Assembly: GCA_018971195.1 (NCBI GenBank) | Contig: JAGXBK010000010.1 | Span: 1-38,771, forward strand | DNA: 38,771 bases | Source of the DNA: Betaproteobacteria bacterium | Lineage (GTDB): Bacteria > Pseudomonadota > Gammaproteobacteria > Burkholderiales > Casimicrobiaceae | Direction of reading: 5' to 3' | Shown here: positions 1 through 38,771 of the stretch, one piece after another | How the letters are laid out: every line of letters starts with the position of its first letter | How positions within the stretch are numbered: the stretch's first letter is position 1 | The notes under the pieces: model-generated | What the model was told of the DNA's origin: nothing | Database searches by the model: none | What the model saw: the letters and a program-made list of their open reading frames with translations, nothing else | Program-made: the position numbers and the translations under genes

Positions 1-1337
<1,337 letters not shown>

Positions 1338-1361
1338 GCCGTTCGCCGCGACCACGCTGCG

Positions 1362-2039
1362 TCAAGCCATCCACGATGCGATCGTCGCGTCGGCGTCCTC
1401 GACGCCCAGCCGCAAAGGCACCGAGAAAGGAGTGACGCGGACGGCCGAGGTGCACGCGGGGAACGCTTCACCCAGGCGGTTCCGGATCGCAACCACCGCG
1501 GCTTTGCGCTCCGCCTGGTTGAGCTTGTCGATCTTGGTGGCCAGGACCAGCACCGGGCGCCCCGACGGCAGGAACCCGCCGAGGAGCTGCTCGTCCATGG
1601 TGCGCAGTCCGTGCCGGGCATCGACGACCAGCACCAGGCCGACCAGCGATGTTCGAGTCGTGACGTAGATCCACAGGAATTCCTGCCAGTCCTTCTTGAG
1701 CGCCCGGGGCACCGCGGCATAGCCGTAGCCGGGCAGGTCGGCGACGAGGGCGCCTCCCCGCAACCGGAAGAAATTGATCAGCTGGGTGCGGCCCGGTGTC
1801 CGGCTCGCGAATGCCAGTCGCGTCTGCCTTGCGAGAGCATTGATCGCGCTCGACTTGCCGGAGTTCGAGCGCCCGGCGAATGCAATCTCCGGCGCGCCGT
1901 CCTTCGGAAGCTGCCACGCCGCGGCAGCACCCGTCTCGAAGGCCGCCCCCACCAGCGGAGCCGGAGCGCGCCCGGCATCGGCGACACCGGCGGCTTTGGC
2001 CGCGGTTACCGACTCCGATACAATAAGTAGTTTGCTCAT
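1362..2039 (-). CDS. engB: Ribosome biogenesis GTP-binding protein EngB/YihA
   Basis: MSKLLIVSESVTAA...EIAFAGRSNSGKSSAINALARQTRLAFASRTPGRTQLINFF...VADLPGYGYAAVP...; G1 (GRSNSGKSS) and G3 (DLPGYGYA) motifs. Start placed at 2039 rather than the 2285 ORF start. Confidence 0.93.
   Translation of the reverse strand: MSKLLIVSESVTAAKAAGVADAGRAPAPLVGAAFETGAAAAWQLPKDGAPEIAFAGRSNSGKSSAINALARQTRLAFASRTPGRTQLINFFRLRGGALVADLPGYGYAAVPRALKKDWQEFLWIYVTTRTSLVGLVLVVDARHGLRTMDEQLLGGFLPSGRPVLVLATKIDKLNQAERKAAVVAIRNRLGEAFPACTSAVRVTPFSVPLRLGVEDADATIASWMA
1996..2024 (+). promoter_or_regulatory. Candidate sigma70 promoter for the cytochrome c4 gene, inside the engB 5' coding region
   Basis: TTGGCC (1996-2001), 17-bp spacer, TACAAT (2019-2024). 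Confidence 0.4.
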
Positions 2040-2124
2040 CTGCAATCGTCGCATGGGCCGGCACACGGTCGGCTTCGCGGCGTTCCACGCAACGCATCGA
2101 CCTATCGATATGGAGCCTTCCGAC

Positions 2125-2778
2125 ATGACCCGCAACCGGCTCTGCGCCGTCATCGCAGCGGCAGCGTTCTGCGCCGTCACGGCCTCCGCCCAGGAAGCCC
2201 CGCGCGCCGCGCCTGCGCCGGATCTCAAGAAAGCGCAGCAGATAGCGAGCCAGGTATGCGCCGCCTGCCACGGCGCCGACGGCAACAGCGTCGCGTCGGC
2301 GAATCCGAACCTGGCCGCGCAGGGTGCCGACTATATCACCCTCCAACTCGCGCACTTCAAGACCGGCATCCGCGTCAACGCGACCATGCAGGCGATGGCG
2401 GCGACCCTTACCGATGCCGACATGACCGCACTCGGCGTCTACTTCTCGCAGCAGAAACTCAAGGGCGAGGCCTCCAGGGACATCGCACTCGTCAAGGCGG
2501 GCCAGCAGCTGTGGCGCGGCGGCGACGCGGAAACGGGCGTCCCCGCATGTGCCGCCTGCCATTCGCCGGACGGCGCGGGCATTCCCAGGAACTACCCGCG
2601 GCTTGGCGGCCAGTACGCCGATTACACCTACGCCCAGCTCAAGGCGTTCCAGTCGGGCGCCCGCGGCGCCGACGCGGCAGGCAAGGACGTCAATGGCGCG
2701 ATCATGCACACGATCGCCATGAAGCTGACCGATGCGCAGATGAAGGCCCTTGCCGATTACGCCGCCGGCCTGCGCTGA
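2125..2778 (+). CDS. Cytochrome c4-like di-heme c-type cytochrome (alternative ATG at 2110)
   Basis: Signal peptide (MTRNRLCAVIAAAAFCAVTASAQ) and two CXXCH motifs (VCAACHGADGNS; ACAACHSPDGAG), followed by YPRLGGQYADYTYAQLKAFQSG typical of cytochrome c4. Confidence 0.9.
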   Translation: MTRNRLCAVIAAAAFCAVTASAQEAPRAAPAPDLKKAQQIASQVCAACHGADGNSVASANPNLAAQGADYITLQLAHFKTGIRVNATMQAMAATLTDADMTALGVYFSQQKLKGEASRDIALVKAGQQLWRGGDAETGVPACAACHSPDGAGIPRNYPRLGGQYADYTYAQLKAFQSGARGADAAGKDVNGAIMHTIAMKLTDAQMKALADYAAGLR

Positions 2779-2828
2779 GTTCTTCAATCGGCTGGCGCAA
2801 CGCCTCGCATTGCCGTCCGGCGGGCCCT

Positions 2829-3725
2829 TCAAACCCTCGGCGGTTCCGGGGGACTCTGCAAGCAGCGGCGCAGGTGCTCGCGCCATTGCGGCATCGCGAA
2901 TCCGAACGCGTCGGCGAAGCGACGCGTGTCGAGCACCGCGTACGCCGGCCGGCGCGCCGGCGTCGGATGCTCGGCAGTCGTGATCGGCGTGATACGCGGG
3001 TGCGCGACGTCGCCGACGATCGCGCGCGCAAATTCGTACCACGTCGTCGCGCCTTGTGCCGACAGATGGTAGAGGCCGGCGCGCCCGGCGAGATACGCGA
3101 GGCCGCGACCGACGAGCGTCGCGGTTGCCCCGGCCAGCGCCCGACTCCAGTTCGGGACCCCGACCTGGTCCGAGACGATGCGCAGCTCGTCGCGCTCGGC
3201 GGCGAGCCTTCTGATCGTCGTCAGGAAATTCCTTCCGTGCAGCGAGTAGACCCAGCTGGTGCGAAGCGTCAGCGCGTGCGCGCCCGTCGCCGTAACGGCG
3301 CGCTCGCCTTCGAGCTTGCTCGCGCCGTAGGCGTTCAACGGATTGGCGGCCGCCGCCTCGTCGTAGGGCAGGGATGCCGTCCCGTCGAACACATAGTCGG
3401 TCGAATAGTGGATCAGCACCGCGTCGATGCGCCGCGCTTCCTCGGCGAGGACCCCCGGCGCGTGCGCATTTACCGCGAACGCTGCCTCGCGCTCGCCCTC
3501 GGCGCGGTCGACCGCGGTGTATGCGCCGGCGTTGACGACGAGCTGCGGCGCGAGGTCACGGACGACGCGGACGATCCGCGAGGCATCGGAGAGGTCGAGT
3601 GCCGCGCGGTCACAGGCGACGACGCTCCCGTGCGCCGCGAGCGCCGCGGCGAGCTCGCGCCCGAGCTGGCCGTTCGCGCCGGTGACGAGGATGGTCGGAC
3701 GGACGTTGGAGCGACGGCCCGGCAT
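2829..3725 (-). CDS. rfbD: dTDP-4-dehydrorhamnose reductase
   Basis: MPGRRSNVRPTILVTGANGQLGRELAAAL...LVVNAGAYTAVDRAEGE...VLIHYSTDYVFDGT...NAYGASKLEGERAV; RmlD hallmarks. Confidence 0.95.
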   Translation of the reverse strand: MPGRRSNVRPTILVTGANGQLGRELAAALAAHGSVVACDRAALDLSDASRIVRVVRDLAPQLVVNAGAYTAVDRAEGEREAAFAVNAHAPGVLAEEARRIDAVLIHYSTDYVFDGTASLPYDEAAAANPLNAYGASKLEGERAVTATGAHALTLRTSWVYSLHGRNFLTTIRRLAAERDELRIVSDQVGVPNWSRALAGATATLVGRGLAYLAGRAGLYHLSAQGATTWYEFARAIVGDVAHPRITPITTAEHPTPARRPAYAVLDTRRFADAFGFAMPQWREHLRRCLQSPPEPPRV

Positions 3726-3741
3726 GTCGCAGGCCTGTCGA

Positions 3742-4284
3742 TCAGGCGTAGACGTCGGCCTGCGCGAGCGGCGTGCCGGCGGCGTCCTTGGGCGCGAGCG
3801 TCGGTGCAACCCCTGCGGGCCACTCGATGCGAAGCGCCGGATCGCTCCACAGCAGCGTGCGCTCGTGCTCCGGGTACCAGTAGTCGGTGGTCTTGTAGAG
3901 GAATTCGGCGACCTCCGAGACGACGAGGAACCCATGCGCGAAACCCGGCGGGATGTAGAGCATCCTGTGATCGCCCGCCGACAGCTCGATCGCGACGTGC
4001 CGGCCGAAGGTCGCCGACGAGCGTCGCAGGTCGACCGCCACGTCGAGCACCGTGCCCTCGATCACGCGCACGAGCTTTCCCTGCGCATGCTCGATCTGGT
4101 AATGCAGGCCGCGCAGCACGCCGCGGCGCGATCGCGAGTGGTTGTCCTGCACGAAATCGACGTCGAGCCCGGCGCTGGCGAAATCACGCCGATTCCAGCT
4201 CTCGAAAAAGAATCCGCGCACATCCCCGAACACTTTCGGCTCGATGATCACGACATCGGGCAATGCGCTCCTGGTGAACTGCAT
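3742..4284 (-). CDS. rfbC: dTDP-4-dehydrorhamnose 3,5-epimerase
   Basis: [35 protein letters not shown]...VQDNHSRSRRGVLRGLHYQ...YIPPGFAHGFLVVSE. Confidence 0.95.
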   Translation of the reverse strand: MQFTRSALPDVVIIEPKVFGDVRGFFFESWNRRDFASAGLDVDFVQDNHSRSRRGVLRGLHYQIEHAQGKLVRVIEGTVLDVAVDLRRSSATFGRHVAIELSAGDHRMLYIPPGFAHGFLVVSEVAEFLYKTTDYWYPEHERTLLWSDPALRIEWPAGVAPTLAPKDAAGTPLAQADVYA

Positions 4285-5168
4285 CAGCGGAACACCGGGT
4301 CGTCGAGCAGGCTGAGCAGGTAGCGGCCGTAGCCGTTCTTCGCCATCGCCGATCCAAGCCGGCGCAGATCCTCGGCGCCGATCCAGCCCTGCCGGTAGGC
4401 GATCTCCTCCGGACAGGCGATCTTCAGCCCCTGCCGGCGCTCGATCGTCTCGATGTACTGCGACGCCTCGAGCAGGGATTCGTGGGTGCCGGTGTCGAGC
4501 CACGCCATGCCGCGTCCCATCACCTCGCAGGCGAGCTCGCCCAGTTCGAGGTAGCGGCGATTGACGTCGGTGATCTCGAGCTCGCCGCGCGCCGATGGCG
4601 TGAGCTCGCGCGCGATGTCGACGACCCGGCTGTCGTAGAAATACAGGCCCGTGACCGCGTAGCGCGACTTCGGCGCGGACGGCTTCTCCTCGAGGCTCAC
4701 GACGCGGCCGCCGGCATCGAGCTCGGCGACGCCGTAGCGCTCGGGGTCGGCGACCGGATAGGCGAAGATCGTGGCGCCGCCGGCGCTGGCGTTGGCGCGA
4801 GCGAGCTGCGTCTGCAGGTCGTGCCCGTAGAAGACGTTGTCGCCCAGCACCAGCACCGACGGACCGCCGCCGATGAATTCGCGACCGATGACGAAGGCCT
4901 GCGCCAGGCCTTCGGGCGCGGGCTGGACCGCGTAGGAGAAATGCAGGCCCCAGCGACCGCCGTCGCCGAGGAGTTGCGCGAAGCGCGGCGTATCGTCGGG
5001 TGTCGAGATCAGCAGGATGTCGCGGATGCCCGCGAGCATCAGCGTCGACAGCGGATAGTAGATCATCGGCTTGTCGTACACCGGCAGCAGCTGCTTGGAC
5101 ACGACCTGCGTCACCGGATGCAGGCGCGTGCCCGAGCCACCGGCGAGAATGATTCCCTTGCGCGTCAT
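4284..5168 (-). CDS. rfbA: Glucose-1-phosphate thymidylyltransferase
   Basis: [48 protein letters not shown]...[11 protein letters not shown]; RmlA signature. Stop overlaps the rfbC start (TGATG). Confidence 0.96.
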
Positions 5169-5202
5169 CGCCACGCCTTTCCCGATCTCGGCCCCCACGC
5201 GC

Positions 5203-6249
5203 TCACGCATACTGCAGATCGATCCACCTGCGGTACTCCTCGCTCTGCACGCTGGCGAGCCAGTCGCCGTTGCCGAGGTACCAGTCGACGGCCTTCGCCA
5301 TCCCCGACTCGAAGGTCTCGGCCGGCGCCCAGCCGAGCTCGCCGCGGATCTTCGTCGCGTCGATCGCGTAGCGCCGGTCATGCCCCGGCCGATCGGCGAC
5401 GAACGTGACCTGCGCGGTGAAATCGCGACCGGGGACGCGCGCCGCCAGCAGCCGGCACAGCGTCCGGACGACGTCGATGTTCCGCGTTTCCGCGTTGCCG
5501 CCGACATTGTAGGTCTCGCCGGGGCGCCCACGCGCGAGCACCGCGCGGATCGCGCTGCAATGGTCACCGACGTAGAGCCAGTCGCGAACGTTCTGCCCGT
5601 CTCCGTAGACCGGCAGCGGCTTGCCGGCGAGCGCGTTGACGATCATCAGCGGAATCAGCTTCTCGGGAAACTGCCGCGGGCCGTAATTGTTCGAGCAGTT
5701 GGTCGTCAGCGTCGGCAAGCCGTAGGTGTGGTGCCAGGCGCGCACCAGATGGTCCGATGCCGCCTTCGACGCGGCATAGGGGCTGTTCGGCGCGAATGGG
5801 GTCGCTTCGGAGAACGCAGGGTCGGCGAGGCCCAGCGAGCCGTAGACCTCGTCGGTCGACACATGCAGGAAGCGGAACGCCGCACGCTCGCCCGCAGGCA
5901 ACGTCTGCCACCACGTCCGCACGCACTCGAGCAGCGTGAACGTGCCGACGACATTGGCGTCCACGAAGGCGCGCGGACTGCGGATCGAGCGGTCGACGTG
6001 CGTCTCCGCGGCGAGGTTCACGATCGCCCGCGGACGATGCCGCTCGAGCAGCGCGCCCACCGCGTCGGCATCGCCGATGTCGCCGCGAACGAAGACGTGC
6101 CGGGCATCGCCGGCGAGCCCCGCCAGGCTGCGCAGGTTGCCCGCATAGGTCAGCTTGTCGAGATTGACGACGGGTTCGTCATGCGCCGCGAGCCAGTCGA
6201 GCACGAAATTGGAACCGATGAAGCCGGCGCCGCCGGTGACGAGGATCAT
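5203..6249 (-). CDS. rfbB: dTDP-glucose 4,6-dehydratase
   Basis: [21 protein letters not shown]...[12 protein letters not shown]...[13 protein letters not shown]...[46 protein letters not shown]. Confidence 0.96.
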
Positions 6250-6250
6250 G

Positions 6251-7249
6251 TCAGGCGCAGTAGTAATCGCGGTACCAGGCGACGAAGCGCGCAAGGCCTT
6301 CGGCCAGTGGCGTACGCGGCGCGAAGCCGGTCAGCGCCTGCAGGCGGTCGATCGAGGCGAACGTCGCCGGCACGTCGCCGGGCTGCATCGGCTGGTCGTT
6401 GCGGATCGCGCGCGTGCCCAGGAGCCGCTCGAGGGTCGCGATGAACTCGTCGAGCTCGACGGCCTGATGGTTGCCGATGTTGTAGATCGCGTAGGGCGCG
6501 CGATCGCCGTCCCGCGGCGGCGGCTTGTCGAGCACCCGCACGACCCCTTCGACGATGTCGTCGACGTAGGTGAAATCACGCTGCATCCGCCCCGAATTGA
6601 ATACCTGGATCGGCTGGCCGCCGAGCATCGCCCGCGTGAACAGCATCGGCGCCTGGTCGGGACGGCCCCAGGGACCGTAGACGGTGAAGAAGCGCAGCCC
6701 CGTCGTCGGAAGGCCGAACAGGTGGCTGTAGCTGTGCGCCATCAGCTCGTTCGCCTTCTTGGTCGCCGCGTAGAGACTCACCGGCTGGTCGACCGGCTGG
6801 TCCTCCGAGAACGGCAGCGTGTGGCTCGCACCGTACACCGACGACGACGACGCGTAGACCAGGTGCACGACCGAAGCGTGGCGGCAACCCTCGAGCACGT
6901 GCCCGAACGCGACCAGGTTGTTGCGCAGGTAGGCCTCGGGATTGACGAGCGAATGGCGCACGCCCGGCTGCGCCGCGAGATGCACGACCGAGGCGAAGCG
7001 GCCGCGCGCGAACAGACCCGCGCAGGCGTCCTTGTCGGCGAGATCGACCGCCTCGAATGCGAAGCGCGGCCGACCGGTCAGCTCGGCGACGCGGGCCCGC
7101 TTGAGCGCCACGTCGTAGTAGGGCTCGAAGTTGTCGACGCCGACGACCTCCATGCCCGCGTCGAGCAGCGCGCGCGCCGTATGCATGCCGATGAAGCCCG
7201 CCGCGCCCGTCACCAGGACGCGCCGCCCGTTCAACGCGACCGGGACCAT
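6251..7249 (-). CDS. NAD-dependent epimerase, UDP-glucuronate 4-epimerase-like
   Basis: MVPVALNGRRVLVTGAAGFIGMHTARALLDAGMEVVGVDNFEPYYDVALKRARVAEL...VVHLAAQPGVRHSL...YASSSSVYGASHTLPFSEDQPVDQPVSLYAATKKANELMAHSYSHLFGLPTTGLRFFTVYGPWGRPDQA. Confidence 0.88.
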   Translation of the reverse strand: MVPVALNGRRVLVTGAAGFIGMHTARALLDAGMEVVGVDNFEPYYDVALKRARVAELTGRPRFAFEAVDLADKDACAGLFARGRFASVVHLAAQPGVRHSLVNPEAYLRNNLVAFGHVLEGCRHASVVHLVYASSSSVYGASHTLPFSEDQPVDQPVSLYAATKKANELMAHSYSHLFGLPTTGLRFFTVYGPWGRPDQAPMLFTRAMLGGQPIQVFNSGRMQRDFTYVDDIVEGVVRVLDKPPPRDGDRAPYAIYNIGNHQAVELDEFIATLERLLGTRAIRNDQPMQPGDVPATFASIDRLQALTGFAPRTPLAEGLARFVAWYRDYYCA

Positions 7250-8016
7250 GGGCGCCGCACCGTCTGGTCGAGCGCGCGCAGCTTGGCGTGCTTGAGGAAG
7301 CTCGCGAACGCGCCAATCGCGATGTGGGCGAGGCCCGCCGCGCCGTCGAGAAAGCCGAGCCTGAAGACGTAGAAACGCAGGAACCGCGCAATGGGGGCGG
7401 CGGCCATCGCTGCCGCGGAGCCGCGCTTGCCGCGTGCGTGGAGCATGTCGGCCTGCAGTGTCGTATAGCGGTTCTGCTTGGCGACGTAACGCTCGATCGA
7501 TTCGGCCGATGCGTGCATCAGGTCGCCTTCGAGGCGCCCGACGCGGCCGTCGGCGATCACTTTCTCGTGAACGGGGTCTTCGCTCCAGCGCGCGCGGCGC
7601 CGGTCGAACAGCCGCGTCGTCCAGTCGGGGTAGCCCTCGCCGTGGGCAAGCCAGCGCCCGAGAAACCGGTTGCGTCGCGCGAGCGCGTACGCCGCCAGCG
7701 GGGGCTGCCCTGCGGAAAACATGGACTCGACCGATCGCGCGAGTTCCGGCGACACCCGCTCGTCGGCGTCGAGGCAAAGCACCCAGTCGTTGCCGGCCAT
7801 CTGCACCCCGTACTGCTTCTGCGGCCCGAACCCCTGCCATGGATGGGACAGGACGCGCGCGCCCGATCGTCGCGCGATTTCTACGGTATGATCCGCGCTG
7901 CCCGAGTCGACGACCAGCGCCTCCGCGGCGAACGGCGCGGACGCGAGACATTCGCCGATGTCGTCCTGCGCATCGCGCGTGATCACTACCAGCGAGATCG
8001 GAATGGGCCCGGGCAT
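7231..8016 (-). CDS. Family 2 glycosyltransferase, WaaE/KdtX-like LPS core glycosyltransferase
   Basis: MPGPIPISLVVITRDAQDDIGECLAS...ALVVDSGSADHTVEIARRSGARVLSHPWQGFGPQKQYGVQMAGNDWVLCLDADERVSPEL; GT2 fold and DADE motif. Confidence 0.85.
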   Translation of the reverse strand: MPGPIPISLVVITRDAQDDIGECLASAPFAAEALVVDSGSADHTVEIARRSGARVLSHPWQGFGPQKQYGVQMAGNDWVLCLDADERVSPELARSVESMFSAGQPPLAAYALARRNRFLGRWLAHGEGYPDWTTRLFDRRRARWSEDPVHEKVIADGRVGRLEGDLMHASAESIERYVAKQNRYTTLQADMLHARGKRGSAAAMAAAPIARFLRFYVFRLGFLDGAAGLAHIAIGAFASFLKHAKLRALDQTVRRPWSRSR

Positions 8017-8193
8017 GCGTGACGGTCCACAGTCCACGGCGCCGGTGGCGGCCGCAGGTTCGGGAATCCCCGTGTTCGAAGAACTGGCGCGATTTTACGT
8101 GGTTTGCCACTCCGCGCCGAAATGCGGCGGCGGCGGGACGCCCAACGGCTCGAATTGCGCACGGGCGGCCGGCGCGCTCGCGGGGACCGTCCG

Positions 8194-9162
8194 ATGAGCG
8201 CGGTGCTCGTCGTCCGCCCTTCGTCGCTGGGCGACATCGTCTACGCATTGTCGGTTGCGACCGACATCCGGCGCGAGCGTCCCGAATCGGCCATCGATTG
8301 GGTCGCCGAGCCCGGCTTCGCCCCTCTGATCGGCCTTTGTCCCGACGTGCGCGAGGTCATGCCTTTCAACCTGCGGCGGTGGCGCGGCGCGCTCGGCGCG
8401 CGCAGGACATGGCGCGAAATGCGCGACTTCGCGCACGCGCTGCGCCGGACCCGCTACGACGCGGTGCTCGACCTGCAGGAGCAGGTCAAGGGCGCCGTGA
8501 TCGCGCGGATGGCACGCGGTCTGCGTCACGGCTTCGATCGCGCCAGCATACGCGAGCCGCTCGCCACCCTCGGCGACGATGTCCATCACCGGATCCCCCG
8601 CGACCTGCATTTCGTCGCGCGCTGCCGTCGCCTCGCGGCCGCGGCGCTCGGCTACGAGGTCGACGACGCGCCCCGCTGGAACCTGCACCCGCCCGCCGAC
8701 GCAGCGGGCATTCCCGATCGACCTTACGTCGTCATGCTCCACGGGACGAGCCGGGACGAGAAGCTGTGGCCGCAGGCGCACTGGCGCGCGCTGATCGAGC
8801 ATTGCGAGCAGGCGGGCTATGCCAGCGTACTCCCCTGGGGAAACGCCGCCGAAGAGGCGCGCAGCCGACGGCTCGCCGAAGGCTTCGACAATGCAATCGT
8901 CCCGCCATGGCTTGCGCTGCCGCAGGCAGCGACGCTGCTGTCGAGGGCCGCCCTGGCCGTCGGGGTCGACACCGGCTTCACCCATCTGTCGGCGGCATTG
9001 CGAACGCCGACGCTCGCGATCTTTTGCGCGACCGATCCCGCACGCCACGGCGTGGCCTGCACCGGCGCGCATGCGCGCGACCTCGGCGACGCCGGCGCCC
9101 CGCCCGCGTGCGACGACGTGCTTGCGATCGCCGGTCAGTTGCTTCGCAGCGCGCCGGACTGA
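8194..9162 (+). CDS. waaC: Lipopolysaccharide heptosyltransferase I
   Basis: MSAVLVVRPSSLGDIVYALSVATDIRRERPESAIDWVAEPGFAPLI...VVMLHGTSRDEKLWPQAHWRALIE...AVGVDTGFTHLSAALRTPTLAIFCATDP; GT9 features. Confidence 0.9.
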   Translation: MSAVLVVRPSSLGDIVYALSVATDIRRERPESAIDWVAEPGFAPLIGLCPDVREVMPFNLRRWRGALGARRTWREMRDFAHALRRTRYDAVLDLQEQVKGAVIARMARGLRHGFDRASIREPLATLGDDVHHRIPRDLHFVARCRRLAAAALGYEVDDAPRWNLHPPADAAGIPDRPYVVMLHGTSRDEKLWPQAHWRALIEHCEQAGYASVLPWGNAAEEARSRRLAEGFDNAIVPPWLALPQAATLLSRAALAVGVDTGFTHLSAALRTPTLAIFCATDPARHGVACTGAHARDLGDAGAPPACDDVLAIAGQLLRSAPD

Positions 9163-9165
9163 ACG

Positions 9166-10485
9166 ATGGCCCGCCTGGCGCGACGGCTCTACACACTCCT
9201 GTGGTGGCTCGTGCTGCCGCTGCTTCCGCTGCGCCTCTACTGGCGTGCGCGCCGGGAGCCGGGCTATGGAACGCAGGTCGGCGAGCGCTTCGGGCACTAC
9301 GCGTACACGCCGCAACGCGAGCGCCCTGGCACGCTCGTCTGGATTCACGCGGTATCGGCCGGCGAGACGCGCGCGATCGCGCCGCTCGTGCTCCACCTGC
9401 GCCGCTGCGATCCGCCGCCGTCGATCCTGATGACGCACATGACCGCGACCGGCCGCGAGGCCGGCCGCGCGCTGTTCGGCGACACCGTCGTGCAGGCGTG
9501 GCTGCCCTACGACATCCCGTTCGCCGTCCGTCGCTTCCTCGCGCGGTTCCGGCCCGACGCGGGATTGCTGGTCGAGACCGAGCTGTGGCCGAACCTGACC
9601 GCGGCCGCGTCGCGCGCGGGAGTGCCCCTGTTCCTCGTCAACGCCCGCCTGTCCGAGCGCTCGGCGCGCGGCTATGCGCGAATCGGGCTGTTGTCGCGTC
9701 CGCTGCTCGCATCCCTTGCCGGCGTCGCGGCGCAGTCCGAGGCGGACGGGCAGCGCCTGCGCGCGCTGGGCGCGCGCGAGGTGACCGTCACCGGCAACCT
9801 GAAGTTCGACGTTTCGGTGCCCGACGCGCTGCGCAAGCGGGGAGACGAATTGCGATCGGCGATTGGGCGCGATCGACCGGTCCTGGTCGTCGCATCGACC
9901 CGCGATGGCGAGGAGGCGCTGGTCCTCGACGCCCTCGCTCGTGGGGATTCGCAGCTGCCGGCACGCACGCTGGTCATCATCGTTCCGCGTCATCCGCAAC
10001 GCTTCGACGCAGTCGCCGCGCTGCTGCGCGACCGGGGCGTGCCTTACGTGCGGCGCAGCGGCAGCCCGCCGGTTCCGGCGGATGCGAGGGTTCTGCTCGG
10101 GGACTCGATGGGCGAGATGTTCGCCTACTACGCCGCCGCCGACGTCGCCTTCGTCGGCGGCAGCCTGCTGCCGCTGGGCGGGCAGAACCTGATCGAGCCG
10201 ATCGCCATCGGTACGCCGACGCTGATCGGTCCGCACACGTTCAACTTCGCGCAGGCGAGCGACGCAGCGGTCGCCTCCGGGGCCGCGCAGCGCGTGGACG
10301 ACGCCGACGAGCTCGTGCGCGTCGCCGGGCTGCTGCTCGCCGATGCGCATTCGCGCGAGCGGATGCGCGCCAACGCCGAAGCGTTCATCGCCGCGCATCG
10401 CGGCGCCGCCGACCGGCTGTGGACATGGCTCGCACCGAGGATCGGCGTGCCCGCCGCCCGCCTCAGCCCAGGAGCCGGCGGTTGA
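9166..10485 (+). CDS. waaA: 3-deoxy-D-manno-octulosonic acid (Kdo) transferase
   Basis: MARLARRLYTLLWWLVLPLLPLRLYWRARREPGYGTQVGERFG...WIHAVSAGETRAIAPL...TGREAGRALFG...ETELWPNL...FVGGSLLPLGGQNLIEPIAIGTPTLIGPHTFNF. Confidence 0.95.
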   Translation: MARLARRLYTLLWWLVLPLLPLRLYWRARREPGYGTQVGERFGHYAYTPQRERPGTLVWIHAVSAGETRAIAPLVLHLRRCDPPPSILMTHMTATGREAGRALFGDTVVQAWLPYDIPFAVRRFLARFRPDAGLLVETELWPNLTAAASRAGVPLFLVNARLSERSARGYARIGLLSRPLLASLAGVAAQSEADGQRLRALGAREVTVTGNLKFDVSVPDALRKRGDELRSAIGRDRPVLVVASTRDGEEALVLDALARGDSQLPARTLVIIVPRHPQRFDAVAALLRDRGVPYVRRSGSPPVPADARVLLGDSMGEMFAYYAAADVAFVGGSLLPLGGQNLIEPIAIGTPTLIGPHTFNFAQASDAAVASGAAQRVDDADELVRVAGLLLADAHSRERMRANAEAFIAAHRGAADRLWTWLAPRIGVPAARLSPGAGG

Positions 10486-11800
10486 CGTCCTGCAGGTCGT
10501 CGATCGAGAGCGTGCCGACTGCGGACTTCAGGCGCAGGACACCGAGCAGGTAGTTGAAAAACGCCTGCGCGAGGTCGCGCCGCCGCTGGAACACGTTCTG
10601 CTGCGTGTTCAGGACATCGAGGTTCGTGCGCACGCCGACCTCCTGCCCGGTCTTGTTCGATTCGTAGGCGGTGTTCGCGGAAACCAGCGCCTGCTCGAAC
10701 GCCTTGACTGACGCTGCGGCGCTGGTGACCCCGGTGAACCCGGTCTGCGCACTGAACAGCGCATTGCGCCGCGCGAGCTCGAGGTTCTGGCGCGCGTTGT
10801 CCTGCTGCGCAATCGCCTGCCTCACCCTGGAATCGACGAAGCCGCCCTGGTAGAGCGGGACCGTCAGCGCCAGCCCGATGATCGCCTGGCGCGAATCGAT
10901 GGTCGTTCCGGTCAGCGTGCTGCCGTTCGACGCCTGGGCGTTGTAGCTGCCGACGAGGTCGAGGGTCGGCAGGTGGCCGGCGCGCTGCCGCTCGATCTCG
11001 AGGCTCGCGATCTCGCTGTTGAATTGCGCGATCTTCACCGCGAGGTTGTCGGACAGGGCGTGGTCGACCCAGTAATCGAGTGAATCCGGCGTCGGCAGGG
11101 TCGGCTCGAACGACGGACCCAGCGGCTTGAGGTCGGTCGGATTGCGGCCGATGATCGCACGCAGCGCAGTGCGCTTGTTGTCGAGGTCGTTCTTCGACGA
11201 GATCTCCTGCGCCACGATCGCGTCGTAGGCGGCCTGAGCCTCGTTGGTGTCGGTGATCGTCGCGACGCCGACCTCGAAGTTGCGCTTCGCCTGCGCGAGC
11301 TGCTCGGACACCGCCGCCTTCTGGCTGTCGGCGAGGTCGACATTGAACTGCGCGAGCAGGACGTCGAAATACGCCCCCGCGACGCGCAGCATCAGGTCCT
11401 GTTTCGCGGCCTCCAGCGTGTAACCGGCCTGCTCGACCTGCTTGTCGGCCTCGGACAGCGCGATCTGGTTCGCTTTCCGGTACAGCGGTTGCGAAGCCGA
11501 GACCCCCAGCCCCCCGAACCAGAAGCTGCGATTGACGTCGACGCGCGGGTCACTGTGGATCGACGCGTCGTAGTTGTTGGCGTTCATCGCACCGGTCACG
11601 CTGACGCTCGGCAGCAGTCCCGCGCGCGCCTGCGGAACCGCCTCCCTGGTCGCCCGGTAGCTGGCACGCGCCGCGGCGAGCGTCGGGTCGCTGCGCTCGG
11701 CTTCCCGATAGACCTGGATCAGGTCCTCGGCGGCGACCGGCGCGCAATGCAGGACCGCCGCGAGGAGCGATGCGGCAATGGCGGATGACAGTCGTATCAT
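10463..11800 (-). CDS. tolC: TolC-family outer membrane channel protein
   Basis: MIRLSSAIAASLLAAVLHCAPVAAEDLIQVYREAERSDPTLAAARASYRATREAVPQARAGLLPSVSVTG...NANTYE-type repeats (SANTAYESNKTGQEVGVRTNLDVLNTQQNVFQRRRDLAQAFFNYLLGVLRLKSAVG). Confidence 0.93.
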   Translation of the reverse strand: MIRLSSAIAASLLAAVLHCAPVAAEDLIQVYREAERSDPTLAAARASYRATREAVPQARAGLLPSVSVTGAMNANNYDASIHSDPRVDVNRSFWFGGLGVSASQPLYRKANQIALSEADKQVEQAGYTLEAAKQDLMLRVAGAYFDVLLAQFNVDLADSQKAAVSEQLAQAKRNFEVGVATITDTNEAQAAYDAIVAQEISSKNDLDNKRTALRAIIGRNPTDLKPLGPSFEPTLPTPDSLDYWVDHALSDNLAVKIAQFNSEIASLEIERQRAGHLPTLDLVGSYNAQASNGSTLTGTTIDSRQAIIGLALTVPLYQGGFVDSRVRQAIAQQDNARQNLELARRNALFSAQTGFTGVTSAAASVKAFEQALVSANTAYESNKTGQEVGVRTNLDVLNTQQNVFQRRRDLAQAFFNYLLGVLRLKSAVGTLSIDDLQDVNRRLLG

Positions 11801-11868
11801 CGGAGGGGCTCGAAAAAGAGGTTGTCGCGTCGTCGGGTCCGGCGCGCGGGTCGCCGGGCGATGGCAGA

Positions 11869-12528
11869 TCAGAATGCGAACCGCTCGGGAGTCATGGCGT
11901 TCTCCAGCGGCGCGACGACGGTCTCGAACAGATCGACGGTGACATGCGAGTCTGGCGCGTTCCAGCGAATCAGGCGCGCCGTCATCGCCGGTGCCTCACC
12001 CACGACCGCGAACACCCGGCCGCCCGGCAGGAGCTGCTCGAGGAAACGCCCGGGAAGGATCGGTGTCGAGCCGGTCAGAACGATCACGTCGTAGGTGTCG
12101 CTCCCGTAGCCGCGGCTGCCGTCGCCGACCTCGACCCGGGTATTGGAATGGCCCATGCGCCCGAGCCTGGCGCGCGCGTCGGCAGCGAGCGCCGGATCGA
12201 TTTCGACGCTGGTCACCTGGGCGGCCATGCTCGCCAGCAGTGCGCAGAAATAGCCGCTGCCGGTGCCAATTTCGAGAACGCGATCGGACTCGGAGGGCGC
12301 AAGCTCCTGCAGCACCCGCGCCTCCATTTTCGGTGTCCACATCCGCGCGCGGCCGGACAATGGCAACTCGAGGTCGGCGAACGCGAGCGCGCGATACGCG
12401 GGCGGCACGAAATCCTCGCGCTTGACCTTGAACAGGAGATCGAGCACGCGCGGATCGAGCACCTCCCACGGTCGAATCTGCTGCTCGATCATGTTGTAGC
12501 GTGCCTGCTCGTAGTCGAATGCCTTCAT
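11869..12528 (-). CDS. pcm: Protein-L-isoaspartate O-methyltransferase family protein
   Basis: MKAFDYEQARYNMIEQQIRPWEVLDPRVLDLLFKVKREDFVPPAYRALAFADLELPL...VLEIGTGSGYFCALLASMAAQVTSVEID; SAM-binding motif EIGTGSGY. Confidence 0.88.
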   Translation of the reverse strand: MKAFDYEQARYNMIEQQIRPWEVLDPRVLDLLFKVKREDFVPPAYRALAFADLELPLSGRARMWTPKMEARVLQELAPSESDRVLEIGTGSGYFCALLASMAAQVTSVEIDPALAADARARLGRMGHSNTRVEVGDGSRGYGSDTYDVIVLTGSTPILPGRFLEQLLPGGRVFAVVGEAPAMTARLIRWNAPDSHVTVDLFETVVAPLENAMTPERFAF

Positions 12529-12613
12529 TGCGCTGTCCCTGGCTGGAGCGATTCGGCGGTGCCCCCGCGCGACCGGTTCTGTCGACCGTCACGGCACGAC
12601 TGCCTTCGAGGCA

Positions 12614-12630
12614 AATGACCGCGGGTCATT
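12614..12630. promoter_or_regulatory. 17-bp palindrome AATGACC-GCG-GGTCATT upstream of pcm, overlapping a TACAAT -10-like hexamer
   Basis: Direct reading. Minus-strand TACAAT is the complement of 12628-12633. Confidence 0.4.
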
Positions 12631-12644
12631 GTATCAAACCCCCC

Positions 12645-12850
12645 GCGATTAATTGGGGTCAGAGCTGTAATAAGCCGGTGCGTAAATGGGGTCAGAGCTG
12701 CGTAAATGGGGTCAGAGCTGTAATAAACCGCGGACGAGAGCGGTCGTGCATGCGCATCGGAATTCGGTTTATTACAGCTCTGACCCCATTTACGCAGCTC
12801 TGACCCCATTTACGCACCGGCTTATTACAGCTCTGACCCCAATTAATCGC
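12645..12850. repeat. Palindromic repeat element: perfect 86-bp inverted repeat (12645-12730 and 12765-12850) with a 34-bp spacer; six GGGGTCAGAGCTG copies
   Basis: The two arms compare base for base as exact reverse complements. Motif copies at 12655-12667, 12688-12700 and 12708-12720, and inverted at 12775-12787, 12795-12807 and 12828-12840. Confidence 0.93.
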
Positions 12851-12852
12851 AA

Positions 12853-14013
12853 TCAATCGAGTGTGCGCCGGTAACGAAGCAGCGCGATCGCCGCGACGGC
12901 GACCAGGAATGCGGCAAGCGGCCAGAGGTGCGGGGCGATCTGCCGAGCGTCGTTTCCCTTGAGCAGCACGCCGCGAACGATCCGCAGGAAATGGGTCAGG
13001 GGGAACACCTCGCCCAGCCATTGCGCCCATCCGGGCATCCCCCGGAACGGAAACATGAAACCCGACAGCAGCATCGACGGGAGGAAGAAGAAGAACGTCA
13101 TCTGCATCGCCTGCAGCTGGTTGGTGGCGACCGTCGAGATCGCGAATCCCAGGGCCAGCAGCGCGGCAATATAGAGCATCATGGCGGCGAACAGCAAAGG
13201 CAGGCTGCCGATCATTGGAACGTCGAACAGGACCTTGGCCGCGGCCATGATGATGACGGCCTGGACCAATCCGACTGCGATGTAAGGCACGATCTTCGCG
13301 GCCATCACCTCCAGCGGGCGGGCGGGTGTCGCGAGGAGACTCTCGAAAGTCCCGCGCTCGCGCTCGCGGGTCACGGCAAACGCCGTCATCATCACCATCG
13401 TCATCTGCAGGATCACGCCGAGCAGCCCGGGAACGATGTTGTACTGCGTCACCCCTTCGGCGTTGTAGCGGCGCTGGATGTCGACGGCGAATGGCGCCGC
13501 CGTCTGCGCCAGCCGTGCGAGCGGCCCGGTCAGGTCATGCGCGAGCGCGCCGGCCCCGGCCTGCGACACCGCGGCGATCGCGTTGCTGGCGGCGGACGGG
13601 TCGGTCGCATCAGCGGCGAGCAGCAGCGAAGGCTGCTCGCCACGCAGCAAGGCCCTCGAGAATCCGGCCGGGATGACGATCGCGAACTGGACGTCGCCCC
13701 GGTCGAGCATCCGGTCGGCGTCGGACTCGGAGCCCGGTGTCCGGTCGATCGCGAAATAGCCGGTGTTGCGCAGGCCCTGCACGATGCTGCGCGTGAATTC
13801 GCTGTGGTCGTAGTCGACGACCGCGGTCGGAAGTGACTTCGGGTCGGTGTTGATCGCGTACCCGAACAGCACGACCTGCAGGATCGGAACGCCGACGATC
13901 ATCGCGAACGTCAGCCGGTCGCGCCGCATCTGCACGAATTCCTTGAGCGCGATCGCCCACGCGCGGGCGAGCGAGAACCCGGCTGTCCGCGTGCCCCCGG
14001 CGTCAGGCGACAT
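12853..14013 (-). CDS. ABC-2 type transporter permease (YbhS/YbhR/YhhJ-like)
   Basis: FSLARAWAIALKEFVQMRRDRLTFAMIVGVPILQVVLFGYAINTDPKSLPTAVVDYD...RERERGTFESLLATPARPLEVMAAKIVPY...FMFPFRGMPGWAQWLGEVFPLTHFLRIVRGVLLKG. Confidence 0.93.
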   Translation of the reverse strand: MSPDAGGTRTAGFSLARAWAIALKEFVQMRRDRLTFAMIVGVPILQVVLFGYAINTDPKSLPTAVVDYDHSEFTRSIVQGLRNTGYFAIDRTPGSESDADRMLDRGDVQFAIVIPAGFSRALLRGEQPSLLLAADATDPSAASNAIAAVSQAGAGALAHDLTGPLARLAQTAAPFAVDIQRRYNAEGVTQYNIVPGLLGVILQMTMVMMTAFAVTRERERGTFESLLATPARPLEVMAAKIVPYIAVGLVQAVIIMAAAKVLFDVPMIGSLPLLFAAMMLYIAALLALGFAISTVATNQLQAMQMTFFFFLPSMLLSGFMFPFRGMPGWAQWLGEVFPLTHFLRIVRGVLLKGNDARQIAPHLWPLAAFLVAVAAIALLRYRRTLD

Positions 14014-14971
14014 TGTCGGGCGCCCCCTGCATCAGGCTGACGAACACGTCCTCGAGCGACGTCGGCGAACGCAGCACGCCGAATTCGTCCTGCCCGGCCA
14101 CGCCCTGCAGCACCCGTGACAGGGCCTCCGCGTCGCGCCCGGACACGCGCAATGTGACGCCGAAAGGAATCACCGTATCGACTTCCGGACGCCCGCGCAG
14201 CTGCTGCGCCAGCAGCGCCAGCGCGCGCTCGCCGCCCGCCCCGTGCACCGAGATCACCCAGGTCGCGAGGCCGGAATGCCCGATCACCTCGTCCGCCGTC
14301 CCGTCGACCAGCAGCTTCCCGAAGGCGATGTAGGCCAGCCGGTGGCAGCGCTCGGCCTCGTCCATGTAGTGCGTGCTGACGAGCACCGTGATGCCCTCGG
14401 CCGCGAGGGCGTGGATCCGCTCCCAGAAATCGCGGCGGGCCTTGGGATCGACGCCGGCCGTCGGCTCGTCGAGAAGCAGCAGCCGCGGGGAATGCAGCGT
14501 GCAGCTTGCGAGCGCCAGGCGCTGCTTCCAGCCGCCCGACAGCGTTCCCGCGAGTTGCTTGCGCCTCGCGGCCAAGCCGAGCTTCTCCAGCGTCGCCGCG
14601 ACCGCCTCCCTGCGTCGCGCAACGCCATACATCCTTGCCACGAAATCGAGGTTTTCCTGGATCGACAGGTCGTCGTAGAGGCTGAAGCGCTGCGTCATGT
14701 ACCCGACTTCGCACTTGATCGCCTCGGCCTGCTGCCGCAGGTCGTAGCCGAGGCAGGTCCCGCTGCCCTCGTCGGGCGTCAGCAGCCCGCAAAGCATGCG
14801 GATCGTCGTCGTCTTGCCGCTGCCGTTCGGTCCCAGGAAGCCGAAGATCTGGCCGCGCTCGACGCGAATCGAGAAGTTGTCGACGACCGCGCGGCCGCCA
14901 TAGCGTTTGGTGAGGCCGCGCACGTCGATGGCCGGCTGCGGCCGCGCCGCCGACTGCATCTGCGGCGTCAT
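14003..14971 (-). CDS. ABC transporter ATP-binding protein (YbhF-like, single nucleotide-binding domain)
   Basis: MTPQMQSAARPQPAIDVRGLTKRYGGRAVVDNFSIRVERGQIFGFLGPNGSGKTTTIRMLCGLL...LAGTLSGGWKQRLALASCTLHSPRLLLLDEPTAGVDPKARRDFW; Walker A, signature and Walker B. Confidence 0.95.
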   Translation of the reverse strand: MTPQMQSAARPQPAIDVRGLTKRYGGRAVVDNFSIRVERGQIFGFLGPNGSGKTTTIRMLCGLLTPDEGSGTCLGYDLRQQAEAIKCEVGYMTQRFSLYDDLSIQENLDFVARMYGVARRREAVAATLEKLGLAARRKQLAGTLSGGWKQRLALASCTLHSPRLLLLDEPTAGVDPKARRDFWERIHALAAEGITVLVSTHYMDEAERCHRLAYIAFGKLLVDGTADEVIGHSGLATWVISVHGAGGERALALLAQQLRGRPEVDTVIPFGVTLRVSGRDAEALSRVLQGVAGQDEFGVLRSPTSLEDVFVSLMQGAPDNVA

Positions 14972-15933
14972 CGCGCGGGCGCTGCCAGCGTGACTTCGAC
15001 CGGCAACCCGGGATGCAGCGCCGCAACGGGCACCTCCGGGCGCGCCTCCACCAGATAAACGAGCTTGGACCGGCTTTCGCGGCTGTAGATGACCGGCGGC
15101 GTGTACTCGGCCTGCGGGGCGATGAAGCGCACGCGCGCGGCGATGTCCTGCGCACAGCCGTCGCAGCGGACGGTGACCGCGTCGCCGGCCTTGATCGTCG
15201 CAAGCTGCGCTTCGGGCACGAAAAAGCGAACTTTCACGTTGCCCGGCGGGAGCAGCGACACGACCGGCGCGCCCGCGGCGACCCATTCGCCGGGTCGGTA
15301 GAGCGTATCGTCGACGAGGCCGGCGGCAGGCGCCGCCTGCGACTTCTGGTCGATGCGCCACTGTGCCTGGGACAGCGCGTCGCTCGCCGCCCTGACCTCG
15401 GCGCTTGCCGCGGCGATCGCGTCGCCCCGCGCGGGCAGATTGGCGACACGCACCTGCGCGACGAGCTCCGCGACCCGCGCCCGGTCGCGATCGCGCGCCG
15501 CCACGGCCGCGTCCTGCTGCTGGGGCGGCAGGAACCGGTCCGCGACCAGCTTGCGCGTGCGGGCGAGGTCGGCCTCGCTCTGCACAAGCGACGCCTGCGC
15601 CTGCGCGAGCTGCGCACGGACCGCCGCGACCTCGGGAGGCCTGCGACCCTTCTCGAGATCGGCCAGCGTCGCCTGTGCCTGGCGGACCCGCGCTTCGGCT
15701 TCCGAGCGCGCCGCGCGTTCCTGCGCGTCCTCGAGCGAGAACAACGGCGCGCCCTGCGCCACCTGGGTACCGCGCTCCACCGCGAGGCGGATGAGGGTGC
15801 CGGAAAGCGGCGATGCGACGCGCACGTACTCGCCCTCGACGTAACCCGGATAGTAGGTCGCCGCGCGGTCGGGACTGCAGCCGGCGATCGCGAGGACCGC
15901 AGCGGCAAGCACGGCGGATGTTTCGCGGCGCAC
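14968..15933 (-). CDS. HlyD-family periplasmic adaptor (YbhG-like), putative lipoprotein
   Basis: VRRETSAVLAAAVLAIAGCSPDRAATYYPGYVEGEYVRVASPLSGTLIRLAVERGTQVAQGAPLFSLEDAQERAARSEAEARVRQAQATLADLEKG...; lipobox IAGC; GTG start 3 bp past the tetR stop codon. Confidence 0.88.
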   Translation of the reverse strand: MRRETSAVLAAAVLAIAGCSPDRAATYYPGYVEGEYVRVASPLSGTLIRLAVERGTQVAQGAPLFSLEDAQERAARSEAEARVRQAQATLADLEKGRRPPEVAAVRAQLAQAQASLVQSEADLARTRKLVADRFLPPQQQDAAVAARDRDRARVAELVAQVRVANLPARGDAIAAASAEVRAASDALSQAQWRIDQKSQAAPAAGLVDDTLYRPGEWVAAGAPVVSLLPPGNVKVRFFVPEAQLATIKAGDAVTVRCDGCAQDIAARVRFIAPQAEYTPPVIYSRESRSKLVYLVEARPEVPVAALHPGLPVEVTLAAPAR

Positions 15934-15935
15934 GA

Positions 15936-16589
15936 TCAGCGGCGCCGCGTCCTGGCAGGACGGGCCGGCGCCGCGGCGAGCCCTGCCAGCGCACAGTCGG
16001 CGCGCTCGGCGATCGCGGCGTCGGTCGCGACGTCCTTCGCGAAGCGCGCCGCCACCTCGCGCCGTGCGAGGCCGCGCTCGCTCAACGAGGCCGCAACCAG
16101 CAGCGGCGCCGCGACGCTGCCCGCGAGCAACGCCAGCGCCTGTGCGGGCGCCATCGCCTTCAGCACGCCTTCGCGCTGCCCGTCCTCGATGAGTCCCCGG
16201 ATCACCCCGAGGTGTCGGTGGACGTTCGCGCGCAGGAACGCGCCGGCCTGCGGCTCGCCGGAAAGCGCATCGACCAGCAGGCGCCGGAGCAGGCTCGCAT
16301 GGTCGCGCGCGAATCGGCCGAGGACGCACAGAGCTGCACGCAACGCGTCCACCGCGGGAACGGCGCTCGCCGCGAGCTCGAGGTTCGCGAACATCTCGTC
16401 GTAGAGCTGCTGCAGCAGGCGCCTGACGAACTCGTCCTTGTTCCCGAAGTGGTAATGGAACATCCCGAGGTTCACGCCGGCGCGCTCGGCGACTTTGCGC
16501 ACCGTCATCGCGGCTGCGCCCGTCTGCGGGAACAGCTCCCGTCCGGCCTTCAGCAGCAGCGCGTCCACATTGCGCGAGGGGCGTGGCAT
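15936..16589 (-). CDS. TetR/AcrR-family transcriptional regulator (CecR/YbiH-like)
   Basis: MPRPSRNVDALLLKAGRELFPQTGAAAMTVRKVAERAGVNLGMFHYHFGNKDEFVRRLLQQLYDEMF; TetR HTH. Confidence 0.92.
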   Translation of the reverse strand: MPRPSRNVDALLLKAGRELFPQTGAAAMTVRKVAERAGVNLGMFHYHFGNKDEFVRRLLQQLYDEMFANLELAASAVPAVDALRAALCVLGRFARDHASLLRRLLVDALSGEPQAGAFLRANVHRHLGVIRGLIEDGQREGVLKAMAPAQALALLAGSVAAPLLVAASLSERGLARREVAARFAKDVATDAAIAERADCALAGLAAAPARPARTRRR

Positions 16590-16594
16590 GCATA

Positions 16595-16625
16595 TAACTA
16601 TACGATCGTTTAATTATCTGGTCAA
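16595..16625 (-). promoter_or_regulatory. TetR promoter/operator: TTGACC-17-TATAGT with imperfect 22-bp palindrome TAACTATACGATCGTTTAATTA (16595-16616)
   Basis: Minus strand: TTGACC (complement of 16620-16625), 17-nt spacer, TATAGT (complement of 16597-16602). The palindrome core ACGATCGT is perfect; 9 of 11 base pairs match overall. Confidence 0.65.
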
Positions 16626-19600
16626 CGAGGCGAGGTCCGCGCGCAACGCCTTGCGTCGCAGCCGGCGCTCATGAAGCGCATCGAGGTAGGTGTAGAGCAC
16701 CGGCACGACGACCAGCGTCAGCAGCGTCGACGTGACGACCCCGCCGATGATCGCGCGTCCCATCGGCGCCTGCTGCTCGCCGCCGTCACCCAGGCCGAGT
16801 GCCAGAGGCAGCATGCCGCCGATCATCGCCGCCGTGGTCATCAGGATCGGGCGCAGCCGAACCTGACCCGCGTTCAGCAGCGCGTCGGCCAGGCTCGCAC
16901 CGGCGCGCCGCGACCGGTTGGCGAAATCGACCAGCAGGATCGCGTTCTTGGTGACGAGACCCATCAGCATGATGACGCCGATGATCGAGAAGAGATTGAG
17001 GGTCGTTCCCGTCACGAGCAGCGCGAGGAACACGCCGATCACCGAGAATGGCAGCGACGCCATGATCGCCAGCGGTTGCGTGAAGCTCGCGAACTGCGAC
17101 GCGAGGATCAGGTAGATGAAGATCACCGCGAGCCCCAGCGCGGCCAGCGCAGCCTTGAACGAATCCTGCATGTCCTGCTGCTGGCCCGCAGCCTGCAGCC
17201 GGTAGCCCGGCGGCAGCTGCATCGCGTCCGCGACCTTCTGCACGTCGGAACCGACATCCCCCGACGGCCGCCCCTCCGCATTGGCGTAGATGCCGATGCG
17301 CCGCTCGAGGTCCTCGCGCTTGATGATCTGCGGGCTCGTCGACGCAACGATGTCGGCGACCTGCCGCAAGGGAACCATGCGCATCTGCCCGTCGGGCCCG
17401 CGGCGGTTCGTCGTCAGGTAGAGGTTCCCGATGTCCGAGGCGACCTGCCGGTCGCTCTTCGACAGCTGGACGTTGACCTCGTAGTTCTGGCCGTCGGGGG
17501 CCAGCCAGTAGCTGATCGTGTCGCCGGCCACCAGCGGGCGGATCGTCGCCCCGACCTGCTGGACGGTGATGCCGAGATCCGCGGCCGCGTCGTTGTTGAG
17601 GCGGATCGACAGTGCGGGATTGGCGGCCTTGTCGGAGGTCTCGAGGTCGGCGATGCCGCGAATCCCGGCGATCCTGTCGGCGAATGTCCGCGCGAGCCGG
17701 GAGAGCGCCTCGGGATCGGGCCCCAGGACGTTGAACCAGATCGGCCGGTCGTAGCCGAGCGCGAGCTCGATCCCGGGAATCGGCTTCAGGGCCTTGCGGA
17801 TCGCGCGCTCGAGATCCTTCTGCGAGCGCGCCCGCTTGCTGCGGTCGGTGAGCTTCAGGTTGACACGCGCGTAGTTGCGTCCGTCGTCGGTTCCGATCGT
17901 CGTCATCGCCATCGAGATCTCGGGGAACCGCTTCAGGACCTGCTCGGCCTCCGCGACCTTGGCGTTCGTGTACTCGAGGCTCGATCCGACCGGGGTGTTG
18001 AGCCGCAGCGAGATGAAGCCCTGGTCGACCTCGGGTATGAACTCGGTGCCGACCAGCGGGACGATCAGGAAGCTCGCGGCGAAGCTGCCGAGCGCGATCG
18101 CGAGCACCGACCTGCGATGACGAAGTGCCCAGCGAAGGACGTCCGCATACACCGCGTGCACGCCGTCGATCCGGCGCTGGACCCACGCCACCAGCCTTCC
18201 GAGCCATGGCGCGCGCCTGAAGCGCGTCTGCAGCGGGTCGTGCCATAGGGACGAGAGCATCGGGTCGAGCGTGAAGCTGACGAACAGCGACACCAGCACC
18301 GCGACGGCGACGGTGACCCCGAACTGGAAGAAGAAGCGACCGATGACGCCGCCCATGAACGCGATCGGCACGAACACGGCGACAATCGCGAACGTCGTCG
18401 CCATGACCGCGAGCCCGATCTCCTCGGTGCCCTCCCGCGCTGCGGTCACGTGGTCCTTGCCCAGCGCCAGGTGGCGCACGATGTTCTCGCGCACGACGAT
18501 CGCGTCGTCGATCAGGAGCCCGATGGTCAGCGACAGCGCCATCAGCGTCAGGAAGTTCAGCGTGAATCCGAAGGCATGCAGCGCGATGAATGTCGCGACG
18601 ACGGCAAGCGGAAGCGTGAGCCCCGTGATGATCGTGCTGCGCCAGCTTCCGAGGAACAGGAACACGATCAGCACCGTCAGCACGCCGCCCTCGACGATCG
18701 TGCTCTTGACCCGGTCGACGGAGCGCTGGACCTCGTCCGCGCTCGAGTAGGTGATGCGCAGATCGACGTCGGACGGCAGGCGCGCCTTCAGCGCCGCGAC
18801 GGCGGCGCGGATGTTGCGCCCGGTCTCGACGATGTTCGCGTCCTGGGCTTTCTGGATGTCGAGGGTGATCGCCGGGTGCCCGTTGATCCGCGAGATCGAG
18901 TCCGGGTCCTTCTCGCCGTCGATGACGTTGGCGACCTGCGACAGGTAGACCGCGCCCCCGCCCTGCCGGGCGACGACGATACGCCCGAACTGGGATGGGT
19001 CCTTGATCCTGCCGTCGACGCGGACGACCTCGTCGCGGGCGCCGCGAGTGATGCGGCCGGCCGGCACGTCCTGGTTCGCGTCGCGGATCGCATTCATGAC
19101 CTGGTCGACACCGATGCCGAGCGCGGCGAGCGCCTCGGGCCTGATCTGGATGAGGATCTGGCGCGTGACGCGGCCGCTGATGTCGATGCGCGCGACCCCG
19201 GGAAGGTTCTCGAGCGCCTTGACGATCGTCTGATCGGTGAGGGACGTCAGCTCGCGCAGGCCGGTGGTCGGCGATGTGACCGCCAGCGAGACCACCGGCT
19301 GGCTGTTCTGGTTGTCGACGCGGGTGACCAGCGGGTCCTTCACGTCCCTGGGGAAAGCGGTACGCACCGGCGCCAGCTTGTCGCGAACGTCCTGTACCGC
19401 CTGCGCGACATTGGTCGACAGACGGAACTGGACGAACACCTGGCTCTGCCCTTCGAGCGAATTCGACAGAATCTCCTTGACGCCGGGCACCTGGTTGACC
19501 GCGTACTCGACCGGCTTGGTCACGTCGTTCTCGACCGCCTCGGGCGCGGCGCCCGGGTAGGGCGTGAGGATCATCAAGTACGGCAGGGTCACGTCGGGCA

Positions 19601-19709
19601 TCTGCTCGATGTTGAGGCGCAGATAGGAAAACAGCCCGAGGACGGTGATGCCGATCATCACCATCGTCGCGAAGACGGGATTGTCGATCGAGGTTCGGGT
19701 GATCCACAT
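16614..19709 (-). CDS. RND-family (AcrB/MexB-like) efflux pump inner-membrane subunit
   Basis: [77 protein letters not shown]...[20 protein letters not shown]...[33 protein letters not shown]. Confidence 0.96.
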   Translation of the reverse strand: [1031 protein letters not shown]

Positions 19710-19715
19710 GGCGAG

Positions 19716-20864
19716 CTACGACCGCGCCGCCTTGACGATCGCCGGCGCGCCATCCTTCAGGTTGTCGAAACGTGCGGCGAGCACCGGCGTCCCCGGCGGC
19801 AACGGCGTGGTTATCTCGATGCGACCGCCGGACTCGTCGCGCCGTCCGGTGACGACGATGCGCCGGACCAGCTTGCCGCCCTCGATCGTCCAGACGTACG
19901 ACTGCCCGGCCTCGTTGCGCACGGCGCCCGCGGGAAGGGTCGGCGTCGGCCCGGCGGTGGCGAGCGCGATGCGGCCGGTCGCGAACATTCCGACGCGCAG
20001 CGCCGCATCGGGGTTCGGGAGGCTGACGTGGACGACGATCGCGCGCGTGCCGGGCTCGGTCGACGGATTGATGCGATCCACGCGGCCGGTGAAGCGCCGG
20101 CTGCCGAAGCCATCGACCGAGAGCTCCACCGGCATGCCCTGCGCCAGCTGCGGCACGTCGATCGCCGGTACCAGCGCCTGCATCTCGAGGTCGCTCAGGT
20201 CGACGATCGTCAGCAACGCCCCCTCGACGGCGACCTTCTCGCCGGGCTGCACCTGTCGCCTGGCGACCATGCCCGAGAGCGGTGCGACCACATCGGCGTC
20301 GCGCAGCGCATTTCGTGCGACCTGCACCTGTGCCTCGGCGGACTTGACGTTGCCGCGCGCGACGTCGAAGCTCGACTCGGCGTTGTCGAATGCGCTCTGG
20401 GAGATGAATCTGTCGTGCAGCAGCCGCAGGTTCATCGATCGCGTCTTGTCGGCGAGCGCCAGTTGCGCGCGCGCGCTCTCGAGCGCGCCCATCCGGTCGG
20501 CGATGCGGGATTTCAGGTCGGCCGAGTCGATGCGAGCGAGGCGCTGGCCCGCCCGCACCGCATCCCCCTCGCGCACCGTCAGGTCCGCGACATCCCCTGC
20601 GACCTTGGCCTTGACGATCGCCTGGCGCACCGGCTCGAGCGTTCCGGAAACCGGCAGCCATCGTGCCAGGGGGGTATCGCGGATGTAGGTGAGATCGGCA
20701 GCGGCGAACTCGAGGGCGACCGGGGTTGCGCCGCCCCGGGCCGCGGCAGCCTCGTCGCTCGCGCGCTTGGCGGCGCGCAGCGCGACGGCGCCGGCGAGGC
20801 CACCGACGAGCACCACCAGGGCGACTGCGCCGGCGAAGCGCCGGCGCGTCATGCGGATGGACAT
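19716..20864 (-). CDS. RND efflux periplasmic adaptor (membrane fusion protein)
   Basis: MSIRMTRRRFAGAVALVVLVGG...GTLEPVRQAIVKAKVAGDVADLTVREGDAVRAGQRLARIDSADLKSRIADRMGALESARAQLALADKTRSMNLRLL...VVAPLSGMVARRQVQPGEKV. Confidence 0.93.
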   Translation of the reverse strand: MSIRMTRRRFAGAVALVVLVGGLAGAVALRAAKRASDEAAAARGGATPVALEFAAADLTYIRDTPLARWLPVSGTLEPVRQAIVKAKVAGDVADLTVREGDAVRAGQRLARIDSADLKSRIADRMGALESARAQLALADKTRSMNLRLLHDRFISQSAFDNAESSFDVARGNVKSAEAQVQVARNALRDADVVAPLSGMVARRQVQPGEKVAVEGALLTIVDLSDLEMQALVPAIDVPQLAQGMPVELSVDGFGSRRFTGRVDRINPSTEPGTRAIVVHVSLPNPDAALRVGMFATGRIALATAGPTPTLPAGAVRNEAGQSYVWTIEGGKLVRRIVVTGRRDESGGRIEITTPLPPGTPVLAARFDNLKDGAPAIVKAARS

Positions 20865-21024
20865 GCATTCTCCCTACGCACCCGGGTGGGGTGCGGCCGG
20901 TTCGAGGGCGCCGCGGCAGACGCGATGCGGATGGCGCTGCGGTGCCGCGACGACTGGCCATTCGATGCGGCGAGCGCCTCGATCGGATTCACGGGCCCGC
21001 GCCAGGCACCCCGGGCGTCAGTCA

Positions 21025-21054
21025 TTGACACCCGAGTCGGCCGGGATCGATAAT
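21025..21054 (+). promoter_or_regulatory. Candidate sigma70 promoter for the first liv operon
   Basis: TTGACA (21025-21030), 18-bp spacer, GATAAT (21049-21054); SD-like TTGGAGG just upstream of the ATG at 21095. Confidence 0.6.
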
Positions 21055-21094
21055 TTCACGTTTTCCTTCCCAATTCTCCGTTTGGAGGCATCAG

Positions 21095-22399
21095 ATGCGT
21101 GTCGCCCACAGGATCGGCCTGACGCTCGTCGCGGCGTCGGTCATCGCGATTTACGGTTGCGGCAAGAAAGAAGAAGAGCCCAAGCAGGCCGCGCAGGCAC
21201 CGGCAGCGGCCCCGGCCCCGGCCGTGGAAACGGTCACGATCGGATCGGCGGGACCGCTGACCGGGGAAATCGCCCACCTCGGCAAGGACAACGACAACGG
21301 CGTGCGCCTCGCGATCGACCAGGCCAACGAGAAGCACATCAAGATCGGCGGCAAGGAGGTCAAGTTCGTCGTCGACAGCGAGGACGACCAGGCCGATCCC
21401 AAGCTCGGCCCGACGATCGCCCAGAAGTTCTGCGACGAGAAGGCGGCCGGCGTGGTCGGCCACCTGAATTCGGGCGTGACCATTCCGGCGTCGGCCGTCT
21501 ATCATCAATGCGGCATCCCGATGATCTCCGGCTCCGCGACCAACCCCAAGCTGACCGAGCAGGGCTTCAACAACATCTTTCGCGTCGTGGGTCGCGACGA
21601 CCAGCAGGGTCCTGCGGTCGCGCAGTACCTGAAGTCGATGAACATCAGGAAGGTCGCAATCGCCGACGATGCCACCGCGTACGGCGAAGGGCTCGCCAAC
21701 GCAGTCGAGGCGACGCTCAAGACGGAAGGCGTGCAGATCGTCGCTCACGAGAAGACCAACGACAAGGCGACCGACTTCAAGGCGATCCTCACCAAGATCA
21801 AGGGCCGCGCCCCCGACGCCGTATTCTACGGCGGCATGGATGCAACCGGCGGCCCGATGCTGAGGCAGGCGCGCGAACTCGGCATCAAGGCGATATTCAG
21901 CTTCGGTGACGGCGCCTGCACCGACACCATGCCGAAGCTCGGCGGAGAAAAGAACGTCGAGGGCATGATCTGCTCGCAGGCGGGTCTGCCGGTGGTGGCC
22001 GCAGCGAAGGGCTTTCTCGACGCCTACAAGGCGAAGTACAACGTCGATCCGATCATCTACGCGCCGTTCACCTACGACGCTGCGAACCTGCTGATCGCCG
22101 CGATGGAGAAGGCCGATTCGACCGATCCGGCCAAGTACCTTCCGGCGCTGCAGAAGATCAGCTACGACGGGGCGACCGGTCACATCGAGTTCGACGACAA
22201 GGGTGACCGCAAGAACGCCGAGATCACGATCTTCAAGATGACCAACGACAAGCTCGTCCCGATCGCCGTGGTCAAGGGTGGCAAGAGCGTCTCGTTCGAC
22301 GAGTTCATGAAGACCGCCGCGTCCGCCGCCCCGGCCGCCGCGCCCGCGACGGCGCCGGCCACTGCACCCGCGATGGCGCCGGCCGAGCCGAAGAAGTAA
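21095..22399 (+). CDS. livK: Branched-chain amino-acid-type ABC transporter substrate-binding protein, putative lipoprotein
   Basis: MRVAHRIGLTLVAASVIAIYGCGKKEEEPKQ...VTIGSAGPLTGEIAHLGKDNDNGVRLAIDQANEKHIKIGGKEVKFVVDSEDDQADPKLGPTIAQKFCDEKAAGVVGHLNSGVTIPAS. Confidence 0.93.
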   Translation: MRVAHRIGLTLVAASVIAIYGCGKKEEEPKQAAQAPAAAPAPAVETVTIGSAGPLTGEIAHLGKDNDNGVRLAIDQANEKHIKIGGKEVKFVVDSEDDQADPKLGPTIAQKFCDEKAAGVVGHLNSGVTIPASAVYHQCGIPMISGSATNPKLTEQGFNNIFRVVGRDDQQGPAVAQYLKSMNIRKVAIADDATAYGEGLANAVEATLKTEGVQIVAHEKTNDKATDFKAILTKIKGRAPDAVFYGGMDATGGPMLRQARELGIKAIFSFGDGACTDTMPKLGGEKNVEGMICSQAGLPVVAAAKGFLDAYKAKYNVDPIIYAPFTYDAANLLIAAMEKADSTDPAKYLPALQKISYDGATGHIEFDDKGDRKNAEITIFKMTNDKLVPIAVVKGGKSVSFDEFMKTAASAAPAAAPATAPATAPAMAPAEPKK

Positions 22400-22422
22400 G
22401 CGACTGCAGATCTTCGCTGCGC

Positions 22423-22454
22423 GACGGCGCCCCGGGTGGGCGCCGTCTTTTTTT
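22423..22454 (+). terminator. Rho-independent terminator after livK
   Basis: GACGGCGCCC-CGGGT-GGGCGCCGTC followed by seven Ts: perfect 10-bp stem, 5-nt loop. Confidence 0.92.
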
Positions 22455-22611
22455 GGCGATCCGGCGGATCGCGGGAAAATCGCCAATGCGACGGGGTCGC
22501 GGCCGGCTGCGTGCGGTGGCCCGCCGAAGCTGCGGAATCCGCACGACGTCCCACTTGCCGCCGATGGCCCAAAGGCCGGACAATCGCGGGGCCGAACCAA
22601 CCGCTCCCATC

Positions 22612-23616
22612 GTGGACACCCTGATCCAGCAGCTCGTCAACGGCATCACGCTCGGCAGCGTGTATGCGATCGTCGCGCTGGGCTACACGATGGTCTACGG
22701 CATCATCCAGCTCATCAACTTCGCGCACGGCGAAGTCGTGATGATCGGCGCGATGGTCGCCTACACGGTGATCGCCGCACTGGTCGGCGCGCACCTCCCG
22801 CTGCCGCCGCTGGCGATCCTCGTCATCGCGACGCTGTGCGCGATCCCGGCCTGCATGGCGGTGGGCTTCACGATGGAGCGCGTCGCCTACCGTCCGCTGC
22901 GGAGGGCGCCGCGGCTCGCGCCGCTGATCACCGCGATCGGGCTCTCGATCATCCTGCAGAACCTCGCGCTCATCATCTGGAGCCGCAGCCCGCTGCCGTA
23001 TCCGCAGATCATCGACACCGTCAGCTACCACCTGACGCCGCATGCGAACGGCGCCACCATCACCAACGTGCAGGTCGGGATCATCTGCCTGTCGATCGTG
23101 ATGATGGGCGCCCTGCTGCTGCTCGTCTACCGCACGAAGCTCGGCATCGCGATGCGCGCGGTCGCGCAGAATTCCCAGGTCGCGGGGCTGATGGGCATCG
23201 ACATCAACCGCGTGATCTCGCTCACCTTCGTGATCGGCTCGGGGCTCGCCGCAGTCGCCGGCGTCATGGACGGCACCTACTACGGGGTGGCGCACTACCA
23301 GATGGGCTTCATCCTCGGGCTCAAGGCCTTCTCGGCGGCGGTGCTGGGCGGCATCGGAAACCTCGGCGGCGCGATGCTCGGCGGCCTGCTGCTGGGGGTC
23401 ATCGAGGCGCTGGGCGCGGGCTACGTGGGAGACCTCACGAACCTGTGCCACCTTTCCGGCTGGTCGAGTTCGCTGGCGCAGCGCTGCGCCGACGACCCCC
23501 ACCTCGCCGTGTTCGGGTCGAACTACCAGGACGTGTTCGCATTCATCGTGCTGATCCTCGTCCTGGTGTTCCGCCCGTCAGGACTGCTCGGCGAGCGCGT
23601 CGCCGATCGCGCCTGA
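22612..23616 (+). CDS. livH: Branched-chain amino-acid-type ABC transporter permease LivH (GTG start; alternative ATG at 22564)
   Basis: VDTLIQQLVNGITLGSVYAIVALGYTMVYGIIQLINFAHGEVVMIGAMVAYTV...AVAQNSQVAGLMGIDINRVISLTFVIGSGLAAVAGVMDGTYYG. Confidence 0.92.
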   Translation: MDTLIQQLVNGITLGSVYAIVALGYTMVYGIIQLINFAHGEVVMIGAMVAYTVIAALVGAHLPLPPLAILVIATLCAIPACMAVGFTMERVAYRPLRRAPRLAPLITAIGLSIILQNLALIIWSRSPLPYPQIIDTVSYHLTPHANGATITNVQVGIICLSIVMMGALLLLVYRTKLGIAMRAVAQNSQVAGLMGIDINRVISLTFVIGSGLAAVAGVMDGTYYGVAHYQMGFILGLKAFSAAVLGGIGNLGGAMLGGLLLGVIEALGAGYVGDLTNLCHLSGWSSSLAQRCADDPHLAVFGSNYQDVFAFIVLILVLVFRPSGLLGERVADRA

Positions 23617-23631
23617 AGCATCGTCCGCCCG

Positions 23632-24711
23632 ATGCGGAGCTACTTCGAACTGCGCCGCCACCCCGGGCTCGAATGGGCGGGCCTGGCACTGGTCGCGGTG
23701 GCGCTGATCGCGCTTCCATGGGTGCTGGCCGACATCGGCACCGCCTGGGTGCGGATCACCAACCTCGCGATCCTCTACTGCTTCCTCGCGCTGGGCCTCA
23801 ACATCGTCGTCGGCTTCGCCGGCCTGCTCGACCTGGGCTACATCGCGTTCTACGGCGTGGGCGCCTATGTCTACGCACTGCTGGCGAGCCCGCAGTTCGG
23901 CCTGCACCTGCCCTTCTGGGTGATCCTGCCGCTCGGCGCGGGGCTCGCCTGCATCTTCGGCGTGCTGCTCGGGGCGCCGACGCTCAAGCTGCGCGGCGAC
24001 TACCTCGCGATCGTCACCCTCGGCTTCGGCGAGATCATCCGCATCTTCCTCAACAACCTGTCGTCGCCGTTCAACCTCACCAACGGCCCGCAGGGGATCA
24101 CCCTGATCGACCCGTTCCGCATCGACGGCTTCAGCTTCGCGACGACGCAGCGGGTGCTGGGGCAGACGCTGAGCTCGCCGATCAAGTACTACTATTTCCT
24201 GCTCGCCGTGCTGCTGGTCGTCATCGTCATCAACCTGCGGCTGCAGAATTCGCGGATCGGCCGCGCCTGGGAGGCGATCCGCGAGGACGAGATCGCCGCT
24301 CGCGCCATGGGCATCAACACGCGCAACATGAAGCTCCTCGCCTACGCGATGGGCGCATCCTTCGGCGGGGTCGCGGGCGGCATGTTCTCGGCGATGCAGG
24401 GCTTCATCAGCCCCGAGAGCTTCGTGCTGGTCGAGTCGATCATGGTGCTGTCGATGGTGGTCCTGGGCGGCATGGGCAACGTGTTCGGTGTCGTCGTCGG
24501 CGCGCTGCTGCTGTCGTACGTTCCCGAAGTCCTCCGCTATACCGTCGGTCCCGTGCAGCAGGCGGTGCTCGGGCGCACGCTGATCGATCCCGAGGTGTTC
24601 AGGATGCTGCTGTTCGGCCTCGCGCTGGTCCTGATGATGCTGTTCCGTCCGGCGGGCATCCTCCCCTCGGCGCTGCGCAAGCGCGAGCTCCAGGCGCGGA
24701 CCCGGGAATGA
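23632..24711 (+). CDS. livM: Branched-chain amino-acid-type ABC transporter permease LivM
   Basis: ITNLAILYCFLALGLNIVVGFAGLLDLGYIAFYGVGAYVYALL...LRGDYLAIVTLGFGEIIRIFLNNL...AIREDEIAARAMGINTRNMKLLAYAMGASFGGVAGGMF. Confidence 0.95.
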   Translation: MRSYFELRRHPGLEWAGLALVAVALIALPWVLADIGTAWVRITNLAILYCFLALGLNIVVGFAGLLDLGYIAFYGVGAYVYALLASPQFGLHLPFWVILPLGAGLACIFGVLLGAPTLKLRGDYLAIVTLGFGEIIRIFLNNLSSPFNLTNGPQGITLIDPFRIDGFSFATTQRVLGQTLSSPIKYYYFLLAVLLVVIVINLRLQNSRIGRAWEAIREDEIAARAMGINTRNMKLLAYAMGASFGGVAGGMFSAMQGFISPESFVLVESIMVLSMVVLGGMGNVFGVVVGALLLSYVPEVLRYTVGPVQQAVLGRTLIDPEVFRMLLFGLALVLMMLFRPAGILPSALRKRELQARTRE

Positions 24712-25523
24712 GCGCGCCACTGCGTGACGCCGCAGCCGGCGAGCCGCTGCTCGTCGCCGACCGGATCAGCAAGAGCTTCGGTGGCGTGCAGGCGCTCGCC
24801 GACGTCTCGTTCACGATCCGGCGCGGCGAGATCTACGGCCTGATCGGCCCGAACGGAGCGGGCAAGACCTCGCTGTTCAACGTCCTGACCGGCATCTACG
24901 CGCCCGAGGCGGGGACGTTCACTTTCGACGGTCACGCCCTGGCGGGCCTCAAGCCCAACGACGTCGCAGAGCGCGGGATCGCGCGCACGTTCCAGAACAT
25001 CCGGCTGTTCGCCAACCTCTCGGCGCTCGAGAACGTGATGATCGGCCGCCACGTGCGCACGCGCGCCAACGTGTTCGGCGCGATCTTCCGCAACGCGAGC
25101 ACGCGCGCCGAGGAGCGCGCGATCGAGACGCGCGCCCGCGAGCTGCTCGAGTACGTCGGCATGAGCCCGCAGGCGAACACGCTGGCGAAGCATCTCGCCT
25201 ACGGCGACCAGCGCCGGCTGGAGATCGCGCGGGCGCTCGCCACCGATCCGCGACTGCTCGCCCTCGACGAGCCCGCCGCGGGCATGAACGCGACCGAGAC
25301 CGCGGCGCTCAAGGGCCTGCTCGAAAGCATTCGGCGCGACGGCGTGACGATCCTGCTGATCGAGCACGACATGAAGCTCGTCATGAGCGTCTGCGACCGC
25401 GTGCTCGTCCTCGACTATGGCAGGAAGATCGCCGAAGGCCCCGCGACCACCGTCCAGAAGGACGAGAAGGTGATCGCCGCCTACCTGGGCGGCGAGGTGA
25501 CGCTGAGCCTCAGACGCCGATGA
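24708..25523 (+). CDS. livG: Branched-chain amino-acid-type ABC transporter ATPase LivG
   Basis: MSAPLRDAAAGEPLLVADRISKSFGGVQALADVSFTIRRGEIYGLIGPNGAGKTSLFNVLTGIYAPEAGTFTFDG...GIARTFQNIRLFANLSALENVMIGRHVRTR. Confidence 0.95.
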   Translation: MSAPLRDAAAGEPLLVADRISKSFGGVQALADVSFTIRRGEIYGLIGPNGAGKTSLFNVLTGIYAPEAGTFTFDGHALAGLKPNDVAERGIARTFQNIRLFANLSALENVMIGRHVRTRANVFGAIFRNASTRAEERAIETRARELLEYVGMSPQANTLAKHLAYGDQRRLEIARALATDPRLLALDEPAAGMNATETAALKGLLESIRRDGVTILLIEHDMKLVMSVCDRVLVLDYGRKIAEGPATTVQKDEKVIAAYLGGEVTLSLRRR

Positions 25524-26251
25524 TCGACGCGAAGAGTCCCCTGCTCGCGCTCGACCGGCTCGCGGTCGCCTACGGCGGCATCCAGGCCGTCAAGGGCATC
25601 GACCTCGCCGTCGGCGCGGGCGAGCTCGTGTGCCTGATCGGGGCGAACGGCGCCGGCAAGACGACGACGCTCAAGGGCGTCTGCGGCCTGCTGCCCGTGA
25701 AGTCGGGCGGCATCCGGTATGGCGGCGACGACATCACCGGACGGCGCTCGTTCGAGCTGGTGCGACGCGGGCTGGTCATGGTGCCGGAAGGTCGCGGCGT
25801 GTTCGGCGCGCTGACGATCGAGGAGAACCTCGCGATGGGCGCCTACATACGCGACGACCGCGCGGCCATCCGCGAGGATGCCGAGCGGGTGTTCACGCTG
25901 TTTCCGCGACTCAAGGAGCGGCGCCGGCAGACGGCCGGCACGCTGTCGGGCGGCGAGCAGCAGATGCTCGCCATCGGCCGCGCGCTGATGTCGCGGCCGA
26001 AGCTCCTGTTGCTCGACGAGCCGTCGATGGGCCTCGCGCCGCTGATGGTGCAGAAAGTTTTCGAGACGATCATCGCGGTGTCCCGGGAAGGCGTGACCAT
26101 CCTCCTGATCGAGCAGAACGCCAAGCTCGCGCTCGAGGTGAGCGACCGGGGCTACGTCATGGAGTCCGGGGAGATCACCCTCGAGGGCGACGCCGCGGCG
26201 CTGCTGCACGACCCCAAGGTGCGCGCGGCCTATCTCGGCGAGAATCCCTGA
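25520..26251 (+). CDS. livF: Branched-chain amino-acid-type ABC transporter ATPase LivF
   Basis: MIDAKSPLLALDRLAVAYGGIQAVKGIDLAVGAGELVCLIGANGAGKTTTLKGVCGLL...VPEGRGVFGALTIEENLAMGAY...TLSGGEQQMLAIGRALMSRPKLLLLDEPSMGLAPL. Confidence 0.96.
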   Translation: MIDAKSPLLALDRLAVAYGGIQAVKGIDLAVGAGELVCLIGANGAGKTTTLKGVCGLLPVKSGGIRYGGDDITGRRSFELVRRGLVMVPEGRGVFGALTIEENLAMGAYIRDDRAAIREDAERVFTLFPRLKERRRQTAGTLSGGEQQMLAIGRALMSRPKLLLLDEPSMGLAPLMVQKVFETIIAVSREGVTILLIEQNAKLALEVSDRGYVMESGEITLEGDAAALLHDPKVRAAYLGENP

Positions 26252-26389
26252 TCGGCCGGAGCGGCGCGCATTTCCGACGATCACCGTCCATCGGACCCGG
26301 ATCCGGCCGCCGACCCGGGCGGTCGGCATTCCGGGCGCAGGCCGCGCGCGGTCGGCGCCGACCACGGGCTCGAGTGGTACCGCGAGGCG

Positions 26390-27010
26390 ATGCGGCTCTG
26401 GAAGCGCGGGCCGTTTGCGTTCTCGGCGCTGGCGCTGGTCATCATCGCCGTCAACCTCGTGCTCAACCTGCTGCCCGCGATCGGCATCGCGATCGCGCAG
26501 GCGATACTGCCGTTGCTCGAATGCAGCCTGCTGTACGCGAGTCTCGCCGCCGATCGCGGCGACCGCCCGCGCCTGCGCCATCTCGTCGCCGTCGCCGGCG
26601 GGTCGCCCGGGGCGCTGGCGGCGGTCGTGGTCGCAGGGTCGCTGGTGTTCGCCGCCGAGGCGCTGGTCGCGCTGGAGGTCGGAGGCATCGACATGCTGTC
26701 GCCGGCCGCCAATCCGTCGGTGTCCCCGGCCGCACTCATCGTCATCTATGCGACGGGCATGCTGGTGTCGCTGCCGGTCACCTTCGTGCCGTTCGCGGCA
26801 TTGTTCGACGGCGTATCGTTTCGCGACGCGTTCGCCCAGAGCCTCGCAGCGTTCATGCGCAACGCCGCGCCGCTCGCGGTCTACGGCGCCCTGTCGTTCG
26901 TGCTCCTGCTGCTGGGGCTCGTGAGCAGCGGCCTCGGACTGCTGCTCGCGCTGCCCTGGTCGGCCGCGGCGTCGTATGCCGCGTGGAAAGACATCTTCGA
27001 CGTGACCTGA
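26390..27010 (+). CDS. Uncharacterised multi-pass membrane protein (resembles BPSS1780-type membrane proteins); start uncertain
   Basis: Hydrophobic protein with several TM-like segments (FAFSALALVIIAVNLVLNLLPAIGIAIAQAIL; LAAVVVAGSLVFAAEALVAL; ALIVIYATGMLVSLPVTFVPFAALF; LAVYGALSFVLLLLGLVSSGLGLLLALPW). Coding-like residues LEWYREA precede the ATG in frame. Confidence 0.7.
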   Translation: MRLWKRGPFAFSALALVIIAVNLVLNLLPAIGIAIAQAILPLLECSLLYASLAADRGDRPRLRHLVAVAGGSPGALAAVVVAGSLVFAAEALVALEVGGIDMLSPAANPSVSPAALIVIYATGMLVSLPVTFVPFAALFDGVSFRDAFAQSLAAFMRNAAPLAVYGALSFVLLLLGLVSSGLGLLLALPWSAAASYAAWKDIFDVT

Positions 27011-27038
27011 GCGCAGCGCCCGCCGGGGCGCATACGCG

Positions 27039-27761
27039 TCAGTCCTCCATCTCCCACTTCTCGGCGCTGGCGCCCGCCAGCGCGCGCACGCGCTCCTCGT
27101 CCTGCGCGAACTCGGCAGCCGGGCCTTCGTAGACGACCTTGCCGTCGTCGAGGACATACGCGCGATCGGCGATCTCGACCGCGGCACGTACATTCTGCTC
27201 GACCAGCAGCACCGAGATGCCCTCCTTGCGCATCGTGGCGATGACGTCGAACACCTGCTGCACGATGATCGGCGCCAGGCCCTGCGAAGGCTCGTCGAGA
27301 ATCAGCAGCTTCGGGTTGAGCAGCAGCGCGCGTGCGATGGAGAGCATTTCCTGCTCGCCGCCGGAAAGCTGCCGTCCCTTGTTGCCGCGCCGCTCGCGCA
27401 GCCGCGGGAAAAGGTCGTAGACGCGAGCCACCGTCCACGGACCGGGCCGTTCCATCGGCACGCGCAGGTTCTCGTCGACGGTCAGGTTGGCGAAGACGCG
27501 GCGGCCCTCGGGAACGTAGCCGACGCCGAGTGCCGCGATCCTGTAGGGTGGCCAGTGGGTCGTCGCATCGCCGAAGATGCGCACCGCGCCTTCGCGCGCA
27601 TGCGTGAGTCCGATGATGCTGCGCAGGGTCGTCGTCTTGCCTGCGCCGTTCCGGCCGAGCAGCGCGACGATCTCGCCTTCGCGAACCGCAAGGCTCACAC
27701 CATGCAGGATGTGGCTCTTGCCGTAGAAGGTATGCAGCGCTTCCGCGTCGAGGACGTTCAT
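27039..27761 (-). CDS. livF: Branched-chain amino-acid/amide-type ABC transporter ATPase LivF (second system)
   Basis: MNVLDAEALHTFYGKSHILHGVSLAVREGEIVALLGRNGAGKTTTLRSIIGLT...VPEGRRVFANLTVDENLRVP...QLSGGEQEMLSIARALLLNPKLLILDEPSQGLAPIIV. Confidence 0.94.
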   Translation of the reverse strand: MNVLDAEALHTFYGKSHILHGVSLAVREGEIVALLGRNGAGKTTTLRSIIGLTHAREGAVRIFGDATTHWPPYRIAALGVGYVPEGRRVFANLTVDENLRVPMERPGPWTVARVYDLFPRLRERRGNKGRQLSGGEQEMLSIARALLLNPKLLILDEPSQGLAPIIVQQVFDVIATMRKEGISVLLVEQNVRAAVEIADRAYVLDDGKVVYEGPAAEFAQDEERVRALAGASAEKWEMED

Positions 27762-28507
27762 GCGGCCTTCCCGAGGTATGCCCCCTGCACCCGCTCGTCG
27801 TTCGCGATCTGGTCCGGGGTGCCTTCCGCCAGCACTGCGCCTTCGGCGAGCACCATGATGCGGTCGGCAAGATGGAAGATGACGCGCATGTCGTGCTCGA
27901 TCAGGACGATCGTGAGGCCCTGGTCCTTGTGCAGCCGGCGGATCAGCCGGGTGATGTCGTAGGTCTCCTGGTCGCCCATTCCGGCCGTCGGCTCGTCGAG
28001 CAGCAGCAGCCGGGGCTTCAGCGCCAGCGCCATCATGATCTCGGTTGCGCGCTGGTCTCCGTGCGGCAGCTCGCCGACCAGCCGGTCCGCCTTGTCGGTG
28101 AGGCCGCCCATCTCCATCAGCTCCACGACTCTCGCGCGCATTTCTCCATCGTCGGTGCGCGACATCCAGGGTCGGAGCCGGTAACCCGCTGCGACCTCGA
28201 CCGGAATGCGCAGGTTCTCGCGCACCGAGAACTCGGGAAAGATCTCGGTGATCTGGAATGTGCGCGCCATCCCCATCGTCACCCGCTTGTGCACCGGAAG
28301 CTGCGTCACGTCGACGCCGTCGAACACGATCCGCCCCGACGTCGGCGGGAAGAAGCCGCTGATCAGGTTGAAGAAGGTCGTCTTCCCCGCGCCGTTCGGC
28401 CCGATCACCGCGCGCAGCTCCCCCGGCTCGACGGCGAGCGAAACGCCATTGACCGCCACCAGGCTTCCGAAATGGCGCGACACGTTCTGGATATCCAGCA
28501 GGCTCAT
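27758..28507 (-). CDS. livG: Branched-chain amino-acid/amide-type ABC transporter ATPase LivG (second system)
   Basis: MSLLDIQNVSRHFGSLVAVNGVSLAVEPGELRAVIGPNGAGKTTFFNLISGFFPPTSGRIVFDG...GMARTFQITEIFPEFSVRENLRIPVE. Confidence 0.94.
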   Translation of the reverse strand: MSLLDIQNVSRHFGSLVAVNGVSLAVEPGELRAVIGPNGAGKTTFFNLISGFFPPTSGRIVFDGVDVTQLPVHKRVTMGMARTFQITEIFPEFSVRENLRIPVEVAAGYRLRPWMSRTDDGEMRARVVELMEMGGLTDKADRLVGELPHGDQRATEIMMALALKPRLLLLDEPTAGMGDQETYDITRLIRRLHKDQGLTIVLIEHDMRVIFHLADRIMVLAEGAVLAEGTPDQIANDERVQGAYLGKAA

Positions 28508-29469
28508 CGCATCGTCCTCCGGCGAATGATTCCGAGCACCCCGCGCGGGAAGAACAGGACGACGAGCACGAAGAACAGCCCGACGAAGGACATCCAGTTC
28601 TCGGTATGGCTGGACACGTAGTCCTGCAGCACGACGAAGATCGCGGCACCGATCAGCGGACCCCAGAAGGAGCGCATGCCCCCGAGCACCGCCATGATCA
28701 CGAAATTGCCCGATTGCCCCCAGTAGAGCGCGCGCGGATCCGTGAAATTGTTGAGCAGCGCATACAGCGCTCCTGCGACGCTCGCGAACAGGCACGAGAT
28801 CACGAACGACAGCCACAGGTGCCGCTCGATCGGGATGCCGAGGAAGCGCGCGCGGCGCTCGTTCTCCCGGATCGCGAGCAGCGTGCGACCGAACGGCGAG
28901 CGCAGCAGAAACGCCATCACCCCCACGCACAGGGCAAAGCACAGGAGCACGAAGTAGTAGAAAGCCTTGCCGTCGTGCTCGATGTCGATCGACGTGAACC
29001 CGAGGTCCAGCGGAATGCGATGCCACCCGCTCAGTCCGTCGTCACCGCCGGTCACGGTGTTCCAGCGGAAGGTGATGAAATAGAACACCTGCCCGAACGC
29101 GATCGTCACCATCGCGAAGTAGACGCCACGGAGCTTGACGATCAGCGCCCCGATGATCATCGCCGCGATCGTGCCCGCCGCCATACCGACGACGATCGCC
29201 AGCGGCGTGCTGGGCACCAGGTACTTGATGGTCATGGCCGCCCCATACGCGCCGAGGCCGAAATACGCGGCATGACCGAACGAAAGCGTCCCGGTGAATC
29301 CGAGCAGGAAGTTGAGCGCCATCGCGGCGAGCGCGAGCACGACCACCTGCGTGCCGAGCTCGGTGTAGCTGCCGACCGCTCGCATCCAGATCGGCAGCGT
29401 CAACAGGACGATCCAGATGATGACCGAAAAGGTTCGTGAACTGAGGCGGTTCACCGGCAGCCGCTTCAC
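28504..29469 (-). CDS. livM: Branched-chain amino-acid/amide-type ABC transporter permease LivM (second system, GTG start)
   Basis: VKRLPVNRLSSRTFSVIIWIVLLTLPIWMRAVGSYTELGTQVVVLALAAMALNFLLGFTGTLSFGHAAYFGLGAYGAAM...IVKLRGVYFAMVTIAFGQVFYFITFRWNTVTGGDDGLSG. Confidence 0.93.
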   Translation of the reverse strand: MKRLPVNRLSSRTFSVIIWIVLLTLPIWMRAVGSYTELGTQVVVLALAAMALNFLLGFTGTLSFGHAAYFGLGAYGAAMTIKYLVPSTPLAIVVGMAAGTIAAMIIGALIVKLRGVYFAMVTIAFGQVFYFITFRWNTVTGGDDGLSGWHRIPLDLGFTSIDIEHDGKAFYYFVLLCFALCVGVMAFLLRSPFGRTLLAIRENERRARFLGIPIERHLWLSFVISCLFASVAGALYALLNNFTDPRALYWGQSGNFVIMAVLGGMRSFWGPLIGAAIFVVLQDYVSSHTENWMSFVGLFFVLVVLFFPRGVLGIIRRRTMR

Positions 29470-30335
29470 TGGACCCTCCCTTCCTCGCCGAGCAGGCCGC
29501 GCGGCCGGATCAGCAGCACCAGCCCCATCATCACGTAGATGATGGCCTCGGTGGCCGACGGCGCGAACACGGTGGTGATCCCCGAGGCAACGCCGATCAG
29601 GAGGCCGCCAAGCAAGGTGCCCGGCAGGCTGCCGAGTCCGCCGACGATGATCGCGACGAAGCTCGGCATGATCAGCGAGGTTCCGATCGTCGGCGACAGG
29701 CCGAGCATGCCGGCGGCGAGCACTCCGGCAAGGCCGGCCAGGTAGATGCCGAGACCGAAATTGAGGGTGCGCAGGATGCGCACGTTGACGCCCAGGACCG
29801 AGACGGTCTCGAGATCGAGCGTGCCGGCGCGGATGCGTATGCCGAGGCGGCTGCGGGTCAGGATCAGGAACAGGGCCGCCACCGCGGCAGCGACCAGGAG
29901 CACCATGAACAACCGGTATCCGGTGAGGAAGAAATAGTGGGAGCTCAGGGGCTGCATCAGCCAGTCGGGGACCTGGAAGGGAACGCTCTGCGCGCCCCAG
30001 ATGAAGCGCGTGCTGTCCTCGAAGATGTAGGCAAGCCCGAAGGTGAGCAGCAGGCTGTAGAGCGGATCGCGGCCATAGAGGCGGCGGATCAACAGGCGCT
30101 CCACGATCAGGCCGAGGAAGGCCGTCAGGAACGGCGCTATCAACAGGGCGCCCCAGAAGCCGACGAACGGGATCAGCGCATACGCGAGGTAGCCGCCGAT
30201 GGCGAGGAATCCGCCATGGGCGAAGTTGATGACGCCTGAAAGGTTGAGGATCAACGAAAGGCCGAGGGCCATCAGCGCATAGAACGCGCCGACGATCAGC
30301 CCGTTGAAAACATTGAAGAGAATCAGCTGGGTCAT
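29466..30335 (-). CDS. livH: Branched-chain amino-acid/amide-type ABC transporter permease LivH (second system)
   Basis: MTQLILFNVFNGLIVGAFYALMALGLSLILNLSGVINFAHGGFLAIGGYLAYALIPFVGFWGALL...IERLLIRRLYGRDPLYSLLLTFGLAYIFED-type sequence. Confidence 0.94.
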   Translation of the reverse strand: MTQLILFNVFNGLIVGAFYALMALGLSLILNLSGVINFAHGGFLAIGGYLAYALIPFVGFWGALLIAPFLTAFLGLIVERLLIRRLYGRDPLYSLLLTFGLAYIFEDSTRFIWGAQSVPFQVPDWLMQPLSSHYFFLTGYRLFMVLLVAAAVAALFLILTRSRLGIRIRAGTLDLETVSVLGVNVRILRTLNFGLGIYLAGLAGVLAAGMLGLSPTIGTSLIMPSFVAIIVGGLGSLPGTLLGGLLIGVASGITTVFAPSATEAIIYVMMGLVLLIRPRGLLGEEGRVQ

Positions 30336-30553
30336 TGAAATCTTCCGCTCCGCGACTCATCGGCCGCGCAGGAATGGATTGCTGGTCTTGCGATCGGGTC
30401 TACTGCCGGACGCCGGAATCCGCCTTGGCGGCAGGCGCAACCCGAGCCACGACGCGCCTCGCCGCCGCGCCTCGTCCGCCCGTCTCCCGATCCCGATCCC
30501 GTCCCGAGCCGCCCGGGCACCGCGGCTGCCGCGATGCCCGGAGCGGTGCCCGC

Positions 30554-31810
30554 TCAAGCCGGCCAGGTCATCTTGCAGCCGGTCTCCTCGAGCGTCCCGG
30601 CGACGTCGGTGCCCTTGACCACCTTGGTCACCTTGAACAGATCATCGGGCGCGCTGCCGTGTGCCTGCGCGTTGCCGACATACAGATCGCCGATGAGCTG
30701 GTTCTGTCCGGCGCGGAAATAGGCTCCGTCCGGCATCAGCGCCACCTCCGGCGGAAGGTGATAGCCCTGGAGGAACTTCGCCATCTTGACGGCTTCGAGC
30801 GACTTCGCGCCGTTGGCCGCGAGCGCACAGCTCCAGGTCCCGGCAAAGCCGAACCAGGTGCGCGCGGTCGGCACCCTGCCCGTCTTCTTCTTGATCGCCG
30901 CGACGAATTCCGCGACATGCGGCACGCCCGGCTGGTTCCAGTACCACTCGAACACCCAGGTGCCGATGCGCGCCTCGGGCGGCAGGCCCTCGAGGGGCTC
31001 GAGCTCCCCTTGCGCGCCGGCAAGATGGACGCGCTTCTCGAGGCCGAACTGGACCGCCTGCTTGAGCGCATTCACCTGGTCGTCACCTTGTACCAGGAAG
31101 ATGATGACGTCGGGCTTGGCCGCCTCGGCGGCGATCAGATAGGACGAGAAGTCGGTGGTGCCGAGCGGGGTGAGGGCGCCGCCGACCCGGGTCCCGCCGA
31201 GGGCCGCGACCGCCTTGATCATGCCCGCCTCGAGCGTGTGGCCAAAGGCATAGTCGGGCGTGATGTAGTAGAACTTCTTGCCGTAGTCCTTGACCAGCGT
31301 GCCGGCGACTGCGTTCGCCTCGGTCTGGGTCGTGTTGCAGATGCGGAACACGTTCCAGTGGCAGCCCGTGCCGGTGATCGCGTCGGTGTGGCCGCCCGGA
31401 TCCATCATGAACACGCCCTTCTCGTAGGCGACCCCCGCCATGGCCACCGCCAGCGCCGAGTTGACGTTGCCCACCAGGAAGTTGACCTTGTCGCGATCGA
31501 TCAGCTTGCGCGCCTTCTGCACCGCAGTGCTGGAGTCGCCGCTGGTCGAGTCCTCCACCAGGAGCTCGACGTGCCGCCCGAGAATGCCACCCTTCGCGTT
31601 GATCTGCTCGACGGCATATTGGCAGCCGATCAATTCGTTCTTCCCAACCGCCGCGTAGGTTCCGGTCAGCGGATTGTCGAGGCCGATCTTGACCGGCTCC
31701 TCGCCGCGCGCGCTGATGATGAAAGGTCCCGCCAACTGCGCTGCGCCGACGGCCAGGCCGGCCTTCAGGACAGTGCGGCGACGACTCCGTTGAGGTGGTT
31801 CGCGATCCAT
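30554..31810 (-). CDS. ABC transporter substrate-binding protein (LivK/amide-urea type) with a Tat-like signal
   Basis: MDREPPQRSRRRTVLKAGLAVGAAQLAGPFIISARGEEPVKIGLDNPLTGTYAAVGKNELIGCQYAVEQINAKGGILGRHVELLVEDSTSGDSSTAVQKARKLIDRDKVNFLVGNVNSA. Confidence 0.93.
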   Translation of the reverse strand: MDREPPQRSRRRTVLKAGLAVGAAQLAGPFIISARGEEPVKIGLDNPLTGTYAAVGKNELIGCQYAVEQINAKGGILGRHVELLVEDSTSGDSSTAVQKARKLIDRDKVNFLVGNVNSALAVAMAGVAYEKGVFMMDPGGHTDAITGTGCHWNVFRICNTTQTEANAVAGTLVKDYGKKFYYITPDYAFGHTLEAGMIKAVAALGGTRVGGALTPLGTTDFSSYLIAAEAAKPDVIIFLVQGDDQVNALKQAVQFGLEKRVHLAGAQGELEPLEGLPPEARIGTWVFEWYWNQPGVPHVAEFVAAIKKKTGRVPTARTWFGFAGTWSCALAANGAKSLEAVKMAKFLQGYHLPPEVALMPDGAYFRAGQNQLIGDLYVGNAQAHGSAPDDLFKVTKVVKGTDVAGTLEETGCKMTWPA

Positions 31811-31957
31811 GTGTTTCCTCCTGGGTTGGGTTGCGTGGTTCAGTCGATCGTTTCGCCTGTTGTTCTGTTGGCTACCGGTCAGGTCCGGCGGACACTCCCT
31901 CAGCCCCCGGCCTCGACCTGAATCGAAGGGGGGCCGGCACCCGCCGCCAGCCGGCGA

Positions 31958-31997
31958 ATGATGTTGGCGAATACCGAGATTGTCAAACAGATTTGAC
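31958..31997 (-). promoter_or_regulatory. Candidate promoter of the second liv operon with GTCAAA-caga-TTTGAC inverted repeat over the -35
   Basis: Minus strand: TTGACA (complement of 31981-31986), 17 nt, CATCAT (complement of 31958-31963). Inverted repeat at 31982-31987 / 31992-31997. Confidence 0.45.
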
Positions 31998-32075
31998 GAC
32001 TTTCCGCAGGGCACAACTGCTCCTGCCTGGCGCATATCGCGGCGGGCGACCGGATTGCGCAAATCGAAGCCCGGC

Positions 32076-32966
32076 CTACGGGTGCCGCGCGAATCCGGCG
32101 AGGTCCGCCTCGGGCAGGCTGCGCTCGACGACGATCGTGTCGACTTGCGCCGCATGCGGACCCCGCCGGCAGCGCTCCAGCAGCCGGTCGCAGGCGTCGC
32201 GGGGACCCTGGATCCGCGCCTCGACTGCGGCGTCGTGGCCGTTTCGCACCCATCCATCGACGCCCGCGTCCTGCGCAGCCGCGACCATCCAGTCGCGGTA
32301 GCCGACGCCTTGTACGATTCCGGTGATTCGCACCCGGCAGCTTCGCGCCGGCGCCACCCGCCAGCGGGAGTAGAGCGCCAGCGCGGCGATCGTCTTGGCA
32401 TCGGTCAGCCGACCCGAATCCAGGGCGTCGTAGAGCTCGTCCTCGCTGCAGGTCAGAAGCTCCAGGAACTCTCCCGCGTCGAGCCGCGACCCGACCTGCG
32501 TAAGCCCGCGCGCAAGATAGAGGTCGATCGCCTCGGTCGAGTAGGAGACGACCGGATGCACGACACCCAGCCGCGTCCACTCGGCCGCCGCGTATCCGGC
32601 CTCCTCGACCAGTTCGCGGCGGGCCGTCATGAGTGCGGTCTCGCCCGGATCGAGCTTGCCCGCCGGAAACTCGAGGAAGGCGCGGTTGGGCGGATATCGG
32701 AACTGGCGCTCGACGACCAGCCGCCCGTCGGGTAGCTCGGGGATCATCAGCACGGCGCCCGGGTGCACGACGTATTCGCGCAACGCCTCGCCGCCGTCGG
32801 GCAGGCGCACGCGGTCCTGGCGTACGTCGAGCAGCTTGCCCCGGTAGACCTGGGCGCCGGAAAGGCGCGTCTCCTGCAGCGGGTCGTCATCGGTCGGGGC
32901 CGCCGGTCGGGAATCGCCGGCCCGGGGCGGGCGCGACGGGGGCCGGTCGTCGCCCGCGGAGGTCAT
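32076..32966 (-). CDS. NUDIX hydrolase (ADP-ribose pyrophosphatase-like) fused in frame to a C-terminal acylphosphatase domain
   Basis: Nudix box [23 protein letters not shown]. Continuous frame through [59 protein letters not shown] (acylphosphatase GIVQGVGYR and GWVRN). Confidence 0.88.
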
Positions 32967-33919
32967 GCCAGCCAGTCGCGTGCCGGGAGGAAATCGGTAT
33001 AGAGCCGGGCTTCGGGAGACCCCGCCTCGGGCATCCAATCGTAGCGCCAGCGCGCCTGCGGCGGCATCGACAGCAGGATCGCCTCGGTGCGGCCGTCCGA
33101 CTGCAGGCCAAACAGCGTGCCCCGATCCCAGACGAGGTTGAACTCGACGTAGCGTCCGCGCCGGCAGGCCTGGAAATCGCGCTCCCGCTGGCCGTAGGGC
33201 AGGTTGCAGCGCCGCTCGAGTATCGGCAGGTAGGCAGGAATGAAATGGTCGCCGACGCTGCGCGTCATCGCGAACGCCTGCACGAAGCCGCCTTCGCTGA
33301 AATCGTCGTAGAAGATGCCGCCGATGCCGCGCGCCTCGTGCCTGTGCCTCAGGTAGAAATACTCGTCGCAGGCGCGCTTGAAGCGCGGGTGGAGCTCGGC
33401 GCCGAAAGGCGCGAGCGCGTCGCGACAGGCCGCATGAAAGTGCCTCGCGTCGTCGACGTATCCGTAATGGGGCGTCAGGTCCATGCCGCCGCCGAACCAC
33501 CAGACATCGTCGCGCGCCGCCGCATCGCCCGACGCGCCTGCGGCACTGCCCGGCGCGATGAAGAAGCGGACGTTGAGGTGCACGGTCGGTGCATGGGGAT
33601 TGCGCGGGTGGATCACCAGCGACACGCCCAGCGCCTCCCAGGCGCGGCCCGCGAGCTGCGGCCGCTGCGCGGTCGCCGACGCGGGGAGGTGGCGGCCCGC
33701 GACCTGCGAAAAGAGCACGCCGGCGCGCTCGAGGACGGTGCCGTCCTCGAGCCACATCGTGGTGCCGCCCCCGCCCTCCGCACGCGCCCACTCGTCGCGG
33801 CGAAACGTCCCGCCGTCGACGCCCTGCAGCGCATCGACGATGCGCTGCTGCAGCCCGGTCAGATAGGCGCGAATCGCCGCGATGTCGGGATTGCCGCCCA
33901 CGGCCGCTGGACCGTCCAT
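32963..33919 (-). CDS. hemF: Oxygen-dependent coproporphyrinogen III oxidase
   Basis: [11 protein letters not shown]...[21 protein letters not shown]...[23 protein letters not shown]...[14 protein letters not shown]...[44 protein letters not shown]. Confidence 0.96.
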
Positions 33920-33934
33920 GCCCGGCGCTCCGGC

Positions 33935-35221
33935 TCAGCCCCGTCGCGCCAGCGCGCGGTGGCCGATGTCGCTTCGGTACTGCATGCCGTCGAAATGGAT
34001 CGCCGACACGGCCGCGTAAGCCGCGCGCTGCGCCTGACGGATCGAGTCGCCCAGCGCGGTGACGCCGAGGACGCGCCCCCCGCTGACCCGGACTTCGCCT
34101 TCGAGCAGCGTGGTGCCGGCGTGGAACACGTAGACGCCCGGATGCGCATCCTCGGTGATGCGGTCGAGGCCGACCACGACGTCGCCCTTGCGCGGCGCTG
34201 CCGGGTACCCGGCCGCCGCGAGCACGACGGTCAATGCCGCGCGGCGGTCCCATTCCGCCTCGGCCCGGTCCAGCGTGCCGGCGAGCGCATGCTCGAGCAG
34301 CACGACCAGGTCGCAGCGCAGGCGCGCCATGATCGGCTGCGTTTCGGGGTCGCCCAGGCGGCAATTGAATTCGAGCACGCGCGGCGACCCCGTCGCGTCG
34401 ATCATGACCCCCGCGTAGAGAAACCCGGTGTACGGCATGCCTTCCGCGACCATGCCTTCGACAGCGGGGGCGATGATCTCGCGCATGATCCGTGCGTGCA
34501 CGGTCGGCGTGACCACGGCTGCGGGCGAATACGCGCCCATCCCGCCGGTGTTGGGCCCATGATCCCCGTCTCCCAGGCGCTTGTGATCCTGCGACGAAGC
34601 GAGTGCCAGCACGTGCACGCCGTCGGCCATCACGATGAAGCTCGCTTCCTCGCCCTCGAGGAAATCCTCGATCACCACGCGCGCGCCGGCGGCGCCGACC
34701 GCGTCGCCGGAGAGCATCGCGTCGATCGCTGCGTGCGCCTGCGCGAGGTCGTCGGCGACGACGACCCCCTTGCCCGCCGCGAGGCCATCGGCCTTGACGA
34801 CGATTGGCGCTCCGCGGGCGTCGACCCAGGCGTGCGCCGCCGCCGCGTCGGTGAAGCTGCGGTACTCCGCGCTCGGAATCGCATGCCGCTGCATGAAAGC
34901 CTTGGCGAAATCCTTGGAGCTCTCGAGCTGCGCTGCGTCGCGCGTGGGCCCGAAGATGCGCAGGCCCGCCGCACGGAACGCATCGACGATTCCCGCCGCC
35001 AGCGGCGCCTCGGGACCGACGACGGTCAGCCCGACCGATTCGCGCTTCGAAAAAGCGATCAGTGCCGGGATATCGTCGATGGGGACATTGGTGAGGTCGG
35101 GGTCCCGCCCGGTGCCGGCGTTGCCGGGTGCGACGAACACCTTCGCGACGCGGGGCGACTGCGCCACCTTCCACGCAAGTGCGTGCTCGCGCCCGCCCGC
35201 GCCGACGATCAGGACGTTCAT
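33935..35221 (-). CDS. purD: Phosphoribosylamine-glycine ligase
   Basis: MNVLIVGAGGREHALAWKVAQSPRVAKVFVAPGNAGT...IVDAFRAAGLRIFGPTRDAAQLESSKDFAKAFMQRHAIPSAEYRSF...VLEFNCRLGDPETQPIMARL. Confidence 0.96.
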   Translation of the reverse strand: MNVLIVGAGGREHALAWKVAQSPRVAKVFVAPGNAGTGRDPDLTNVPIDDIPALIAFSKRESVGLTVVGPEAPLAAGIVDAFRAAGLRIFGPTRDAAQLESSKDFAKAFMQRHAIPSAEYRSFTDAAAAHAWVDARGAPIVVKADGLAAGKGVVVADDLAQAHAAIDAMLSGDAVGAAGARVVIEDFLEGEEASFIVMADGVHVLALASSQDHKRLGDGDHGPNTGGMGAYSPAAVVTPTVHARIMREIIAPAVEGMVAEGMPYTGFLYAGVMIDATGSPRVLEFNCRLGDPETQPIMARLRCDLVVLLEHALAGTLDRAEAEWDRRAALTVVLAAAGYPAAPRKGDVVVGLDRITEDAHPGVYVFHAGTTLLEGEVRVSGGRVLGVTALGDSIRQAQRAAYAAVSAIHFDGMQYRSDIGHRALARRG

Positions 35222-35234
35222 CGGTCGCCGTCGC

Positions 35235-35888
35235 TCACTCGAGGACCACGCGGCCGAACACGAAGACCGTGCTTCCGTGATTGAGGCCGCCATTGAGGGT
35301 CGGGATCCAGGTCGCGGACAGCGTCGCGTCCCGGTAGCGCAGCGACGCGATCGGCAGCAGCGCCGGGAACGGAGCGCCGCCGAAGATGTCCGGCCGCTGC
35401 ACGATCAACGCCGTGTACCCCAGCCCGGGCTGCAGGCCGCTGCGCGGGCCCCAGTAGGTCGCGTACTCGTAGCCGAGGTTCCACTGCGCGTGCTTGTGCG
35501 AATCCCGAAACACCAGCGCGTACACCGAGTGCGTATCGCCGTCGGGATCCTCGGTGGTCCGGACGAGGCCCAGGCCCCAGGCGTTCTTGTTGAGCTGCGC
35601 GCGTCGCGCGGGCGACCACGTGAACGGAAGGTGGTACGAATAACCCGGGATCACCACGGCGTTGCGGCCGTTGACGTAGGTGTCGACGAGGCGCGTGCAG
35701 TCGCTGGCGAACGGCTCCAAAAGCGTCTCGCAGGACGCGGCCTGCGCGATTGGCGCCACCGCGAGCAGCGCCAGCCACGCGACTGCGCCCCAGGCGGTGG
35801 CTCCGGCAGGTTCCGGGTCGGCGGCCGCCCGCCGGCGCAGCGCGCGCCCGCTCGCGCATCGCGAGTCAGTGCCTGAAGTGACGCACAC
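35235..35888 (-). CDS. pagP: PagP-like lipid A palmitoyltransferase (divergent); GTG start likely
   Basis: Signal-peptide-like [88 protein letters not shown]...VFVFGRV aligned by eye with E. coli PagP (remembered sequence), including H and adjacent D-S catalytic positions. Confidence 0.75.
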
Positions 35889-37440
35889 CGGTGAACACCA
35901 TCGCGATCCCGCGCTCGTCGGCCGCGGCGATGACCTCGTCGTCGCGCACGCTGCCGCCGGGCTGGATTACCGCGATCGCGCCGTTGTCCGCGACGACGTC
36001 GAGGCCGTCGCGGAACGGAAAGAAGGCGTCCGACGCGACGACCGATCCGGCGAGCGACAGGCCCGCATTGCCGGCCTTGATCGCCGCGATGCGCGTCGAA
36101 TCGACGCGGCTCATCTGTCCGGCGCCGACGCCCAGCGTGCGGCCCGCGGCGCAATAGACGATGGCGTTCGACTTGACGAACCAGGCGACCCGCCATGCGA
36201 ACAGCAGGTCGGCGATCTGGGCCGGCGTCGGCGCGACTCGCGTGACCACGCGCAGGTCGCTCTCGCGCACGTCGCGCGCGTCGCGCGTCTGCACCAGAAA
36301 GCCTCCGCCGACCCGCTTCAGGTCCCATTCCTCGCGCTGCGCGTCCTGCGTCGGCAGCGCAAGCTCGAGCACCCGGACGTTCTTCTTCTGCGCGGCGATT
36401 GCGAGCGCCTCGGGCGAATACCCCGGCGCGACCAGCACTTCGGCGAACTGCGCAAAGACCGCCTCGAGCGTGGCCGCATCGACGAGGCGATTGAACGCGA
36501 TGATCCCGCCGAACGCCGACGTCGGATCGGTCGCGAACGCCCGGCGATACGCATCCAGCGGCTCGCCCGCGGTCGCGACGCCGCAGGGATTCGCATGCTT
36601 GACGATGACGCAGGTCGGATCGGCGAACGTCGTCACGCATTGCCAGGCCGCGTCGGCGTCGGCGACGTTGTTGTACGACAGTTCCTTGCCCTGAAGCTGA
36701 CGGTAGGCGGCGAGCGCCGATGGCGCCGCCGCGCTTTCGCGGTACAGCGCGGCGCGCTGGTGGGGATTCTCGCCATAGCGCAGCTCCTGGCGCTTCTCGC
36801 CCGCGACGTTGAAGGACTGGGGGAAGCCCTGGACGCTCCCGTCGGCGGCGCGCGCCGACACCCAGTTGGCGATCGCCCCGTCGTAGGCGGCGGTGTGCGC
36901 GAACGCGCGCTGCATCAGGCGAAAGCGCAGCGCGGCGGACAGCGTTCCGCCGTTCCCGGTCAGCTCGGCCAGCACGTCCCCGTAGTCGGCCGGGTCGACG
37001 ACGACGCCGACGTGCGCCCAGTTCTTCGCCGCGGCGCGCAGCATCGCGGGGCCGCCGATGTCGATGTTCTCGATCGCGTCGTCGAGGCCGCACTGCGGGT
37101 TCGCCACCGTCTCGCGGAACGGGTAGAGATTGACGACCACGAGGTCGATCGGCGCGATCCCCGCCTCCGTCAGGGCGTCGCGGTGCGACTTCAGGTCGCG
37201 GCGCGCGAGGATGCCGGCGTGCACCTTGGGATGCAGCGTCTTCACGCGTCCGTCGAGCATCTCGGGGAAGCCCGTGTACGTGCCGATGTCGGTGACCGGA
37301 ACCCCCGCGGCCGCCAGGAGCTTCGCGGTGCCGCCGGTCGACAGCAGCTTGACGCCGCGCGCCACCAGCCCGCGCGCGAGCTCGAGGATCCCCGACTTGT
37401 CAGAAACCGACAGCAGAGCCTGCGTGACGATTCCCGTCAT
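35866..37440 (-). CDS. purH: Bifunctional AICAR formyltransferase/IMP cyclohydrolase
   Basis: [81 protein letters not shown]...[14 protein letters not shown]...[10 protein letters not shown]. Confidence 0.97.
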
Positions 37441-37453
37441 CGGCTCGCCCACG

Positions 37454-37708
37454 TCAGATCAGCTTGTACTTGGCGAGCTTGGCGCGCAGTGTGTTGCGGT
37501 TCAAGCCCAGCATGTCGGCGGCATGCGTCTGGTTCCCGTTCGAGCGCTCGAGCATCGAGCTCAGCAGCGCGCGCTCGACCTGGGTGATCACCATGTCGTA
37601 CACGCCGTGCGGCGGCTCTCCGTCCAGCCGCTTGAAATAGTCGTCCAGCGAGCGCTCGACACTGCACCCGATCTCGTTGCTGCCGTTGAGTCGATTGTTC
37701 TTCTTCAC
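37454..37708 (-). CDS. fis: Fis-family DNA-binding protein (GTG start)
   Basis: [85 protein letters not shown]-terminal Fis HTH. GTGA overlap with the dusB stop. Confidence 0.94.
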
Positions 37709-38745
37709 GCCGCGAGGGCCTCCTCCTCCCAGGACACCTGCGATGAGCGATACTGCAGGCGGTGATCCGCGCGCTCGGCAGCGTCGAAGAACCGGTCGAC
37801 GGCAGCCGACTGCTCGGCGACCGATTCGGCCGCATTCACCTGACGCCTGAAGTCCTCCGATCCCAGGAGCTCGCGCGTATACCAATGCAGGTGCTTGCGG
37901 GCGATGCGCACGCCCAGCGCCTCGCCGTAGAACGCGTAATGATCCGCGAGGTGCTCGCCGATCAGCGCGCGGACCTCCGCCACGGTCGGCGCGGGCAACA
38001 GCTCGCCGGTGGCAAGGTAATGGGCGATCTCGCGGAAGATCCACGGGCGCCCCTGCGCGGCACGCCCGATCATCAGGGCATCCGCAGCCGTGTACACGAG
38101 GACCTGGCGGGCGCGCTCGGGCGAGTCGATGTCGCCGTTCGCGATGACCGGAATCCTCACGGCACGCTTGACCGCGCGCACCGTGTCGAACTCGACGGGG
38201 CCGTGAAACAGGCATGCGCGCGTGCGCCCGTGGACGGCGAGCGCGGCGATGCCCGCATCCTCGGCGATTCTCGCGATGGCGAGCGCATTGCGCGTCTCGG
38301 GCGACGCTCCGGTGCGGATCTTGAGCGTGACCGGAACGTCGACCGCACGCACGACCGCTTCAAGGATCGACGCGACCAGCGGTTCGTTTCCGAGGAGCGC
38401 GGACCCCGCGGCAGCGTTGCAGACCTTCTTCGCCGGGCACCCCATGTTGATGTCGATGATCTGGGCGCCGCGCTGGACGTTGTAGCGGGCCGCGTCGGCA
38501 AGGAGTCGCGGATCGGCGCCGGCGATCTGCACGGCGATCGGGGCCACCTCGCCCTCGTGGTCGGTGCGCCGCCGCGACGTGTCGGTCGCCCACAGGCGCG
38601 GATTCGCGGCGACCATCTCCGACACCGCGTAGCCGGCGCCCAGCCGCTTGCAAAGCATCCGGAACGGGCGATCGGTGACGCCTGCCATCGGTGCGACGGC
38701 GAGATTGTTCGGCAAGGAATGACCACCGATGCGCACGGCCTGCAC
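37705..38745 (-). CDS. dusB: tRNA-dihydrouridine synthase B
   Basis: LAVAPMAGVTDRPFRMLCKRLGAGYAVSEMVAANPRLW...IIDINMGCPAKKVCNAAAGSALL...VHGRTRACLF...VIANGDIDSPERARQVL...ADALMIGRAAQGRPWIFREI. Confidence 0.96.
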   Translation of the reverse strand: MQAVRIGGHSLPNNLAVAPMAGVTDRPFRMLCKRLGAGYAVSEMVAANPRLWATDTSRRRTDHEGEVAPIAVQIAGADPRLLADAARYNVQRGAQIIDINMGCPAKKVCNAAAGSALLGNEPLVASILEAVVRAVDVPVTLKIRTGASPETRNALAIARIAEDAGIAALAVHGRTRACLFHGPVEFDTVRAVKRAVRIPVIANGDIDSPERARQVLVYTAADALMIGRAAQGRPWIFREIAHYLATGELLPAPTVAEVRALIGEHLADHYAFYGEALGVRIARKHLHWYTRELLGSEDFRRQVNAAESVAEQSAAVDRFFDAAERADHRLQYRSSQVSWEEEALAA

Positions 38746-38771
38746 GATCGACTTCGAGGGGAGGGGGTCGA

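Follow-up and report, generated by a model that had tools for sequence, protein, structure and literature searches.

A palindrome with exactly matching arms lies between two genes in the stretch of DNA analysed here (the window; 38,771 nucleotides, contig C15 of a 3.17-Mb assembly of 288 contigs). This raises the question of what kind of element the palindrome is and how its two arms came to match.

Structure of the palindrome

The left arm (positions 12645-12730, plus strand) and the right arm (12765-12850, minus strand) are exact reverse complements over 86 of 86 nt and enclose a 34-nt loop (12731-12764), whose sequence was unique to the locus in a loop search. Each arm holds three copies of the box GGGGTCAGAGCTG. 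By pattern search these were placed at 12655-12667 (box 1), 12688-12700 (box 2) and 12708-12720 (box 3) on the plus strand, and at 12775-12787 (box 3′), 12795-12807 (box 2′) and 12828-12840 (box 1′) on the minus strand. In both arms the second and third boxes represent a direct duplication in tandem of the 20-mer GCGTAAATGGGGTCAGAGCT, with copies at 12680 and 12700 in the left arm (12680-12719, plus strand) and mirrored copies at 12776 and 12796 in the right arm (12776-12815, minus strand). The initial annotation, made from the letters alone, had described a perfect 86-bp inverted repeat with six boxes and the linkers TAATAA and GTAAAT, and this description was reproduced in full, both linkers being present in the arms.

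The 9-mer GGGGTCAGA was found six times in the window, always inside the palindrome, against an expectation of 0.26. Folding of the region as single-stranded DNA gave -120 kcal/mol versus -29 for shuffled sequences (z = -26.6). The element is intergenic, between a PCMT (protein-L-isoaspartate O-methyltransferase) gene (11869-12528, minus strand; Pfam PF01135, E 1.7e-31) and a gene for an ABC-2 type permease (12853-14013, minus strand; Pfam PF12698, E 6e-57), and its right arm ends 2 nt beyond the stop codon of the latter.

Distribution of the box

Copy numbers were determined by pattern searches plus individual loci. The genome (3.17 Mb) contains 129 exact copies of GGGGTCAGAGCTG and none of the reversed control, so that the element, whose copy number the initial annotation had left to be counted, belongs to a multi-copy family. 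Among 60 relatives searched, boxes were found in G017 (24), G019 (8), the sister species G016 (6) and G004 (2), all of the same genus; beyond these four, one isolated match was obtained, in a genome of another genus. Inverted doublets with a hairpin are dispersed in the genome, the extragenic position being established for the window element. As counted from coordinates, a contig end is no more than about 500 bp away at 33 of the 44 box loci examined; the palindromes thus interrupt the assembly, and one locus is often represented by two contig ends.

Tandem-plus-inverted arrays of GGGGTCAGA were detected in 11 of 274 genomes of the class, with most matches in the genome studied here, followed by G180 and G273. 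The arrays of the latter two carry different extensions of the 9-mer, GTCGAATTT and CCCGCGTGGATAACTCG. A search of paper texts for GGGGTCAGA returned unrelated primers among the best 20 of 187 matches.

A candidate transposase and a second repeat family

Two Y1_Tnp genes are present in the genome, on contigs C219 and C9. The C219 gene, encoding a Y1 (HUH) transposase, carries the GGGGTCAGAGCTG box in inverted orientation on both sides, and is thus the kind of box-flanked transposase gene for which the initial annotation had suggested looking. Its product P0001 matched Pfam Y1_Tnp (E 2e-11) and reached 75.8 bits against NCBIfam NF047646 (REP-associated tyrosine transposase), just below the cut-off of 80. 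An HUH stretch, NHVHLLLTP, and a tyrosine stretch, YIDLNPVRAGL, can be read in the protein. A Pfam HTH match was absent even at E 10, although general profiles may miss a C-terminal HTH extension of the kind that marks subclass 2.1 of the TnpA-REP proteins, and no sequence relative was found in the PDB at E 0.001.

Within the genus, close homologues of P0001 (62-65%) were found in G017 and G019 only, the next most box-rich genomes. Two distant homologues (46-47%) were without the GGGGTCAGAGCTG box in a search of related loci. Variants of the box, among them GGGGTCAGAGTCGA, GGGGTCAGACTCGA and GGGGTCAGAGCCGT, flank several further RAYT-like genes of the genus; several have their own inverted ends of the GGGGTCAGA type, and some genes lack such a motif. 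G016 has boxes, and no RAYT was detected in its assembly; this is weak evidence for absence, since palindrome-flanked genes are easily lost from such assemblies.

The second RAYT-like Y1 gene (C9:3801-4861, L058) is flanked by boxes of another sequence, GGGACGYACCACG, of which the genome has 63 copies and G016 has 59, with no more than two in any of the other 20 genus members. On C33, C170 and C187 (L218, L219 and L220) this family, too, forms mirrored arms of two boxes each, with linkers specific to the locus; the G016 copies read have one box against two. Mirrored ends of two boxes each also enclose the C9 gene itself (identical at 41 of 45 positions) and a gene in G009 (49 of 51). Two intergenic sites are occupied by the GGGGTCAG family here (C187/C77 and C199/C162) and by the GGGACGYACCACG family in G016 (L118 and L121).

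Comparison with the sister species

Around the window site G016 is about 94-95% identical, and both flanks could be aligned. A segment of 207 nt (12645-12851) stands here against 2 nt (TG) in G016, which settles the question of an empty site in a close relative that the initial annotation had put forward. Boxes were also absent from the site in the other genus members read. Because of the empty site in G016 the window element is a recent gain, acquired after the split from that species. The element on C133 likewise has a clean empty site in G016. At neither the window site nor C133 was a target-site duplication seen, the hallmark by which a classical DDE-transposase MITE would be recognized.

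Other elements occupy sites common to both genomes (C41, C75, C189 and C255). The C189 site lies between atpG and atpD (gene names by sequence reading) and holds a degenerate doublet in G016 versus mirrored 2+2 boxes here. Among the genus members alignable at this site, the GGGGTCAGAGCTG box occurs in the present genome and G016 only; two other members carry doublets of a related motif there. For polarising the C41 locus five more distant relatives were tried, none of which aligned across the element.

Mirrored, locus-specific arrays

Where both flanks of an element had been validated, its perfect arms measured 86 nt (C15), 85 nt (C133), 79 nt (C171), 61 nt (C20), 57 nt (C68), 45 nt (C189) and 35 nt (C118, which is loopless). 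Perfect arms of the relatives' elements were mostly 17-34 nt, and 7 nt in the degenerate G016 copy between atpG and atpD; the sister-species copies mostly have one box per arm. The initial annotation had concluded from the arm identity that the element was recently formed or homogenised. This agrees with what was found, the arrays being mirrored, particular to their locus and, at a number of shared loci, more extensive than in G016.

Linker sequences differ completely from locus to locus. Within a locus, 18 of 22 left-arm linkers had an exact partner in the opposite arm, and none of 264 comparisons across different loci gave a match. Among the ten loci contained in a single assembled piece the count was 9 of 13, which omits elements joined from two contig ends; three contig-end pairs enter the larger count only. 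Palindromes continuing into mirrored flanking DNA, a fold-back artefact, were found on C45, C75, C126, C174, C177 and C187 and on C237 of G016; the first six, contig-end palindromes folding back into their own flank, were omitted from the symmetry figures.

Mirroring was imperfect on C41, C217, C141a and C255. The C41 element has three boxes versus one here, and one and one in G016; on C141a and C217 the arms differ in box number and by point changes. The C68 element is asymmetric as well, with two boxes versus four and with tandem units. On C189 and C255 the outermost pair consists of older degenerate boxes common to G016, with perfect new pairs inside, and the C189 loop is still recognisable despite the growth of the array.

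The window loop (12731-12764) had no source in its own genome, G016 or G005. As no donor with this loop was found in the genome, the window element does not seem to have been copied from any element now present. Capture of host DNA as the origin of loops in general was considered and rejected, since searches of these three genomes returned the elements themselves and related elements, with one weak match in G016 (E 0.006) as the sole exception. Elements whose loop is missing or only 1 nt long were seen on C118 (L035), in G017 (L107) and at L227 and L228; such perfect uninterrupted palindromes are an unusual DNA structure to keep. The elements on C40 (L022) and C177 (L052) form the only pair found in the genome that has nearly the same loop at apparently different loci, and are possibly a recent copy of one element. 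Loops appear to be oppositely oriented in C275 (L221) versus C82 of G016 (L229), in C45 (L025) versus its G016 counterpart (L135), and in C40 versus C177. Loop inversion is not claimed as proof of template switching, because each pair includes a fold-back contig, which leaves loop orientation ambiguous.

Origin of the mirrored arms

Taken together, the observations probably describe a non-autonomous miniature element of the TIRYT type, with a box corresponding to the end of the C219 gene, that was gained after the split from G016 and whose arms were mirrored on site. The second family with the same mirrored arms is part of the evidence. On the other side, no transposition or template switch was directly observed, and the assembly is fragmented. 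The basic unit is probably an inverted box doublet around a loop of 25-40 nt. To judge from relatives and from HUH biochemistry, the doublet would fold, when single-stranded, into a hairpin that could be cut by the transposase. Box units may then be duplicated in tandem in one arm by slippage, after which hairpin template switching during replication would rewrite the opposite arm and yield perfectly mirrored, locus-specific arrays. The coexistence of one-sided and two-sided states suggests this order, in which one arm first gains tandem units and the opposite arm is then copied from it.

Mirroring could instead arise during transposition, if the 3′ end of the hairpin primed copying of the opposite arm in a rolling-hairpin-like manner, so that a fresh copy would be a perfect palindrome. 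Several elements missing from G016 do have long perfect arms (C15, C20, C133 and C171), and the two-box mirrored ends on C9 and in G009 span whole RAYT genes of about 0.7-1 kb, a distance that is far for template switching at a fork and so favours this route. On the other hand, C189 and C255 kept their place and loop yet gained mirrored boxes, for which a jump is unnecessary, and asymmetric elements (C68 and C127a) are among those missing from G016. We consider this origin rather unlikely; that fold-back copying is part of the HUH transposition cycle, each jump remaking the perfect palindrome and being able to lengthen it, is likewise unlikely. Nested insertion, in which a new doublet enters the apex of an older hairpin and produces a mirrored series of boxes, would account for the older degenerate boxes forming the outermost pair on C189 and C255, and an insertion at the tip of the loopless C118 element would look mirrored. 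It requires an exactly central insertion every time, whereas the C189 loop was retained through growth and the tandem 20-mers of the window are more simply explained by slippage, which makes such nesting distinctly unlikely.

The remaining explanations deny a mobile origin or the palindrome itself, and the initial annotation had named a finding for each that would count against its proposal: a single-copy RNA conserved in distant relatives, or a palindrome created by assembly. Fold-back into the flank is indeed visible at several contig ends, so that contigs folding back at hairpins, or two unlike arms merged by the assembler, had to be considered. Against this, the window element is bordered by two unlike flanks, each of them syntenic with G016, as are those on C20, C133, C171 and C189, and asymmetric elements assemble asymmetrically; an artefact is therefore very improbable. 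A structured RNA (attenuator, terminator or mRNA 3′ end), its arms kept complementary by selection through compensatory changes, would fit the very stable hairpin directly 3′ of a stop codon. We regard it as extremely improbable, given that no Rfam match was obtained at gathering score, that the element is missing at this site in relatives and that linkers are wholly different between loci. miRNA-like Rfam matches below gathering score were discarded, as any perfect hairpin would give such matches.

Relation to known repeat systems

Among published systems, the family stands nearest to the TIRtrons or TIRYTs (RAYT group 1). In the available text of their description, TIRYTs have GGGGWSAS terminal repeats, which are scattered singly, as dimers or in groups (Di Nocera et al. 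2013, PMC3733652). As in that text, a Y1/HUH transposase lies here between inverted repeats, GGGGTCAG fitting the motif, and the repeats recur in paired and grouped form at other places in the genome (PMC3733652). TIRYTs probably correspond to subclass 2.1 of the TnpA-REP proteins, judging from the part of PMC6006769 available. Those parts of the published description mention neither locus-specific arrays of several boxes in mirrored arms nor a growth of such arrays compared with a sister species; both may be new relative to published TIRYTs, an earlier description being possible.

The initial annotation had proposed a REP/MITE-like, non-autonomous element. Its non-autonomous, mobile nature is borne out by the multiple copies, the cognate Y1 gene and the empty site, but the class is to be amended to terminal inverted repeats of the TIRYT type rather than GTAG REPs, GGGGTCAGAGCTG being non-palindromic and without a GTAG or GGAG tag. 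REPINs mobilised by RAYTs, as far as they are covered by the accessible part of PMC3116915, are the closest functional analogue by comparison of features: they share the inverted doublet, spacer, hairpin, extragenic position and a copy number tied to the transposase, but differ in that the box here is not palindromic and lacks the GTAG tag, each arm has several direct boxes and loops are unique to a locus. BIMEs similarly cluster transposase-end repeats in both orientations; they alternate in orientation, whereas here the boxes within an arm all share one direction and are mirrored in the opposite arm. Template switching homogenises inverted repeats according to the consulted portions of PMC8604942 and PMC8794818. 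The quasipalindrome correction and template-switch mutation they treat similarly rewrite one arm from the other, but are known there mainly as small changes, whereas here whole added repeat units are found in both arms.

The palindromic elements explain much of the fragmentation of the assembly, and palindromes at contig ends can be artefacts. RAYT/TIRYT repeats are seldom caught moving, so how they spread is still an open question. One genome and its close sister here supply insertions of recent date, empty sites, loci common to both at which the arms are larger, and a candidate transposase that is intact. In the locus-specific mirror arrays, arm-to-arm copying seems to have left a natural record, which makes both TIRYT transposition and inverted-repeat template switching testable.
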